Source: Metabacillus litoralis
GTDB lineage: Bacteria; Bacillota; Bacilli; Bacillales; Bacillaceae
Direction of reading: 5' to 3'
Length of the DNA: 64,000 nucleotides
NCBI RefSeq assembly: GCF_003667825.1
Contig: NZ_CP033043.1
Location: forward strand, 993,001 to 1,057,000
The notes beneath the pieces are model-generated. The model saw nothing but the letters and a program-made list of their open reading frames with translations, was not told the DNA's origin and made no database searches. Numbering within the stretch: the stretch's first letter is position 1; each line of letters starts with the position of its first letter. The translations under genes were made by a program, and so were the position numbers. This document shows, piece by piece, positions 1 to 64,000 of this stretch.

Positions 1-402
1 ATGAGTGATAATATACGACGCTCAATGCCCCTATTTCCTATCGGAATTGTTATGCAGCTCACAGATCTGTCTGCAAGACAAATTCGTTATTATGAAGAGA
101 ATGAACTTATTTTTCCAGCTCGAACGGAAAGCAATAGAAGATTGTTTTCGTTTAATGATGTTGACAAATTATTGGAGATTCGTAATTTAATTGAACAAGG
201 TGTTAACTTGGCTGGAATTAAAGAAATTTTCTTGCGCAAAAGTACACATAGTGAAGAGAAAGAAGAGCAACATAAAACTGTTGAAAAACCTGATTTGAGT
301 GATGCTGAATTACGTAAGCTCTTAAAATCTGAACTTATGCAGGCAGGACGCTTTAATCGACCAACATTAAGGCAAGGGGACATGACAAGGTTTTTTCATT
401 GA
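1..402 (+). CDS. glnR: GlnR, MerR-family nitrogen repressor
   Basis: Represses glutamine synthetase and other nitrogen genes when glutamine is plentiful, acting with feedback-inhibited GlnA. The 133-residue protein has an N-terminal MerR winged helix (about residues 12-80, with [20 protein letters not shown] typical of the family) and the short C-terminal tail through which GlnR senses GlnA. Length matches the family (about 135). It lies 58 bp upstream of glnA on the same strand, the classic glnRA operon. The window starts exactly at its ATG, so its promoter and operators cannot be seen. Confidence 0.97.
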
Positions 403-460
403 TCTAGTTAGTATGAAATTGAATATAAAACTTTTTTGAAATAGGAGAGGAGATTTTCAA

Positions 461-1795
461 GTGGCTAAATATTCAAGAGAAGATATCGTAACTTTAGTAA
501 AAGAAAACAATGTAAAATATATCCGTCTACAATTCACAGATATTTTGGGAACTATTAAAAACGTAGAGATTCCTGTAAGTCAATTAGATAAAGCTTTAGA
601 TAATAAAATGATGTTCGATGGATCTTCAATTGAAGGTTTCGTTCGAATCGAAGAGTCTGATATGTACTTATATCCTGATCTTGATACATTCGTTATTTTC
701 CCTTGGACAGCAGAAAAAGGAAAAGTTGCACGATTTATCTGTGATATTTATAATCCAGATGGCACTCCATTTGCTGGTGATCCTCGTAATAACCTAAGAC
801 GTCTTCTTTCTGAGATGGAAGAACTTGGATTTTCAGATTTCAATTTAGGGCCTGAGCCAGAATTCTTCTTATTTAAATTAGACGAAAAAGGCGAACCAAC
901 ATTAGAATTAAACGATAATGGTGGATATTTCGACTTAGCACCAACTGACTTAGGTGAAAACTGCCGCCGTGATATCGTTCTAGAATTAGAAGAAATGGGA
1001 TTTGAAATTGAGGCATCTCACCATGAGGTGGCGCCTGGTCAGCATGAAATTGATTTTAAATATGCTTCTGCAATTAAAGCATGTGACGATATTCAAACAT
1101 TTAAATTAGTTGTTAAAACAATTGCACGCAAGCATGGATTACATGCTACATTTATGCCAAAACCATTGTTTGGTGTAAACGGATCTGGTATGCACTGTAA
1201 CTTATCGTTATTTAGCAAAGGTGAGAATGCATTCTTAGATACGAACGCTGAACTGCAATTAAGTGAAACTGCTAGACAATTTATTGCTGGTGTAATCAAA
1301 CATGCACCTGCATTTACAGCTGTAACAAACCCAACTGTAAACTCTTATAAACGACTAGTACCTGGTTATGAGGCACCGTGTTATGTGGCTTGGTCTGCAC
1401 AAAACAGAAGTCCATTAATTCGTATCCCTGCTTCACGTGGGTTAAGTACACGTGTAGAAGTTCGTAGTGTTGACCCTGCAGCAAATCCATACCTAGCTAT
1501 GAGTGTTCTTTTAGCTGCTGGTCTTGACGGTATTAAAAATAAGCTTCAAGCTCCAAAACCTATTGATCGTAACATTTATGTTATGTCAAAAGAAGAGCGT
1601 GTTGAAAATGGTATCGTAGACCTACCAGCAACACTAGCTCAAGCTCTAGACTTGTTAAAAGCAGATAGCACAATGAAGCATGCTTTAGGTGAACACTTAT
1701 TTGAGCACTTTATTGAAGCGAAAGAAATAGAGTGGGATATGTTCCGTACGCAAGTACACCCATGGGAAAGAGAACAATACATGTCAATGTATTAA
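461..1795 (+). CDS. glnA: Glutamine synthetase type I-alpha (feedback-regulated copy)
   Basis: Makes glutamine from glutamate, ammonia and ATP; in Bacillus the feedback-inhibited enzyme also controls GlnR and TnrA. The 444 residues match B. subtilis GlnA closely from memory. Visible landmarks are [17 protein letters not shown] (Arg62, the feedback-control residue), [34 protein letters not shown] and [13 protein letters not shown] (the active-site flap). There is no adenylylation-site region of the GSI-beta type. RBS GGAGAGGAG precedes a GTG start at 461. A second, divergent copy is at 61375-62739. Confidence 0.97.
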
Positions 1796-1801
1796 TAGAA
1801 A

Positions 1802-1834
1802 AAAACTTAACACATTTAGTGTTAAGTTTTTTTA
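1802..1834 (+). terminator. glnRA operon terminator
   Basis: Perfect stem AACTTAACAC/GTGTTAAGTT around ATTTA, followed by a T-run, 6 bp after the glnA stop. Confidence 0.9.
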
Positions 1835-1844
1835 TTTGCAAATA

Positions 1845-1872
1845 AAAAAGCTTGCCTAATTAGGCAAGCTTA
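1845..1872 (-). terminator. lexA terminator
   Basis: Perfect palindrome AAGCTTGCCTAATTAGGCAAGCTT overlaps the lexA stop codon. On the minus strand it runs into a T-rich tract, so it can end lexA transcription. Confidence 0.85.
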
Positions 1873-2493
1873 ATGAACCGTGCGGTAAACTCCAATTACT
1901 TTTCCTAGTATACTCACATTTCGAAGAATAATAGGTTCCATTGTTGAATTTTCTGGCTGTAAGCGAATATAGTCTTTTTCTTTGAAAAATCTTTTACAAG
2001 TTGCCTCATCATCCTCGGTCATAGCCACAACAATATCACCATTGTTAGCCGTTTGCTGTTGTCGGACGATTACTAAATCACCGTCTAATATTCCAGCTTC
2101 TATCATACTTTCACCCATAATTTCTAGCATAAAAACATGTTCATCTTCTGATATATATCGATCTGGGAGCGGAAAGTACTCTTCTACATTTTCAATAGCT
2201 GTAATTGGAAGACCTGCTGTTACTTTTCCTATTACTGGAACATTAATAACATTGCTCTTTGGAATATGGAGAGTCTCTTCTTCCTCTAGTATTTCAATAG
2301 CTCTTGGTTTCGTGGGGTCTCTTCTAATTAATCCTTTTGACTCTAATCTAGCTAAATGACCGTGTACTGTTGAGCTTGAAGCTAATCCAACAGCTTCTCC
2401 AATTTCACGTACTGAAGGTGGATACCCCTTTTTTTGGACCTCATCTTTAATAAAAGTTAATATATCTTGTTGCCTTTTTGATAGTTTCGTCAT
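1870..2493 (-). CDS. lexA: LexA, SOS repressor
   Basis: SOS-response repressor that self-cleaves when RecA is activated. Counting from the ATG at 2493 (207 aa; family about 205), it has the N-terminal winged helix ([20 protein letters not shown]), cleavage site Ala93-Gly94 in KVTAGLP, catalytic Ser129 in MGESMIEAG and Lys167 in EATCKRF. I chose ATG 2493 because GAGGTG lies 9 nt upstream; the GTG at 2505 would fall inside that ribosome site. Divergent from yneA, with LexA-type boxes between them, so it is probably autoregulated. Confidence 0.97.
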
Positions 2494-2528
2494 CCTCTGT
2501 GACACCTCGGATCCTGTAATTTATGTTT

Positions 2529-2557
2529 ATTATAGCATCATTTACCTTTAGATACAA
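2529..2557 (-). promoter_or_regulatory. lexA sigma-A promoter
   Basis: On the minus strand: -35 TTGTAT (2557-2552), 17-bp spacer, -10 TATAAT (2534-2529). The upstream LexA box overlaps the -35, as expected for autorepression. Confidence 0.65.
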
Positions 2558-2568
2558 ACATAAGTTCG
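2555..2568. promoter_or_regulatory. LexA/DinR box 1
   Basis: CAAACATAAGTTCG matches the Bacillus SOS box CGAAC-N4-GTTCG at all fixed positions but one. It overlaps the -35 of the lexA promoter. Confidence 0.8.
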
Positions 2569-2578
2569 AGAAAAACGC

Positions 2579-2607
2579 TTGACTGGAACATTCGTTCGTA
2601 TTATACT
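2579..2607 (+). promoter_or_regulatory. yneA operon sigma-A promoter
   Basis: -35 TTGACT (2579-2584), exactly 17-bp spacer, -10 TATACT (2602-2607). The spacer is almost entirely LexA box 2, so repressor binding would exclude RNA polymerase. Confidence 0.8.
2585..2598. promoter_or_regulatory. LexA/DinR box 2
   Basis: GGAACATTCGTTCG has a perfect GAAC-N4-GTTC core and one outer mismatch to the Bacillus SOS box. It sits inside the yneA promoter spacer. Confidence 0.85.
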
Positions 2608-2621
2608 AATTTCAACAAATA

Positions 2622-2635
2622 CGAACAAATATTCC
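2622..2635. promoter_or_regulatory. Possible weak LexA/DinR box 3
   Basis: CGAACAAATATTCC keeps the left half-site and ATTC on the right. It lies just upstream of the yneA ribosome site and is weaker than boxes 1 and 2. Confidence 0.45.
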
Positions 2636-2650
2636 TATGAGGTGTATAAA

Positions 2651-3639
<989 letters not shown>

Positions 3640-3802
3640 ATTATTGGTGAAAAAATATGTTTTAAAGTTGTTATTTTCTCCTCTATTTAGTAATATGTCA
3701 TTTGTATCATTTAAAAGACTTTAAAGTAATTTTATACTTAATCTCTTTGAGGTTAGCTGTAAGATTGAAGTCTATATGATTTAAGAGAGGAGTTTATTAA
3801 AC

Positions 3803-4033
3803 ATGTTACCGAAATTTAAAATCGATCGAATAAATGAATTATCCAAGAAAGCAAAGTCAGTAGGGCTAACTGATAAAGAAAAGCAAGAACAACAATCTCT
3901 TCGAAATGAGTATTTACAAGTGTTTCGGTCCTCTATGAAAAACACTTTAAAGGGAGTAACAGTTGTTGACCCGAATGGTAACGATGTAACGCCGCAAAAG
4001 CTGAAAAATGAGAGAAGGAAAGATCTACATTAA
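3803..4033 (+). CDS. ynzC: YnzC, DUF896 protein
   Basis: Small helical cytoplasmic protein (76 aa) of the DUF896 family, usually third gene of the SOS operon; its role is not established. Recognised by ELSKKAKSVGLTDKEKQEQ and LRNEYLQVFRSSMKNTLKGV followed by VDPNGNDVTP. Here it is 163 bp from yneB rather than close-packed, so it may also have its own promoter. RBS is AGAGAGGAG. A strong terminator follows immediately. Confidence 0.93.
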   Translation: MLPKFKIDRINELSKKAKSVGLTDKEKQEQQSLRNEYLQVFRSSMKNTLKGVTVVDPNGNDVTPQKLKNERRKDLH

Positions 4034-4064
4034 AAAGGAATAAATCAATGATTTATTCCTTTTT
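4032..4064 (+). terminator. ynzC terminator
   Basis: AAAAAGGAATAAATCA/TGATTTATTCCTTTTT forms a long perfect stem beginning at the stop codon. In B. subtilis tkt would follow here; no transketolase sequence is present. Confidence 0.9.
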
Positions 4065-4214
4065 AATTGGAACTGAATATGGCATTCTTCTTTAAGTAAT
4101 GATAGGTTTCAAATGTTCGACAAAAATAGTGTCTTCTCTCTCCAGTTTAAGACAATAATTGCTTCTTTGTTCTTTTATAATAAGAGAAATAGTATGGTTG
4201 AGGAGAGTGAAACA

Positions 4215-4661
4215 GTGAGACACTATTATATATACTTAATAGAAGAAGAATTTGCAAGTCACTACTTTGGTCGTGAGTCTAAAATCTACCATCTGTTTCA
4301 AGATTTTCACTGGACAATTGCCCGATCTGAACATGAAAACACACTAGAGAAGCAAATTAATTATATAACTAAGCCCATTCCAATGTTATTTATTCATCAA
4401 TTACTAGGAACTCATTTAGCAAAGCGTTCAGACTATCAAGTGTTCCAAAATATCCATAAAATCGAGTTAAAAGGAAATCTTGGTAATGCAACATTAATAG
4501 TGAAAAATCGTCATCTTGAGCTTACTTCTGATGGAAGTTATGAGGCGGAAACTATATTTTTTGAAGTGTTAAGAAAATTTGATCCTTGTTTTTTAGCAAT
4601 GGACTTAAAAGGTGAAAGATATGGGTGGCTAAACCCAATAAAAGAAAGAAATTTTGGATAA
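4215..4661 (+). CDS. sirA: SirA, sporulation inhibitor of DnaA
   Basis: Binds DnaA domain I to block new replication rounds during sporulation. I place the start at GTG 4215, with AGGAG at 4201 (spacing 9). This gives 148 residues beginning RHYYIYLIEEEFASHYFGRE after the initiator, the same length and register as B. subtilis SirA. C-terminal DPCFLAMDLKGERYGWLNP and KERNFG are also characteristic. The longer frame from 4113 has no ribosome site. Downstream is yneF, as in B. subtilis. Confidence 0.92.
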   Translation: MRHYYIYLIEEEFASHYFGRESKIYHLFQDFHWTIARSEHENTLEKQINYITKPIPMLFIHQLLGTHLAKRSDYQVFQNIHKIELKGNLGNATLIVKNRHLELTSDGSYEAETIFFEVLRKFDPCFLAMDLKGERYGWLNPIKERNFG

Positions 4662-4747
4662 AATATAAAGAAATTATAGTGCAAATGTTGTATAATATCA
4701 AAGGATTTAGTACACTGTAAAATAGACAACACGAAGGAGGAAATACA

Positions 4748-4966
4748 ATGCAATTATGGGTTGTTATTCTAGTAGGCATTCTAGCTTTACTTGCTGGGGT
4801 TGCACTAGGATTTTTCATTGCGCGTAAATATATGATGAATTACCTGAAGAAAAATCCACCAATTAACGAACAAATGCTGAAAATGATGATGATGCAAATG
4901 GGACAAAAACCATCCCAAAAGAAAATCAATCAAATGATGTCACAGATGAATAAGATGCAAAAGTAA
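4748..4966 (+). CDS. yneF: YneF, UPF0154 membrane protein
   Basis: 72-residue protein with one N-terminal membrane helix (about residues 4-25), then the conserved [20 protein letters not shown] and a Met/Gln/Lys-rich tail. It belongs to UPF0154; its function is unknown to me. RBS GAAGGAGGA. It is the last gene in B. subtilis-like order before about 14.9 kb of accessory DNA. Confidence 0.92.
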
Positions 4967-5090
4967 CAAACGTTGATATAGCAAGGTTTTAAGCGATTTA
5001 CAAATGGGAATTCCTAAGTAGAATAACTATAATTGGTGAATCTTTCTTCGGAATTTTTAATATAAACTGCTTAATCTTTCTTACATAACG

Positions 5091-5142
5091 TAGAAGATCA
5101 CTTTTTCTGATGAAAAATTCAGGAAGGGTGGTCTTTTTTTTA
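5091..5142 (+). terminator. Probable terminator after yneF
   Basis: AAGATCAC ... GTGGTCTT arms with an inner CTGA/TCAG pair, followed by eight or more T. The stem is imperfect. Confidence 0.6.
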
Positions 5143-6018
5143 TGCTTATTTAAAAGATGTTTTATAGGAGTATTTCTACCACTGTCAGGCGAAGGGATAT
5201 CCCCTAAAACAATGAAAAATAAAAATCAGGAATAAAGCAACTTAAGCAGTTTCTTGTCGATAAATAGATTAAACATAGAGAAATTAAATTAAATGAGAAT
5301 GGTAAAGCTTCTGAGAATGGCTTATTAGAGGATTGTCATAAAAAGCAATTGTTGCCCAAAGGGATTACTTTGCCACCTTCTCACACAGCGTATGACAATA
5401 AACAAGGCAATGCAGAAACAGTTATGAAGCATTATGTGAACAACAAACATAGTAAACCCTGTAGATGCTAACAGAAAGATACCACAATTGATTGTTGCAC
5501 CAAACTAAAACAGAGGACAGTCAATATCCTGGCAATCACGTTTAAAAAACCTTGCAGAAGAAATAGCAAGTATCTCACTTCTTATGTTGAAGATTGAAGG
5601 GATTGACAGAAGAGTCGTTGATCTGATTCAGGTTGATATCGACATGAGATATTTGTAGAGCTAAAGATACAGCAGAAACAAACGATGATGGAACAGCTAG
5701 GCTCGAGGTTGTTGTTTATGATTTAAACACTAGGAGCTATGTAACAGATACATTTGGAAAATTAAATGTGAAGGAAGTGGTTATTTGAATAACAGAAGCT
5801 ACTAAAATTGCAATTGAAAGATTAGCGAAGTATGGGATTGAAGCCGGATTATGATGTTACAAATGATTATGAAGTCCCTCTTATTTCTATGATAAATGCT
5901 TTGGTTAAAGCTATTGAAGATAGAAGTCTGAAGTAGATAGGTTCTGTGTTTTACAGATTGTAGAAATATATGGTAATATTTTCATGGTTGATAGATTTCA
6001 AATTGAAGGGAGAAGACC
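5143..6018 (+). pseudogene. Decayed coding sequence, origin unknown
   Basis: No intact gene, but several plus-strand stretches read like protein between stops. About 5294-5471 includes LLPKGITLPPSHTAYDNKQG and AETVMKHYVNN. About 5535-5657 includes RLKNLAEEIASISLLMLKIE and DRRVVDLIQVDIDMRYL. About 5660-5788 includes AETNDDGTARLEVVVYDLNT and GKLNVKEVV. A last stretch up to about 5935 includes EVPLISMINALVKAIEDRS. They shift between frames and have no shared start. I do not recognise the parent genes; phage- or plasmid-derived sequence is a guess. Confidence 0.45.
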
Positions 6019-6999
6019 ATGAAAAAAATAATATTATCAATGTTTACAGTATTGGTTGCATTAACATTAACAGTAAATACTGCTAGTGCTAGTAGTTACA
6101 CTGATGCTGCAAATTTAGGTGAGGTACTTAAAACAAAGTTATCTAGCTTCAATTCCACAATTAACTCGGGTGACATATCTTCAATTGATGATCAGTATGA
6201 TTCATTTTCTAATGATATTAAGAAGACTGAAAGAGCAATTGGAAAGGTTTCAGGAAAATCCAACAGAGATGCTTTGAATAATAAGTATGTGAAGCCAGCG
6301 AAAATTGCAAGGGAACGTGTTATTTATGAAGTGTCTCAATATAGATTAATGAAAGTAATAAATGACTCACTTACAGCAAACAGAGTTGATAAAGCAAATA
6401 GTGACTTTGCAAAACTTGAAAGATTAGAAAAAAGAGCAGTTGAAATTAAAGAAGCTGGTGGGTATGAGCAGTTACCTGCTAAAGTGAGCAATGGACTATC
6501 TAGTATAAAAAGTGATATTGTTGACAAATTAAACGAACTTAATAATAGAAATTCTAGAAAGAATCCAGCAGGAATTGGTGAAACATTACTTGTTGAAAAA
6601 GATGATTGGTTAGACGGTCATGTTAAATATGAGGTTGAACTAACAGATGTTATCTCAGGTGATGAAGCATTAACTTTGGTAAAAGAAGCAAACATGTATA
6701 ATGATTCACCAGATACCGGTATGAAATACGTGTTAGCTAAGTTTAGAATAAAAGTACTTGAATTAGAAAAAGAACCTTATGATATAAATCATGCTAAATT
6801 TAAAGCTGTTAGTGGAAGTGGAGTAACGTATGATGACTGGATTTCTATCGCTGGTCTTGAACCAGACTTAAGAAACGATTTGTATGAAGGTGCAGAACAT
6901 GAAGGTTGGACATATTTCATGGTAGATGAAAATGATGAACCTTTAGTTGTATTTAATCAAGGTTGGGATGATGAAGTTTGGTTTGACATAAGTAATTAA
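6019..6999 (+). CDS. Secreted protein with helical N-terminal and DUF4352-like C-terminal domain
   Basis: 326-residue exported protein. The signal peptide is clear (MKKIILSMFTVLVALTLTVN, cleavage near ASA-S). Residues about 30-175 are charged and helical, resembling the coiled helices of S-layer SbsC-type proteins. From about 185 a beta-rich domain (VKYEVELTDVISGDEA ... GMKYVLAKFRIKV ... GWTYFMVDENDEPLVVFNQG) resembles DUF4352 immunoglobulin-like domains. RBS GAAGGGAGA. It stands alone between decayed DNA and a ligase fragment and has its own terminator. Function unknown. Confidence 0.75.
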   Translation: MKKIILSMFTVLVALTLTVNTASASSYTDAANLGEVLKTKLSSFNSTINSGDISSIDDQYDSFSNDIKKTERAIGKVSGKSNRDALNNKYVKPAKIARERVIYEVSQYRLMKVINDSLTANRVDKANSDFAKLERLEKRAVEIKEAGGYEQLPAKVSNGLSSIKSDIVDKLNELNNRNSRKNPAGIGETLLVEKDDWLDGHVKYEVELTDVISGDEALTLVKEANMYNDSPDTGMKYVLAKFRIKVLELEKEPYDINHAKFKAVSGSGVTYDDWISIAGLEPDLRNDLYEGAEHEGWTYFMVDENDEPLVVFNQGWDDEVWFDISN

Positions 7000-7003
7000 G
7001 TAG

Positions 7004-7039
7004 AAATAACCCCTTTCCTGATTTGGTAGGGGTTATTTT
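7004..7039 (+). terminator. Terminator of the secreted-protein gene
   Basis: AAATAACCCC ... GGGGTTATTT stem followed by T residues, just after the stop. Confidence 0.85.
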
Positions 7040-7103
7040 GTTTACTCCAACTACCAATTATTTTACATCCTAATTTGTTACAATTGTTTTGAGGTGTATT
7101 TAA

Positions 7104-7248
7104 ATGTTTATATCGCCAATGTTGTTACACAAATCTGATCATCCTTTTGAAGATGATTTTATATAACTGAGTTGAAATTAGATGGTGTTCGTATAATTTG
7201 GAATAAGTTTAATGACAAGGTACGTATTTACACTCGACACAATAATGA
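7104..7248 (+). pseudogene. 5' fragment of ATP-dependent DNA ligase (LigB type)
   Basis: Begins with RBS GAGGTG and ATG 7104 reading MFISPMLLHKSDHPFEDDF, the start of phage-type LigB ligases. A 2-bp TA insertion near 7163 (TATATA) shifts frame. The next frame gives TELKLDGVR (catalytic Lys of the KxDG motif) and VRIYTRHNN, then stops. The gene resumes at 18164 with EVTAIYPELI. The last eight bases (7241-7248, AATAATGA) recur at the other break. The gene was thus frameshifted and also split. Confidence 0.85.
7241..7248 (+). repeat. Direct repeat AATAATGA, left island boundary
   Basis: Identical to 18164-18171. Joining the ligase halves at one copy gives CGA CAC AAT AAT GAA GTC ACA, an uninterrupted RHNNEVT reading. 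It may be a target-site duplication or a recombination core. Confidence 0.65.
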
Positions 7249-7438
7249 TTAGCTATTTTAAGAGGATATTATGTCCATTATATTGGTATAGATTCTCTTG
7301 TTTTAATATATTAAAACAGTTAAATGAAGCTTAAAAAATATGTCTACTATGTTTACTATAGTATGACAAATCTAAATTGGAGGACAAAAAACGTGAAATA
7401 ATAGGATGGTCATTAAAGGAAATTAAGGTGGAAAGTAC

Positions 7439-7507
7439 ATGAAGGTTCAAGAGATATATTTAGAATCCTAATAGCAAGAGATACATACTCATTGATGGAG
7501 AAGGATG
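7439..7507 (+). pseudogene. Start of a decayed tyrosine recombinase/integrase
   Basis: ATG 7439 reads MKVQEIYLE. After a +1 shift at about 7467 it continues PNSKRYILIDGEG and then stops at about 7508. Together these resemble the N-terminus of Tn554-like and related site-specific tyrosine recombinases as I remember them (MKVQEI ... KRYLLLD). No catalytic domain remains; following sequence to 7619 is non-coding. Only about 23 codons support the call. Confidence 0.4.
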
Positions 7508-7619
7508 AAGAAAATAATCAAGTTTTGATTCCCAGTACCTATTATATGTATCAAGGTCGATAAATCTTTTTTCTACACCTGCTCGTATATGTATAGATAA
7601 TGAAATTGAGGGGGATATA

Positions 7620-7992
7620 ATGCAAATACAAACTCAAACATCCAGGAATGTTAAGTTAGTTACAAAAAGGAAATTTAATACTAGAACAGTGCTAAATATA
7701 TATGGCATTCTTACAGTAATTGCACTGATATTATCCATATTCACTAATCCAATTTCTGTTAATGAAAACATGCAATTTTTTCACAATGAAGAATTTATAA
7801 TGAAAACATATGAGATAAAGGAATTTCTACAATTTATTTTTGTAAGTTCTTTTTTCTTTTTCTTTTTCTTTTTAGTTAATATATATATAAGGGAGAATTT
7901 GGAGGAAGGTATTCTATGTCACTTTAGTTTTTGTCTTTGGATATAGCTTAATTAAGGCTATTTATCTTATATTCAGTTCAGTACCTCATTAA
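7620..7992 (+). pseudogene. Small membrane protein, probably frameshifted
   Basis: RBS GAGGGGGATATA precedes ATG 7620. The open frame runs to 7946 with two membrane helices (about residues 28-43, YGILTVIALILSIFTN, and 72-89, Phe-rich). A third hydrophobic helix (VFYVTLVFVFGYSLIKAIYL) lies in the +1 frame and ends at 7992, so the original gene probably crossed frames between about 7848 and 7905, where there is a T5-6/C polypyrimidine tract. It could be phase-variable or simply broken. No family recognised. Confidence 0.55.
7848..7874 (+). repeat. CTTTTT polypyrimidine tract
   Basis: Successive C plus T5-6 units inside the membrane protein gene encode a Phe-rich helix; a plausible slippage site. 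Confidence 0.7.
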
Positions 7993-8011
7993 AGTATAAA
8001 GGAACTAGTTT

Positions 8012-8046
8012 GTCTTACACAAAACAAAGCGCAATTCAGGAATAAG
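8012..8046 (+). repeat. Island repeat copy 1
   Basis: TCTTACACAAAACAAAGCGC followed by AATTCAGGAATAAG; matches the leader (TCTTC-N-CAA) and AAAGCGC core of the family. Confidence 0.55.
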
Positions 8047-8049
8047 AAA

Positions 8050-8080
8050 GGCACCCTATCTTGTAGAATCGTGCCATTTT
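8050..8080 (+). terminator. Hairpin after repeat copy 1
   Basis: GGCAC ... GTGCC stem followed by a run of T, upstream of the MepB-like gene. Confidence 0.6.
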
Positions 8081-8101
8081 TTTGAAATTTGGAGTGAAGA
8101 A

Positions 8102-8611
8102 ATGAATAATTTTTTTACAGCATTAACTTATATAAATAAAATGATTTATAAGTCGAATCACTTAATTGTAAAGTCAGTTCAAGAAGAAAAGCAAAATTCA
8201 AAGTATGGTGCTGGTACATTTCAATTATCTTCTAAAACAGTTCGATTCAGAGTTGCGAATATAACTCCTACCAAAATAGGGCAGTTTGTTGCATTATGGG
8301 AAAAAGACGAAGATAATAAAAATCAACCCTACTCATATGACGAAGCCCCTGATTTATTAGTTATAACTACCTTTAAAAATGAAAATGAGTTTGGGCAATT
8401 TATTTTCCCAAAAGAAATTCTTTTAAAACAGAACATTCTTAGATCTGCTTCAACAAAGGGGAAAATGGCAATAAGAGTATATCCTAGCTGGGATAGTCCG
8501 AGTAGTATACAAGCGATGAAAACTCAAAATTGGCAGCTTCCCTATTTTGCTGATATGTGTAATCCGAATAAATTACCCTTAGAAAAAATAATGGAACTGT
8601 ATTCTCTTTAA
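8102..8611 (+). CDS. MepB-family protein
   Basis: 169-residue cytoplasmic protein matching the MepB family by its run of motifs: FVALWEKD, NQPYSYDEAPDLLVIT, FGQFIFPKEIL, STKGKMAIRVYPSW and TQNWQLPYF. In Staphylococcus mepB lies beside the MepA efflux pump, but its activity is not established; here there is no pump or MepR. RBS TTGGAGTGAAGAA. A single-gene unit with repeat copies on both sides. Confidence 0.85.
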   Translation: MNNFFTALTYINKMIYKSNHLIVKSVQEEKQNSKYGAGTFQLSSKTVRFRVANITPTKIGQFVALWEKDEDNKNQPYSYDEAPDLLVITTFKNENEFGQFIFPKEILLKQNILRSASTKGKMAIRVYPSWDSPSSIQAMKTQNWQLPYFADMCNPNKLPLEKIMELYSL

Positions 8612-8645
8612 TCTTCTGCAATCAAAAAGCGCATTAGTGAAATAA
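8612..8645 (+). repeat. Island repeat copy 2
   Basis: TCTTCTGCAATCAAAAAGCG then CATTAGTG; begins one base after the MepB-like stop codon. Confidence 0.65.
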
Positions 8646-8689
8646 CTAGGTTTGTTAGAGCATATTTGTTAAAACAGTAAAATAAGAAA

Positions 8690-9262
8690 ATGGAAGTGAT
8701 GATACTGTCTGTCTTTATTCAATATAGTAATATAAGTGTAATTAACTCATTTAAATTTGATAATAAAGATTTCACAGTTATAGATATTGGGGTTAGGATA
8801 TTAGATGAAGAAAATTTTACATATAATTTTATAGGGACAAGTTTTTGTTTTCCGTTGTTCTTTGTTTTATCAACCTCTATGCTTGATGATGAAGAATTAG
8901 ATAAGGTGAAACAGCACGAAATCGAATTTCTAGCAAGTAATAACTGGATCATAGTTAAAGTACTTAAAAAAGTACAATTAAGATTAATATCTGGATACTG
9001 TGAATGGTTTGCATGCGTAGGTTTAGGTTCCTATATGATCCAAGGAGAAAACATTCATTTTGAAGAACTATGGCCTGTTGTACATTGGAGTATTCCAACA
9101 GAGTTCCCTAATCTTGAATGGGGGAAGTTGAATACCTTAATTAATATAGAAGAAGTCGGGCACACAGTTATTACGAAAGATGAAAGAATTAATAGTACAG
9201 TAAAATTGAAAGGTTATATTCCAAAAGATTATGGTATTGATTTGGAGAATAGTGATTTTTGA
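8690..9262 (+). CDS. Hypothetical protein
   Basis: 190-residue soluble protein; I recognise no family. Mixed alpha/beta composition with a hydrophobic middle (NFIGTSFCFPLFFVLS) and an acidic stretch LDDEELDKVKQHEIEF. The start is uncertain: ATG 8690, GTG 8696 and ATG 8699 are in frame, with GGAAGTGA overlapping them. A later start is possible. Located between repeat copies 2 and 3. No signal peptide. Confidence 0.6.
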   Translation: MEVMILSVFIQYSNISVINSFKFDNKDFTVIDIGVRILDEENFTYNFIGTSFCFPLFFVLSTSMLDDEELDKVKQHEIEFLASNNWIIVKVLKKVQLRLISGYCEWFACVGLGSYMIQGENIHFEELWPVVHWSIPTEFPNLEWGKLNTLINIEEVGHTVITKDERINSTVKLKGYIPKDYGIDLENSDF

Positions 9263-9360
9263 TTTTTTTTGTACTTCGGTCATAAACTAACATTAAGGTT
9301 ACGGACTTTCTCGGAGTGAAATTGCAATATCACTTTACAATAGACAATGGAAAACAATCT

Positions 9361-9405
9361 AGAGCATCGAGCGTCTTTCTGTAACAAAGTAAGGCGCTCA
9401 TTTCA
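9361..9405 (+). repeat. Island repeat copy 3
   Basis: GAGCGTCTTTCTGTAACAAA followed by GTAAGGCGCTC; arms GAGCG.CTT/AAGGCGCTC make a hairpin. It occupies the gap between the hypothetical gene and the next small gene. Confidence 0.75.
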
Positions 9406-9444
9406 ATATTAGAGTGCTATAACTAAGTAAGGAGAAGTGAAATA

Positions 9445-9646
9445 ATGAAAAAACATTGTTGTGAGGATAATGGATTACCATGCAAATTTTGAGTGTGAAA
9501 TACATGAGAATCCGTTTGAGTGTCCTGACAAAATAATCATTTTTGATGAACGGAATAATGAATACGGTTTAATAATACATGATGGTGGAGCTTCGAGTAT
9601 CAGCATCGACTTTTATCCTTGGTGTGGTTCAAAACTTAAAAATTAA
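9445..9646 (+). pseudogene. Small Cys-rich protein (DUF6980-like), frameshifted
   Basis: RBS AAGGAGAAGTGA precedes ATG 9445, which reads MKKHCCED and then leaves frame. One extra base near 9464 explains this: the next frame gives MDYHANFECEIHENPFECPD, KIIIFDERNNEYGLIIHDGG and SISIDFYPWCGSKL. From memory this fits a small family starting MKKHCCEEM and ending with CPWCGSKLP plus a helix. Here the frame is broken early, one zinc-like Cys is Tyr (FYPWC), and the C-terminal helix is missing. Probably non-functional. Confidence 0.6.
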
Positions 9647-9678
9647 GAATTAAATACTTTCTTGTATTGTAATTAAGA

Positions 9679-9752
9679 TCTTCAGCAATAGAAAGCGCCT
9701 TTCTGGAACAAGGAAGGTGCTTATTTCAGCTTAAAGGCCAGATTGGAGAAGA
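9679..9752 (+). repeat. Island repeat copy 4 (long form)
   Basis: TCTTCAGCAATAGAAAGCGC leads into CCTTTCTGGAACAAGGAAGG and TGCTTATTTC. The GCGCCTT.C/G.AAGGTGC arms form a hairpin. A trailing segment GGCCAGATTGGAGAAG is shared with copy 6. Confidence 0.85.
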
Positions 9753-9876
9753 ACGATCAACTTTGAAATATGATAGAGATTGTGCAGAGATCTTCCTAAA
9801 GAAACGGAGCAGGATAGTTGAATAAGAAGAACGAATTATATAAGGGAATTTTATAAAATATTAAGGGGATAAATGA

Positions 9877-10305
9877 ATGCAACCAATTTTAAAAGTAATG
9901 AAATCTGATTTAGAAATAATGGCTACCTTTAGTGCTTTCAAACAACTACGTCCGCATTTAACAGAAGAAAAATTTTTAGGGAAAATTAGACGATTGCAAG
10001 AAAATTACGGTTTTAATTTAGTTGCAATCATTGAAAACGATGAAGTTAAAGCAGCCGCTGGATATAGGATTACTGAATCTCTAGCTTGGGGAAATTATTT
10101 TTATGTAGATGATTTAATTACGGATGAAACAAGCCGTCGAAAAGGATATGCGAAAATCCTATGGGATTGGCTAATAAGCCAAGCAAAGGGAAATGATTGT
10201 GAACAATTTCATCTAGATTCTGGTGTACATAGACACGATGCACATAGATTTTACCTTAAAGGTGGATTAGATATTACTTGTCATCATTTTCAAATGTCTC
10301 TTTAA
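9877..10305 (+). CDS. GNAT-family N-acetyltransferase
   Basis: 142-residue acetyltransferase. The acetyl-CoA loop is seen in DDLITDETSRRKGYAKILWD (R/Q-x-x-G-x-G/A type: RRKGYA) and the C-terminal FYLKGGL fits the fold. Domain spans the whole protein. Substrate unknown. RBS TAAGGGGATAA upstream of ATG 9877. Single-gene unit between repeat copies 4 and 5. Confidence 0.88.
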   Translation: MQPILKVMKSDLEIMATFSAFKQLRPHLTEEKFLGKIRRLQENYGFNLVAIIENDEVKAAAGYRITESLAWGNYFYVDDLITDETSRRKGYAKILWDWLISQAKGNDCEQFHLDSGVHRHDAHRFYLKGGLDITCHHFQMSL

Positions 10306-10307
10306 CT

Positions 10308-10346
10308 ACGGGAGCGTTTCTGCAATAGCAGCAGAAACGCTCTTTG
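10308..10346 (+). repeat. Island repeat copy 5 / terminator hairpin
   Basis: GAGCGTTTCTGC-AATAGCA-GCAGAAACGCTC is a 12-bp perfect stem just after the acetyltransferase stop. It shares CTGCAATA and the GAGCG ends with the repeat family but not its full core. Confidence 0.55.
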
Positions 10347-10416
10347 ACTAATGGTCAGGTTAGTAAAAGAGAAAGTGTTAAAAAGAATTAATAACATGGG
10401 GGAAGAAAAAATTTAG

Positions 10417-11235
10417 TTAAATATCATTAACAAACGAGTAATAATATGAACTTTCAGGGATTAATTTCACCAAAGATTGAATCAAGTCTTCGATTGAAAA
10501 GAGTACGCTTGTTCCAAGCCAAGAGCCAGGTAAAAATTCTGCAGGTAACATTGGGTCTCGTGTAATTAAATTATCTCTCACATCCTTAAGTGATAAAAGC
10601 ATTATAAAAATTTGTAATTCATCTGGATTTATATCATGTGTTAAAGAATTTACTAATGGTTTATATTGATTCTCAATTTTTACGTGTGTAAATTCATAGT
10701 CTTTATTGATTTTCTCCAAATCCCATAATATTTTAGGTTTTTTAGGACCTGATCCCCCTTCGGACTCTACGCCATTTAACAAGATTTCACTACTTGAAAG
10801 TATTGTTACATATTCTTCTATTTCTAAAGAGTCAATAAGATTTAGGACCTTATTAGTTATGTTCCATGGGTAAATATAAACGCTTTTATATAGCTGTCCA
10901 AATCCTAAATCTAATATACCTTTCCTAAAAGTATCCCTCTTCTTTCTAAGAATTTCTGGAATCTCCAATATTACAAGATACCATTTTCCATTCCAATGTT
11001 TAGTGTAATAGTTTTCTTTCTTAGAATACAGATTATAAGCGTCAAGGCCTCTTACTGTAATTTTATAATTTCCTCTACCAAATACATCAATATAAAGTAG
11101 TCTTTTTAATTTGGATAGAGTATTTCTAATGGACTGAGGAGTATAATCCATTGCTTCAAAAATTTCAATTACTGCTTTTCCTGTCATCTCAGACTTCTTG
11201 GATAATAAATATAATAACTGTTTTTCAACGGTCAC
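10417..11235 (-). CDS. PaaX-family transcriptional regulator
   Basis: 272 residues from GTG 11235, chosen because AGAGGTG lies 6 nt upstream; the longer frame from 11280 lacks a ribosome site. The N-terminal winged helix (about 5-70) is followed by a Cas2-like middle domain (KWYLVILEIPEILRKKRDTF) and a C-terminal PaaX domain (WDLEKINKDYEF, RDPMLPAEFLPGSWLG). PaaX proteins repress phenylacetate and related catabolic genes, sensing CoA thioesters. It is divergent from a broken E1-alpha gene, perhaps its former target. No paa genes are present. Confidence 0.8.
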   Translation of the reverse strand: MTVEKQLLYLLSKKSEMTGKAVIEIFEAMDYTPQSIRNTLSKLKRLLYIDVFGRGNYKITVRGLDAYNLYSKKENYYTKHWNGKWYLVILEIPEILRKKRDTFRKGILDLGFGQLYKSVYIYPWNITNKVLNLIDSLEIEEYVTILSSSEILLNGVESEGGSGPKKPKILWDLEKINKDYEFTHVKIENQYKPLVNSLTHDINPDELQIFIMLLSLKDVRDNLITRDPMLPAEFLPGSWLGTSVLFSIEDLIQSLVKLIPESSYYYSFVNDI

Positions 11236-11415
11236 CACTCTCACCTCTAAATTGAATAATAACGAACTAATATTATACAAGTATTCACCTGTGAATTTAT
11301 GGAGAATTATTTATCTCAGTAATTCTGTTATTAAAACAGTTGACAAATTATTACAGTGATTATAACATAAAAAATAACGAAAGTGCTAATTTTAGTTATA
11401 TATATTCTAACCTAG

Positions 11416-12541
<1,126 letters not shown>

Positions 12542-12658
12542 ATTGTATTATTAAATGACCTGCTGTAGCACTATGCCTAATAGAGAAATTTTAGTTATTT
12601 TTTTAAGTTAAATAAAATAATTGCTTATTATAATTGCAGAGAAAATGGATAAATGTTA

Positions 12659-12730
12659 TTCCACAAACGAAGCGCCTTTCTGGAACAGGGGAAGACGTTT
12701 TCTCAGTTAGTGCCAGATCGGAGAAGGTCA
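12659..12730 (+). repeat. Island repeat copy 6 (long form)
   Basis: TTCCACAAACGAAGCGCCTT, TCTGGAACAGGGGAAGACG, then GTTAGTGCCAGATCGGAGAA. It matches copy 4 over the core and trailing part. The rest of the 12542-12842 gap shows no gene. Confidence 0.85.
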
Positions 12731-12842
12731 ATTAGAATGAAATTGAGATTGTGAAGAGCTAAACTTAAACTGACCGACAGTTTAGTGGAAGAAGTGATAA
12801 AATAAAATGTAGATGATTGGATTGAAAAGTAGGTGAAGTGAA

Positions 12843-13283
12843 ATGTTAAATAAACAAGTTGGTAAGATTAATGAAATAGTTTTCCACAACACTTCTTACT
12901 ATAATGGAAAATATAGATACTTCCCAACGATTACAGCTTTAAAGGGTATACTAGATGAAATTATTAGTGCTAATTCAACTACCGATTATATAAGAATCAC
13001 ACCATTTTATATCAATGAACTATTGGATATGCAAATCGAATTTGAAGAATATATGTTTTTTATAGAATGTAGAGATTGGTTTGACGAGAAAATTCAGGAG
13101 GAGCATATTATAGATTGTCTTGATGTTCCAGATACATCAAGAACACTTAATGATTTTAGGTTAGGTTCAATATTATATCCTCTATGTCAAAAAGAAGATG
13201 TAGAGTCATTTGAAATTGCTCTTGAACAATATAAGGAGAGTTTAAGTGAACTTCTCCCCATAATATGGAAGTTGCAAAAATAG
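12843..13283 (+). CDS. Hypothetical protein
   Basis: 146-residue acidic, soluble protein; no family recognised. Helical, with no signal or membrane segment. Notable stretches are YYNGKYRYFPTITALKGIL near the N-terminus and FEEYMFFIECRDWFDEKIQE in the middle. RBS AGGTGAAGTGAA precedes ATG 12843. It is a stand-alone unit between repeat copy 6 and the weak copy 7. Proteins of this size beside SMI1/KNR4 genes can be immunity-type proteins, but nothing here proves it. Confidence 0.65.
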   Translation: MLNKQVGKINEIVFHNTSYYNGKYRYFPTITALKGILDEIISANSTTDYIRITPFYINELLDMQIEFEEYMFFIECRDWFDEKIQEEHIIDCLDVPDTSRTLNDFRLGSILYPLCQKEDVESFEIALEQYKESLSELLPIIWKLQK

Positions 13284-13391
13284 AAATGGAATTAACCACA
13301 GACCACGTACCATTTGGATATTTCTGCTTTGAAATCCATAGTGGGTAAAATAATAGTTGTTAAGCTAACAGGGGCGTTAATACATAACCCA

Positions 13392-13415
13392 CCTTCAGCA
13401 ATAAAAGCTCTTGGG
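13392..13415 (+). repeat. Weak island repeat copy 7
   Basis: CTTCAGCAATAAAAGCTCTT retains only the leader and start of the core. Confidence 0.35.
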
Positions 13416-13447
13416 CATTCTAAGAAAAATCTGAAAAATACAATGGG

Positions 13448-13990
13448 GTGTCAAAAATTATTGAAAGGGAATTTTATAAAGGTGAAGATTTTTGGAACGA
13501 GGATAGTAAGTATAAACGCATAGAATATCTAATAAACGATAAAGTAATAAAAAAAGCAGAAGAATACTTGGGAATTAAATTTCCTCAGTCATTTATAAAT
13601 TTAATGAAAATTCAAAATGGTGGTGAACTAAACTATCCTTATTTTATGTTACCTGATCTTACTGAAAAGCAAGAACTACCTAGCATTGAACCTATTCATT
13701 TTGAAGAGGACGATGAGAGTATATTATCGTCTAAAGAGTTATTAGCAGATACAAATCTTCCAAAAGAGTTTATTGTACTGTGGACTGATTGTCATTTCTG
13801 GGTTGTATTCGACTATCGAAATAAAATAGATAACCCTCCTGTTCTTTATGTGTTTGAGAATTATACAACAGAGGAAATCACATGGGAATTTGTGAAAATA
13901 ACAGACAGTTTTGATGATTTTTTAAAACAATTATTCCGAGTACCTCCTTTAGATTCAAAACAACTAAAAGGAAGTTATGGACAAAAATAA
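13448..13990 (+). CDS. SMI1/KNR4 (SUKH) family protein
   Basis: 180-residue SUKH-superfamily protein, many of which are immunity proteins to polymorphic toxins. Family features include the helix and turn YLGIKFPQSFINLMKIQNGG (about residues 42-61), then ELNYPYF and LPKEFIVLWTDCHFWVVFDY near the centre and the acidic FDDFLKQLF end. The GTG start at 13448 has only a weak, crowded ribosome site, so the start is uncertain. No toxin gene lies beside it. Confidence 0.8.
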   Translation: MSKIIEREFYKGEDFWNEDSKYKRIEYLINDKVIKKAEEYLGIKFPQSFINLMKIQNGGELNYPYFMLPDLTEKQELPSIEPIHFEEDDESILSSKELLADTNLPKEFIVLWTDCHFWVVFDYRNKIDNPPVLYVFENYTTEEITWEFVKITDSFDDFLKQLFRVPPLDSKQLKGSYGQK

Positions 13991-14080
13991 CTACTAAATT
14001 AATGGCGGAGATAATTCAAAAAAACCATTATCAGCAATAAAAGAACTAATCTGTAATAACATTCGTGTCTTTTTTATGTA

Positions 14081-14110
14081 AGAAAGCGCGATTGTTCAAC
14101 AGGGGCAGTC
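14081..14110 (+). repeat. Island repeat copy 8
   Basis: AAGAAAGCGCGATTGTTCAA then CAGGGGCAG. A fragment TATCAGCAATAAAAG at 14026-14040 may be a second partial copy. Confidence 0.55.
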
Positions 14111-14189
14111 CCTATCGTGCTAACGTATGCGAGTATTGGAATAAAAAGAGATAAAGAGATAAATTTATTAAATGACAAATTTATAAAAA

Positions 14190-14213
14190 TAAAGACCTCC
14201 GATAATAGAGGTC
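14190..14213 (-). terminator. Terminator of the minus-strand acetyltransferase
   Basis: GACCTC-TATTATCG-GAGGTC stem on the minus strand followed by TTTATTTTT. Confidence 0.8.
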
Positions 14214-14252
14214 GTGCCAAGAAGGCATTTTAGGTTATATTGAATAGTTCAT

Positions 14253-14678
14253 TCAACTTCCAAGAGAACCACCCATCTTTTCATAAAATCTTTGTGCACG
14301 GTAATTATCAGTTGCAGTTACCCACCCCATATGTGCATACGCATTTTCTTTTGTATATTTTTCGCATTGTTTAAACAGTTCTTGGGCTACCCCTGTCCCT
14401 CTTGCGATCTCAACTACAAATAAATCATTCATTACAGTTATTTTATCAGCTTTCGTTGTACTAAAACTAAAATATAATGTTGCAAAGCCGAGAAGTTTAC
14501 CATCTTGTTCAGCTACGAATTGAATACCTCTATTCTTTTCCAGTAAAGTGTCAATTAAATTATGTATGTTTTTAATAGGTGGTTTAGGTCGTTTATAAAA
14601 ATCAACGATATACTGATACATTAAATCGGTCAATTGGTTCATATCATCTTTTTCTACACATCTGATAATTAAGGACAT
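14253..14678 (-). CDS. GNAT-family N-acetyltransferase, slightly truncated
   Basis: 141-residue acetyltransferase with core strands GKLLGFATLYFSFST, MNDLFVVEIARGTGVAQELF (acetyl-CoA loop ARGTGVA) and YRAQRFYEKMGG. Substrate unknown. The reading stops at TGA 14253; had this codon been TGG the frame would go on WMNYSI to a TAA at 14235, which suits the usual C-terminal strand. A late nonsense change is therefore likely; effect unknown. RBS GGAGAGGGAGAGG. Minus strand, unlike most island genes. Confidence 0.85.
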   Translation of the reverse strand: MSLIIRCVEKDDMNQLTDLMYQYIVDFYKRPKPPIKNIHNLIDTLLEKNRGIQFVAEQDGKLLGFATLYFSFSTTKADKITVMNDLFVVEIARGTGVAQELFKQCEKYTKENAYAHMGWVTATDNYRAQRFYEKMGGSLGS

Positions 14679-14842
14679 TATGATTTCCTCTCCCTCTCCT
14701 ATTTAATACTTATTGTATAAATTTACACAAAAATGTAAAATTATACAATGATACAATTAGTTTTAATTTTATTTACTGAACTAACAGGTGCGATGTTGCG
14801 AAAAGGCAGCGAGGTATCCGTTTTAATTAGGAGGCGATAAAT

Positions 14843-15220
14843 ATGAATTTAGTCATATTGGAAACGTTATTCTCTGTTGTGAAATTACAAATAACAGAAG
14901 AGATACCATCTTGGGCAGGCAAAGGCGAATTCTTTTCAATTACACGTACAAACGAAGAACTCTCAATTGTATGTCCTACATCCATTGTTCCTGTTAGTAA
15001 TCTAAAGGACGTGGAACATGATTGGAAATGTATCAAAGTGGAGGGTGTATTAGATTTTAGTTTAACAGGAATATTATCTTCTTTAGCTAACCCATTGGCG
15101 GAAAACAATATAAGCATTTTTGCTATTTCTACTTTTAATACAGATTACTTGTTGATTAAAGTGCATTCCATAGAAAAAGCAAAATCAGTATTAGAGAATG
15201 CTGGTCATACATTTATCTAG
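14843..15220 (+). CDS. ACT-domain protein
   Basis: 125-residue protein resembling small two-ACT-domain proteins of the CASTOR-like group. Motifs are FFSITRTNEELSIVCP in the first half, then GVLDFSLTGILSSLANPLAE and ISIFAISTFNTDYLLIK in the second, the typical ACT ligand-binding turn. Such proteins bind amino acids; the ligand here is unknown. RBS TAGGAGGCGATAAAT gives ATG 14843. No biosynthetic partner lies nearby. Confidence 0.85.
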   Translation: MNLVILETLFSVVKLQITEEIPSWAGKGEFFSITRTNEELSIVCPTSIVPVSNLKDVEHDWKCIKVEGVLDFSLTGILSSLANPLAENNISIFAISTFNTDYLLIKVHSIEKAKSVLENAGHTFI

Positions 15221-15248
15221 TATTAAAAAGATACACAACTAAACGGGG

Positions 15249-15312
15249 GCTTTAGTTCAATAATATCTTCCGCAATAAAAGCGCCTTTCTTGAACTAAAG
15301 ATAAGTGTTATT
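15249..15312 (+). repeat. Island repeat copy 9 with long inverted arms
   Basis: CTTTAGTTCAA at 15249 pairs exactly with TTGAACTAAAG at 15290. Between them is the leader and core TCTTCCGCAATAAAAGCGCC plus TTTC. It is the best-preserved core after copies 4 and 6. Confidence 0.85.
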
Positions 15313-15455
15313 TTTGTTAGTGCAATATTTTTTAAGGACAAAGGTGTAATTCATTTAAGGAATGAGACCCGTAATTATCGGCGTAGCTTAGCTCAAGAAG
15401 GGTTCCTAGCTTTTTTATAGAATTAAAGAAGTAAAAGATAGAAAAGGTGAAATTG

Positions 15456-16265
15456 ATGAGCGAAATAATTAACTATTACAATCAATTTGATGAGTGGGGA
15501 AGGCTTGAACGTGAACCAATTGAATTCCAAGTAAATTGGCACTATATTAAAAAATATTTACCTAGATCAGGATATGTACTTGATAATGGTGCAGGACCAG
15601 GAAAATACTCAATGGAACTAGCCAAAGATGGCTATTATGTAACATTAACAGATTTAACTCCAAAGTTAGTCGAAATTGCAAAAGTAAAGGCAAAAGAAAT
15701 TGGTTTGGAAGGACAATTTAAAGAGTTCTATGCTGCTGATGCTAGAGAACTAAACATGTTAAAAGATGAACAGTTTGACTCAGCTTTAATGCTTGGTCCG
15801 ATGTATCATTTGCAGGCAGAAAATGACCGTGTTAAGGCAGTAAAAGAATTAAAAAGAGTGACAAAAAAGAATGGAATTGTTTTTGTTGCCTTTATGCCTA
15901 GGGTTAGACATATACTTACATCGCTCTTATCTCCTGAGAATTGGAAACCAAACAATAATGTTGATAATATTCTTCAATTTTCTCAATCAGGGTGCTTTAA
16001 TCACTCAGATAAGGGACGCTTTACAGGTGCATATTACTTTAATATTGAAGAAATCAACCCTTTTATGGAAGCACAAGGTTTTGAAACACTAGAGTTAATA
16101 GGTTCAAATGTAGGAGCAATATTAAACAATGATAGTTGGAATTACTGGAGAGATAAAGGTGAACAAGAAGTTAAGAAGTTTATTGAATTAATAACAGAAA
16201 AAGCAAAAGACCCTCATATTCTAGGTATTTCATCTCACTTACTTTACATTGGTAGGAAAAAGTGA
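15456..16265 (+). CDS. Class I SAM-dependent methyltransferase
   Basis: 269 residues from ATG 15456 (RBS AAGGTG 7 nt upstream). The Rossmann methyltransferase motif I is VLDNGAGPGKYSMELAKDGY, motif II YVTLTDLTPKLVEIA, and the post-core LMLGPMYHL and ELKRVTKKNGIVFVAF follow the family order. Domain covers about residues 30-180; the C-terminal part is variable. Substrate unknown. Single-gene unit in the island. Confidence 0.88.
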   Translation: MSEIINYYNQFDEWGRLEREPIEFQVNWHYIKKYLPRSGYVLDNGAGPGKYSMELAKDGYYVTLTDLTPKLVEIAKVKAKEIGLEGQFKEFYAADARELNMLKDEQFDSALMLGPMYHLQAENDRVKAVKELKRVTKKNGIVFVAFMPRVRHILTSLLSPENWKPNNNVDNILQFSQSGCFNHSDKGRFTGAYYFNIEEINPFMEAQGFETLELIGSNVGAILNNDSWNYWRDKGEQEVKKFIELITEKAKDPHILGISSHLLYIGRKK

Positions 16266-16418
16266 AACTAGGTATCATGTCTTTATGATCTTGTCAGGTT
16301 AGACGTCTAACACAGTGTTTAGCTTTTTGTGTTTGATTAATGTTGCAGGTTTTGAAAGACTTAAAGTTACGGGGCATTTTATAAAAAAATAAACATCTTG
16401 ATATAATGGGTGATTAAA

Positions 16419-16952
16419 ATGAATATTGATTTTTTATCAAAACATCCTGATAAGGTAATAGAAGTTTCTGAAATGATTTTTAATGAATTTGTATTGAAAA
16501 CGGGTAGTGGTATGAAATTTGAAGATGTTGTTAAATACTTTTCTAACACAAACTACAATACACTTCCTATTACACTTATTGCTTTAGAGAACGGAAAATG
16601 TTTAGGCACAGTATCAATCTTTGAAAACGACTTAAAAATAAGAAAAATATATAAACCTTGGCTTGCATCTCTATATACAAAACCAGAGTATCGTGGAAGA
16701 GGTGTTGGACAAAAATTAGTTTCTAAATCCATTGATATAGTTCAACAATTAGGGTTTAATGAAATTTATTTAAGAACAGAAGATGCATCTGACTATTATA
16801 TAACTAGAGGATGGACCTATCTTGAAACTGTTTCTGATGATAAACATGAAAAAATTGATGTATTAAAGTTAAAGTGTAATTTAATGAAGAAGTTTTATAA
16901 GAATGGGTTTATGGAATCTTCAACGAACGAAGCGCCTTTGTTTAATAATTAG
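16419..16952 (+). CDS. GNAT-family N-acetyltransferase with repeat-encoded tail
   Basis: 177 residues from ATG 16419 (GGGTGA 5 nt upstream). The acetyl-CoA site is SLYTKPEYRGRGVGQKLVSK (R-G-R-G-V-G), preceded by the beta strands LIALENGKCLGTVSIFEN. The reading frame continues into a copy of the island repeat, so the last residues (ESSTNEAPLFNN) are encoded by it. The ancestral stop was probably lost or the repeat was acquired there. Substrate unknown. Confidence 0.87.
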   Translation: MNIDFLSKHPDKVIEVSEMIFNEFVLKTGSGMKFEDVVKYFSNTNYNTLPITLIALENGKCLGTVSIFENDLKIRKIYKPWLASLYTKPEYRGRGVGQKLVSKSIDIVQQLGFNEIYLRTEDASDYYITRGWTYLETVSDDKHEKIDVLKLKCNLMKKFYKNGFMESSTNEAPLFNN

Positions 16953-16963
16953 AAGACGTTTTT
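16918..16963 (+). repeat. Island repeat copy 10 (overlaps a CDS)
   Basis: TCTTCAACGAACGAAGCGCC then TTTGTTTAATAATTAGAAG. It lies in frame with and finishes the upstream acetyltransferase. Confidence 0.75.
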
Positions 16964-16996
16964 GTTGTGGTATTGACGTATATTCCGACAAAACAA

Positions 16997-17015
16997 AAAG
17001 GGCTTATGCCCCTTT
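16997..17015 (-). terminator. Terminator of the minus-strand small-gene pair
   Basis: AAAGGGGCATAAGCCC followed by TTTTTG on the minus strand. Confidence 0.8.
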
Positions 17016-17030
17016 ATTACTTAGTAAGTA

Positions 17031-17186
17031 TTAATGAGTAATTATATATAAGAAGTTTCCAACTGATTCACCGATGCTAGCTGAGAAATTGAACAAACAA
17101 AAACAAAGTGCAGTAAATAAAGCTATTAAAGTAAAAGAAATTAGCGAACTATGTACATTTAGATATTTTGATAACTGATCAATCAT
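17031..17186 (-). CDS. Small single-helix membrane protein
   Basis: 51 residues, found by reading the minus strand: ATG 17186 with an excellent ribosome site (GAGAGGAGAATCTT) and TAA at 17031. It starts MIDQLSKYLNVHSS, then has one hydrophobic helix (LISFTLIALFTALCFCLFNF, about 15-34), and ends SIGESVGNFLYIITH. No homologue recognised. It follows the next listed small membrane gene by 111 bp and both share a terminator, so they may be a two-gene unit. Confidence 0.65.
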   Translation of the reverse strand: MIDQLSKYLNVHSSLISFTLIALFTALCFCLFNFSASIGESVGNFLYIITH

Positions 17187-17297
17187 AAGATTCTCCTCTC
17201 TATCTAGTTATATAATAACAGTATTGTTTCTGTATGCAAATTATTGGGTAATTCGCTATTCGCATAAATTGCGTAGAAACAAAAAACGGCCCAGTTA

Positions 17298-17504
17298 TTA
17301 CTGATCCGTTTCGGAAAGTACTTTTTCGTATTTTTGTACACCTAAATTTAATATAAAGGCAATCATACTCCAAACCAACAGAACTGTTGAAATTACAACA
17401 ACCGACCAATGGAAGATAGGAGATAGATTAGTATTTGAAACGATGCTCCTTAAGCTTAATCCTACAAGAAACATAGCCCATAGTAACGGTAGATTTTTTA
17501 CCAA
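17298..17504 (-). CDS. Small two-helix membrane protein
   Basis: About 68 residues from a TTG at 17504 (GGAG 8 nt upstream); a GTG at 17513 would lie too close to the ribosome site. Two hydrophobic helices are visible: PLLWAMFLVGLSL and FHWSVVVISTVLLVWSMIAF, then a charged end KYEKVLSETDQ. No family recognised. First of two minus-strand small membrane genes. Confidence 0.55.
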   Translation of the reverse strand: MVKNLPLLWAMFLVGLSLRSIVSNTNLSPIFHWSVVVISTVLLVWSMIAFILNLGVQKYEKVLSETDQ

Positions 17505-17614
17505 TATAGTCACTCCAACTTTACAATATTGTTAAATTATAACATAACACTTAATTTATATCGAAAAATCAAATGGATTTTTACGTCGCAGTGCAAGGAT
17601 ATCTTGAATTAAAG

Positions 17615-17650
17615 ATTTTCAACAATCAAAGCGCGATTGTTGCACAAAGT
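17615..17650 (+). repeat. Island repeat copy 11
   Basis: TTTTCAACAATCAAAGCGCG then ATTGTTGCACAAAG; CAACAATC and GATTGTTG are inverted, making a hairpin. Confidence 0.75.
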
Positions 17651-17708
17651 GATAGCTTTTACATATCGAAGAAGAACTATTAACAGAGTACTTTATAGGA
17701 GTGAGATT

Positions 17709-18056
17709 TTGAAAAAACATATTTTGATTTCTCTTTTAGCCTGCATATCTATGTTTATTAGTGGGTGTAATTTTTTTAAAGGGGATAAATTACCAATAGA
17801 GATGGTTGCCTTTAATAGCCTAACAAAAGAGGAACAAGATAAAATTCCTGTGTCTCCAAAAGATTCATCAGTAAAAAAAGTGACTGTAAATGATGAATTA
17901 AGTGAACAGCTTGGCAATAATCTTATCGGTAAGAGGCTATATGCAGTAATATTTAATGGTACTGAAACTGATTCTTTAGGCAAACTTATTGTCTATGTGG
18001 ATTTGAATAAAGAGACAGTTGTGGGAAAAGGTTACGAGAAAAAAATAAATAATTGA
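17709..18056 (+). CDS. Lipoprotein of unknown function
   Basis: 115 residues from TTG 17709, which has AGGAGTGAGATT upstream; the longer frame from 17637 starts inside a repeat copy. The lipoprotein signal is clear: KKHILISLLACISMFISGC with lipobox ISGC at about residue 20. The mature part is hydrophilic (NSLTKEEQDKIPVSPKDSSV) and ends with a beta-rich VIFNGTETDSLGKLIVYVD. I do not recognise the family. Last gene before the right island boundary. Confidence 0.75.
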   Translation: MKKHILISLLACISMFISGCNFFKGDKLPIEMVAFNSLTKEEQDKIPVSPKDSSVKKVTVNDELSEQLGNNLIGKRLYAVIFNGTETDSLGKLIVYVDLNKETVVGKGYEKKINN

Positions 18057-18100
18057 TTCTCCACAAACGGGCGCTTTTATGTAATAAAAGAGGAGCACAT
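18056..18100 (+). repeat. Island repeat copy 12
   Basis: GATTCTCCACAAACGGGCGC then CTTTTATGTAATAAAAG hairpin, directly after the lipoprotein stop. Diverged core. Confidence 0.55.
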
Positions 18101-18163
18101 ATTATACATGACTAATTTGTCTTCTCTTTATTTTTAAGTATTTATATAATATAGGCCTTGATA

Positions 18164-18171
18164 AATAATGA
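18164..18171 (+). repeat. Direct repeat AATAATGA, right island boundary
   Basis: Same 8 bp as 7241-7248; the ligase coding sequence resumes in it. Confidence 0.65.
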
Positions 18172-18834
18172 AGTCACAGCGATTTATCCTGAATTAATCA
18201 ATATAGATTTACCTAATGGTACTGTTATAGAAGGTGAAATAGTCGTTTCTGATGAACAGGGTAAACCTGACTTTCAGGCCACAATGGAACGTTTTAGATC
18301 CAGGAAAGCGCCGTATGAAATATTATATAATGTGTTTGACATCATTCAATATAATGATTAAAAAGCCGCTCACCTTCCATTATTAGAACGTAAAGAACTG
18401 CTGCAAAAAGTAATTCCTACTCATTCTCATATCCATGTAGTACAGTGGCTTCCAGGTAACGCTAATGCTTACTTTGACCTTGTTAAACAAAATCACCTTG
18501 AAGGAATTGTTATGAAGCGTTCTGATAGTCCCTATGAAGTTAACAAACGTTCATACAATTGGCTCAAAGTAATAAACTTTCAATATGATGATGTCTACAT
18601 TACAGGTATACGTAAAGGTGAGTTTGGGTGCTGTTATCATTCCTAGATAGGAGACCTGCTGGAATAATGGAATTTATGCCACCTGAAGCACGTAAAGAGT
18701 TGTATTCTATGTATATAACAAACTCAGGAAATGATAAATTTAAGATTATTGAACCTATTGAGTGCCGCATCAAATATCGTAACCTAACTAAGCAAGGTAA
18801 ATTACGTATTCCATCATTTGTGGAGTGGTTGTAA
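18164..18834 (+). pseudogene. 3' fragment of ATP-dependent DNA ligase (LigB type)
   Basis: Continues the ligase from NNEVTAIYPELINIDLPNGT through EGEIVVSDEQGKPDFQATME, RFRSRKAPYEILYNVFDIIQ, LEGIVMKRSDSPYEV (motif IV-like) and WLKVINF (motif V). It ends FKIIEPIECRIKYRNLTKQG and LRIPSFVEWL with stop at 18834. Lesions are an in-frame TAA at 18359 and a one-base shift near 18630. Together with the 5' part it makes a full-length but inactive ligase of about 270 codons. Confidence 0.88.
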
Positions 18835-19000
18835 TAAGCTCCACATTACATAATTTATTCTTTACTTAAATTAGTTTGAGGTGGGCGGATCTTCGGATTT
18901 AAATATCTACTTCTAAACTTTTTTTAATTTTATTAGGTATTATTCAAATTGTATGCTATCCTTAGTTAACCATTGAAATACCTTTTAGTATGTTTGCCTC

Positions 19001-19030
19001 CCCCCATTCATTTTAGAGTGGGGGTTTTTT
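19001..19030 (+). terminator. Terminator downstream of the ligase remnant
   Basis: CCCCCA ... TGGGGG stem followed by TTTTTT. Confidence 0.85.
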
Positions 19031-19054
19031 ATTGTCTAAAAAAATAGAGAAAAT

Positions 19055-19083
19055 AAAAAAGGACTCTAATATAGAGTCCTTTA
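19055..19083 (-). terminator. Cold-shock gene terminator
   Basis: AAAGGACTCTA-TATTAGAGTCC stem next to the stop codon, followed by TTTTTTATTTT on the minus strand. Confidence 0.85.
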
Positions 19084-19087
19084 ATCA

Positions 19088-19288
19088 TTATGCTTTGTTT
19101 ACGTTAGTAGCTTGAAGACCACGTTGACCTTGTTCTGTGTCAAAAGTAACCTTTTGGCCTTCATCTAAAGATTTAAATCCTTCGCCTTGGATAGCTGAGA
19201 AATGTACGAATACATCGTCTCCACCTTCAACTTCGATGAAACCGAAACCTTTTTCTGCGTTAAACCATTTTACTGTACCTTGTTGCAT
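19088..19288 (-). CDS. Cold-shock protein, CspA/CspB type
   Basis: 66-residue single-stranded nucleic-acid chaperone. From ATG 19288 (RBS AGGAGG, spacing 8) it begins [20 protein letters not shown], with RNP1 KGFGFIEV and RNP2 VFVHFSAI, and ends [13 protein letters not shown] residues as in Csp proteins. The upstream extension in the same frame is 5' leader. The long AT-rich leader is usual for cold-regulated csp genes; no cold box was verified. Probably a core gene just outside the island. Confidence 0.95.
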
Positions 19289-19738
19289 AATTGTTGCCTC
19301 CTGTGTGGATTCAATCCACAATTTATTACTATAGTTGCTCAATTAGATATCAAAGGCGAAAGTTTTAAAAAACTTTTTCTTTCCTTACATACCGAACAAA
19401 AATAATTCTTATATAGAATAACAGATAATTCTTGGAAAAGCAAATAAGGAAAAATAAAAGACTTTTCACTCACTCGGCTTTTTTCTATATAATAGATAAA
19501 TTTATTTATTTATGAAAATCAATGATTATCTTAGGGACAAATTTGTTGAAGTAAAAAAAGGGGAATAATCCTATAGAAGAAAGGCAGCTTATTTTGAACC
19601 TGCCATTATATATGGACAAATTGAATAATTTTATGGTATGTTTTTCTTATCGGAAAAATGGTCGGACAATAGATCTAATTAAAATTTTTCGATTAGATTA
19701 TACTCTTATCTCCTTTTATCTTACATCGAACATACTAG

Positions 19739-19780
19739 AAACCACTTTTCTTGATAAACAAAATAGAAGAGTGGTTTTTA
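19739..19780 (+). terminator. Hairpin with T-run
   Basis: AAACCACT ... AGTGGTTT arms separated by about 23 nt, then TTTTA. No clear upstream gene. Confidence 0.5.
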
Positions 19781-19823
19781 TGTTGTTTATAAAATGTAAA
19801 TTAGTATTCTCTATATAAAGCTA

Positions 19824-19846
19824 AAGCACGCCTGGTAGCGTGCTTC
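19824..19846 (-). terminator. Hairpin after the Spo0E-like gene
   Basis: AAGCACGC-TACCAG-GCGTGCTT perfect stem, 9 bp past the stop on the minus strand; T-run is weak. Confidence 0.7.
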
Positions 19847-19854
19847 ATCATTTC

Positions 19855-20031
19855 TTAGGAATAAACCTGATTTTTACGTGGCAAATCCTCTTTAATGTAT
19901 TGAGTTAATAAGATATCTAGCTCCTGGCTATATTTTATAGATATGGTTGAATTAAGCCCGTACTTTAGGACAATGTCAATAAGCTCAGCTCGTTTCTTTT
20001 CAATCAGTTGTAGCATTTCTTGTTTAGACAC
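19855..20031 (-). CDS. ynzD: Spo0E-like aspartyl-phosphate phosphatase
   Basis: 58-residue helical hairpin protein, found by reading the minus strand. From GTG 20031 (AAAGGA upstream) it reads SKQEMLQLIEKKRAELIDIV, then ISIKYSQELDILLTQYI. SQELD is the signature of Spo0E-family phosphatases that dephosphorylate Spo0A-P and hold back sporulation. In B. subtilis ynzD sits between yneF and ccdA; here it still precedes ccdA but has been pushed about 15 kb from yneF. The symbol rests on this position. Confidence 0.85.
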   Translation of the reverse strand: MSKQEMLQLIEKKRAELIDIVLKYGLNSTISIKYSQELDILLTQYIKEDLPRKNQVYS

Positions 20032-20255
20032 GAGAACTTGTCCTTTCTGTCAAAAAATTGGAATACTTTAAGTATATCATTTTTTTCTTGTCATAGAAAA
20101 TAACAATGAGTATATTATAAAGGGTTAATAGGTGGTATGAAAAGAAAAAATTGGCAGATGTTATACAATTGACATAAAAATGTCACAGATTGATACATAT
20201 ATTAGAAAGAAACATTTGCTAGAATAGAGAAGACGTTCTCTTTAGGAGGAATAGT

Positions 20256-20963
20256 ATGGCTGATGTAAATATATTTTTAGCATTTGGAGCAGGATTCCTG
20301 TCCTTTATTTCACCATGTTGTCTGCCGCTTTACCCAGCTTTTTTATCTTATATTACAGGTGTTTCGGTAGGAGAGTTAAAAACAGAAAATGCATTGTTAC
20401 AAAAGAGAAGTTTATTACATACAATTTTTTTCTTATTAGGTTTTTCTTCAATATTTATTGCGCTTGGATTTGGAACATCTTTTATTGGCGAGTTTTTTCA
20501 AAATTATCAAGATTTTATCCGTCAAATCGGGGCTATCTTAATTATAGTGTTTGGATTAATGATTGTAGGTGTGTTTAAACCTGAATTTTTAATGAAAGAG
20601 CACCGCTTTGAAATTAAGAATAGACCAGCTGGATTTGTTGGCACATTCCTAATTGGAATGGCTTTTGCTGCTGGCTGGACGCCATGTACAGGGCCTATTT
20701 TATCGACTGTTATTTGGCTCGGAGCAACAAATCCTGGTTCAGCTATGATTTATATGATTGCCTATATATTAGGGTTTGCTGTACCTTTCTTAGTTCTTTC
20801 TTTCTTTATTGGGAAACTAGGCTGGATCAAAAAACATAATGTGAAAATTATGAAGATAGGCGGATATATCATGATTGTAATGGGAATATTATTATTCTTT
20901 GATATCATGACCTCTATCATTATCTTTTTAACTCGGATTTTTGGTGGTTTTACAGGTTTTTAA
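20256..20963 (+). CDS. ccdA: CcdA, cytochrome c biogenesis thiol transporter
   Basis: Membrane protein passing electrons from cytoplasmic thioredoxin to extracytoplasmic thiol-disulfide proteins for cytochrome c maturation and spore synthesis. 235 residues, six hydrophobic helices. Key Cys-containing motifs are [19 protein letters not shown] (helix 1) and [15 protein letters not shown] (helix 4). RBS TTAGGAGGAATAGT. It begins a ccdA-ccdB-ccdC group in the order found in B. subtilis. Confidence 0.95.
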
Positions 20964-21155
20964 TATACTTAGATGAATTTTAATAAATTGTCATTTTAAC
21001 TATATTATGTTGTGAAATTTGATATAATGGAGGTAGTGTGACTGATATTGCATTGTAGGCTATAGGAATATATGCCACAATTAAGTCAACTGTCAATCGC
21101 CTTCAAATAAGAAAGTTTTCAAGCTTTCTTTATCATGTTTGAGGAGGAACTAGGC

Positions 21156-21515
21156 ATGGCTAGAATATTAATTGTTGATGATGCCAAGTTTATGAGAATG
21201 ACTTTATCTAATATACTTATAAAGGCTAACCATGAGGTTGTAGGTGAGGGGGAAAATGGATTAGAGGCAGTAACTCTTTTTGAAAAAGAACAACCTGATC
21301 TAGTTACCCTTGATATTACAATGCCAGAAAAAAATGGTATACAAGCTCTTAAGGAGATTAAGGAAAAATATCCCGATGCTAAAATTATTATGTGTTCAGC
21401 GATGGGGCAGCAAAAAATGGTCGTTGAAGCAATAGAAGCAGGAGCAAAGGACTTTATTGTAAAACCTTTTGATGAAAATCGTGTACTTGAAGCAGTCGGA
21501 AGGGTACTGGGATAA
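21156..21515 (+). CDS. ccdB: CcdB/YneI, CheY-like response regulator
   Basis: 119-residue single receiver domain starting at ATG 21156 (GAGGAGGAAC upstream; the frame from 21135 begins before it). Acidic pocket Asp8/Asp9, phosphoacceptor Asp53 in VTLDITMPEKNG, and Lys103 in FIVKPF are all in place. It is close to CheY, but its position between ccdA and ccdC identifies it as YneI. The role in cytochrome c biogenesis is unclear in the family. Confidence 0.9.
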   Translation: MARILIVDDAKFMRMTLSNILIKANHEVVGEGENGLEAVTLFEKEQPDLVTLDITMPEKNGIQALKEIKEKYPDAKIIMCSAMGQQKMVVEAIEAGAKDFIVKPFDENRVLEAVGRVLG

Positions 21516-21521
21516 TGAGAC

Positions 21522-21560
21522 AAAAACCATTTAAGTTATTCTTAAATGGTTTTTATTTTT
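21522..21560 (+). terminator. Terminator after ccdB
   Basis: AAAAACCATTTAAG-TTATT-CTTAAATGGTTTTT, a strong stem with T-run. Confidence 0.9.
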
Positions 21561-21686
21561 CAACCTTGGAAAGTAGACCTTCTTAGATCTATATTAAATA
21601 GAGTGAAAAGTGAAAGATCATCTATGTATATAGATGAATTTCGTATATACTAAAACTAGCAGCTGTCTAGTAAAGGATTGATATTT

Positions 21687-22169
21687 TTGATAACTATTGC
21701 TTCTTCTATTATTGCTGTTGTCATGGCAGTAATTGTTTTATTTATTCGAATGAGGTCAGCTAAAAAGCCGGCTACAGCTAAAAAAATTATATTACCTCCA
21801 CTTTTTATGAGCACTGGTGCTTTAATGTTTCTTCATCCTATGTTTAGGGTAACAGCAGCTGAATTCTTTGAAGCTCTTTTTGTGGGAATGTTTTTTTCGA
21901 TTTTTTTAATTAAGACTTCTAATTTTGAAATTAGGGATAATGAAATTTACTTAAAACGATCGAAGGCATTTGCCTTTATTTTAATTGGTTTACTCATTAT
22001 TCGAATTATTATGAAGTCATTTCTAAGTAATTCTATCGATGTTGGAGAGTTAAGTGGTATGTTTTGGATTCTAGCTTTTGGAATGATTGTTCCTTGGAGA
22101 ATCGCAATGTACCGTTCTTTTCAAAAGATTCATAAACAACATAGCGCTTCAACAAATATTCGTACATAA
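21687..22169 (+). CDS. ccdC: CcdC family membrane protein
   Basis: 160 residues from TTG 21687 (AAAGGA 9 nt upstream; TTG 21678 is the alternative). Four to five hydrophobic helices, starting ITIASSIIAVVMAVIVLFI, with conserved loops RMRSAKKPATAKKIILPPLF and FWILAFGMIVPWRIAMYRSF. Belongs to the YneJ/CcdC family next to ccdA-ccdB; function in cytochrome c maturation is not clear. The strong terminator before it suggests its own promoter. Confidence 0.88.
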   Translation: MITIASSIIAVVMAVIVLFIRMRSAKKPATAKKIILPPLFMSTGALMFLHPMFRVTAAEFFEALFVGMFFSIFLIKTSNFEIRDNEIYLKRSKAFAFILIGLLIIRIIMKSFLSNSIDVGELSGMFWILAFGMIVPWRIAMYRSFQKIHKQHSASTNIRT

Positions 22170-22187
22170 CCTTGCATAAAGCACAAC

Positions 22188-22222
22188 GAAAAACCCGAAA
22201 ATCGAATGATTTCGGGTTTTTG
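22188..22222. terminator. Bidirectional terminator between ccdC and yneK
   Basis: AAAAACCCGAAA ... TTTCGGGTTTTT works for both converging genes. Confidence 0.88.
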
Positions 22223-22224
22223 TT

Positions 22225-22653
22225 TTAAAACAAAGCTTTATAAGGGGAATAATCAATTTGTTTTTCTTTCAATCTTTTCATAAGAAACTTATGATCACGT
22301 TTAGGAGTAGCTAATATATATCCACGAATAATTAAATCTAAGTTAATCTTTTTTGCGTTTTCTTTTAAAGCTAGTTGACCAATCCTTCCTGCTATTTTTG
22401 CCCGGGCTACATCCCGGAATAGTTCTGGGACGGGTTCTACTAACTCTTCTAATAGAATTTTTTCTTCTTCATTCCATAAATGTCGGGTTTTTTCTAAATA
22501 GTAATCCTGCCAATCAAGATCTGATTTACCATCTTCTTTAGGAAGTCTTTGTAGAAATTTTCGAAACATAAAAAAACCACCAATGGCTAACATTGAAACT
22601 AAAAATACAACCCAAAATAATATGAACCAAAGAAACCAACCTTCTAACATCAT
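22225..22653 (-). CDS. yneK: YneK, DUF2621 membrane protein
   Basis: 142 residues: an N-terminal membrane helix (WFLWFILFWVVFLVSMLAIG, about 6-25), then a charged cytoplasmic region with KSDLDWQDYYLEKTRHLWNE and EEKILLEELVEPVPELFRDV. Belongs to DUF2621; function unknown. Convergent with ccdC, the same arrangement as in B. subtilis. RBS AGAGGTGATGAAGA. Confidence 0.9.
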   Translation of the reverse strand: MMLEGWFLWFILFWVVFLVSMLAIGGFFMFRKFLQRLPKEDGKSDLDWQDYYLEKTRHLWNEEEKILLEELVEPVPELFRDVARAKIAGRIGQLALKENAKKINLDLIIRGYILATPKRDHKFLMKRLKEKQIDYSPYKALF

Positions 22654-22785
22654 TCTTCATCACCTCTTGTTAGTCAAATCCATAAAAATAGGCAGCTAGA
22701 ACACCTAAAATTAGGTGTATAACTACCAGTTATATCGATTAATTTTATAAGCATATTAATGTAAAAGAAAGCATCTTACTTTTTT

Positions 22786-22992
22786 CTATTCATGATGCCC
22801 AAATGCATGATGTTCTTTTGCCAAGAGGAGTAATGATTTTTTCACAGCTTCTACTTTTTTACGGTCATAAGAAGAGGTCATTAAATCATTTAGTTCAGCT
22901 TGAACATGAAACATGGAATGTTTATAAAAAATATCAATACGAATCGTTCCAACATCTGTTGGTAAATAAACAAATTCATATGTACGCGACAT
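22786..22992 (-). CDS. Small conserved-looking protein
   Basis: 68 residues with no membrane segment: SRTYEFVYLPTDVGTIRIDI, then FHVQAELNDLMTSS, a basic helix YDRKKVEAVKKSLLLLAKEH and a His-rich end (HHAFGHHE). RBS TTCAGGAGGAACAAGT is strong. I do not recognise the family. The beta-strand start and helical end suggest a compact fold. It lies between yneK and the candidate RNA on the same strand. Confidence 0.75.
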   Translation of the reverse strand: MSRTYEFVYLPTDVGTIRIDIFYKHSMFHVQAELNDLMTSSYDRKKVEAVKKSLLLLAKEHHAFGHHE

Positions 22993-23100
22993 ACTTGTTC
23001 CTCCTGAAAAAACACCAATTTAGTATTCATTTTATAGCTCGTTCTCTATACTTTTAATAATAGCAGATAATATGTAGTTTGGCACTATTTTGATGACAAA

Positions 23101-23199
23101 AAGAAAGCGGCAAACAAAATGTTTGCCGCTCTAGTCCCTTCCGATCCGTACATTGGTTAAGTGTCCCGCAACAAGCGCGAATGATTCGGAAGGGATTAT
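23101..23199 (-). ncRNA. Candidate structured small RNA with terminator
   Basis: No reading frame. On the minus strand a 10-bp perfect stem (TCCCTTCCGA with TCGGAAGGGA, 23186-23195 and 23135-23144) encloses about 41 nt that contain further short arms (CGAATCATTCG). Four bases after it comes a strong terminator hairpin AGCGGCAAAC/GTTTGCCGCT with TTTCTTTTT. This is the layout of an independent small RNA. I cannot assign it to a family. Confidence 0.55.
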
Positions 23200-23218
23200 T
23201 AATAAAATATCATAAGTA

Positions 23219-23244
23219 CTATTTTCTGTAAACAGGAAATAGTA
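23219..23244. repeat. Inverted repeat downstream of the coat gene
   Basis: ACTATTTTCTGT-AA-ACAGGAAATAGT, nearly perfect; no T-run, so either a weak terminator of the coat gene or a control site for the candidate RNA. Confidence 0.55.
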
Positions 23245-23273
23245 GGGGAAATGATAACACTACAAATTCTTAC

Positions 23274-23915
23274 TTACTGCATCATATTAGTGTTTTGTTG
23301 ACTCATTTGCGTATTCTGTGTAGTAGTATACGCGCCAAGCATTTGATTCATATCTTGTTGTTGAAGTTGTGGAACTTGATAATAGTGATTTTTATTTTGA
23401 TATAAGAAAATTTCATAAGCCATTTCAATAAAGTTTGGTACACTGTCAGCGATAACTCGACGTAATACAGGGTTTGTAATTTCGCAAGCAGACATGCTTA
23501 ATAAGCCAGCCATTGATTTACATTGACCAAGCATAAATGAGGATACACATTGGTCTCCTAATTCATTTATAGACTGAACAGGTTTTTGAGGTTGAGAAGG
23601 CTTTAGACCATAAAAAACATCATTACTTTGTTGCATATTAAAGACCTCTGTAGAATGCGAGGGTTTATTACCAGTTGAAAAGGATTCAACCATGATGTTA
23701 TAACAGTCACTAATAAACGAATATTGACGTTGAAGAATATTCTTTAGTTCTGGATCCTTTATAAATTGGCTGTACATTAAATATTGATCCAACATCCCAA
23801 TCATGCCTGAAATTACTTCTTGTGATTCAAACATTTCATGTCCACCATGATTCATTTTAGGTTGCATATTAGGAGATTGCTGCATCATGACTTGTTGATT
23901 CATTTGGTTTTGCAT
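23274..23915 (-). CDS. Spore coat protein, CotF-like
   Basis: 213-residue protein with Gln/Met/Asn-rich ends (MQNQMNQQVMMQQSPNMQPK; QQDMNQMLGAYTTTQNTQ) around a helical coat-F domain: two segments (about 33-80, ISGMIGMLDQYLMYSQFIKD, and 120-165, SSFMLGQCKSMAGLLSMSAC) with the ferritin-like helical pattern. RBS GGAGGG. Predicted spore coat component, made in the mother cell. No sporulation promoter was verified. Confidence 0.85.
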   Translation of the reverse strand: MQNQMNQQVMMQQSPNMQPKMNHGGHEMFESQEVISGMIGMLDQYLMYSQFIKDPELKNILQRQYSFISDCYNIMVESFSTGNKPSHSTEVFNMQQSNDVFYGLKPSQPQKPVQSINELGDQCVSSFMLGQCKSMAGLLSMSACEITNPVLRRVIADSVPNFIEMAYEIFLYQNKNHYYQVPQLQQQDMNQMLGAYTTTQNTQMSQQNTNMMQ

Positions 23916-24198
23916 TATTTTATCCCTCCATTTAATTTAGTACATAACTATAATTCTCAATAGAGTTTAAAAACATGTAGTTAAAATCACAAATAAAAAA
24001 GGGAAGATTCCCATAAACTTTTACTATTAAAAATACTATATATAGATGTGATATGTAACATAGTGAAAATGAATTGGGAACAAAACAAGCCTTATAATAA
24101 GTAGAGAGAAAAAATTCCCCAAAATGTATTTGAATGTGAAATTAGGTTTATTTTGGTGTATGATAACAAGGAGACTATGTTAAGAGAGGGAGAACGAG

Positions 24199-24948
24199 AT
24201 GAACAATTCAATAGCAGTACAATTATTTACTCTAAGAGAAGAATGTGAAAAAGATTTCTATGGAACTTTAGAAAAAGTATCAGAACTTGGCTTTAATGGT
24301 GTTGAATTAGCAGGTTATTATGGAAAAGATGCTGAAGATTTAAAAAGCACGCTTGACCGACTTGGTTTAGTAGCAGTTAGTAGTCATGTTTCACTTGAGA
24401 GAATGGAAGAAAATCTTGAGGCTGAATTAGAGTATTTAAAAAAACTTAATTGTAAAAATATTGTATGCCCTTACCTTGTTGAGGAAAGACGGTCTGAGTA
24501 TGATCAACTTGCTAAGTTTTTAAACGAAGCTGGAGAAAGAAGTCTTCAAGAGGGGATTTCGTTAAGCTATCATAATCATGATTTTGAATTAGAAAAAAGC
24601 GATGATCGTTCTCATCTTGAAAGACTTTATGATGAAACGAGCCCAGAATTTGTTAAGGCTGAACTGGATGTATATTGGTTAACATTAGCAGGCCAAGATC
24701 CAGTTGATTGGATGAATAGGTATAAAGGCCGTATGCCGTTAATTCATTTAAAAGATATGACAACAGACGATGAGAAAACATTTGCTGAGTTAGGAACAGG
24801 TGGAGTAAACATCAAAGGTATTTTAGATAACATTGAGCAGGCTCAGGTTCAATGGATGGTTATTGAGCAAGATAAATGTAAACGTTCTCCATTAGAAAGT
24901 ATCGAAATAAGCATTAATTATTTAAAGAATGCATTATCAAATAGATAA
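24199..24948 (+). CDS. Sugar phosphate isomerase/epimerase family protein
   Basis: 249-residue xylose-isomerase-like TIM barrel. Features: AVQLFTLREECEKDFYGTLE at the N-terminus, FNGVELAGYYG, LSYHNHDFELEK (metal-binding region), ELDVYWLTLAGQDPVDWMNR and MPLIHLKDM. Likely acts on a sugar or keto-sugar. It lies upstream of a divergent AraC regulator, a Gfo/Idh/MocA dehydrogenase and a second isomerase, which suggests a shared catabolic route such as inositol or keto-glycoside metabolism. RBS AGAGAGGGAGAACGAG. Confidence 0.88.
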   Translation: MNNSIAVQLFTLREECEKDFYGTLEKVSELGFNGVELAGYYGKDAEDLKSTLDRLGLVAVSSHVSLERMEENLEAELEYLKKLNCKNIVCPYLVEERRSEYDQLAKFLNEAGERSLQEGISLSYHNHDFELEKSDDRSHLERLYDETSPEFVKAELDVYWLTLAGQDPVDWMNRYKGRMPLIHLKDMTTDDEKTFAELGTGGVNIKGILDNIEQAQVQWMVIEQDKCKRSPLESIEISINYLKNALSNR

Positions 24949-24954
24949 TTGGAA

Positions 24955-24981
24955 AAGAGCATACTTACATGGTATGCTCTT
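24955..24981 (+). terminator. Terminator after the isomerase gene
   Basis: AAGAGCATAC-TTACATG-GTATGCTCTT stem. Confidence 0.85.
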
Positions 24982-25029
24982 CTCTTATTGTATCAGGTCA
25001 GAAAAAAGATATTGAGTTCCTTTTGGTTG

Positions 25030-25934
25030 TTAAGCTGAAGGTGAGTTTTCATTTTTAGGTACATTTAATTCTTGCCTTAGAGAAGCTTGAGATTTTCTAT
25101 AAGCTGTTGGAGTAAGTTTTTTTGTTCTCTGAATACACGAGAGAAGGTTTGAAAACTCCGATAACCTACTTCTAAAGCAATATCAGTAACTGGAATAATA
25201 GTGGAAGTTAATAAACTACATGCATGGCGAATTCGTACTTCATGTAAAAAATGAACAAAATTTTGGCCGAGTTGTTCTTTAAATAACTCACTTAAATAGG
25301 GAATACTGACGTGAAATTTCTTAGAAAGACTTGTTAGGGTGATATCTTCATGATATTGAAGATGGATATAGTGGACAACATCCCATATTACCTTTTTCTT
25401 TGTTGAGTTTGAGTTCTTGGGTGTAACTGAATAATTTTTCTTGCGAATACGTTCAACTAAAACAATGACCTCAGCCAACTTTGCCTTTAATAAAATATGT
25501 TTATATGGCTTATTATCGGTATATTCAATAAGCATGTCATGAAGCATTTTTTTTATATGTATAAAGTCTTCAACATCTAATGCTATATATGGTTCAATTG
25601 ACAATTGATCTGTATCTGATAACAAGCCTTGCAAATCCAGATCATGTAAGAGTCTTAAATCGAAAACGCAATTAAATAAAATGAGTGAAGTGTTTTTGGC
25701 TGATATAATTTCATGAATTTGATAAGGCAAAATAAAAGTAAATGTACCGGGTTGCATGCGATGTTTTTTTCCATTAATAATTTCAAAACCTTCTCCCTCA
25801 ATCACTAAAGAAAACTCAAGATAGTCATGTCGGTGAGATGGAAAACTTGTGTGAATATTGTTTATTGATAGGTGAAATGGAAATGTTGTATTCATATTAG
25901 GGTACTCAGATAAGTACATCGGGAAATTTGTCAT
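25030..25934 (-). pseudogene. AraC-family regulator with C-terminal frameshift
   Basis: Reads as 285 residues to a stop at 25077. It has an N-terminal cupin (FPSHRHDYLEFSLVIEGEGF) and C-terminal AraC helix-turn-helix repeats (DITLTSLSKKFHVSIPYLSE, ALEVGYRSFQTFSRVFREQK). The family then expects a TPTAYRK motif; the open frame instead gives NLLQQLIENLKLL. In another frame LTPTAYRKSQASLRQELNVP continues to a stop at 25030. A run of seven A (coding strand, 25117-25123) instead of eight explains it. Possibly still active, phase-variable or a sequencing error. Confidence 0.75.
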
Positions 25935-26018
25935 GGTAACGTTTCCTCCTATCAGAAGAATTGAGATATATAGATGAAAAATTGATCAGCATTTTTTTAT
26001 CTTTTATTTTATCATAAA

Positions 26019-26032
26019 TGTAAACGCTGTTA
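26019..26032. promoter_or_regulatory. cre-like site
   Basis: TGTAAACGCTGTTA, two mismatches to the CcpA consensus TGWAARCGYTWNCA, between the AraC regulator and the dehydrogenase. Confidence 0.4.
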
Positions 26033-26095
26033 TTGATTTATTACAGAAATCTTCTAAGGAAAATGTAATTTAATACATAAAATGGAGGTATTACG

Positions 26096-27169
26096 ATGGA
26101 AATACAAAAAATTCGACTTGGAATAATTGGTGCGGGTGCTATAGGAAGTGTTCATTTAACAACCTTTTCCAAATTAGGTGAGGATGTGACCCTTCAAGGA
26201 ATAACAGATGCTTATCTTCCATTAGCTGATCAAAGAGCAAAGGAGTTTGGAGTAAAACAAGTTTTTTCAAGTGCTGAGGAATTAATTCACGATTCAAATA
26301 TAGATGCAGTTATTATTGGTGTCCCTAACAAATGGCATGCACCTCTTGCAATTCAGGCTTTAAAAGCAGGAAAACATGTGCTAGTGGAAAAACCGATGGG
26401 CATTAACAGTGAAGCAGCTAAAGATATTGTAAGAGCACAACGTGAAACAGGCAAGGTTGTCATGGTAGGTCACCAGATGCGTTGGCAGTGGAATATTCAG
26501 CAAGTAAAAGAACAAGCTGAAAAAGGTGCTTTAGGAAGAATTTATCATGCAAAAACAGGTTGGTTTCGCCGTAAGGGAATTCCAGGTTGGGGAAGCTGGT
26601 TTACGACAAAATCAGAAGCTGGTGGAGGTCCATTGATTGATATAGGGGTTCATATGCTGGACTTAGCTTTATATTTAATGGGAAATCCAAAGCCAGTATC
26701 AGTATTCGGTTCCACTTATGCTGAGTTTGGTCCGAAGAAAAAAGGAATCGGTAATTGGGGAACTCCTAACTGGGAAGGTCAATATGATGTTGAAGATTTA
26801 GCAACAGCATTGATTAAAATGGAGGATGGATCAACATTATCTCTCGAAGTTAGTTGGGCAGTAAATATGGATACAAGTAATGAACCGTTTATTCATTTAA
26901 TGGGATCTGAAGGTGGAGCGTCATTAGGTGGCAACAGTGCCAAAATTCTTACAGAACAATTTGATCGTCCAATTGATATTGAGCTATCTCCAAAACCAAA
27001 TGAAGAAGAAGATCGTGTTCAATTAAGTAGACATTTTGTTGAATGTATTCGTAACGGAAATCAACCGATCACATCAGCAATGACAGGGTTAACTAATAAT
27101 CTTATTCTGGATGCCATATATGAATCTTCAAAAACAGGTCGTGAAGTAGTCCTGGATTGGAATATCTAA
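26096..27169 (+). CDS. Gfo/Idh/MocA family oxidoreductase
   Basis: 357-residue NAD(P)-dependent sugar/polyol dehydrogenase. Rossmann motif LGIIGAGAIGSVHL (residues 8-21), catalytic EKPMG, and GGGPLIDIGVHMLDLALYLM (Asp/His of the active site). Substrate unknown; scyllo/myo-inositol or keto-sugars are typical. It starts the three-gene sugar group after the divergent AraC gene. RBS ATGGAGGTATTACG. The cre-like site upstream suggests catabolite repression. Confidence 0.9.
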   Translation: MEIQKIRLGIIGAGAIGSVHLTTFSKLGEDVTLQGITDAYLPLADQRAKEFGVKQVFSSAEELIHDSNIDAVIIGVPNKWHAPLAIQALKAGKHVLVEKPMGINSEAAKDIVRAQRETGKVVMVGHQMRWQWNIQQVKEQAEKGALGRIYHAKTGWFRRKGIPGWGSWFTTKSEAGGGPLIDIGVHMLDLALYLMGNPKPVSVFGSTYAEFGPKKKGIGNWGTPNWEGQYDVEDLATALIKMEDGSTLSLEVSWAVNMDTSNEPFIHLMGSEGGASLGGNSAKILTEQFDRPIDIELSPKPNEEEDRVQLSRHFVECIRNGNQPITSAMTGLTNNLILDAIYESSKTGREVVLDWNI

Positions 27170-27219
27170 CTTTTACGGTTCTCCTTTGTGCTGGGGGAAT
27201 ATAACAAGGAGTGACTTTC

Positions 27220-28050
27220 ATGTTAAGAGGATTAACGAAAGCTGGGTTAGGGGAATTCGAAGATGATAAGCAATTGATCGAATTAGCGGCTGATTATGGA
27301 TTTCAATCTGTTGATCTTGATGCTAGAAGTTTTATTACTACATTTGGTTTGGATCATGCAAAAGAAATACTAAGTGAGAACGATGTCTCAATTGGTTCAA
27401 TTGGGCTTTCGGTTCAGTGGAGAACATCGGATGATGATTTTTCCAGCAGTTTACCCAATCTCATTTTGGAGGCACAAGCAGCAAAAGAACTTGGGTGTTC
27501 ACGTTGCTGTACATATATATTACCCTCAACAGACTTAAAGTCCGCACATTTAATGAGCCTAGCGGTTAAACGCTTAAGAATTTGTGCAGAAATTTTAAGT
27601 GCGTACGATATCCGTCTTGGTTTAGAATACGTGGGTCCACATCATTTAAGAGGTACGTGGAAAAATCCATTTATTTGGACACAAGAGGAAACATTAAGTC
27701 TTATTGATGCAATAGGTTTACCGAATGTAGGATTATTATTAGATTCATACCATTGGCATACAACAGGTTTATCAAGTGATGACATTGCCAATTTAAATGA
27801 AAGTCAAATCGTTCATGTTCATATAAATGATGCTGCTAATTTACCTGTTGAAGAACTTAAGGACAACGAAAGATTGTACACAGGTGAAGGCATTATTGAC
27901 TTAGAATTGTTTCTTAAGAGTTTACAGAAAACGGGTTATAAAGGACCGATAGCTCAAGAAGTTTTAACCTCGAAACAAGCAACACAATCAATACACGAAA
28001 TTTTAAGACGTTCAAAAGCAGGGTTTGATAGGGTATTTAATAATTTGTAG
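27220..28050 (+). CDS. Sugar phosphate isomerase/epimerase family protein
   Basis: 276 residues from ATG 27220 (AAGGAG 8 nt upstream; the GTG at 27211 is inside the ribosome site). Xylose-isomerase-like TIM barrel with YGFQSVDLDARSF, RLGLEYVGPHHLRGTWKNPF, VGLLLDSYHWHTTGLSSDD and IVHVHINDAANLP, the usual metal-binding Glu/Asp/His/Glu sequence order. It lies 50 bp after the dehydrogenase and probably works with it on the same polyol or keto-sugar. Confidence 0.88.
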   Translation: MLRGLTKAGLGEFEDDKQLIELAADYGFQSVDLDARSFITTFGLDHAKEILSENDVSIGSIGLSVQWRTSDDDFSSSLPNLILEAQAAKELGCSRCCTYILPSTDLKSAHLMSLAVKRLRICAEILSAYDIRLGLEYVGPHHLRGTWKNPFIWTQEETLSLIDAIGLPNVGLLLDSYHWHTTGLSSDDIANLNESQIVHVHINDAANLPVEELKDNERLYTGEGIIDLELFLKSLQKTGYKGPIAQEVLTSKQATQSIHEILRRSKAGFDRVFNNL

Positions 28051-28064
28051 GCGTAAATAAACAT

Positions 28065-28099
28065 GAGAAACCTCCAGCAATTTAAAGGAGGTTTCGTTT
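28065..28099. terminator. Bidirectional terminator
   Basis: GAAACCTCC ... GGAGGTTTC between converging genes; T-runs are short. Confidence 0.75.
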
Positions 28100-28126
28100 C
28101 GTTATGTCAAAAAATATAACTGAAAA

Positions 28127-28687
28127 CTATTCGTTTAAAACTTTTTCCATAACCGCTTTTGTTTTCGGTCCAAAAACTCCGTCATTAGTAAGCTCTGGAA
28201 ATCGCTTTTGAAACTGAATGATAGCCTCTTTTGTTTGCTGACCATAGATTCCGTCAATAACAACGTTATAACTCATATCATTTAAACCTTTTTGTAGAGT
28301 TTTTACTGCTTCACCTCTACTACCTAGTTTTAGCATTTTTTCATCAAATCCAAATGAATTAACCTCTTTGGACAGAGAAGCATGTGTATTTGGTCCATAA
28401 ATTCCATCAGCTTTTAAATTGTTTTTGGCTTTTTGAAAAGCGAGTACCGCTCTTGTTGTATTTGGTCCGAAAATTCCATCTTCAGATAATTCTGCGCCCA
28501 TTGCTTTATTTAAAGCCCGTTGCATAATTTTAACATTCTCTCCTTTTGATCCTTCTTTAAGAATTGAGGATAGATCAAAAATTTCATATTGTAAACTTTC
28601 CTGGGCATTAACCCCTGTAGAGGGTATTCCTAAAAATAAAGCTGATGCTGTCACAATTGTTGCAGTTAGACTTTTCCATTTATACAA
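28127..28687 (-). CDS. Secreted peptidoglycan-binding protein
   Basis: 186 residues from TTG 28687, with GGGAG 9 nt upstream; ATG 28696 abuts the ribosome site. Signal peptide YKWKSLTATIVTASALFLGI ending near VNA-Q. Two peptidoglycan-binding-1 modules follow: GSKGENVKIMQRALN ... DGIFGPNTTRAVLAFQ and GSRGEAVKTLQKGLN ... DGIYGQQTKEAIIQFQ, each with the extra DG(I/V)xGP turn. No catalytic domain. It lies 83 bp after the SgrR-like gene on the same strand. Confidence 0.85.
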   Translation of the reverse strand: MYKWKSLTATIVTASALFLGIPSTGVNAQESLQYEIFDLSSILKEGSKGENVKIMQRALNKAMGAELSEDGIFGPNTTRAVLAFQKAKNNLKADGIYGPNTHASLSKEVNSFGFDEKMLKLGSRGEAVKTLQKGLNDMSYNVVIDGIYGQQTKEAIIQFQKRFPELTNDGVFGPKTKAVMEKVLNE

Positions 28688-28770
28688 ATAAATCATCTCC
28701 CTTTGTTTTGACTCTTCACATATAGAACGAAAGATGTTTTTGTATTGTTTCAATTTCAAACTGCCTAAAT

Positions 28771-30528
28771 TTATAACTCGAGAGGATCTATCCAAACGGA
28801 ATGAAAGTTAGTTAAACCGTAAGAATCAAAAGATACACCTTTTAAAGACGAATGATAATGCAGTGTATTTGTTGCGTGGTAAAGAAAATGAATAGTATGA
28901 TCTTTCTTTAGGATTTCTTCAATTTGTAAGAAATAAGATATTCTTTCATTTTTGTTCTTCTTCAATTTCATAAAAGCAAGCTCCGTATCAATGATCTTTT
29001 TTGTTTCATCATGAAAGAAATTTCTAATAAACGAATGATCACTTTTGAAGAGTGTATATAATCCAACCTCAACATCACGATCCAATATAACTGATAACAA
29101 AACGAAATCGGAATTAGATATTGTCTCATGGTTGTCATGCGAAATCGGCGTAAGGGAAATGTTCAACCCAATCTTTTTTGCTTCTTTTTGGATCCAGCAT
29201 GCACTTTCATACCCTTCATTAAGGTTAAAATAATAAAGCTTAATAATCTCACCAGCATAATGACTTTTTTGTAAATAATTTTCAGCAATGTCCAAATGCT
29301 GTGAATCACTGTTTACTTTTTTACTATATGGTGTTAGAAAACTTGTTGCTGGTATACGCCGGTTTCCCTTTAGCTCATTCACTAAATGACTTGGATTAAT
29401 GAGATGTTTTATACACAAACGAAAGTAACTATTAGATTGATAGCCGTTTTTTGTCTGATTAAATAATAGAAAACGACTTCCTTCTAATTTTTGTTTGTGG
29501 ATGACAGACTTTTGTTGCTTTTCACCTATCTCCAGTGTTGAAGCATTATTAGGAGCATCGTTGCTTTTTTGCATCCAAATATCAATCGAATCAATTAATG
29601 GTCTTTCTCGAAAATAAGAATCAAAGGCTACTAGACGAATAAAATGTTTGGTATGCTCCATCACTCTAAAAGGCCCTGTTCCGTTTGGTAGGTTATGTTT
29701 TTTATATGAATGGTGAAGAACCGAACAGTGAAAGGAAGTTAACACTCTTGGGAAAAACAGGTTTTGCTCCTTAAAGTAGAAGGAAATAGTGTGTTCATCA
29801 TTTATCTCGACCTTTAATAAGTCATCTAGTAGGGGAGTGATACTTGTATGTTTACCAACCGTAAGCAGGTACTCGAATGTGAATTTCACATCAGCAGCTG
29901 TAAATATTTCGCCACGGTGGAACATAACAGATTTTCTTAAGTAAAAAGTCCATTTTTTTTCATTGTTATCATAATTCCATGCGTAAGCTAAGCCAGGACT
30001 TAATTTTTGTTCACGATGATCATAGGTAACAAGTGTACTATAAATTTCCTTCACTAAATGAGCCTCTGAGTATAGAAGAACATCCATAGGTGTTAATGTA
30101 GTAATTTCTTGTGATAATAAAATCTTTATAACGTTAGTGGAATCTTTTTTTGATTTCTCTATTTTGGGACCAAGCTTTATTGATAAGATGGTATATAAAC
30201 TTTTCCGTCCTTCTTCGTTCAAATAAGAGGCATTAATAAAATTTACAACATCGATTATCTTTTCTTCAGAAACCATTTCAGATACATATTCTTCTGCTGA
30301 TTCAATGAATCCTTGTAAAAAAAGTAGTGTTGATTTTTTTCCACGACCTCTACCAGAAACCCATTTTAATTTATGAGCTGTACTTAATTTTTTTATTAAG
30401 TAATTTGCATTTCTTTCGGAAATTGAAAGTATTTCAGCAACTTCCTTAAGAGTGATCGTAATTTCTTCGTTATTTTCATAGTGATCAAATATATTTCTTA
30501 AGATTAATAGATGTTCGATCTGTTTCAT
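28771..30528 (-). CDS. SgrR-like regulator with solute-binding domain
   Basis: 585 residues from ATG 30528 (CTGGAGGATAT). An N-terminal winged helix (about 1-105; TLKEVAEILSISERNANYLI and WVSGRGRGKKSTLLF) is fused to an extracellular-type solute-binding domain family 5 (about 155-570; SPGLAYAWNYDNNEKKWTFY, GEIFTAADVKFTFEYLL, LPNGTGPFRV), here cytoplasmic since no signal peptide exists. Such proteins sense small solutes and control adjacent transporters. A divergent MFS exporter gene begins 110 bp away, the probable target. Confidence 0.88.
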   Translation of the reverse strand: MKQIEHLLILRNIFDHYENNEEITITLKEVAEILSISERNANYLIKKLSTAHKLKWVSGRGRGKKSTLLFLQGFIESAEEYVSEMVSEEKIIDVVNFINASYLNEEGRKSLYTILSIKLGPKIEKSKKDSTNVIKILLSQEITTLTPMDVLLYSEAHLVKEIYSTLVTYDHREQKLSPGLAYAWNYDNNEKKWTFYLRKSVMFHRGEIFTAADVKFTFEYLLTVGKHTSITPLLDDLLKVEINDEHTISFYFKEQNLFFPRVLTSFHCSVLHHSYKKHNLPNGTGPFRVMEHTKHFIRLVAFDSYFRERPLIDSIDIWMQKSNDAPNNASTLEIGEKQQKSVIHKQKLEGSRFLLFNQTKNGYQSNSYFRLCIKHLINPSHLVNELKGNRRIPATSFLTPYSKKVNSDSQHLDIAENYLQKSHYAGEIIKLYYFNLNEGYESACWIQKEAKKIGLNISLTPISHDNHETISNSDFVLLSVILDRDVEVGLYTLFKSDHSFIRNFFHDETKKIIDTELAFMKLKKNKNERISYFLQIEEILKKDHTIHFLYHATNTLHYHSSLKGVSFDSYGLTNFHSVWIDPLEL

Positions 30529-30638
30529 ATATCCTCCAGATAAAAGGTGCAATACATACTTTGTTTTTTCACTTTTTAGTTATTGTATTTCAGGTTTAAA
30601 TAAATAATAACAGATAATTGTGAATGGGGGATGTGAGG

Positions 30639-31871
30639 ATGATTGAATTACTTAAAGATAAAACCTATTTAAGGTATTGGTTGGCAGTTGTTGTGTCATT
30701 TTTAGGAGACGCAATGACGATAACGACTGTTTCATTCCTTATTGGTACAACTGTGGAAAATCCATTGTTAATCGGATTTGTATTTGTTGCTCAATTACTT
30801 CCTGCTGTAATTCTTGGGCCATTAATAGGGCCTTTAATAGATAAATATTCAAGTCGGAAAATGATGATTTTTTCGGATGTTTTTCGATGCTTCATGGTAT
30901 TAAGTATGATTTTATTTGTTGATAAACCACTCGTTTTGATTTGTCTCACTCTTTTACAAGGGATAGGTACAGCGTTTTTTGAACCAGCGAGAATGGCATC
31001 AATACCAATAATAGTTGGAATAAATCGTATACCAAGTGGTATTGCTTTGTTTCAAACAACGGTTGCTGTTATCAAATTAGTAGGACCTGTACTCGCTGGC
31101 TTATTATTAGCTTTTCAATCGCCTAGTTTAGTATTTATACTTGATGCATCATCCTATATTATTTCTGCATGTTTAATATTCAGCTTAAAAATTTTAAAAG
31201 CTCAAAAAAAAGATCATAACACAAATTCATATTTTAATAGTCTTTGGACCGGAGTTAGGGAGATGATCAAAACTTCAATTCTATTATTTATGATACTTTT
31301 GTTGTTCCCGGTTCTGATTGGTTATGGTATGTTTTTAACAAATTATAAAGCTGTATTGCTTCAATATTTTCAAGTATCTAATATAGAGTTCGGAATTTTA
31401 GAAGGGATATTTGCATTTGGAACGGTAATCGGGGCAATCGTAGGTTCTTATGCTATGAAAAAAATTGTACATTACCAATTATTATATATTGCAATTGGTA
31501 CACTTGGTCTAGGTGTTGTCAGTGTTTATGGCATTATAAAAGTAGACGTAATGTTTAGTCAGTCTGTCTTCTTTATACTAGGGGGATGGAGTTTCATTAC
31601 AGGCTTAGCCAATGCTTTATTGATGGTCCCGACAAGTTCGATCTTTCTACTACATTTACCTGAGGCTATTAGAGGAAGAGGAACGGCCATTTTTTATTCT
31701 ATTTTCAATTTGTTTTTATTAGCCGGTACCCTTCTTGGGGGCTTTATTGCAAGTTCAATCAATATCCTGCTTGCGTTGATCCTATCTGGAGGGATACTAC
31801 TTATCACAACCATCTCTTACCCAATATATAAAAATACATCATTGATGAGGAAGGTGAAAAAACAGCTATAA
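30639..31871 (+). CDS. MFS transporter
   Basis: 410 residues from ATG 30639 (GGGGG 9 nt upstream). About 12 hydrophobic helices. It resembles the drug/macrolide-type MFS group: YLRYWLAVVVSFLGDAMTIT, the loop motif GPLIGPLIDKYSSRKMMIFS and RGRGTAIFYSIFNLFLLAG. Divergent from the SgrR-like regulator, which suggests substrate-induced expression. Substrate unknown; sugar or drug efflux is likely. Confidence 0.88.
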   Translation: MIELLKDKTYLRYWLAVVVSFLGDAMTITTVSFLIGTTVENPLLIGFVFVAQLLPAVILGPLIGPLIDKYSSRKMMIFSDVFRCFMVLSMILFVDKPLVLICLTLLQGIGTAFFEPARMASIPIIVGINRIPSGIALFQTTVAVIKLVGPVLAGLLLAFQSPSLVFILDASSYIISACLIFSLKILKAQKKDHNTNSYFNSLWTGVREMIKTSILLFMILLLFPVLIGYGMFLTNYKAVLLQYFQVSNIEFGILEGIFAFGTVIGAIVGSYAMKKIVHYQLLYIAIGTLGLGVVSVYGIIKVDVMFSQSVFFILGGWSFITGLANALLMVPTSSIFLLHLPEAIRGRGTAIFYSIFNLFLLAGTLLGGFIASSINILLALILSGGILLITTISYPIYKNTSLMRKVKKQL

Positions 31872-32010
31872 CAAGGTGAATTAATTATAGATACAATACA
31901 AATATATGTGACTGGCTTTATTTTTATAGGTGTCGTAAATATGTATCACATGTGACATAGTCGTGTTATAATTAGTGACATGGTTTTTAAATCTATCGGA
32001 GCTGATACAG

Positions 32011-33192
32011 ATGAATACACTAGAAGTTATGACAAATTTAAATAAAGTCATCCCCTATTTCCAAGCCATTTTCAGTGCAGATAGTCATACAATTATCGGT
32101 TATGAGGTTTTGGCTAGAATCGAAACAGATGATGGGATAGAGAGTTTAGGTCCTTTTTTTCATGACCCGACGATACCAATGGAATTTAGTCTTGAGGTGG
32201 ATGCATTTATCCATGAAAAGGCGTTGGAGGTCATACTTAATAAAAAAGAAGATGTTCTACTGTTTCTAAATGTGAATGCAAATTATGTGATGATTGATAA
32301 TGGGGAAGGTCTTCTTACCAGGCTTTTAACCTTTCGTGAACGTGGTCTTATGCTTTCAAAAATAGTAATAGAATTAACTGAACATAATGTTAATGGTGAT
32401 ATGTTAATGGTGGCCACACTATGTCAAAAAATAAAAGCTTTAGGTGTAAAGATTGCAATTGATGATGTTGGGGTTGGAGCAAGTAATTTAGATCGAATTG
32501 GAATGCTTGAGCCAGACATATTAAAAGTAGATATTCATGCGTTAAAAAGCAATCAACAAACAACGTCTTATGATGGGGTATTGTACTCGTTATCTTTACT
32601 AGCTAGAAAAATAGGGGCAGAGTTATTGTTCGAAGGTATTGAGAATAGTGATCAATTTTACTATTCATGGAGTAGAAATGCAAGGTATTATCAAGGATAC
32701 TTCTTTTCAAAACCTCAAGGTATATTAATAGAAAAAAACATCCTTAAAGAACGATTTAAGAAAGATATCTATCATTTTATAGAACTGGAACGTAAGAAGT
32801 ATAAGTTAGAATATCAGTTATCTCATCAGTTAAATGAAAAATTAAACTCTTTAACACAGTCTGTACCAATTGATCATAATTTAGATGAATGGTTATATAA
32901 GATAGCTGTGAACCTAGAAGAAGAGTGTTTTAGAATCTATATAACGGATAAAAATGGGTACCAAATGACTTCGAACGGAATGAGAGTTAATAAAGATTGG
33001 ATGCTCTTACCTGCTTTAAAAGGGAGTAATTGGAGCTGGCGACCCTTTTTTATTGAAAATCTTATAAGGATGGATGAGGAGAACAAAGGGATTTTATCTG
33101 ATGTATATAGTGATATTGAAACAAGTGAGAGTGTCCGAACTTTTTCTTTTCCTATTGATTATCAGCTTTACTTATTTATTGATATACGCTAG
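32011..33192 (+). CDS. ykuI: YkuI-like EAL-domain protein
   Basis: 393 residues from ATG 32011 (CGGAGCTGATACAG). The N-terminal EAL domain (about 15-240) has EVLAR in place of EAL, ELTEHN, IDDVGVGASNLDRI and LFEGIEN; a C-terminal YkuI_C domain (about 280-390; NWSWRPFFIENLIRMDEENK, TFSFPIDYQLYLFIDIR) is decisive. YkuI binds cyclic-di-GMP; as I recall its phosphodiesterase activity was weak or undetected, so it may be a receptor. Gene stands alone with its own terminator. Confidence 0.92.
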   Translation: MNTLEVMTNLNKVIPYFQAIFSADSHTIIGYEVLARIETDDGIESLGPFFHDPTIPMEFSLEVDAFIHEKALEVILNKKEDVLLFLNVNANYVMIDNGEGLLTRLLTFRERGLMLSKIVIELTEHNVNGDMLMVATLCQKIKALGVKIAIDDVGVGASNLDRIGMLEPDILKVDIHALKSNQQTTSYDGVLYSLSLLARKIGAELLFEGIENSDQFYYSWSRNARYYQGYFFSKPQGILIEKNILKERFKKDIYHFIELERKKYKLEYQLSHQLNEKLNSLTQSVPIDHNLDEWLYKIAVNLEEECFRIYITDKNGYQMTSNGMRVNKDWMLLPALKGSNWSWRPFFIENLIRMDEENKGILSDVYSDIETSESVRTFSFPIDYQLYLFIDIR

Positions 33193-33231
33193 AAAATAAC
33201 CTTTAGCCGAAAAAGAGCTAAAGGTTATTTT
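33193..33231 (+). terminator. ykuI terminator
   Basis: AAAATAACCTTTAGC ... GCTAAAGGTTATTTT, a long perfect stem. Confidence 0.9.
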
Positions 33232-33362
33232 AAATTTTTAAAAATATTTCTTAATGTTATCGAACATATATTTTCCATTTTTAAGAAAAGAGGTAAAATG
33301 ACATAAGATATTATTCCTAGATCATACAAAAAAGTACGTTTTAAATAATGAGGTGCAGCATA

Positions 33363-34352
33363 ATGAACCGTAAAGTGAAAATAGTTGGCATGGGTTCGTA
33401 TTTACCAAAAAGATTAATAGAATCAACAGAAATTGATAAAATGATTGGCGCAGAGCCAGGTTGGTCTGAGAAAAGATCAGGAGTTAAACAACGCTATTTT
33501 GTAAATGATGAAACCGCTACATATATGGGGGCAAAGGCGGCTAAAAAAGCAGTTGAGAATGCAGGTCTTTGTCTATCTGACATTGATTGTATTATTAGTG
33601 CAAGCGGGACAAATGAGCAGGCTATTCCATGTAATGCCTCTTTAATACAAAAGCATTTGGGACTTCAAAGCTCTGGAATTCCTTGTTTTGATGTTAATTC
33701 AACCTGTTTAAGCTTTGTATCTGCACTCGATATGGTGTCATATGCTGTACATGCTGGTAAATATGAAAACGTGTTAATCGTCTCTTCTGAAATTTCTTCC
33801 GTTGGACTAAATTGGAAACAACGTGAGAGTAGTATATTATTTGGTGATGGAGCAGTAGCGATGGTTTTATCAGCTGCAACCAATACTTCCAAAATTTTGA
33901 GTTCACATATGGAAACATATAGTGAGGGAGCTCATTTATCAGAAATAAGAGGTGGAGGAACAAAGCTTCATCCACGTATTTATAGTGAACAAACAGCTGA
34001 AGAGTTTTTATTTGATATGGACGGAAGAGCTATTTTTAAATTATCGTATAAACTTTTACCAGATTTTTTGGATCGATTATTTAAAGGGACTGGTTTAACA
34101 ATTGCAGATATCAATATGGTTATTCCTCATCAAGCAAGCGCATCTGCTATGAAGATTATTCGAAAAAAACTAGGTGTAAAAGAAGAACGATTTATGAACA
34201 TTATTGATCGTTATGGGAACATGATTGCAGCATCCATTCCGCTTGCTCTTCATGAAGCGGTAAATCAAGGTCGTATTAATAGAGGTGATACTATTTTACT
34301 GTTAGGGACTTCGGCTGGGCTTTCTATTGGAGGTATCTTAATTGAATACTAG
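33363..34352 (+). CDS. 3-oxoacyl-ACP synthase III-like (KAS III/FabH family)
   Basis: First gene of the biosynthetic operon. 329 residues from ATG 33363 (GAGGTG 7 nt upstream). The thiolase-fold triad is intact: Cys115 in DVNSTCLSF, His256 in VIPHQAS, Asn286 in YGNMIAASIP. It should condense an acyl-CoA or acyl-ACP with a malonyl or second acyl unit. The sequence has features of secondary-metabolite KAS III enzymes, and housekeeping fabH is not normally in such company. The stop overlaps the next start by 11 bp. Confidence 0.88.
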   Translation: MNRKVKIVGMGSYLPKRLIESTEIDKMIGAEPGWSEKRSGVKQRYFVNDETATYMGAKAAKKAVENAGLCLSDIDCIISASGTNEQAIPCNASLIQKHLGLQSSGIPCFDVNSTCLSFVSALDMVSYAVHAGKYENVLIVSSEISSVGLNWKQRESSILFGDGAVAMVLSAATNTSKILSSHMETYSEGAHLSEIRGGGTKLHPRIYSEQTAEEFLFDMDGRAIFKLSYKLLPDFLDRLFKGTGLTIADINMVIPHQASASAMKIIRKKLGVKEERFMNIIDRYGNMIAASIPLALHEAVNQGRINRGDTILLLGTSAGLSIGGILIEY

Positions 34353-35484
34353 AAAAAGAGTTTTAGTAACTGGTGCCAGAGCCCCTGTTGCTCTCCATTT
34401 GTGTCGGTTAATGAGTCAGGCAGGGTTCGAAGTTTATGCAACTGATTGTATTTCATATCCATTAACAAAGGTTTCTAATAGTATAAAAAAATTCATCTTT
34501 ACTCCTTCACCCAAGAAAGATACGAAAAGTTTTATAAAGTCCTTAATCAACATAATTGAGCAACAAAAAATTTCATTAATCATTCCAACATCTGAAGAAA
34601 TTTTTTATATTTCTAGATATAAAGATCAACTGACCCCGTTTTGTCATGTGTTTGTTGATGACTTTGCAAAATTAAACCTTCTACATAATAAATATGAGTT
34701 TATTCAACTTGTGAAGAACTTGGGTTTTGAAGTGCCAAGGACAGCTTTGCTATCTAATCATGTAAATTTGGATCAATTTGAAGACGAATCTGCTCTTTTA
34801 AAAAAGGTCTATTCGAGATTCTCTGAATCCATAATTTTTCTACAATCTGTTGGGCAAATACCTAACCATATAAAAAAGGGTGGAAGCTGGCTTGTTCAAG
34901 AAAAAATCGTAGGTAAGCAATATTGTTCATATACCATTGCCAATGATGGAAAAGTACTTGCGCATTCTACTTACAAAAGTGAATTCACAGCAGGTTTAGG
35001 TGCAACTCTCTCATTCAAACATGAAAGCAGACCTGATATTGAACGGTTTGCACAGGTTGTGGTTGAAAAACTGAATTTCTCAGGACAGATATCTTTTGAC
35101 TTTATCATACATGAAAATGGAGTCGCCTTTCCGATAGAATGTAACCCTAGAGCGACAAGTGGTCTCCATTTATTTGATAAGAAATTGGCTTATCTATTCA
35201 CAGATGCAAAATCAATTCTTTATCCTAGGAAGGATAAAAAAGAAGCCATAAAGTTGGCCGTTTTTTTATATGGATGGAAACAAGTAAAAAGTCTACGTCA
35301 ACTTAGGAGATTGTTAGAAGTATTTTTTTCATATAAGGACATTACGTTTACAAGCAATGACCTTGGGCCTTACTTTTATCAACTAATTAGTTTATATAAG
35401 ATGTGGAAGGAAAGCAGAAGAAATAAAGTTTCTCTTATGGAACAATCCACCATAGACATAAGTTGGGATGGTGAAACGATTTGA
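34342..35484 (+). CDS. ATP-grasp carboxylate ligase
   Basis: 380 residues from TTG 34342 (GGAGGT 6 nt upstream inside the KAS III gene). N-terminal RVLVTGARAPVALHLCRLMS is a pre-ATP-grasp nucleotide fold. The ATP-grasp region follows with GGSWLVQEKIVGKQYCSYTI and the metal-binding FPIECNPRATSGLHLFD. Such enzymes join a carboxylate to an amine or thiol through an acyl phosphate. Substrates unknown. Translational coupling to both neighbours (11-bp and 4-bp overlaps). Confidence 0.85.
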   Translation: MNTRKRVLVTGARAPVALHLCRLMSQAGFEVYATDCISYPLTKVSNSIKKFIFTPSPKKDTKSFIKSLINIIEQQKISLIIPTSEEIFYISRYKDQLTPFCHVFVDDFAKLNLLHNKYEFIQLVKNLGFEVPRTALLSNHVNLDQFEDESALLKKVYSRFSESIIFLQSVGQIPNHIKKGGSWLVQEKIVGKQYCSYTIANDGKVLAHSTYKSEFTAGLGATLSFKHESRPDIERFAQVVVEKLNFSGQISFDFIIHENGVAFPIECNPRATSGLHLFDKKLAYLFTDAKSILYPRKDKKEAIKLAVFLYGWKQVKSLRQLRRLLEVFFSYKDITFTSNDLGPYFYQLISLYKMWKESRRNKVSLMEQSTIDISWDGETI

Positions 35485-36473
35485 ATGTATTAGTAACTGG
35501 AGCTACTGGTTTTTTAGGAAGAAAAGTAGCGCTTCATCTTGCTTCGATTGGATACAATGTCACAGGGACAGGACGAAACCAACTAGTAGGGGACTCTCTT
35601 TCTAATTCTGGGATTCAATTTAAAGCATGTCATTTGGAAAATCGTGATGATATCATGATGTTGTGTGAAAATCAACATTTTGTTATTCATTGTGGAGCGC
35701 TTTCATCTCCATGGGGCAAGTATAATGACTTTTATCAAGCGAACGTTATTGGTACAAAAAATGTAATTGATGGCTGTAAAAAGTGGAATGTGAGTCGCTT
35801 GGTTCATGTTTCAACACCAAGTTTATATTTTCACTATGACGAGCGTAAAGATGTGAAAGAAGATGATAGTTTACCGGAAAAATTCGTTAACCATTACGCA
35901 AAGACTAAATTTCTTGCAGAAAAAGAAGTAGACCAAGCTTTTATAGATGGTTTATCAACCATTACGATAAGGCCCCGAGCACTATTTGGTCCTGGTGATC
36001 AGGCTATTTTTCCAAGACTTATCAAGGTTTGTGAAAAGGGAATGTTCCCTAAAGTCGGGTCTGGTGATGTTGTTATTGATATGACTTATATAGATAATGC
36101 TGTAGATGCAATCCTTTTATGTATGAACTCTGGATCTGAAACGTTGGGACAAAAATATAATATTACAAATGGTGAAAGAGTTCAGTTATATTCTATGATT
36201 GATACAGTAATGAAACGACTAGGCAGGTCGTTTACTTATAAACAGATTTCATTTAAAAAAGCTTTTCATCTAGCAACATCTTTGGAGTATGTATCGAAAC
36301 TTCTTCTTTTTAGAAAAGAGCCCTTGCTCACAAGATATACAGTTAGTGTCCTTTCTCAATCTCAAACACTATCAATTGAAAAGGCAAAGAGTGAATTAGG
36401 ATATAAGCCAGCTGTTTCTGTTGAAGATGGGACGAAGGAATTTGTAGATTGGTGGAAGTCACATGTCCATTAA
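35481..36473 (+). CDS. NAD-dependent epimerase/3-beta-HSD-like reductase
   Basis: 330 residues from TTG 35481, overlapping the ligase stop by 4 bp. Extended short-chain dehydrogenase: Rossmann motif NVLVTGATGFLGRKVALHLA, catalytic Tyr-x-x-x-Lys in NHYAKTKFLAEK, and RPRALFGPGDQAIFPRLIKV. It resembles OleD-type and 3-beta-hydroxysteroid enzymes that reduce a beta-keto acid, which suits the KAS III product. Role in this pathway is inferred from context. Confidence 0.87.
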   Translation: MNVLVTGATGFLGRKVALHLASIGYNVTGTGRNQLVGDSLSNSGIQFKACHLENRDDIMMLCENQHFVIHCGALSSPWGKYNDFYQANVIGTKNVIDGCKKWNVSRLVHVSTPSLYFHYDERKDVKEDDSLPEKFVNHYAKTKFLAEKEVDQAFIDGLSTITIRPRALFGPGDQAIFPRLIKVCEKGMFPKVGSGDVVIDMTYIDNAVDAILLCMNSGSETLGQKYNITNGERVQLYSMIDTVMKRLGRSFTYKQISFKKAFHLATSLEYVSKLLLFRKEPLLTRYTVSVLSQSQTLSIEKAKSELGYKPAVSVEDGTKEFVDWWKSHVH

Positions 36474-37314
36474 CATGATGAAAATTTTTGCTTGTGGGTA
36501 TTGTACACATCCAGAAAAAATTGTGAACCCTCAAAAAACATTAAAAACAATAAAATTTCCAGCTACAGTAGCTTTGTTAAAACATCCAACTATTGGCTAT
36601 ATTCTTTTTGATACAGGTTATGCTTCTTATTTTCTAGAAGCTACTAAGGTATTCCCTTATTCTATTTACGCAAATTTAACACCTGTTTTCTTCTCAGAAG
36701 AACGATCGATTAAAAATCAATTAAAGAAACAAGACATAAATCATAATGACATTAAAATCATCATTCTTTCTCATTTTCACGGAGATCATGTTGGAGGATT
36801 AAAGGATTTCCCGAACGCAAAAATAGTAACTTTTAAAAAAGCTTATAACCACATCAAAAAACTTAGCAAGCTGAGAGCCTTAACTAAAGGCTGCTTGCTT
36901 GATTTACTTCCTCAAGATTTTCAAGAAAGAGTTTCTTTTATTGATGAAAAACCTTTACTACCTTTAGGGGAAAGTTATCATCCTTTCACGGGAGGTTTTG
37001 ATGTGTTTGGAGACGATTCTATAATTGCTGTAGACTTAACAGGTCATGCTATAGGTCAGCTAGGAATCTTCGTGAACTTGAGTAGTGGTAAAAAAATCTT
37101 TCTTTGTGCTGATGCTGTTTGGCAAAGTACCGCTTTTGAAAATATGATTTTCCCTCATCGTATAGCCCATTTATTAATTGAAGATATTGACGCTTATAAA
37201 CAGAATCTTAAAAAGTTACATCTATTATCTAAGCAAAATCAACATATTGAAATATTACCAACTCACTGCCAAAAAACGTGGGAGATCGCAAAAGAGGGTA
37301 TCATTTATGAATAA
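36463..37314 (+). CDS. Metallo-beta-lactamase-fold hydrolase
   Basis: 283 residues; ATG 36463 overlaps the preceding stop by 11 bp (ATG 36475 or 36478 are other choices). The metal site is ILSHFHGDHVGGL (HxHxDH), with later ligands in VDLTGHAIGQLG and FLCADAVW. The group includes lactonases and thioesterases, which would fit release or opening of an acyl intermediate. Substrate unknown. It is in the position that the hydrolase OleB fills in ole clusters, though unrelated in fold. Confidence 0.87.
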   Translation: MSINMMKIFACGYCTHPEKIVNPQKTLKTIKFPATVALLKHPTIGYILFDTGYASYFLEATKVFPYSIYANLTPVFFSEERSIKNQLKKQDINHNDIKIIILSHFHGDHVGGLKDFPNAKIVTFKKAYNHIKKLSKLRALTKGCLLDLLPQDFQERVSFIDEKPLLPLGESYHPFTGGFDVFGDDSIIAVDLTGHAIGQLGIFVNLSSGKKIFLCADAVWQSTAFENMIFPHRIAHLLIEDIDAYKQNLKKLHLLSKQNQHIEILPTHCQKTWEIAKEGIIYE

Positions 37315-38641
37315 ATTGTTATTACTCAAACAGTATTTTCTTACAAAGTATGGTAGGAGGTTTACTTCTCGGGAAAAATTGCTTGCTTTTCACGACAAAA
37401 AAATGAAAAAACATATAAAAATTGTTTTAAAGCATTCTACCTTTTATAAAAAACTCTATCAAGATGAAAGGTACCATCATGACTGGACATCCCTTCCTAT
37501 CATTACGAAATCTGATATGATGGACTCTTTTAATGAGTTAAATACCGTCGGAATTAAGAAAGAAAAAGCTTTTCAGTTAGCTTTTGATGCGGAAGAAACG
37601 AGGGATTTTTCCCCTAGAATAGGAAATGTTTCAATAGGTCTTTCTTCTGGAACAAGCGGAAATCGAGGCTTATTTCTAGTAAGCAATAGAGAAGAGGCAA
37701 TGTGGGCTGGAACGGTTCTTGCGAAGATGTTACCAAGCAGTATTTTCAGAGAGCATAGGGTTGCCTTTTTTCTAAGGGCAAATAGTAATCTTTATGAATC
37801 GACAGAAAGCGGAAAAATTATCTTTCATTATTTTGATCTGTTAGATTCATTTCCTAAACATATAGAACGATTAAATCAGCTTAAACCTTCAATTATCATT
37901 GCGCCCCCTTCGATGTTAAGAATGATTGCTACATGGAAGCATAAACAGATTATTAGTATTTCTCCAGAAAAGATTATATCGGTAGCAGAAGTACTAGAAG
38001 ATCTTGATAGAACATATATAGAACACATTTTCCAACAAACTCTGCATCAAGTATATCAAGCGACAGAAGGATTTTTAGCTGCTACCTGTTCATTTGGAGT
38101 TCTTCATATGAATGAGGATATAATCGCGGTTCAAAAAGAGTATCTTAACAAAGAAAAGGGAATATTTGTACCGATTATTTCAGACTTTACTAGGAAAACG
38201 CAACCGATTATTCGATATCGTTTAAATGATATATTAATAGAGAAAAAGACAGCATGCCCTTGTGGGTCACATTTTTTAGCATTAGAACGGATAGATGGGC
38301 GTTGCGATGATCTTTTTTATGGGAAAAAATTATTAACAAATGAAGAAATATGTTTATTCCCAGATTTCATTAGAAAATCTATCATGATTGCATCAGATCA
38401 GATTTTAGAATATAAGGTTATGCAGCGGGAGTTCAACTTAATAGAGATTAAGTTGAAGGTAGAAAGTGATGAAGAAGTAGTTAAAGAACTTGTTTTAGCT
38501 GAGTTACAAAAATTGTGGAAACATGAACAATTATTAATTCCACAGTTTCACTTCACACCTTATGACATAGTTACGTCAGACCGAAAGTTAAAACGAATTG
38601 AAAATATGATGAAGGGTAAAAGTAATGATTCATTTATATAA
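37307..38641 (+). CDS. Adenylate-forming enzyme (F390 synthetase-related)
   Basis: 444 residues from ATG 37307 (GAGGG upstream; overlaps the hydrolase stop by 8 bp). It belongs to the PaaK/CapK-like AMP-forming group: LSSGTSGNRGLFLVS (phosphate loop), YQATEGFLAATC, and TRKTQPIIRYRLNDILIEKK followed by the zinc-type CPCGSH. It should activate a carboxylate as AMP ester. The family form with these neighbours recurs in Bacillaceae in my memory, but no product is known to me. Confidence 0.85.
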   Translation: MNKLLLLKQYFLTKYGRRFTSREKLLAFHDKKMKKHIKIVLKHSTFYKKLYQDERYHHDWTSLPIITKSDMMDSFNELNTVGIKKEKAFQLAFDAEETRDFSPRIGNVSIGLSSGTSGNRGLFLVSNREEAMWAGTVLAKMLPSSIFREHRVAFFLRANSNLYESTESGKIIFHYFDLLDSFPKHIERLNQLKPSIIIAPPSMLRMIATWKHKQIISISPEKIISVAEVLEDLDRTYIEHIFQQTLHQVYQATEGFLAATCSFGVLHMNEDIIAVQKEYLNKEKGIFVPIISDFTRKTQPIIRYRLNDILIEKKTACPCGSHFLALERIDGRCDDLFYGKKLLTNEEICLFPDFIRKSIMIASDQILEYKVMQREFNLIEIKLKVESDEEVVKELVLAELQKLWKHEQLLIPQFHFTPYDIVTSDRKLKRIENMMKGKSNDSFI

Positions 38642-39758
38642 TGCTGATAATTTTCATACAATTGATTGGTTTTCTAAGCGAAACGGACAGTTTTTAAAGA
38701 CTTACTTTGAGCCTTTAATAAAATATGAGATTCCCTATTTCATTGAAAATGTTCATTCGAAGATTTATTTGTTAGAAGTAGGTGATCTTCTTTTGCCGGT
38801 TTCTGTAACTGACCAACAGTATAAGGATTCATATGTTGCTTCGCCTTATACTCATTATATTAGCTATGCAAAAGAAGAGTTATGGGAGCTAAAGAACAAG
38901 GCGCTTGAAGAGCTTCTTCGTCCTGTAATCGGGATGATGGGACAGCTTCTTCGAAAGAGTAACATGAACAAAGTTGTTATTGTTAATAATTGGCTTTTAT
39001 CAACAAATCTATTTGAATCAACTTTGTCTTTTAATCAAGTGCAGAGAATCACAGATTTTTTAGCTAGGGAGTTTCCTAAGCACACGATCTTGTTTCGATC
39101 GATTACAAAGAATTTGCATGAAAATATGATGAAATCGTTTGATACAGTTGGATATAAAAGAATAATGTCACGGTCTATCTATCTATTTAATCCTGAACAA
39201 AAGCTCACTAAGCAACAACTAAAAAACCTCTATCAAGACGAAAAACTGATCAAAAAGCATCAGTATAAAATTAGAGATGTAAGTATAGAAGATTGTGATC
39301 TTATTTTGCGTTTGTATTTAGAATTATATATACAAAAGTATTCCACTAATAACCCTCAGTTTACATCAGAGTTCATTCGTCATGCGTATAAAAGTAAGTT
39401 ATTAACCTTTAAAGTGGTTTGTAAAGGTGATCAAATAGTAGGTGCTATAGGATTTTTCATCCAAGGAAAGGTGCTGACGACCCCGATTTTAGGCTATAGC
39501 ATAAAGTTGGAGAAACATGCTGGGTTATACAGGGTTCTTTCATTCCTTATTACGAAAGAAATTATGAACAATCATTATATCGGGCATCGTAGTGCTGGGG
39601 CGGGAGAATTTAAAAGAAAGCGCGGTTCCATTCAACAGATTGAATATACATATTTTTATCAAAAACATCTGCCTATGACTCAGAGATGGGGGTGGAATTT
39701 GCTCAAAAATATAATGGATCTTGTTGTCGAACCATTAGCTAAGAAAAAACAATTTTAA
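38625..39758 (+). CDS. Acyltransferase-like protein (GNAT fold)
   Basis: 377 residues; ATG 38625 overlaps the preceding gene by 17 bp. The C-terminal half (about 210-350) has a GNAT-like pattern: KIRDVSIEDCDLILRLYLEL, LLTFKVVCKGDQIVGAIGFF and HRSAGAGEFKRKRGSIQQIE. The N-terminal half is unassigned. Probably transfers an acyl group to or from the pathway product. Assignment is less certain than for its neighbours. Confidence 0.65.
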   Translation: MIHLYNADNFHTIDWFSKRNGQFLKTYFEPLIKYEIPYFIENVHSKIYLLEVGDLLLPVSVTDQQYKDSYVASPYTHYISYAKEELWELKNKALEELLRPVIGMMGQLLRKSNMNKVVIVNNWLLSTNLFESTLSFNQVQRITDFLAREFPKHTILFRSITKNLHENMMKSFDTVGYKRIMSRSIYLFNPEQKLTKQQLKNLYQDEKLIKKHQYKIRDVSIEDCDLILRLYLELYIQKYSTNNPQFTSEFIRHAYKSKLLTFKVVCKGDQIVGAIGFFIQGKVLTTPILGYSIKLEKHAGLYRVLSFLITKEIMNNHYIGHRSAGAGEFKRKRGSIQQIEYTYFYQKHLPMTQRWGWNLLKNIMDLVVEPLAKKKQF

Positions 39759-39852
39759 CCTTTTGAATAAGCCTTACTTTAATTACCATCGCTACTTCAA
39801 AGAGTTATTTGTTACTATTTTAAAAGAGTTTGCCACAAAAGGAGTGAGTACC

Positions 39853-41007
39853 TTGAAAAAGCAATATCTTTTAATGATAGTAGCTGTTATCTTGTTTGCA
39901 GGAGGATTTTTTTCAGGCGTTCTCTTCTCGAATATAGAACGACAAAACCAAACTAACGATCAGTCTAAACAAACTGAGAATTTATCTAAATCGATAAAAC
40001 AACCGCATCTGAAAAAAATTCCGGATGTGAAGGAATCCAAGCCAAAAGTGTTAATAGGCTATGTTCAAGATTTTAGAGATCCAGAAACAATCGACTTTTC
40101 TTCACTAACGCACGTTGTCTATTCCTTTGCCCATCCAACCAAAGATGGAAGTATTTTATTAAACGGAGGAACGGAGCCAACAAATTTAAAAAAGTTAGTA
40201 AAGCGCGCACATAATCATGATACAAAAGTTTTGCTGGCCGTTGGTGGTTGGTACCATATTGAGGGCGGCGAATCGTATGATTATTTTAAAACGGCCATTT
40301 CTTCGGAAACTTCTAGAACTAAATTAATAAATGAACTACTAGCTATAGTGGATAGGGAGCAATTAGATGGAATAGACATCGATTTTGAGCATCCACGTTC
40401 ACAAGAAGATGCCGACCAACTGTTAGAATTTACGAAGCAATTGAGCAATAAATTGCATCAAAAAAAGAAACAGCTCACAATTGCTGTCTACTCAAAAATT
40501 CACAGTGTAGCAGGTACAGAAATTCAATCAGTTGTATTTCATCCTGAAATGTTTACCTATGTAGATTATGTGAATATTATGGCTTACGATGGCCAATGGG
40601 ATGGGGAGTACAATGCAGCGAATTTAGCTCCTTATTCATTTATAGAAAACATTGTGAAATATTGGGGAGTACTTTTTGACAGTAATAAATTACCACGTGA
40701 AAAACTGGTGCTGGGTGTTCCTTATTATGCTCAGCCTGAAGATCCATCAATTAAACAAATGTCCTTCGGGGCAATTATTGCCAACAATCCTAAATTTGCT
40801 CATCAGGATGCAGCACAAGTAAATGGAACAACATATCATTATAACGGCATTCCCACTATAGAGAAAAAAACCATGCTTGCTATAGATCAAGAATTTGGAG
40901 GCATGATGATATGGGAGATGGGACATGATGCATCTGGAGATTATAGCTTAACAACAGTCATATCACAGCTGTTAGAAGATGAAAAATTGTTAGTAAGAGA
41001 AGAATAA
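39853..41007 (+). CDS. Membrane-anchored glycoside hydrolase family 18 protein
   Basis: 384 residues from TTG 39853, chosen for AGGAG 8 nt upstream; the frame from 39763 has no such site. N-terminal helix YLLMIVAVILFAGGFFSGVL anchors it; the GH18 barrel (about 65-370) has the catalytic DGIDIDFEHP (DxxDxDxE), HVVYSFAHPTKDGS, VNIMAYDGQWDGEY and GMMIWEMGHD. Likely cleaves chitin-like or peptidoglycan glycans at the cell surface. It ends the operon but its link to the pathway is unclear. Confidence 0.88.
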   Translation: MKKQYLLMIVAVILFAGGFFSGVLFSNIERQNQTNDQSKQTENLSKSIKQPHLKKIPDVKESKPKVLIGYVQDFRDPETIDFSSLTHVVYSFAHPTKDGSILLNGGTEPTNLKKLVKRAHNHDTKVLLAVGGWYHIEGGESYDYFKTAISSETSRTKLINELLAIVDREQLDGIDIDFEHPRSQEDADQLLEFTKQLSNKLHQKKKQLTIAVYSKIHSVAGTEIQSVVFHPEMFTYVDYVNIMAYDGQWDGEYNAANLAPYSFIENIVKYWGVLFDSNKLPREKLVLGVPYYAQPEDPSIKQMSFGAIIANNPKFAHQDAAQVNGTTYHYNGIPTIEKKTMLAIDQEFGGMMIWEMGHDASGDYSLTTVISQLLEDEKLLVREE

Positions 41008-41014
41008 ATGCCTT

Positions 41015-41049
41015 ATACACGTTCATCAAATAAGATGAACGTGTTTTTC
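41015..41049 (+). terminator. Biosynthetic operon terminator
   Basis: ACACGTTCATC-AAATAA-GATGAACGTGT followed by TTTTTCTT. Confidence 0.9.
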
Positions 41050-41071
41050 TTATCGGTTAGGAAGAAAAAAA

Positions 41072-41215
41072 TTATTGTTTATCATGATTTTTCGCCATTT
41101 CATCTTTTATTCGTTCTTCCTCTTCTAGCACGCAAATACGAGTAATTTGTTCGATTAACATATGATTTACATAATCGCCTTCCTCAATGCAAGAGCTTTC
41201 CTTATCTTCATTCAT
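41072..41215 (-). CDS. Small acidic protein
   Basis: 47 residues, found on the minus strand: ATG 41215 with AAAGGAG about 10 nt upstream, TAA at 41072. It reads MNEDKESSCIEEGDYVNHML then IEQITRICVLEEEERIKDEM, a helical acidic peptide with two Cys. No family recognised. Good ribosome site and dense codon use favour a real gene. Confidence 0.55.
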   Translation of the reverse strand: MNEDKESSCIEEGDYVNHMLIEQITRICVLEEEERIKDEMAKNHDKQ

Positions 41216-41337
41216 ATGCTTAGAGCTCCTTTCTCCTGAATAGACAAAATTATAAAGGAATGTAACTCGGCATTTGCCATTGTTAAGCCTAATTTTTATT
41301 TTATCATTTGTATTAAAAGGAAACTGTATTCAAAAAC

Positions 41338-41366
41338 AAAAGACCTTTTTCGGCTAAGGTCTTTTA
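41338..41366 (-). terminator. Terminator of the small Fbp-like gene
   Basis: AAAGACCTT ... AAGGTCTTT stem, 21 bp past the stop; T-rich on the minus strand. Confidence 0.75.
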
Positions 41367-41386
41367 AATGTATAAATCATATATTA

Positions 41387-41554
41387 TTAACAGTAATGAT
41401 CCTTAGCGGATCTGGAATAGAGAATAAGCTCTAATTCTTTTTCAGTTGCCTCATAAAACTGTCTTCCATCAGGCATTTTAAAAACATTTTGATCCAAAAG
41501 AGCAGAAATAATTTCCGCTTTAGTTATAAAAGTATCTTTTGTTGCTTCACACAT
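41387..41554 (-). CDS. Fur-regulated basic protein-like small protein
   Basis: 55 residues, found on the minus strand: ATG 41554 with GAGGTG 6 nt upstream, TAA at 41387. The core AEIISALLDQNVFKMPDGRQ then FYEATEKELELIL fits the FbpA-type pattern (KKLLDAGVYKF ... QLYELTLSEL) that I recall. These small proteins help iron-sparing RNA control in B. subtilis. No Fur box was found; a cre site lies 19 bp upstream of the start instead. Confidence 0.6.
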   Translation of the reverse strand: MCEATKDTFITKAEIISALLDQNVFKMPDGRQFYEATEKELELILYSRSAKDHYC

Positions 41555-41572
41555 ACATATCACCTCAAAAAT

Positions 41573-41586
41573 TGAAAGCGTTTACA
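41573..41586. promoter_or_regulatory. CcpA cre site
   Basis: TGAAAGCGTTTACA matches the cre consensus TGWAARCGYTWNCA at every position. Located between the Fbp-like gene and the chemoreceptor gene, nearer to the former. Confidence 0.75.
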
Positions 41587-41771
41587 ATAATATAATAAAG
41601 AAAATTTCAGGAAATGTCAACCAGATTTACATGTAGTTTTTTAATTATTTAAATCAGATTGGTATTAAGATCTTTTAAAACCTGACGATATAACAGAAGG
41701 GAATTGTATACATACATATAAAAAATTTAAAAATCAAATAACATCTTTGTAAATAGCAGAGGAGTGTTTTT

Positions 41772-43754
41772 ATGAAAAGTAAATTGACCTTAAAAACAAT
41801 AAAATCAAAGCTTTCCGTTACACTAATCATGGTTTCAATTATTCCATTAATAATAATGAGTACGTTACTTTATTTTATGACAAATCAAGCTTTTTCAACT
41901 ATTATGACCAACAATCAAGCTTCAACGAAGGAATCTATATCCAATCAGTTAAAAGACGTCTCAGAAGAATTATTAAACTTAACAGCACTTTATGCAAATA
42001 ACCGAGAATTAATTGAAGCTTATTATTCAGGAGACCGGGAGAATTTAGCAAAGATTGCTGGTCCTATCTATGAAAGATTACAGAAGGAGCATTTAGTAGA
42101 CGTATTTGAATTCGGAAGTGTAGATGGTACCGTTTTTTATAGAGGTCATAATCCTGAAAAGTTTGGCGATGATAAAAGCGATAAAACGGCTATTCAAGAA
42201 GGATTAAAAGGTACTGCTTCTACAGGCTTTGAATTTGGAAGTAGTGGGTTAGCCGTCCGTGCATTCGTGCCAATTACTTATAACAATCAAATTATTGGTA
42301 CATTACAAACGGGACTTGATAGTCAAGTTATTGAATCAATTACCCAATCTGTTAAAGGTGTACAATTAAATATAATGAATGTAGAAGGCGAGATTTTAGT
42401 AGGATCAGATAAAAATGCTATAGGGACAACGTTCCAGGACGAATCAGTTATAAAGCAAGTTACTACTGGAAGAGAAATATCAAAAGAAAATAAACAATCC
42501 GTTGATTTATACATGCCTTTATATGATCCAACGAAAACTGAAGTAATTGGAATAATAAATTTGAGGCAGGATGTAGCTATATTAAATAAAGTTCAAAATC
42601 AAATTCTTATCTATCTATTTCTTATTGGGGCCGGAGCAGCTCTAATGGTCATTATTGTTGCTTTGTTGATTAGCAGAGGTTTCTCGAGACCATTACAACA
42701 GGTAAATAATATTATGGATGAGATTTCAAAAGGAAATCTCAAAAATGAATATACTGGAAAAGAGCGTAATGATGAGTTTGGTAATCTAATTAATTCCGTT
42801 CTTGATACTCAATTAAAACTTAGATCAATGATTGAAAACATATCAGAGGTATCTTCTAATGTTCAAAAGCAGTCAACTATAATGAAAAATTCGTGTGATG
42901 AGGTTAATTTGTCTAGTCAGCAAGTTGCTTTAACAATGCAAGAGCTGTCAAGTGGGTCAGAGTCCCAAGCAACATCGACTACAAGCTTATCTCAACAAAT
43001 AGAAGCTCTTTCACAACGTATCTCTGAGGCCAATATTGATGGAGATCTTATTAAAGAATCTTCAGTACATGTGAAAAGTCTAACCAATAAAGGTTATGAG
43101 CTAATGATCGAATCTATAGATCAAATGAACATGATTAATAAAATTGTTAACGAATCTGTCCAAAAAGTTGAGGGATTAGATAGACAAACAAATGAGATTT
43201 CCAATTTGATAAACGTTATTCAAGAGATTGCTAATCAGACTAACTTATTGGCATTAAACGCTGCGATTGAAGCAGCAAGAGCAGGGGAGAGCGGGAAAGG
43301 GTTTGCAGTTGTAGCTGATGAAGTTCGAAAATTATCAGAGCAAGTATCGCAGTCCATTTCTGGTATTACTGCTATTACAAATAACATTCAAACCGAGTCT
43401 AGTAATGTTGTTACATCCCTTATGACTGGTTATGAACAGGTAGTGGAAGGAACAAATCAAATTAAAGAAACGGGCAATAAATTTGAACAAATCAATGTGT
43501 CTGTTAGCGATATGGTGAACAAAATTCAAGCCATTACTCTAAATCTAAACGAAATAAAAGAGAGCAGTAGTGAGATCAATCATGCCATTGAACATATTGC
43601 TTCTATTTCAGAGGAAGCTGCTGCGGGAATTGAAGAAACATCAGCTTCTGCAGTCGAAACAACAACTTCGATGGATCATGTTTCTTCTCAAGCAGATGGA
43701 ATTGAAGAACAAGCTGAAAAGCTAGAATCGTTAATTAGAAAGTTTAAAATGTGA
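41772..43754 (+). CDS. Methyl-accepting chemotaxis protein
   Basis: 660-residue transmembrane chemoreceptor. First helix at about 18-38 ([20 protein letters not shown]), an extracellular Cache-like sensor domain (about 40-275; [20 protein letters not shown]), second helix about 277-300, a HAMP domain, and the signalling domain with the conserved hairpin tip [20 protein letters not shown] and [17 protein letters not shown]. Senses an unknown ligand and feeds CheA. RBS CAGAGGAGTG. No chemotaxis genes adjoin. Confidence 0.95.
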
Positions 43755-43756
43755 TA

Positions 43757-43796
43757 CAAAAAGGGCTAACTCAATTTTTGAGAGTTAGCCTTTTTG
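43757..43796. terminator. Bidirectional terminator
   Basis: AAAAAGGGCTAACTC ... GAGAGTTAGCCTTTTT serves both the chemoreceptor and the converging GntR gene. Confidence 0.88.
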
Positions 43797-43800
43797 TTTA

Positions 43801-44745
43801 TTATAAAGATTGATTAATTCCTTTTAAAATATGAATACTTGTTTCTTCTAATGTTAATGGAAGAGATATCATATGGTTTGGTTTCTGTTTAATAAAAGGC
43901 AGGGCCCCTTCTGAAATAAAAACAAAATCTGAATGTTGATAAATGAACTCTAATTCATGCTCTGGCATATTCAAATGAGCATGAGATATATGAAACTGAT
44001 TGATGCCAGCCTCATTCACTTTTTGACTCATCCATTTACTACCCTTTTCCCCAAAACACATAAAGCTTACTTTACTTTCTGGCTTAATCTTTGAAAGGGA
44101 AACTAGTTTTGTTGGTTCCAAAGTAGCTCCAATAGTATAAACATATGTTTGGGGAGAAACAATTCTTCTTAATTCTTCAGAGTGATTGAGTGTGGTAATA
44201 ATGATTGAACAATCACGAAGTTTATGATTAAGATCATCACTATGAATAAAAGCTAATTCAATTTCGGCATTTGGTAGATAGTTAACTAATTGATTAAAGT
44301 AAAAATGATAATCATGTTCGTTACACTCGATAAATAAAATACGTACTTTTGTTTCTTTTATAAAATATTGGCTGTACATATATGTAACGGATAAGAATTG
44401 TTCCAGTGTATAACCCTGCTCAACGCTATCCTTAACAACTTGTTCAATCGATCGATGAACAGCTGTTTCCTTTAACGAATGGACTGAGTTATGGCTGGAG
44501 ATCTGAGTTCTTTTTCCCTTACCCATTAACAAGATTTGCTCATCTTTTAATAAAGTGTACGCTGAGTTAACTGTATTACGATTAATCCCTAATTGATCAC
44601 CAAGCTGATGTACATTTGGCAGATAGTCACCTGGTTGTAAAATGCCTTTTACAATTAAATATTTTATTTGTTCTTTTAAAAAAAGGTTTAATGGTATAGG
44701 AATATCTTCAGAAATGATTAAGGGTAATTTATCAAATTGGCGCAT
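43801..44745 (-). CDS. GntR-family regulator with unusual C-terminal domain
   Basis: 314 residues from ATG 44745 (CGGAGG 8 nt upstream). The N-terminal winged helix (about 25-80) reads VKGILQPGDYLPNVHQLGDQ and LGINRNTVNSAYTLLKDEQI. The 210-residue C-terminal part does not look like UTRA, FCD or aminotransferase; it resembles a periplasmic-binding-like alpha/beta fold (IRILFIECNEHDYHFYFNQL-type strands). Divergent from the HPP gene with a 26-bp palindrome between, so it is the likely regulator of that gene. Confidence 0.85.
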   Translation of the reverse strand: MRQFDKLPLIISEDIPIPLNLFLKEQIKYLIVKGILQPGDYLPNVHQLGDQLGINRNTVNSAYTLLKDEQILLMGKGKRTQISSHNSVHSLKETAVHRSIEQVVKDSVEQGYTLEQFLSVTYMYSQYFIKETKVRILFIECNEHDYHFYFNQLVNYLPNAEIELAFIHSDDLNHKLRDCSIIITTLNHSEELRRIVSPQTYVYTIGATLEPTKLVSLSKIKPESKVSFMCFGEKGSKWMSQKVNEAGINQFHISHAHLNMPEHELEFIYQHSDFVFISEGALPFIKQKPNHMISLPLTLEETSIHILKGINQSL

Positions 44746-44837
44746 GAACGTAACCTCCGTTACCATTCATACTAAATAAGAAAAGAAAAAAATACAAGAT
44801 CATTATATTGAAAAATATGGTACTCAACATTATAATA

Positions 44838-44863
44838 AACATATTAACATATGTTATTATGTT
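44838..44863. promoter_or_regulatory. 26-bp near-perfect palindrome, candidate GntR operator
   Basis: Arms AACATATTAACAT and ATGTTATTATGTT match at 12 of 13 positions. It ends 27 bp before the HPP gene start, so occupancy would block its transcription. Confidence 0.65.
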
Positions 44864-44890
44864 TTCTAACTTATGAAGGAGTGATGTAAA

Positions 44891-45424
44891 ATGCAAAGAT
44901 CAGTTGGAAATACAAGTCAAAGTAATAATGAATTACAACTAAAGAAGAAAAGAAGTTCACCATTAAAGGTTAGTTTACAAGCTATATTAGTAGGAGGTTT
45001 TGGAAGTTTTTTCACAATATTTGCTTTGTCATTAATAAGTTGGAATGATGTGGCTTTATTAATGGCACCATTTGGAGCAAGTTGTGTTTTGGCTTTTCAT
45101 GTATGGGATTCTCCACTATCGCAACCTAGAAATATTATAGGTGGTCATTTTATTTCAACCTTAGTTGGTCTGATTGTTTTGAATTGTTTTGGTAATCATG
45201 CTTGGACGTTAGCTTTGGGTGTAGGTCTTGCTATTATGATGATGATTCTTACAAAAACGACTCATCCACCAGCTGGTGCGGATCCAATTGTGGTGATCCT
45301 AGCGGGAAGTACTTGGGAATTCTTATTTTTACCTGTATTATCTGGGGCGATTTTGCTGTCATTACTCGCATATATCGTTAATAACTTGCAACCTAACAGA
45401 AAATATCCTACCTTTTGGGTATAA
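44891..45424 (+). CDS. HPP-family membrane protein
   Basis: 177-residue integral membrane protein with four to five helices. Family signature is THPPAGADPIVVILAGSTWE plus LMAPFGASCVLAFHVWDSPL and SQPRNIIGGHF. Members are nitrite or sulfate-type transporters in plants and cyanobacteria; in Bacillus the substrate is not known to me. RBS GAAGGAGTGATGTAAA. Divergent from the GntR regulator. Confidence 0.88.
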   Translation: MQRSVGNTSQSNNELQLKKKRSSPLKVSLQAILVGGFGSFFTIFALSLISWNDVALLMAPFGASCVLAFHVWDSPLSQPRNIIGGHFISTLVGLIVLNCFGNHAWTLALGVGLAIMMMILTKTTHPPAGADPIVVILAGSTWEFLFLPVLSGAILLSLLAYIVNNLQPNRKYPTFWV

Positions 45425-45553
45425 TCTCATGTGACTGAATTCTTTTTTGATATGTCTCAATCCATATACTTATGAAAATTTATTAAAGGTTGATCTTAAC
45501 TTCATATTTAGAATGATTTTAGGTAAATTAATAATAAAGGACCCAAAGAAGGG

Positions 45554-46360
45554 GTGATCACCATTCGATTTTACTTAACAATACCAATAGTAGGATTTAG
45601 CCTATTTTTTGTAGCCTTATCTATTATTAAGGGGCATGAAACTTTTGCTATTATGAACTTTCATGAAGAAGAAAAGGTTCATATTTATCTTGCTGGGGAT
45701 TCAACTGTGTCAACTTATAAAAAGACTTTGGCACCTAGAATGGGTTGGGGTCAGGTTTTAGATGAAATGTTTAATGAGAGGGTTATGATTCATAACGAAG
45801 CAGTATCTAAAAGAAGCTCTAAGAGTTTTTACAATGAGGGAAGATTAACAAAAATAGTTAATCATTTACAACAAGGTGACTATCTCTTTATTCAATTCGG
45901 ACATAATGATGAAAAAGTAAATGATCCAAGCAGATACACTGAACCATTTACAACCTATAAGAAATACTTAAAAAAATATATTTTAGCTGCAAGGTCAAAA
46001 GGGGCTTTCCCAGTACTAATAACTCCGGTTGAGCGTAGGAAATTTTCACCAGATGGACATATCGTTCATACACATGGTGATTACCCAAAAGCAATGAAGC
46101 AATTAGCTGAAGAAGAAAATGTGCCAGTAATTGACCTAACATCAAAAAGTAATCAGCTTTTTAGTAAACTCGGAGCTAACAAAACGAAAGAACTTTTTTT
46201 ATGGCTCCCTCCAAATAAAAACCCACATTTCCCTGAGGGAAAAAAAGATAACACACATTTTCAGGAACGAGGTGCTTATATTGTGGCATCTTTAGTAATT
46301 GATGGAATAAAGGAACTAAATCTACCTATTAAAGAACACATTGTTAATCAAGATAAATAA
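45554..46360 (+). CDS. SGNH esterase, rhamnogalacturonan acetylesterase-like
   Basis: 268 residues; N-terminal hydrophobic helix (IPIVGFSLFFVALSIIKG) suggests export or membrane anchoring. SGNH blocks are all visible: IYLAGDSTVSTY (Ser), GWGQVLDEMF (Gly), FIQFGHNDEK (Asn), and DNTHFQERGAY (Asp/His). Removes acetyl groups from pectic sugars by family analogy. The start is uncertain: GTG 45554 lies within its GGGGTGAT ribosome site, and an ATT codon at 45563 has better spacing from GGGG. Confidence 0.85.
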   Translation: MITIRFYLTIPIVGFSLFFVALSIIKGHETFAIMNFHEEEKVHIYLAGDSTVSTYKKTLAPRMGWGQVLDEMFNERVMIHNEAVSKRSSKSFYNEGRLTKIVNHLQQGDYLFIQFGHNDEKVNDPSRYTEPFTTYKKYLKKYILAARSKGAFPVLITPVERRKFSPDGHIVHTHGDYPKAMKQLAEEENVPVIDLTSKSNQLFSKLGANKTKELFLWLPPNKNPHFPEGKKDNTHFQERGAYIVASLVIDGIKELNLPIKEHIVNQDK

Positions 46361-46361
46361 G

Positions 46362-46398
46362 GTACTGTTTAGAATTCTATTCTAACAGTACTTTTTTC
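46362..46398 (+). terminator. Terminator after the esterase gene
   Basis: GTACTGTTTAGAAT ... ATTCTAACAGTAC stem followed by TTTTTT. Confidence 0.88.
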
Positions 46399-46545
46399 AT
46401 TTATAGGATATATACAGAAATAATGATCATATTCTTGGTCATTACTATGAGAAAACTTCAACTAACAAAGAGAATCGTTAATAAAATCTTACATTAGAAA
46501 AGGAATATTTAAATAAAGAAAGAAATACATATATACAGGTTTATT

Positions 46546-46559
46546 TGAAAGCGTTTACT
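46546..46559. promoter_or_regulatory. CcpA cre site before the acyl-CoA ligase
   Basis: TGAAAGCGTTTACT, one difference in the last base from a full consensus match, 25 bp before the start codon. Confidence 0.7.
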
Positions 46560-46584
46560 TATTTGAAGCGGAGGGGTGTAGTAT

Positions 46585-48144
46585 ATGTATCTAACAATTG
46601 GAAGGCTTTTTGAACAAACTGTTTCAAAGTATCCTAACAAAGAAGCAATTGTGGATTGCTCTCGAAATATTCGTTTTACATTTGGACAGTGGAATGAAGA
46701 AGTAAATAAACTTGCTAATGCTCTGTTATCTTTGGGTGTAAGAAAAGGAGATCGAATTTCTACTTATTTGTTTAACAGTTATGAATTAGGTACAGTTTTT
46801 TTTGCTGCTGCAAAAATTGGTGCCATTATTAATCCAATTAATTTTAGATTAAAAGCAGAGGAGGTTTCATACATCCTTTTAGATGCTGCTCCAAAGGTTG
46901 TTTTATTCGAACAAGCTCTTGAAGAGTCCATCACGAACATTCACAAACGATTTCCCTCTATTTCTTTTATTTATATTGATGAATCTGTTCCTAGTTATGC
47001 TTCTTCTTTTCAAAACATCGTAAAAAATTCTCCATCAAATCATCCAGACATCTTTGTAGAAGAAAATGATACGTATGCCATTATGTATACCAGTGGAACG
47101 ACAGGACGCCCAAAAGGTGTTATGCATCGACATCGTGATATGATAGAACAAAGTTTAATTTGTATAAATGCATTATCCATTACCCCAAAAGATGTGGGTC
47201 TTGTTACAGCTCCAATGTTTCATTGTGCAGAGCTTCATTGCAGCTTTTTACCCCGTGTACATGCTGGTGCAACAAACGTAATTATCCATCATTTTGATCC
47301 AAAAATGGTCTTAAAAACAATTGAAGAAGAAGGGGTTACAATGCTGTTTGCAGCTCCTACTATGTGGAATATGCTTCTTCAAGAAGATATTGGGCAATAT
47401 AATTTATCGTCACTCGATGTTGGATTATATGGTGCAGCACCGATGGCACCAGCTTTAGTAAAGGCTTGTAAACAAAGTTTAGGAATTGAACTTGTTCAAG
47501 CATATGGCATGACAGAGATGGGACCAGCAATTGCGTTCTTAGATAGAGATGAACAATTAACTAAAGCTGGCTCGGCTGGTAGGGCTTGTTTCAATCATGA
47601 AATACGAATTGTAAAACCAAGTGAAGAAGGCCCATCAGATCCAGATGACATCCTTCCTGTAGGTGAGGTTGGTGAAATTATTGTAAAAGGTCCATGTATG
47701 ATGATAGGTTATTTTAATAAAGAAGAAGCAACAGAAAAAGCAATGTATAAAGGATGGTATCATTCCGGAGACCTTGGGTATTTAGATGAGGATGGTTATT
47801 TATTTGTCGCTGACCGAGTTGATGATATGATCATAAGTGGTGGAGAAAATGTATATCCCCGTGAAGTAGAGGACGCTTTATATGAACATGAGGGAATTTT
47901 GGATGTTGCCGTTTTAGGAGAGCCTGACGAGTTATGGGGAGAAAGAGTAATTGCAGTTATAGTGAAAAAGGATGAAACTGTAACAGCTGAACAACTTGAT
48001 CAATTTTTAAAAAGCTCAAATAAACTTGCTCCCTATAAACGACCAAAAAGATATGTGTTAGTTTCTGAATTACCACGGAATGCAAGTGGTAAAATTCAAA
48101 AGTTTTTATTAAGAGAATCTTTATCACAAAATAAAGTGAAGTAA
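46585..48144 (+). CDS. Acyl-CoA synthetase (long-chain fatty-acid type)
   Basis: 519-residue AMP-forming ligase activating a fatty acid to its CoA ester. Motifs in order: YTSGTTGRPKG (about 167-177), YGMTEMG, YHSGDLGYLDEDG, DRVDDMIISGGENVYPREVE and PRNASGKIQK (catalytic Lys near the C-terminus). Chain-length preference cannot be read. RBS GGAGGGGTG. The cre site upstream suggests repression on preferred sugars. Confidence 0.92.
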   Translation: MYLTIGRLFEQTVSKYPNKEAIVDCSRNIRFTFGQWNEEVNKLANALLSLGVRKGDRISTYLFNSYELGTVFFAAAKIGAIINPINFRLKAEEVSYILLDAAPKVVLFEQALEESITNIHKRFPSISFIYIDESVPSYASSFQNIVKNSPSNHPDIFVEENDTYAIMYTSGTTGRPKGVMHRHRDMIEQSLICINALSITPKDVGLVTAPMFHCAELHCSFLPRVHAGATNVIIHHFDPKMVLKTIEEEGVTMLFAAPTMWNMLLQEDIGQYNLSSLDVGLYGAAPMAPALVKACKQSLGIELVQAYGMTEMGPAIAFLDRDEQLTKAGSAGRACFNHEIRIVKPSEEGPSDPDDILPVGEVGEIIVKGPCMMIGYFNKEEATEKAMYKGWYHSGDLGYLDEDGYLFVADRVDDMIISGGENVYPREVEDALYEHEGILDVAVLGEPDELWGERVIAVIVKKDETVTAEQLDQFLKSSNKLAPYKRPKRYVLVSELPRNASGKIQKFLLRESLSQNKVK

Positions 48145-48150
48145 CTGGAG

Positions 48151-48186
48151 ATTAGGGCCTTTCTGACGGAAGGCTCTAATTTTTTA
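48151..48186 (+). terminator. Terminator after the acyl-CoA ligase gene
   Basis: ATTAGGGCCTT-TCTGACGG-AAGGCTCTAAT then TTTTTT; one G-T pair. Confidence 0.88.
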
Positions 48187-48246
48187 TAACATAATGATAG
48201 TTGAAAGAGGGAAGGTATGATTTGGATTGTGGATTAAGTATTCATA

Positions 48247-48333
48247 TTACTTTTTTTCTTGAAAGCTTTTTCCGGCTTCCTTTGAAATGCCTTTAATCAG
48301 TCCATCATTTTTTTCATTGCTGTTATTTGTCAC
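48247..48333 (-). CDS. Very short basic peptide
   Basis: 28 residues from GTG 48333 with GGGAGG 11 nt upstream (ATG 48342 gives 31). Reads TNNSNEKNDGLIKGISKEAG then KSFQEKK. Good ribosome site, lysine-rich, reminiscent of minor small acid-soluble spore proteins but not assignable. Could be chance. Confidence 0.4.
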   Translation of the reverse strand: MTNNSNEKNDGLIKGISKEAGKSFQEKK

Positions 48334-48531
48334 TTTCCACATTCCTCCCTAATTTAAAAGACTACTGTAAAGGGTGAAGATATTTGAAAAAAAGTTTATC
48401 ACTTTATCATTTCAAAATAAGTGTAAAATTCAGTGAAAATAACATAATTCAAAACCAAATGAAAAAAGATAATGAGTATGATATAGTTAGAAAGCTATTT
48501 TTGATAAGATGAAAAGAAAAGAGACGTGATC

Positions 48532-49839
48532 ATGTTGACTGAATTTTTAAAATTAGGTATTCGAAAAGAAGTGAATGATACATTAAAATCTTTAGGACTA
48601 ATGAAGCCAACACCTATTCAAGAACAAACAATACCAAAAGTAATAGAGGGAAGAGATGTGATTGCACAGGCTCAAACCGGTACAGGGAAAACACTTGCAT
48701 TTGTTCTTCCCATTTTAGAAAAAATTGATGTAAGTCAATCTGAGGTTCAAGCACTTATTTTAACTCCAACAAGAGAATTGGCACAACAAATATCAAAAGA
48801 AATAAAAAAGATGATTGAAAATTTGGAAGGTGTAAATGTTCTTGCCGTATATGGTGGACAAGATGTTGAACACCAGTTGAAAAAGCTTAGAGGAGCCCAA
48901 CATATTGTTGTAGCAACACCAGGAAGATTGCTTGATCATATTCGCCGTAAAACAATTGATTTATCAACGGTTACAATGTTAGTTTTAGATGAAGCAGATC
49001 AAATGTTACATATGGGCTTTTTGCCAGAAGTAGAAGATATTATTTATGAAACACTTTCCTCTCGACAAACGATGTTATTCTCTGCAACAATGCCTGATGA
49101 AATTCGGGCATTAGCTAAAAAATATTTAATGAATCCGGAAAATATACAAGTTAAAGCAAAAAATCTGACAGTTGATAAGATAAAACAAATTGTGATTGAA
49201 ACAACTGACAGAAGAAAGCAAGCCACCTTGTTGCATCTGTTGCAAGAGCAGCGACCTTTTTTAGCGATTATTTTTTGCCGAACAAAAATTCGAGCAAAAA
49301 AGCTGCAAGAAGCATTAATTGCTAGTGGCTATGAATCCGATGAATTACACGGCGATCTAACTCAAGCTAAGCGGGAAAAGGCGATGAAACGGTTTAGAGA
49401 GGCTAAAATTCAGTTCCTTGTCGCAACTGATGTTGCAGCAAGAGGCCTTGATGTGGAAGGTGTGACACATGTTTTTAACTATGATATTCCTCACGATGTA
49501 GAAAGCTATATTCACCGAATTGGTCGAACAGGTAGGGCAGGTGGAGTAGGTATTGCCTATACACTTGTGGCACCAAAAGACATGGATTTTTTACGAATGA
49601 TCGAAAAAGGTATTCATCAATCTATGGAAAAACAGGTTATTAGAGGGATTAGTGTCCCTGATCGAGAAGATTATGATAAAGAAAGAAAAGAACAAATAAG
49701 AAAAGAAAGTCGTCCATTTAATAGAGGGGGAAAAACGAATCCTCGAAGAAACTCCGATTCCAATCAACCAACAAAAGAACGGAATAAAAGAGGATCAAAA
49801 TCTGCTTCTAAAGATGGAAGAAGAAATAGACAAAGATAA
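48532..49839 (+). CDS. DEAD-box ATP-dependent RNA helicase
   Basis: 435 residues from ATG 48532 (GTG 48526 and TTG 48535 also possible; ribosome site weak). All helicase motifs are present: Q-motif [49 protein letters not shown] and [10 protein letters not shown]. The C-terminal 60 residues are basic and disordered ([20 protein letters not shown]), an RNA-binding tail. Acts in RNA folding, ribosome assembly or decay; closest Bacillus paralogue not assigned. Confidence 0.95.
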
Positions 49840-49886
49840 AAAGAGTGGCTGTCCCTTGCCTAAGAGGTGACAGCCACTCTTTTTAT
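49838..49886. terminator. Strong bidirectional terminator
   Basis: AAAAAGAGTGGCTGTC ... GACAGCCACTCTTTTT, 16-bp arms, between the helicase and a converging small gene. Confidence 0.92.
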
Positions 49887-50008
49887 TTTTTAAGATCCTT
49901 TTTTGTTTGTTCACTTCTAATATTAATATCCTTAGAAAACTCAGTATCCTCATTTTTATTGTTAGGATATTTATTTTGACGCTCACGGTTATCATTTCGA
50001 TTTGTCAT
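49883..50008 (-). CDS. Small hydrophilic protein
   Basis: 41 residues, found on the minus strand: ATG 50008 with GAAGGGAGG 8 nt upstream, TAA at 49885-49883 overlapping the terminator. Reads MTNRNDNRERQNKYPNNKNE then DTEFSKDINIRSEQTKKDLK; highly charged, Asn/Lys-rich and likely disordered. Resembles small spore-related proteins in composition, but I do not recognise it. Confidence 0.6.
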   Translation of the reverse strand: MTNRNDNRERQNKYPNNKNEDTEFSKDINIRSEQTKKDLKK

Positions 50009-50182
50009 AGTATGTACCTCCCTTCAGAGTTAGTCAATCCTATTATGTACAATAAAATTGGCTTTTATATTAACAATAATTATTAAAAATCAAGGGCCCT
50101 TACATACTCTTTATTTAAAAGAGGATACTATATTTTAGTTACAAATTTGGCATTCTAGGTGGAATATAAGGGAGACAATAAA

Positions 50183-50692
50183 ATGGATCAGCAGCTCTTT
50201 AGATTGATTAATTCTTTAGCAGGTAAAAACCAAACAATCGATCAGGTCATGGTGTTTGCATCAACAAAGTTTAGATATTTGTTTGCTAGTGTTCTTTTGA
50301 TGATGTTAATTTTGACTCGATCAAGAAAGAAGTTAACATATCAAACTGTCATTTCATTGGTTATTAGTACCAGTTTTAAGGCGTTAATGAATAAGATCAA
50401 ATATAGGCCAAGACCTTTTGTCACACGCGATGCTAATGTATTACTTCCCTCAAAATTAGATACAACATATTTAAGTAAACATAGTATATTATCATTTGCT
50501 GTTTCCACCATGGTTTATCTGTATGATCGAGGAATCGGGAAGATCATGTTGGCTATGTCATTTCTAACTGCAATCTCACGTATCTGGGTAGGCGCCCATT
50601 ATCCACTTGATGTTGTAAGAAGCTCGATACTAGGTGCATTGATAAGTACACTTGTAAAAAAATGTACGTTCATAAGTTGGAGAGAAGGGTGA
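50183..50692 (+). CDS. PAP2-family phosphatase (BcrC-like)
   Basis: 169 residues from ATG 50183 (AAGGGAGACAAT). Membrane protein with the three acid-phosphatase motifs: KIKYRPRPF (KxxxxxxRP type), SKHSILSF in place of the usual PSGH, and SRIWVGAHYPLDV. Family members dephosphorylate undecaprenyl pyrophosphate or phosphatidic acid. The middle motif keeps its His but has Leu-Ser-Lys where Pro-Ser-Gly is common. Single gene. Confidence 0.88.
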   Translation: MDQQLFRLINSLAGKNQTIDQVMVFASTKFRYLFASVLLMMLILTRSRKKLTYQTVISLVISTSFKALMNKIKYRPRPFVTRDANVLLPSKLDTTYLSKHSILSFAVSTMVYLYDRGIGKIMLAMSFLTAISRIWVGAHYPLDVVRSSILGALISTLVKKCTFISWREG

Positions 50693-50942
50693 TGAGAGAT
50701 CACCCTATTTATATAGATGCCTCAACTTTTTGTTAATAACATTTCTAGGGTTATACCTTAATAATGTTCTTACTAGTCTTCTTAACTTAAGATCCACCAA
50801 TTTTACAGTCCTTTCCTATATAAATACAATAGAGTTTTGTCTTTTATCATGATATGTTGGGTTTTGGCAGATGCAAAAGACATATGCCCATAATCTGAAA
50901 ATTGGGAGATGGTATGTAGAGTTTTTTTATTCAAATAAAAAA

Positions 50943-50978
50943 GCAAGAGAAGATTAAGGAACATCGCTCTCTTGCCAT
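50943..50978 (-). terminator. Terminator of the UPF0316 gene
   Basis: GCAAGAGA ... TCTCTTGC stem followed by TTTTTTATTTG on the minus strand. The rest of 50693-50987 shows no gene. Confidence 0.8.
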
Positions 50979-50987
50979 CGTTATTTT

Positions 50988-51548
50988 TTATTTTTCTTCT
51001 TGAGCATGCTTCTTTTTAAAGAATGTAACAGCTCTTTTTTTCATGGATTTTGTAAGAAAACCGCCTTTAAATGAACGAATTTCATATGACATTAAAAATG
51101 CTTTAGGCTCATGTTGATCGATGATATGAAGTAATTCTTTTTCTCTCGAGCGTTTTGCTACAATGTCTAGGCGGAAACGAGCTGTATTAATTCCTTCTCC
51201 TTCAAAGACTGTAACACCAAATCCCGCTGTTCTTAATGCATTCACTAATTCCATATTTTTATCCAATATATTAGCTTGATACGTAATATATCCGATTGCC
51301 AATTTTCGTTCTAATGCTCCTCCAAGAAGCAAACCAACGCTAAATCCTACAACGTAAGCCACTATATTGTAGATATTTGATAGGTCTTGAAAAACAAAGA
51401 TTAAGCTAACAATATAAATAATTCCTTCTAATAATCCAACACCTGCAGCTGATTTCGTTTGATTTTTCACGAGTAAAATTGTTCTGATCGTTAGAACAGG
51501 AACATAAATAAGTTGTAAAACGAAAATGAGTAAAGCCTGTAAAAGCAT
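50988..51548 (-). CDS. UPF0316/DUF2179 membrane protein
   Basis: 186 residues from ATG 51548 (GAAGGG 11 nt upstream; earlier start in the frame lacks one). Three membrane helices ([51 protein letters not shown]) precede a cytoplasmic DUF2179 domain ([20 protein letters not shown] and [20 protein letters not shown]) that may bind a nucleotide. Matches B. subtilis YebE in length and order; function unknown. Confidence 0.88.
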
Positions 51549-51860
51549 ATTTCGTATTTCCCTTCTAAAAAGTAATATCGAAAGCATAACATATTTTCAA
51601 AATAAATTTTATGGATTGTGAGCAATTTTTTAAAAATAATCTTAAGGGAATTCTAGGAAAATATATGTCTTATTATTCTACCCCGTTTAAGTTGGGCTGA
51701 AACATAAAAATAATATTATTATGTAAACTAGAGCTTGAAATTTTAAAATATTAACAACTATAAAAGTAAACAAAATTAACTATTTTTTTGAGAAGATGGA
51801 AGTTTTGAATTATACCTTTTATAATAAAGAAACAAGATATTATTTAAAGGGAGTTTTACT
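51549..51860. other. Intergenic region before ktrD
   Basis: AT-rich, divergent promoter region of the UPF0316 and potassium transporter genes. No reading frame, hairpin or riboswitch-like structure seen. Confidence 0.6.
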
Positions 51861-53210
51861 TTGATTAAACAAAGAATAAATTCTTTAAAACCATCACAAT
51901 TAATCGTTTCATTTTATGTTATGACTGTCTTTATTTCTATATGCTTATTAAGTTTACCAGTTGCGCTTAAGCCGAATGTTAGTTGGTCTTTTCTAGATGT
52001 TGTTTTTACTGCAGTAAGTGCTGTTAGCGTAACAGGACTCACAGTTGTTTCAACACCTGATACATTTAGTGTTACTGGTATTTTTATTCTTTTATTTATC
52101 CTCCAATTTGGGGGAATAGGGATTATGACATTAGGTACATTTGTTTGGCTAGTCTTAGGAAAAAAAATTGGTCTTAAAGAAAGACAATTAATTATGACTG
52201 ATCAAAACCAGTCACATTTATCAGGTTTAGTGAAACTGATGAGGCAGATATTGGTTATTATTTTAATTATAGAGGCCATTGGTACTATTATTTTAGGAAC
52301 CTATTTCCTCTCATATTTCCCTACTTGGCAAGAAGCTTATCTACAAGGGTTATTTGCATCAGTAAGCGCTACGACTAATGCAGGATTTGATATAACGGGA
52401 GAATCACTTATTCCATTTGCTCATGATTATTTTGTTCAAATTATTAACATTATCCTTTTAACACTAGGGGCAATTGGATTTCCGGTGTTAATTGAGTGCA
52501 AGGACTTTATATTACATAGAAAACAGAATAATAGGAGATTTCGCTTTACTTTATATACGAAATTAACGACAATTACGTTCTTTGCTCTCATGATACTTGG
52601 TACAATAGCTATTTTAGCACTTGAAGTAAATCATTTTTTTCAAGATAAATCATGGCATGAATCTTTCTTTTACGCATTCTTTCAATCTTCTTCAACCCGT
52701 AATGGTGGTTTGGCCACGATGGATGTTAGTGATTTCTCGGAACCTACATTGCTTATCTTATGCTTTTTAATGTTTATAGGGGCATCACCAAGCTCTGTTG
52801 GAGGAGGTGTAAGAACAACAACATTTGCGATTAATTTGTTGTTTTTATTTGCATTTGCAAGGGGATATAAAAATGTTCGCATCTTTAAACGTGAGCTACA
52901 TGAGGATGATGTAACAAAATCGTTAGTTGTTACGATTATTGCTGTTTTTCTCTGTTTTTTAGCTACGGTCATCCTAATAAGGACAGAATCTTTTTCTCTT
53001 ATTGAAATACTCTTTGAAGTATGTTCAGCATTTGGGACAACGGGTTTATCAATGGGGATTACAGCTGATCTAAGTCCAGTTGGGAAGATTGTGATCACAC
53101 TTCTCATGTTTATCGGGCGAATTGGTATTCTATCATTTATCTTTCTAATTAATAAGGGAGATATTGAAACGAATTATCATTATCCAAAGGAAAGAGTTAT
53201 TTTAGGTTAG
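51861..53210 (+). CDS. ktrD: Ktr potassium uptake channel subunit (KtrB/KtrD)
   Basis: 449-residue membrane protein of the TrkH/KtrB family, forming the potassium path driven by the cytoplasmic KtrC/KtrA ring. Four P-loop repeats show their selectivity glycines: AVSAVSVTGLTVVS, SVSATTNAGFDITG, SSSTRNGGLATMD and CSAFGTTGLSMGI. The gating loop GASPSSVGGGVRTTTF is present. No KtrC/A gene adjoins, as for ktrD in B. subtilis; length equals KtrD. TTG start with AAAGGGAG 8 nt upstream. Symbol based on length and orphan context. Confidence 0.85.
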   Translation: MIKQRINSLKPSQLIVSFYVMTVFISICLLSLPVALKPNVSWSFLDVVFTAVSAVSVTGLTVVSTPDTFSVTGIFILLFILQFGGIGIMTLGTFVWLVLGKKIGLKERQLIMTDQNQSHLSGLVKLMRQILVIILIIEAIGTIILGTYFLSYFPTWQEAYLQGLFASVSATTNAGFDITGESLIPFAHDYFVQIINIILLTLGAIGFPVLIECKDFILHRKQNNRRFRFTLYTKLTTITFFALMILGTIAILALEVNHFFQDKSWHESFFYAFFQSSSTRNGGLATMDVSDFSEPTLLILCFLMFIGASPSSVGGGVRTTTFAINLLFLFAFARGYKNVRIFKRELHEDDVTKSLVVTIIAVFLCFLATVILIRTESFSLIEILFEVCSAFGTTGLSMGITADLSPVGKIVITLLMFIGRIGILSFIFLINKGDIETNYHYPKERVILG

Positions 53211-53303
53211 ATTCACATGAATGAAAAACAAGGGGTACTGTCAATCAATCTACATTTAGAACTTGAATGGTTGGTATTTTAAAACGTTGGGTTAAAGAAG
53301 GGG

Positions 53304-54464
53304 ATGGAGAGAAGAATGAACATTTCAATCTTTAGGATGGCAAACAAATTAATTACTGGAAATGGTGCGATAGAAAAGTTAATGGATGAGGTTGTAAGAT
53401 TACAAATGAAAAATCCATTAATTGTTACAGATAAGGTGCTAGAAACAGTTGGGGTAATCACTCAAATAAAGGATATTTTAAAAAATCATCCTCATGATGT
53501 ATACACAGGTGTTCAACCTGAACCAGAAATTTCAATAGTTGAAGAGTGTAAACGAATGTTTTTGGAGGGAAAGCATGACGGAGTAATCGCCGTAGGTGGT
53601 GGAAGTGCAATAGATATCGCTAAAGCTGTTTCGGCCTATGCAAAGATTGATGATCATCTAAAAAGCATATTCGGAACCGATTTAATCCCGGAGAAGGGAT
53701 TTCCGATTATTGCTATTCCTACAACAGCAGGAACTGGATCTGAGGTAACAAATATATCTATTTTATCTGATAAAGAAGAGCAGTTAAAGAAAGGAATTGT
53801 CAGTGATTTTATTTTACCAGATGTTGCAATTGTTGCTCCGGAAATGACGATTACGATGCCAAAGTCAGTCACAGCTGCAAGTGGCATCGATGCACTTGTA
53901 CACGCAATAGAGGCGTATATTTCTGTAAACGCTTCACCGATTACTGATGCTCTAGCTATTCATGCGATCAAGTTAATTTCAACAAATCTACCGAAAGCTT
54001 ATGCAAATCCTGCTAATATACAGGCAAGGGAACAAATGGCAACAGCTAGCCTTATGGCGGGTATGGCATTTGGAAATGCAGGAGTTGGAGCAGTTCATGC
54101 CCTTGCTTACCCACTTGGAGGACGTTTCCAAATTCCGCATGGAGTAAGTAACGCGCTATTACTACCATATGTTATGGAGTGGAATAAAATAAGTTGCTTG
54201 GACCGTTTTCGAGAAATTGCAGTTGCATTTGGTGAAAATGTTCAGGACTTAACTGATCGTGAAGCAGCGGATAAGGCTGTTTTTGCAATGGATTATTTAT
54301 GTCGTGCTGTAAATATTCCAAAGGGGCTACGTTCCTTCCAAATACCAGAATCAGCGATAATTGATATGGCAGAGGACGCAAGTAAAATTGATCGCCTTCT
54401 TAAAAATAATCCAAGGGTGTTCTCAAAACAAGAAATAGAGGAAATTTACCGGTCAGCTTACTGA
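53304..54464 (+). CDS. Iron-containing alcohol dehydrogenase
   Basis: 386 residues; ATG 53304 or ATG 53316, the latter preceded by GGAGAG. NAD-binding VIAVGGGSAIDIAKAVSAYA (about 92-111), PTTAGTGSEVTN, metal ligands in AASGIDALVHAIEAY (Asp/His) and HALAYPLGGRFQIPHGVSNA (two His). Oxidises or reduces a primary alcohol, lactaldehyde or butanol type; substrate not readable. Followed 84 bp later by a thioesterase. Confidence 0.92.
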   Translation: MERRMNISIFRMANKLITGNGAIEKLMDEVVRLQMKNPLIVTDKVLETVGVITQIKDILKNHPHDVYTGVQPEPEISIVEECKRMFLEGKHDGVIAVGGGSAIDIAKAVSAYAKIDDHLKSIFGTDLIPEKGFPIIAIPTTAGTGSEVTNISILSDKEEQLKKGIVSDFILPDVAIVAPEMTITMPKSVTAASGIDALVHAIEAYISVNASPITDALAIHAIKLISTNLPKAYANPANIQAREQMATASLMAGMAFGNAGVGAVHALAYPLGGRFQIPHGVSNALLLPYVMEWNKISCLDRFREIAVAFGENVQDLTDREAADKAVFAMDYLCRAVNIPKGLRSFQIPESAIIDMAEDASKIDRLLKNNPRVFSKQEIEEIYRSAY

Positions 54465-54548
54465 GTAATCTTTGGTAGTTTTTGATTTTTTAAGGTTTAC
54501 TCGTTTAAAAGTTATGATAATAGTCACTTAGTTGGAGGTCGATTTTAA

Positions 54549-54947
54549 GTGTTCAAAACAATTATAGAGCCAAGGGTTTCTGAAACAGATGGGGTAGGTC
54601 ATATAAATAACACAACCATTCCTATATGGTTTGAAGCTGGGCGAAATCAATTATTCAAGTTATTCACTCCTGATAGCACATTTGAAAATTGGAAAATGAT
54701 TATTCTTAATATGAATGTAGACTTTGTTCACCAAATATACTTTGGTCAAAATGTTGAGGTCTATACATGGATTAAAAAAATAGGAAATAGTAGCTTAGAA
54801 TTGTATGAAGAAATACATCAAAATGGGAGAATCTGTGCAAAAGGTACAGCTGTTTATGTGAATTTTAATAAAGATAAACAAAAATCAGAGTCTATCTCAG
54901 AAGAATTAAAAAACATTCTACTTCATCATATTTATGAAGGAAATTAG
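54549..54947 (+). CDS. Acyl-CoA thioesterase (4HBT hotdog family)
   Basis: 132 residues from GTG 54549 (TTGGAGG 10 nt upstream). Single hotdog domain with the FadM/YbgC-type catalytic start SETDGVGHINNTTIPIWFEA (Asp near residue 12) and VEVYTWIKKIGNSSLELYEE. Hydrolyses an acyl-CoA thioester; chain length unknown. Lies on the same strand as the alcohol dehydrogenase and may share a transcript. Confidence 0.87.
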   Translation: MFKTIIEPRVSETDGVGHINNTTIPIWFEAGRNQLFKLFTPDSTFENWKMIILNMNVDFVHQIYFGQNVEVYTWIKKIGNSSLELYEEIHQNGRICAKGTAVYVNFNKDKQKSESISEELKNILLHHIYEGN

Positions 54948-55110
54948 CCAACCATTTGCTAATACTAGTTTCATAAAGTCTTCATGATATATCTTTTTTC
55001 ATGATTTTTAAAAAAGATAATTATAAGTATTAAATTATATTAATTATAAATAAATATTGATTTTTATTTAATAGATGTTATTATAATAAAGAAGACAATC
55101 ATTCACATAC

Positions 55111-55157
55111 TATTCTCATTTTATTCTCAAACAAACTATTCTCAAAAACTATTCTCA
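55111..55157 (+). repeat. Four TATTCTCA direct repeats
   Basis: Copies at 55111, 55122, 55137 and 55150 (spacing 11, 15, 13), all preceded by T/C-rich or AAAC sequence, before a terminator. May be a protein-binding array or simple duplication. Confidence 0.7.
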
Positions 55158-55188
55158 AAAAAAGCATCCGACGGATGCTTTTTTTGAT
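55158..55188. terminator. Terminator of the ykhA-like gene
   Basis: AAGCATCCG-ACGGATGCTT stem with A-run before and T-run after, so bidirectional. Confidence 0.88.
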
Positions 55189-55223
55189 GAGTAATTGATA
55201 TAATGCTACATGCAATACAATAT

Positions 55224-55730
55224 TTACAATGTCACAACGTTTGCAAAAGCTTCACTATGCTCTCGTCGCTCTTTACGAACATTTCTTCTTTGTTGTGCTG
55301 TATTAAACAGCATAACTTCTTCATCTGATTCTGGTATAACCTGTGGGACTTGTTCTGGCTTTCCTTTCTCATTAAGTGCAACAAAAGTTAGAAACGAAGT
55401 GGCAGCAAGTCGTCGCTCACCAGTTTTAAGATCTTCAGCAATGACTTTCACAAAAACTTCCATAGATGAGCGGCCAACTGAGGAAACATATGATTTTAAG
55501 CTGACCGAGTCACTTTGACGAATAGGGATTAGGAAGTCAACTGAGTCTGTAGAGGCAGTTACAACTTCACAACGTGAATGCATCGCTGCTGATATGGATG
55601 CCACATCGTCAATATAACTCATTAACTTTCCACCAAAAAGTGTATTATGGTTATTTGTATCTAAAGGAAAAACTCTGCTTGTTTTAATGACAAGAGATTC
55701 CTTACATGTTTTTGTAGTTAATTCAGTCAT
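55224..55730 (-). CDS. ykhA: Acyl-CoA thioesterase YkhA
   Basis: 168 residues from ATG 55730 (GGAG 8 nt upstream; the frame starts earlier without a site). Hotdog acyl-CoA hydrolase of the BFIT/YciA type: NNHNTLFGGKLMSYIDDVAS, TASTDSVDFLIPIRQSDSV, SSMEVFVKVIAEDLKTGERR and AATSFLTFVALNEKGKP, very close to B. subtilis YkhA from memory. Single gene, role in fatty-acid turnover. Confidence 0.92.
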   Translation of the reverse strand: MTELTTKTCKESLVIKTSRVFPLDTNNHNTLFGGKLMSYIDDVASISAAMHSRCEVVTASTDSVDFLIPIRQSDSVSLKSYVSSVGRSSMEVFVKVIAEDLKTGERRLAATSFLTFVALNEKGKPEQVPQVIPESDEEVMLFNTAQQRRNVRKERREHSEAFANVVTL

Positions 55731-55914
55731 ATTCATCTCTCCTGACTTTTTTGTCCTTTTCATATAACCATTATTGTTTTTTCGGATTCGAAACGTCAAT
55801 TTTGTTGTTTGGTTTTCTTACACCTTCTATTATTATGTTTTATTAGAAAGATAGCTATAACCCCTCTAACTAGTTTACATAACTTAATTATTGTGAATTC
55901 ATTCTTCTTGATTA

Positions 55915-55945
55915 TTAAAAAAACCCTGCTATTATGGCAGGGGTA
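55915..55945 (-). terminator. Terminator of the 248-residue gene
   Basis: CCCTGC-CATAATA-GCAGGG with TTTTTTTA on the minus strand. Confidence 0.88.
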
Positions 55946-55949
55946 ACTA

Positions 55950-56696
55950 TTAATGATTAAAATGCTTATCAATAAAAGTGCATATAGTTTTAATTGTTTT
56001 TTCCTTAAAAAGGTTAGGAACTGACTCATCATTAGGGCTACGATAATAGAATTCATTTTCTATTTGATTATGATGATATCCTAGAGAAATGAGGTTATTT
56101 TTAAGTTCATCTGGAAATTCAGTTAATCCAGTAATTGAGGTGAAAAGTGAAGTGGGGTAGACCTTCACATCAATGTCACCTTTTCCAGTGTATATTACTA
56201 CAAGATCATGATCGTTTTTTATCAGCCATTGACTTTTTGTATAAAGAGATATACGGGCATGTTCAAGTGAAGAAATACCTGGTAGATTGATTCCATATAC
56301 AAGGTTTACAGTCCGAACCAAATCCTCAGGCGAATAGTTTGGAATCATACTTAGATAAAGATCCATAACTTCTGCCTTCTTTAACGTCATAATGTGTCGG
56401 TCAGTTTCATAAGAACGTGCTTTTTGATCTAAAGCTTTTGTAACTCCAGTCATAATTTCTTCAGCATAGACCGAAAGCTTAGCACCTTCACCGTCATTAG
56501 AAATCTCGATTAAATTTAACCCAAATATATCTTTAATAGCTTCCCTGAACGTTGTTCCAGTTAATGTAATGTTTGGGTCGCTGAAAAAAGTATTTAATAT
56601 ATCCATCTTTGAAGGTTTGTTTATTTCACGGTCATTGAAAGTATAAGTCCTATTTCTTAATCCAAAAAAGGGTAGTATGTTTTTTCTGCGTTTCAT
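55950..56696 (-). CDS. Hypothetical protein
   Basis: 248 residues, soluble, with no signal or membrane segment. Basic start (MKRRKNILPFFGLRNRTYTF), then NTFFSDPNITLTGTTFREAI, KDIFGLNLIEISNDGEGAKL and a later strand-rich part WLIKNDHDLVVIYTGKGDID. Ends ICTFIDKHFNH. I do not recognise the family. Ribosome site is unclear directly upstream of ATG 56696. Stand-alone gene with its own terminator. Confidence 0.7.
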   Translation of the reverse strand: MKRRKNILPFFGLRNRTYTFNDREINKPSKMDILNTFFSDPNITLTGTTFREAIKDIFGLNLIEISNDGEGAKLSVYAEEIMTGVTKALDQKARSYETDRHIMTLKKAEVMDLYLSMIPNYSPEDLVRTVNLVYGINLPGISSLEHARISLYTKSQWLIKNDHDLVVIYTGKGDIDVKVYPTSLFTSITGLTEFPDELKNNLISLGYHHNQIENEFYYRSPNDESVPNLFKEKTIKTICTFIDKHFNH

Positions 56697-56840
56697 TTTT
56701 CAATGTCCACCTTAATATTAAACATTAATACCTATAGTTTAATCAATTAACGAGATGAATTCTATTAAAAAATTCAAGTTAGTCACATTTTATTTCAATC
56801 TTTGCGAAAATGTGACAATTTTTGGATGTGTTGAGAAACA

Positions 56841-56874
56841 AAATCCCCCTGAATAGAAACTCAGGGGGGTTATT
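56841..56874 (-). terminator. NAD operon terminator
   Basis: CCCCCCTGAGTTTC-TATTC-AGGGGG stem directly after the nadE stop; TTTTG follows on the minus strand. Confidence 0.85.
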
Positions 56875-57696
56875 TTATTTTTTCCACCATGTATCAAACA
56901 TTGAAGCCGGAACTTCACGTTTATGTTGTGTAATCATATAGCGCTTTTCAATTTTTTCAGCTACCTCAGGATCAACCTGCATTCCTTCCAAATAATCGTC
57001 CAACTGATCATAACTGATGCCAAGTTCGGTTTCATCAGCTTGAAGTGGTGTTTGATCTAATAGATCAGCCGTAGGAGTTTTTAAATAAAGACGTTCAGGT
57101 GCATTTAATTCTTGTAATAAACTTCTTCCTTGGCGTTTCGTTAAACCTGTTAACGGTAATAAATCAGCTCCACCATCTCCATACTTAGTAAAAAAGCCTG
57201 TTACAGCTTCAGCAGCATGATCGGTACCGATTACAAGTAATCCGTCTTGACCGCCAATCGCATATTGTGTAATCATTCGTGTTCGAGCTTTTACATTTCC
57301 TTTGTTAAAATCAGAAAGGGCTTCACCCATAGTTTTTTTATAAGAATCAGTAAAGGCATCGACACTGCTTGATATATCAAAAGCAACACTTTTGTCAGGT
57401 TGTATAAAAGAAAGGGCTAATTGTGCATCTTCTTCATCCTTTTGAATACCATATGGAAGTCTTACTGCGGTAAAGGTTGCATCAAAGCCTTCATTTCTTA
57501 ATTCTTCTACAGCAAGCTGTGCTAAACGACCAGAAAGGGAAGAGTCCTGCCCACCGCTTATTCCTAGAACAAATCCTTTTGCTCCCGTCATTTTTAAATA
57601 GTCCTTTAAAAATGTGATTCGGGCGCTAATCTCTTCTTTCGGGTTTATGGTTTCTTTTACATGTAACTCGTTCATGATTTTCTTTTGTAAGCTCAT
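56875..57696 (-). CDS. nadE: NadE, ammonia-dependent NAD synthetase
   Basis: Final step of NAD synthesis: amidates nicotinate adenine dinucleotide using ATP and ammonia. 273 residues, usual for the NH3 type (no glutaminase domain). ATP pyrophosphatase loop [20 protein letters not shown] (about 44-63), [20 protein letters not shown] and [17 protein letters not shown] are family hallmarks. It follows pncB by 34 bp as third gene of a salvage operon. Confidence 0.95.
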
Positions 57697-57730
57697 AACG
57701 TAAAACCTCCATGCCTGTTTCTTTGGTATC

Positions 57731-59203
57731 CTAGTTTTTCGTTATCATTTCAGATACCTTTTGTTTTACTTCTTCTATATTTTTCATTTTATTTTCCCAA
57801 CATGCTTGACTAAGATCAACAGGATATTCCTCAGGATGTAAAGCACGCTTATATTCATCCCAAAGTAACTCTAAATTTTCCATTGTATAGTTTTGCATTT
57901 GTTTAAGGGATGGAGTCTCATACACAAGTTTTCCGTTATCAAAGATCTTATGATGAAGCTCCTTTGCTTCAAAGTTTGTAACAAATTTACTTACGAATGT
58001 ATGAATAGGGTGGAACATTTTTAGCTTTTCTTCATTTTCCGGTTGTTCATGTTGGAGTGTAATATAGTCTCCTTCAGATTTATGATTTAATGTATTGATT
58101 ATTCGATACACCTTTTTAAGACCTGGAGTTGATACCTTTTCCGGGTTGCCACTTATTTTGATCGTATCGACCATTTGCCCATTTTCATCCTCAATTGAAG
58201 CTAGTTTATAAACTGCACCTAGAGCAGGTTGGTCAAAGGCAGTAATTAGCTTCGTACCAATTCCCCAAACATCAATTTTTGCTCCTTGAGATTTAAGGTT
58301 TATGATTGTTGATTCATCTAAATCATTAGAAGCAATAATTTTTGTAGAATGGAAACCAGCTTTGTCAAGCATCTTTCTTGCTTCCTTTGAAAGGTAAGCA
58401 AGATCACCACTATCAAGACGGATCCCTTTGAACTCAATTTGATCTCCTAGTTCTTTTGCAACTTTAATGGCATTCGGAACTCCCGACTTTAATGTATCGT
58501 AAGTATCCACCAAGAAAACACATTCTTTATGTCTTCGGGCGTATTTATGGAAGGCGATGTATTCATCTTTATAAGCTTGAACAAACGCATGTGCGTGGGT
58601 ACCTGAGACAGGGATACCAAAGAGCTTTCCTGCCCTTACATTTGAAGTGGCATTAAAACCGCCGATAAATGCTGCTCTAGTTCCCCAAATAGCTGCATCT
58701 AATTCATGAGCACGACGTGTACCGAACTCCATTACCGTGTCATTACCGGCAACATGCTTGATCCGAGCTGCTTTTGTAGCAATTAAAGTCTGGTAGTTTA
58801 CGATGTTTAAGAGGGCAGTTTCAATCAATTGAGCCTCAGCTAAAGGAGCCTCAACTCGAATGATTGGTTCATTGCCAAACACCATTTCTCCTTCTTTAAC
58901 GGAATAAACATTGCCAGTGAAACGAAGCTGACTTAAATAATCTAAAAAGTCATCCTTGTACCCTAACTCATCACGCAAATAAGTAATATCAGTTTGAGAA
59001 AATGAAAATTGCTCTAAGTACTGAATGATTCTTTCTAACCCAGCAAAAATACCAAATCCATTTCCAAAAGGCAGTTTTCTAAAGTACACTTCAAAAACAG
59101 CCTTTCGCTGATGAATGGAATCTTCCCAATAAGATTCAGCCATGTTTATTTGATAAAGATCAGTATGTAATGCTAAACTATCGTCATCATTATATGTGTT
59201 CAT
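57731..59203 (-). CDS. pncB: Nicotinate phosphoribosyltransferase
   Basis: Converts nicotinate and PRPP to nicotinate mononucleotide. 490 residues, with [20 protein letters not shown] at the start, [20 protein letters not shown] and [33 protein letters not shown], and [20 protein letters not shown] of the phosphoribosyl-binding site. Matches the long Gram-positive form. RBS CTGGAGGACAAAAA. Middle gene of pncA-pncB-nadE. Confidence 0.95.
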
Positions 59204-59305
59204 TTTTTGTCCTCCAGTGTAAGTTCAATTTTTCACAAAGGCCGGTATATACGGCAAAGGAGGGATTATCATATCCGATTATTAGGTTCATGGTTGTGTA
59301 TAATT

Positions 59306-59854
59306 CTATAGAACTTTTGCATTTAAACAGGAAGAAAAATGCTGTAACGCCCAGTCATGACCTTGTTGATTAAAGCTAGCAACAGCTTCTTTATATACAA
59401 CAATTGAAAATCCCTTATTATAAGCATCAACTGCTGTGTGTAATATACAAATATCTGTACATACACCAACTAAGTGAAGCTCCGTTATTCCACGTTCCTT
59501 AAGTTTAATTTCAAGATCAGTGCCGACAAAAGCACTGTAACGCGTTTTGTCCATCCAATAAACATTTAGATTATCTTTATTTGTTATGTATAATTCTTGT
59601 AGTTTTCCATATAAGTGTCTGCCTTCTGTATGACGAATATTATGTGGTGGAAATAATTTTGTTTCTGGATGGAAATGATCATCTTTTTCATGCAAATCAA
59701 CTGCGAATACAACAAATTCATCGTTATGAATAAACTGTTGTGTTAAATCGACAAGCTTAGTTTCAATGTCTTGACCAGGTTGACCACATGTTAATGCGCC
59801 ATGATCAGCGATAAAGTCAACTGTGTAATCAATGGCAATTAAAGCTCTTTTCAT
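59306..59854 (-). CDS. pncA: Nicotinamidase, isochorismatase-fold
   Basis: Hydrolyses nicotinamide to nicotinate, feeding pncB downstream. 182 residues; catalytic triad Asp9 (ALIAIDYTVDF), Lys103 (WMDKTRYSAF) and Cys136 (VGVCTDICILHT). His-containing metal loop near FAVDLHEKDDHFHPE. First gene of the salvage operon, 102 bp before pncB. Its promoter overlaps a 19-bp palindrome (59927-59945), so NAD-responsive repression is likely. RBS AGAGGGGGTATGAACC. Confidence 0.93.
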   Translation of the reverse strand: MKRALIAIDYTVDFIADHGALTCGQPGQDIETKLVDLTQQFIHNDEFVVFAVDLHEKDDHFHPETKLFPPHNIRHTEGRHLYGKLQELYITNKDNLNVYWMDKTRYSAFVGTDLEIKLKERGITELHLVGVCTDICILHTAVDAYNKGFSIVVYKEAVASFNQQGHDWALQHFSSCLNAKVL

Positions 59855-59926
59855 GGTTCATACCCCCTCTATAGTATGAGAAACAATGCGAGTTGTAAAT
59901 GATTTCAGCAAGGAAAGTTTGTCACT

Positions 59927-59962
59927 TATACTTATCATAAGTATATCAATTTAACGAGTAAA
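59927..59962 (-). promoter_or_regulatory. NAD operon promoter and palindromic operator
   Basis: On the minus strand: -35 TTTACT (59962-59957), 17-bp spacer, -10 TATGAT (59939-59934). The perfect palindrome TATACTTATCATAAGTATA (59927-59945) covers the -10. Regulator unknown; a nicotinate- or NAD-sensing repressor such as NiaR or NrtR type is a guess. Confidence 0.65.
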
Positions 59963-60025
59963 TGATTATGTTTAATTTTACACAATCTCTATAATTTAGC
60001 AAATAAGGGAAAGAAGGGGAGGGGA

Positions 60026-60062
60026 CAAAATAACCAATACGATCAGGTACTGGTTATTTTTA
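60026..60062 (-). terminator. Terminator of the VOC dioxygenase gene
   Basis: AAAATAACCAgTAC ... GTAtTGGTTATTTT; on the minus strand after the VOC gene. Remaining 59855-60186 shows only the pncA promoter. Confidence 0.75.
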
Positions 60063-60186
60063 ATTTTTGAGATAAAGATTTTACGATTATACCAAGTTGA
60101 CCTAATTAAGAATCTTGGTTGGAGTAGAAGTACAACAAGTTAAGAGGTGAAGAAAAAAACGTTATTGATTTACTAGCAAAATTAAC

Positions 60187-61044
60187 TCACTTATCTTCTA
60201 TTGAAAAGATTAATTTATTATTTGATGGATCACTTACAATAAAATCATTTTCTTGTTGTGTATAATTTGTTCCGAAAGTTTTTAATCTTGTTAGAGCAGA
60301 CTGTCTTGTTTCTTCATTCGGAAACAACAAGGTAAAAGATTTCATACCTAGTTCATTTTCAAATGGAGAAGGGCTTCCTGCACTATGCCACGTATTTAAT
60401 CCAATATGATGATGATATCCACCGGTTGAAATAAACAAGGCTTGTAATCCATAGCGGTTTACTGAATTAAACCCAATTAAACGATAAAAGTCCTCAGATT
60501 TCTTAATATTTGAAACTTGTAAATGTATGTGCCCCATAATCGTTTGAGGTGAAATATTCGTAAAAGGTACATCACTTTTTTCTAATAACACGCTTTGTGT
60601 ATCTAATCGATTTGTTGCCATTTCAATCGTTCCGTCAACCTTTTTCCAATTATCCTGTGAGCGGTCAGCATATAACTCAATACCATTGTTATCTGGATCT
60701 GCTAAATAAATGGCTTCACTAACAAGGTGATCTGACGCACCTTGAAGTGGATAGCCAGAACTTATTAAATGGTAAAAAACATTCGCTAACTCCGTTCGGT
60801 TAGGAAGAAGAAGAGCGAGGTGATATAACCCTGTTTTTCTGCCGGAATTAGCAATGGCTGAATCAATTTCTTCTATAGTAATTAACGGTTTAACTCCATC
60901 TGCAGTTAGACACACTATTTTCTCTGATTTGTTAAGAACAGATAAACCGATCATTCTTTTATAAAATGAAAGAGAATGATCCAAGTCGCTAACCTTTAAA
61001 TGGACATGTGACACATAAATATTAGGCGATGTATGAAAGCCCAT
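60187..61044 (-). CDS. VOC-family protein, CatE-like extradiol dioxygenase
   Basis: 285 residues, two VOC domains (about 8-130 and 165-280). N-terminal HVHLKVSDLDHSLSFYKRMI and DPDNNGIELYADRSQDNWKK; C-terminal GHIHLQVSNIKKSEDFYRLI and ISTGGYHHHIGLNTWHSAG with the metal His residues. Resembles B. subtilis CatE (catechol 2,3-dioxygenase). Substrate here unproven; no catabolic operon adjoins. RBS GGAGGGATATTA. Confidence 0.88.
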   Translation of the reverse strand: MGFHTSPNIYVSHVHLKVSDLDHSLSFYKRMIGLSVLNKSEKIVCLTADGVKPLITIEEIDSAIANSGRKTGLYHLALLLPNRTELANVFYHLISSGYPLQGASDHLVSEAIYLADPDNNGIELYADRSQDNWKKVDGTIEMATNRLDTQSVLLEKSDVPFTNISPQTIMGHIHLQVSNIKKSEDFYRLIGFNSVNRYGLQALFISTGGYHHHIGLNTWHSAGSPSPFENELGMKSFTLLFPNEETRQSALTRLKTFGTNYTQQENDFIVSDPSNNKLIFSIEDK

Positions 61045-61299
61045 TAATATCCCTCCACGATCACTTACTTTTTGTAAGTAGTATATTGTTCATAAAGATA
61101 AATCGTCAAGCAAAATACATTAGGAAGATATGAGTATTGATTTATTAGTTAGTTTGTATAAATATTAGTATTTTATAACAATTAATGCTTTGTTAGTTTC
61201 TTTAATTGTATAAAAATAGTAATCTTTTAGAAGAAATTAGCATGTAAGCGGTTACTCATAAAATTTTATAAAAATACAGAAAATTTAGCGGAAAAACTC

Positions 61300-61328
61300 T
61301 TGTCAAAATATGAAACTTTCAATATAAT
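61300..61328 (+). promoter_or_regulatory. Strong sigma-A promoter of the second glutamine synthetase
   Basis: -35 TTGTCA (61300-61305), 17-bp spacer, consensus -10 TATAAT (61323-61328). The 5' extension of the coding frame spans this promoter, so the true start is downstream. Confidence 0.85.
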
Positions 61329-61335
61329 AAAGTCA

Positions 61336-61352
61336 TGTTATAAAAAACGACA
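61336..61352. promoter_or_regulatory. GlnR/TnrA-like operator
   Basis: TGTTATAAAAAACGACA fits TGTNA-N7-TNACA with one mismatch (C for T). It lies at the expected transcription start, so binding would repress. Confidence 0.6.
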
Positions 61353-61374
61353 TAGAAATGAGAGGTTATCTAAC

Positions 61375-62739
61375 ATGAGTGAAGCGGTTATTTCAAAAGG
61401 TAAAAATGAGACGGAAATTCTTGCACAAATTAAAGAAATCATTAGCTCAAAAAGTGTAGAGCTTATCCATCTACAATTCGTAGATATAGAGGGTATTTTA
61501 AAAAGCGTAACTGTAACAGTTGAGCAATTTGATGATGTTGTTGCAGGGAAACAAATGTTTGACGGTTCATCTGTAAAAGGTTTCTCTCCAATTAATAAGT
61601 CAGACTTATACTTACAACCTGATTTAACAACTTTTGCAGTATTACCATGGTCTGTTGAAGAAGGTTACTCAGAAGCACGTTTCCTTTGTTCAGCAGTGAA
61701 CCCAGACGGAACTCTTTTCGAAGGTGATACACGAAATGTGTTAAAAAAGACTGTTGAACGTGCAGCTGACAAAGGCTACACAATCTCAGTTGGTCCAGAA
61801 TTAGAATTCTTCTTATTTAAAACAGATGCGGATGGAAATCCAACTCAACAATTAGATGATAACGGTGGTTATTTTGAGCCATCACCAAAAGACCTAGGTG
61901 AGCGTGTACGTTTAGAAATCTATCGTGCATTAAAAGCAATGGGCTTCACGATTGAAGCATCTCACCACGAAGTTGCGGAAGGTCAACATGAAATCAACTT
62001 CAAATATGCTGATGCTTTAGGTGCAGCTGATTTATCTACAACTTATAAATGGGTTGTTAAAACAATTGCTCAAAAGTTTGGTTTACACGCAACATTTATG
62101 CCAAAACCTGTTTTCGGTATTAATGGTTCAGGAATGCACGTTAACATGTCATTTTTCAAAGATGGAGAAAATGCATTTTATAATGAAGCTGATGAATTAC
62201 AATTATCAGATGAAGCATATTCATTTATCGCTGGATTAGTTGATAATGCTAAGAATATTGTTGCTGTTACAAATCCACTAGTAAACTCTTATAAGCGTTT
62301 AGTTCCAGGATATGAAGCACCTTGCTATATTGCATGGTCTGCATCTAACCGATCAGCTTTAATCCGTATTCCAGCTAAAAAAGGTATGGCAACTCGCGTA
62401 GAGCTTCGTTGTCCAGATCCATCTGCAAACCCATACTTAACATTCGCGATTATCGCATCTGCTGGTTTAGAAGGAATTGAAAAAGGCTTAAAGGCTCCAG
62501 CTTCTATCAATGAGGATATCTTCCACATGACAGAAGAGCGTCGTGAAGAATTGGGTATTGAAAATCTTCCGGGAAGCCTAGAAAAAGCAATTGCAGAATT
62601 ACAAAACGGAGAAATTGGCCGTAAAACATTAGGTGAGCACGTATACGGTGAATACCTATCTGCTAAAAAAGCAGAATGGGATAGCTATCGTACAGCTGTT
62701 CACTCTTGGGAAATCGATAACTATCAATCTAAATTTTAA
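61375..62739 (+). CDS. Second glutamine synthetase type I, lacking Arg62
   Basis: 454 residues from ATG 61375 (GAGAGG upstream). Full [78 protein letters not shown] and RIPAKKGMATRVELRCPDPS. All catalytic regions look intact. The N-terminus is longer than GlnA, and the feedback residue Arg62 is replaced by Pro72 (GFSP versus GFVR), so glutamine feedback and GlnR/TnrA signalling are predicted to be altered. Not next to glnR. About 60 kb from the first copy. Confidence 0.95.
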   Translation: MSEAVISKGKNETEILAQIKEIISSKSVELIHLQFVDIEGILKSVTVTVEQFDDVVAGKQMFDGSSVKGFSPINKSDLYLQPDLTTFAVLPWSVEEGYSEARFLCSAVNPDGTLFEGDTRNVLKKTVERAADKGYTISVGPELEFFLFKTDADGNPTQQLDDNGGYFEPSPKDLGERVRLEIYRALKAMGFTIEASHHEVAEGQHEINFKYADALGAADLSTTYKWVVKTIAQKFGLHATFMPKPVFGINGSGMHVNMSFFKDGENAFYNEADELQLSDEAYSFIAGLVDNAKNIVAVTNPLVNSYKRLVPGYEAPCYIAWSASNRSALIRIPAKKGMATRVELRCPDPSANPYLTFAIIASAGLEGIEKGLKAPASINEDIFHMTEERREELGIENLPGSLEKAIAELQNGEIGRKTLGEHVYGEYLSAKKAEWDSYRTAVHSWEIDNYQSKF

Positions 62740-62753
62740 TATAAGCTGTTGTA

Positions 62754-62787
62754 AAAAGCCGGGTGAGAGATCACCTGGCTTTTTTTA
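62754..62787 (+). terminator. Terminator of the second glutamine synthetase
   Basis: AAAAGCCGGGTGA-GAGA-TCACCTGGCTTTTTTT stem, with one G-T pair. Confidence 0.92.
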
Positions 62788-62966
62788 GTGCCTGTCACTA
62801 CCCGGTTTTTGTCGAATTGCGTCCATTTTAATAAATGGAGGATTGCTCATTAGAGTAGTCTTGTAAAATAATAATATTATGTAAACAAGAACTCTTTGGG
62901 GTACAATGAAACTTTTTTCTGTAATGCCGTACTAATAGTATTAATTTATGAAATGGCGGGATATAC

Positions 62967-63953
62967 TTGTTAAATTCTTATCTTGAGAACAGCATAACTA
63001 ATTACAAAAGTGTTTTTACTAGTTTAAAGGATTCTTATAAATGGCATGCAGATGACAAAATTCTTATGTTAGTTTCAACGATGTATATCATAAATGATAA
63101 AAACTATGATATAGAAAGATACAGTCGTATAGCCGATTACATAAAAGCAAATGTTGGTTTCTTTTCTTATTTAAAATCAACACAAAGGTTTACAACAGCT
63201 GCTACACTCGATTTAATGACTTCAGACCCAAAAGAAGGTTTTGGAAAGTTATTAAATATATATGAAAAATTAATTCAAGAAGGGTTTTCTAGAACAACCT
63301 TTACCTATATTGCGGCTGGAACTTTATTAAAGCTTGATGATTCAAAGATTGATGTTTACATAAAGAAGTCCTTTGATATATTTAGAGGAATGAAGGAAAA
63401 GCATTTCTTTTTAACAGGGTCAGGTGATTATCCTTTAGCAACTTTGCTTTCGCAAACTGGAGAGGAAGTATCCTGTTCAATTGAACGAATGGAAAAGTAT
63501 TATCAAGAATTACATAAAAATGGATTTTACCGTGGGGATTCTTTACAGTTTTTAAGCCATATATTAGCTTTAGATCCCAATTTAGAAAAAGAAAACTTAG
63601 CCCACAAGTGTTTGGATGTGAAGGAGCTTCTTATTAACAATGGTATCAAAGTTAAAACAGCGTATTATCCTTACGTTGGAATCTTAGCATTGTTAGAACA
63701 ACCTGAAAATTATATACAAACAATTAAATTAATATATGACCAATTAAATTCTGATAAAAAATTTAAATGGCAAAAGGATATTAATTTTATGGTGGCTATT
63801 GTATTCCTATTAAAAGAAAAAACCGAATTTGGAGACTTAGTAACAACAGGAATGATTACATCTATTGAATCGATTCTTCAAGCGCAGCAAGCAGCGATGA
63901 TTGCAAGTGTGTCAGCTGCTACTGCAGCTTCTTCTTCATCTAGTGGAGGATAA
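62967..63953 (+). CDS. DUF4003 protein with low-complexity C-terminus
   Basis: 328 residues from TTG 62967 (GGCGGGATATAC). All-helical, DUF4003-like: LKDSYKWHADDKILMLVSTM, STQRFTTAATLDLMTSDPKE and FFLTGSGDYPLATLLSQTGE. The tail is Ala/Ser/Gly only (AMIASVSAATAASSSSSGG), typical of these proteins. Function unknown. It follows the glutamine synthetase terminator by 180 bp and has its own expression signals. Confidence 0.82.
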   Translation: MLNSYLENSITNYKSVFTSLKDSYKWHADDKILMLVSTMYIINDKNYDIERYSRIADYIKANVGFFSYLKSTQRFTTAATLDLMTSDPKEGFGKLLNIYEKLIQEGFSRTTFTYIAAGTLLKLDDSKIDVYIKKSFDIFRGMKEKHFFLTGSGDYPLATLLSQTGEEVSCSIERMEKYYQELHKNGFYRGDSLQFLSHILALDPNLEKENLAHKCLDVKELLINNGIKVKTAYYPYVGILALLEQPENYIQTIKLIYDQLNSDKKFKWQKDINFMVAIVFLLKEKTEFGDLVTTGMITSIESILQAQQAAMIASVSAATAASSSSSGG

Positions 63954-64000
63954 TAATGTAAAAAACAAGAATGATTCATTCCTATGCAAAATCTATGATA

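Follow-up and report, generated by a model that had tools for sequence, protein, structure and literature searches.

Chain-interconnecting ketosynthases are known from myxopyronin and corallopyronin biosynthesis, where MxnB and CorB, respectively, fuse two polyketide chains. The OleABCD and lipstatin (Lst) pathways, which lead to long-chain olefins and beta-lactones, form a second point of reference; OleA condenses two acyl-CoAs without decarboxylation, and in the lipstatin pathway an amino acid is also added. The substrates of OleD and of NSDHL are alpha-substituted beta-oxo or beta-hydroxy acids, whereas simple beta-ketoacyl-ACP reductases are classical SDRs. The window, i.e. the whole stretch of 64,000 nucleotides of Metabacillus litoralis analyzed here, contains at 33363..39758 (+) an operon of six ORFs, designated KAS, GRASP, SDR, MBL, ADEN, and GNAT, followed by a GH18 gene and a hairpin:

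33363-34352, plus strand: KAS, a KAS III of NCBIfam PRK07204; ATG start at 33363, with GAGGTG ahead
34342-35484, plus strand: GRASP, an ATP-grasp ligase (PRK06849); TTG start
35481-36473, plus strand: SDR, an extended short-chain dehydrogenase; TTG start
36463-37314, plus strand: MBL, a lactonase-type metallo-beta-lactamase-fold hydrolase
37307-38641, plus strand: ADEN, an adenylate-forming enzyme (TIGR02304), F390-synthetase-related and PaaK-like; ATG start
38625-39758, plus strand: GNAT, a double-GNAT protein with a FemX/MprF-like predicted fold
39763..41007, plus strand: a GH18 glycosidase with an N-terminal hydrophobic anchor
41017..41044, plus strand: a terminator-like hairpin of 11 pairs, 3' of the GH18 gene

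Successive genes of the operon overlap by 11, 4, 11, 8, and 17 bp, within the range of 4-17 bp given in the preliminary description, and from these overlaps we infer that the six genes are probably co-translated. A second in-frame ATG of KAS occurs at 33348. In the lineage of the window, the transcription unit may extend to the GH18 gene as its last member, ahead of the hairpin; TTG 39853 seems to be the better start of this gene. A GH18 homologue lies close to the operon in 9 of the 88 loci compared, the window counted in. The hairpin alone is weak evidence, as seven terminator-like sites were seen versus 4.2 expected from shuffling. A promoter scan was likewise uninformative (36 sites versus 33.3 expected), and comparison of three proteins with PHROGs gave no match.

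The exact order KAS-GRASP-SDR-MBL-ADEN(-GNAT) recurs in 63 of the 88 loci, which were picked by similarity to ADEN, nearly all of the 63 being from Bacillota; the operon thus is not a chance arrangement. In L079, L094, and L098, the SDR match behind this count spans just 180 bp. At distances of up to 7.5 kb from ADEN, MBL is present in 81 loci, SDR in 80, KAS in 77, GRASP in 70, and GNAT in 56, and in the home genus, 20 of 21 genomes show agreement between KAS and ADEN. The genes are co-conserved, and the earlier proposal that they form one pathway is supported. Carriers comprise bacilli, paenibacilli, brevibacilli, and some cyanobacteria; in the last of these the genes are scattered or interrupted, forming looser groups. 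Apparent GRASP-SDR and MBL-ADEN gene fusions in locus L097 were dismissed as other-frame read-through in GC-rich DNA.

The KAS protein scores 537 bits against PRK07204 (cut-off 402). Of four other operon KASs compared with this model, those of L078 and L097 pass, while the divergent proteins of L019 (288) and L091 (350) remain below the cut-off. The triad Cys115, His256, and Asn286 is kept in all 74 operon KASs. The position of the OleA glutamate (Glu117, ahead of a conserved Pro and serving as base across the dimer), equivalent to E105 of PpyS and V94 of MxnB, is occupied by Ile in 61 and by Leu in 13 of these 74 proteins. A profile of the KAS scored 297 bits with MxnB, 287 with CorB, 241 with the FabH of Aquifex, and 96 with chains which we take to be OleA. 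Lacking the glutamate and scoring low with OleA, the KAS is not of the OleA type suggested by the parallel in the preliminary description. Neither is the KAS the only FabH-type protein of the genome, which encodes four further proteins with a KAS III C-terminal domain (ACP_syn_III_C), three of which are 27-30% identical to the KAS and group with FabH in the tree. With the co-conservation of the genes, neither of the two refuting conditions named in the preliminary description holds.

Sequence identity of the KAS is 40-42% to MxnB and CorB and 27-33% to four FabHs. A first tree of 28 rows was re-tested with 44 rows, including 16 added MxnB-like proteins hand-picked among the 120 listed of 1016 matches; OleA was judged outside these trees, via the profile scores and the glutamate position. 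Support values were 98/92 for the operon KAS clade, 100/99 for the MxnB-like clade, and 100/100 for their union versus four FabH-type rows. Special closeness to MxnB and CorB alone was rejected, because the larger tree places the operon clade as sister to the wider MxnB-like clade rather than nested within it. By phylogenetic placement, the KAS is a sister lineage of the group that includes the chain-fusing MxnB and CorB. Operon KASs have 94 conserved columns, of which 69 are matched by MxnB, 71 by CorB, and 42-56 by the four FabHs. An initial count of residues (18 positions in common with just MxnB and CorB, versus 5 in common with just the four FabHs together) was lopsided, as it set a near-identical pair against four diverse proteins, and was replaced by one-to-one counts, in which MxnB-only versus FabH-only columns amounted to 25:12, 29:11, 36:9, and 35:8; these are weaker than the initial count, but point in the same direction. 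Thr316, found as Thr in 71 of 74 KASs, aligns with Thr322 of MxnB near the second-chain tunnel, whereas Phe or Met occupies this position in the four FabHs.

These residues bear on a single-chain explanation, namely that the KAS is an ordinary malonyl-extending relative of FabH, that SDR, MBL, and ADEN yield an activated beta-hydroxy fatty acid, and that GRASP and GNAT convert it to an N-acyl peptide, i.e., an NRPS-free lipopeptide or biosurfactant. Consistent with such a route, the KAS passes the generic model PRK09352 (274 bits, cut-off 249), and EryCIII-like glycosyltransferases, which occur in two loci, are reminiscent of rhamnolipid-type glycosylation. We nevertheless consider it unlikely, since the conserved KAS columns side with MxnB over each of the four FabHs by 2:1 to 4:1, with Thr316 among them, and since reductases like OleD and NSDHL take alpha-substituted acids, not simple beta-ketoacyl-ACP.

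The reductase encoded by SDR has OleD and NSDHL as its closest relatives. Its best NCBIfam model is OleD (237 bits, below the cut-off of 580), its best solved relative is a sterol-4-alpha-carboxylate 3-dehydrogenase (145 bits), indicating kinship to NSDHL, and the YxxxK motif is kept in 75 of 75 proteins. Together, the MxnB-side KAS columns, Thr316, and the kinship of the SDR to OleD and NSDHL support a model in which two chains are joined.

In the MBL protein, all seven metal-ligand positions (HxHxDH-H-D-H) are kept in 72 of 72 sequences. It scores 92 against the NCBIfam AHL lactonase model (cut-off 390), and has Trp220 (72/72) three residues after the bridging Asp, where two aligned AHL lactonase chains have Tyr; this Tyr has a functional role in AHL lactonases. 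We found no link to OleB chemistry that would let the MBL stand in for the OleB hydrolase, as had been suggested. Since lactonases are the nearest relatives of the MBL, and MxnB and CorB the nearest characterized KASs, one might envisage that two beta-ketoacyl chains fused by the KAS lactonize to an alpha-pyrone as in myxopyronin, with MBL and SDR opening or reducing the ring and the head enzymes decorating it. However, the operon has no PKS or carrier protein as a source of beta-keto chains, conservation of the OleD/NSDHL-like reductase points to beta-keto reduction ahead of lactonization, and MxnB itself falls below the PRK07204 cut-off (323 versus 402), although the KASs of L019 and L091 do so too. 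A pyrone route is therefore highly doubtful.

ADEN matches TIGR02304 with 567 bits (cut-off 252) and the PaaK model TIGR02155 with just 28 bits. None of its seven NCBIfam matches carries the name OleC, and no Pfam match was obtained at 0.001. Lys427 is kept in 83 of 83 proteins and one Arg in 75 of 83; apart from this Arg, all counted motif residues of the operon proteins are invariant. Of the parallel drawn previously between KAS III, reductase, and adenylating enzyme and OleA, OleD, and OleC, only the OleD-like reductase holds. An Ole-type route to a beta-lactone or olefin would involve formation of a 2-alkyl-3-oxo acid by the KAS, reduction by the SDR, beta-lactone closure by ADEN, and opening or processing by the MBL, with GRASP and GNAT presumably in the roles of LstE and LstF of lipstatin. 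Besides the reductase, for which OleD is the nearest model, a minimal core in six loci, whose four types of activity match those of OleA-D, argues for it, as do the passages in PMC7064751 that describe oleACD clusters as likely beta-lactone makers. Against it, all 74 KASs lack the OleA glutamate, ADEN is PaaK-like, and the six genes include no protein of the OleB type, the fold of the MBL being different. We regard this route, and with it a beta-lactone or olefin as the product of the operon, as improbable; a full set of OleABCD homologues is ruled out by the residue and family evidence, and what remains is a parallel in activities.

The remaining two proteins are presumed head-group enzymes. 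GRASP scores 423 against PRK06849 (cut-off 406), and has the fold of PylC, GAR synthetase, and PurK with the motif residues kept. GNAT has a double-GNAT predicted fold, nearest by Z to Sbb17/Sba18, FemX, and MprF, and lacks the canonical acetyl-CoA loop. Its description as an acyltransferase is not supported, the predicted fold best matching that of aminoacyl-tRNA-dependent transferases; bacterial ceramide synthase was also considered as a possible model. At E <=1, 4 of 38 family members matched FemAB_like and 18 Acetyltransf_6; of these two, the GNAT of the window matched Acetyltransf_6 alone (E 0.044, below its cut-off). A PDB sequence search with GNAT gave no relevant match, one chance match appearing at E 0.088.

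Five genomes have glycosyltransferases adjoining the core genes. Four of these enzymes are GT21 proteins, encoded next to KAS (two genomes) or ADEN (one) or one gene off SDR (one), in two phyla. GRASP and GNAT were detected in none of the five genomes at E 1e-25. In most species, the head group seems to resemble an amino acid, whereas a few apparently use a sugar. This apparent swap of head genes predicts, as the product, a lipid acid whose carboxyl or hydroxyl group is free.

Enzyme families, kept motifs, gene order, the KAS lineage, and the predicted fold of the last enzyme are observed results, as is the lack of both head genes from the five glycosyltransferase-bearing genomes at E 1e-25. 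As to the product, we tentatively favor, short of calling it probable, a lipid with two tails and a polar head, for which we infer the following substrates and order of steps. Cys115 of the KAS would take one acyl chain, to be joined to another acyl thioester, probably a beta-ketoacyl one, yielding an alpha-branched beta-keto acid or thioester. The SDR would reduce this to the beta-hydroxy acid, as OleD does, the MBL might cleave a thioester or lactone to release the free acid, and ADEN could convert the carboxylate to an adenylate or CoA ester. The ATP-grasp enzyme would then attach an amino acid or amine, and the FemX/MprF-fold protein may place an aminoacyl (or acyl) group on the head; these last two steps might be taken over by a GT21 and/or an EryCIII-like glycosyltransferase in a few lineages. 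The lipid-type chemistry foreseen in the preliminary description is supported by the family assignments, and full-text literature searching turned up no description of the operon, in line with its statement that no product had been described.

It is possible, if doubtful, that the operon represents an unrecognized class of two-tailed bacterial lipids common to Bacillota and Cyanobacteria, whose synthesis combines an MxnB/CorB-lineage ketosynthase with an OleD/NSDHL-lineage reductase, with no PKS/NRPS genes in the operon. Such lipids would contain mycolate- or ceramide-like alpha-branched beta-hydroxy acids and exchangeable head modules, namely ATP-grasp plus aminoacyl-tRNA transferase in most and a ceramide-glucosyltransferase-family enzyme in few. 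If so, chain-fusing ketosynthases would not be limited to a handful of antibiotic, signal, and olefin routes, but would also drive, in bacilli, paenibacilli, brevibacilli, and certain cyanobacteria, a small-molecule or membrane-lipid pathway of wide distribution, and PRK07204, PRK06849, and TIGR02304, now named generically or as "hypothetical", would gain a role. Comprising six genes and no megasynthase, the whole operon is easy to express and test.

Like the OleABCD and Lst systems, the operon unites a KAS III, an OleD-like reductase, an adenylating enzyme, and a hydrolase, but its ADEN is not OleC, its KAS is not OleA, and an MBL takes the place of OleB; where Lst has an NRPS and a formyltransferase, it has an ATP-grasp enzyme and a FemX-fold protein. 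The MBL shares fold and metal-ligand positions with the AHL lactonases AiiA, AttM, and GcL, yet differs by its score far under the NCBIfam cut-offs (92 versus 390) and by Trp220 for Tyr. ADEN aligns with PaaK over the core (68 bits to 4r1l) and has the C-x-C-G motif, but belongs to its own family, TIGR02304. GNAT resembles FemABX, MprF, and Sbb17 in predicted fold, at just 7-12% identity, and unlike them resides in a lipid-type operon. MxnB and CorB are the nearest characterized relatives of the KAS that were found, sharing the Cys-His-Asn triad, the absence of an OleA-type Glu, the Thr at the second-tunnel position, and the CLSF and GGG motifs. In contrast to their pathways, the operon has SDR, MBL, ADEN, GRASP, and GNAT as partners instead of PKS/NRPS modules, and is spread through Bacillota and loosely arranged in Cyanobacteria.

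The preliminary description of six overlapping genes is confirmed: consecutive genes share 11, 4, 11, 8 and 17 bp, in a genome represented by a single contig of 5.23 Mb. Their family assignments (bit scores refer to NCBIfam models) are as follows:

33363–34352, +, KAS, ketosynthase III; PRK07204 (537 bits, cut-off 402)
34342–35484, +, GRASP, ATP-grasp ligase; PRK06849 (423 bits, cut-off 406)
35481–36473, +, SDR, extended SDR; best model OleD (237 bits, under the cut-off of 580)
36463–37314, +, MBL, lactonase-type fold; distant relative of AHL-lactonase (92 bits, under the cut-off of 390)
37307–38641, +, ADEN, adenylating enzyme; TIGR02304 (567 bits, cut-off 252), no Pfam family at E 0.001
38625–39758, +, GNAT, double-GNAT protein of FemX/MprF-like fold; no family in Pfam or NCBIfam at E 0.001
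41017–41044, hairpin

The hairpin is preceded by the end of a GH18 gene (39763–41007) whose product has a hydrophobic N-terminal stretch, and which starts 4 bp 3' of the operon, or 94 bp if the better-looking start, TTG 39853, is used; a homologue occurs at the operon in 9 of 88 loci, all from Bacillaceae. Genes for an MFS exporter and a YkuI-type EAL protein (30624–33192) lie just upstream of the operon, as they also do in loci L030, L032 and L033.

A scan of the genome collection confirmed at least 529 ADEN relatives; the best 80 of these, together with seven further loci and the window, gave 88 loci, ADEN similarity being the basis of selection. MBL was found no more than 7.5 kb from ADEN in 81/88 loci, SDR in 80/88, KAS in 77/88, GRASP in 70/88 and GNAT in 56/88. 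The exact order KAS-GRASP-SDR-MBL-ADEN-GNAT occurs in 46 loci and the same order without GNAT in 17, while six contain KAS-SDR-MBL-ADEN alone and the remainder are variants or partial. These 63 exact-order loci include metagenome-assembled genomes of a sericytochromatian (L097) and an alphaproteobacterium (L091), but none of the nine cyanobacterial loci; in three of the 63 (L079, L094, L098) the match to SDR covers just 180 bp. Searches of eight cyanobacterial genomes, in which KAS and mostly SDR do not adjoin ADEN, found KAS in five and SDR in six, three of the latter being those already adjoining ADEN (L068, L071, L075); neither was found in G474. A protein clustering with a classical SDR (Pfam-confirmed for one) is located near the operon in 26/88 loci, and Paenibacillus bouchesdurhonensis (L054) carries a second KAS copy upstream of the full operon. 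Two draft genomes encode remote relatives of ADEN (33% identity; L023:12553–13944 and L024:8252–9670), each followed by a protein of about 405 aa, the rest of the operon being absent.

TIGR02304 is rare in the phylum (9/398 genomes) and common in the home genus (16/21); a search of 80 genomes of the family yielded these 16 hits again, hence none in the 59 genomes from its other genera. KAS is present in 17/21 genus genomes, the sole disagreement with ADEN being G406, a draft of 460 contigs in which KAS and GRASP adjoin near the low-numbered end of a contig. Four genomes (G401, G412, G416, G417) lack KAS, ADEN, GRASP and GNAT altogether; in G402 and G411, KAS and ADEN are present and both GRASP and GNAT are absent. 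GRASP and GNAT each occur in 15/21 genomes, three of the GNATs being only 34–37% identical. The operon looks disrupted in four genomes, GRASP being most often affected: its match contains two in-frame TGA codons in G413 and one TAA in G405, and begins only at residue 109 in G398. In G400, KAS and GRASP share one 710-aa open frame, ADEN matches only from model position 125, and GNAT is in two pieces.

Residues whose roles we take from the respective families are largely invariant, rows with stops or out-of-range length being excluded from the counts: the Cys-His-Asn of KAS (74/74), GxxGxxG and YxxxK of SDR (75/75), all seven metal-ligand positions of MBL (72/72), Lys154, Asp253, Glu266, Asn268 and Arg270 of GRASP (65/65), and Lys427 and most motif positions of ADEN (83/83; Arg305, 75/83). 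The biosynthetic operon is real, dedicated and widely shared; full-text searches of open-licence papers found no description of it or its product, and to the extent covered by these searches it is undescribed.

GRASP and GNAT, the head-group genes, both occur near ADEN in 52 of the 88 loci, with GRASP alone in 18, GNAT alone in four and neither in 14. An apparent exchange of head-group genes is seen in five genomes, where glycosyltransferase genes accompany the core genes: GT21 and EryCIII-like genes lie behind ADEN in Paenibacillus caui (L104), a 2.1-Mb Bacilli genome (L019) has an EryCIII-like gene, and GT21 lies directly behind KAS in a Planktothrix (L110) and an Oscillatoriales genome (L111) and one gene before SDR in Chamaesiphon (L075). 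The GT21 proteins share 32–33% identity between phyla and 58–60% and 86% within cyanobacteria, and the EryCIII-like pair 38%; tblastn against all retrieved loci from L018 on added no genome. At E 1e-25, GRASP and GNAT were found in none of the five, although the cyanobacterial queries gave no positive among the Bacillota genomes of the set searched, so that sensitivity there is uncontrolled. Across the 14 genomes searched with these queries, GRASP was found in four (two being 33–34% matches only) and GNAT in four; the core-only genomes L025, L026, L046 and L055 had neither, nor a GT21 or EryCIII-like gene within the retrieved flanks. Rieske oxygenases are encoded beside L078, L068, L082 and L092 (Pfam-supported for three), with an ABC transporter at L078, an AMP ligase with a DIP2-like end near L097, and an MFS-acyltransferase-AMP-ligase fusion near L091. 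The glycosyltransferases and accessory genes agree with a lipid bearing modifiable hydroxyl and carboxyl groups. A protein of about 290 aa adjoins GT21 in L075 (1324–2193; no Pfam match) and L111 (4215–5090), with 41% identity.

The solved chains nearest to the KAS profile are the chain-fusing ketosynthases of myxopyronin and corallopyronin biosynthesis, MxnB (4v2p, 297 bits) and CorB (4yuc, 287 bits), followed by Aquifex FabH (2ebd, 241 bits); 3row and other chains, presumably X. campestris OleA, scored 96 bits. MxnB itself has PRK07204 as best NCBIfam model (323 bits, under the cut-off of 402); the operon KASs of L019 and L091 likewise fall short of that cut-off. The operon KASs formed the sister group of MxnB/CorB in a tree of 28 rows, apart from three same-genome FabH-like proteins and Aquifex FabH; with 16 more MxnB-like proteins, support was 98/92 for the operon clade, 100/99 for the MxnB-like clade and 100/100 for their union. 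The operon KASs share 94 conserved columns, of which MxnB matches 69 and CorB 71, compared with 56, 51, 42 and 42 for four FabHs; MxnB-only versus FabH-only columns, taken one-to-one, numbered 25:12, 29:11, 36:9 and 35:8. According to PMC4578411, MxnB and CorB fall inside the FabH clade, in agreement with our KAS results, and OleA and PpyS carry a Glu just before a conserved Pro, where MxnB has Val94; operon KASs have Ile (61/74) or Leu (13/74) there. MxnB Thr322, close to the junction of both substrate tunnels according to PMC5724707, aligns with KAS Thr316, which is kept in 71/74 and is Phe or Met in the four FabHs. The Ile/Leu position and Thr316 may open a second tunnel in the operon KAS.

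Two KAS III proteins, from Bacillus sp. FJAT-26377 and a record named Paenibacillus (P0130, P0132), are 64% identical to MxnB, closer than the operon KAS to the pyrone-antibiotic enzymes, and may mark myxopyronin-like clusters in Bacillota; both were included in the larger tree. Among the matches listed, many further uncharacterised ketosynthases (P0135–P0241) resemble MxnB at 46–53% identity, and the record names assign a few of them to Chloroflexota, Planctomycetota or Myxococcota.

The best solved relative of SDR is sterol-4-alpha-carboxylate 3-dehydrogenase (NSDHL; 145 bits). The acids on which OleD and NSDHL work are oxygenated at the beta-carbon and substituted at the alpha-carbon. A chain-fusing KAS would be expected to yield just such an acid, so that two independent enzymes, KAS and SDR, point to one intermediate. 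The operon's product and substrates are predictions from enzyme classes. The proposed parallel to the olefin/beta-lactone enzymes OleA–D holds in kind, two-chain lipid chemistry being the favoured reading, but not in family membership of KAS and ADEN.
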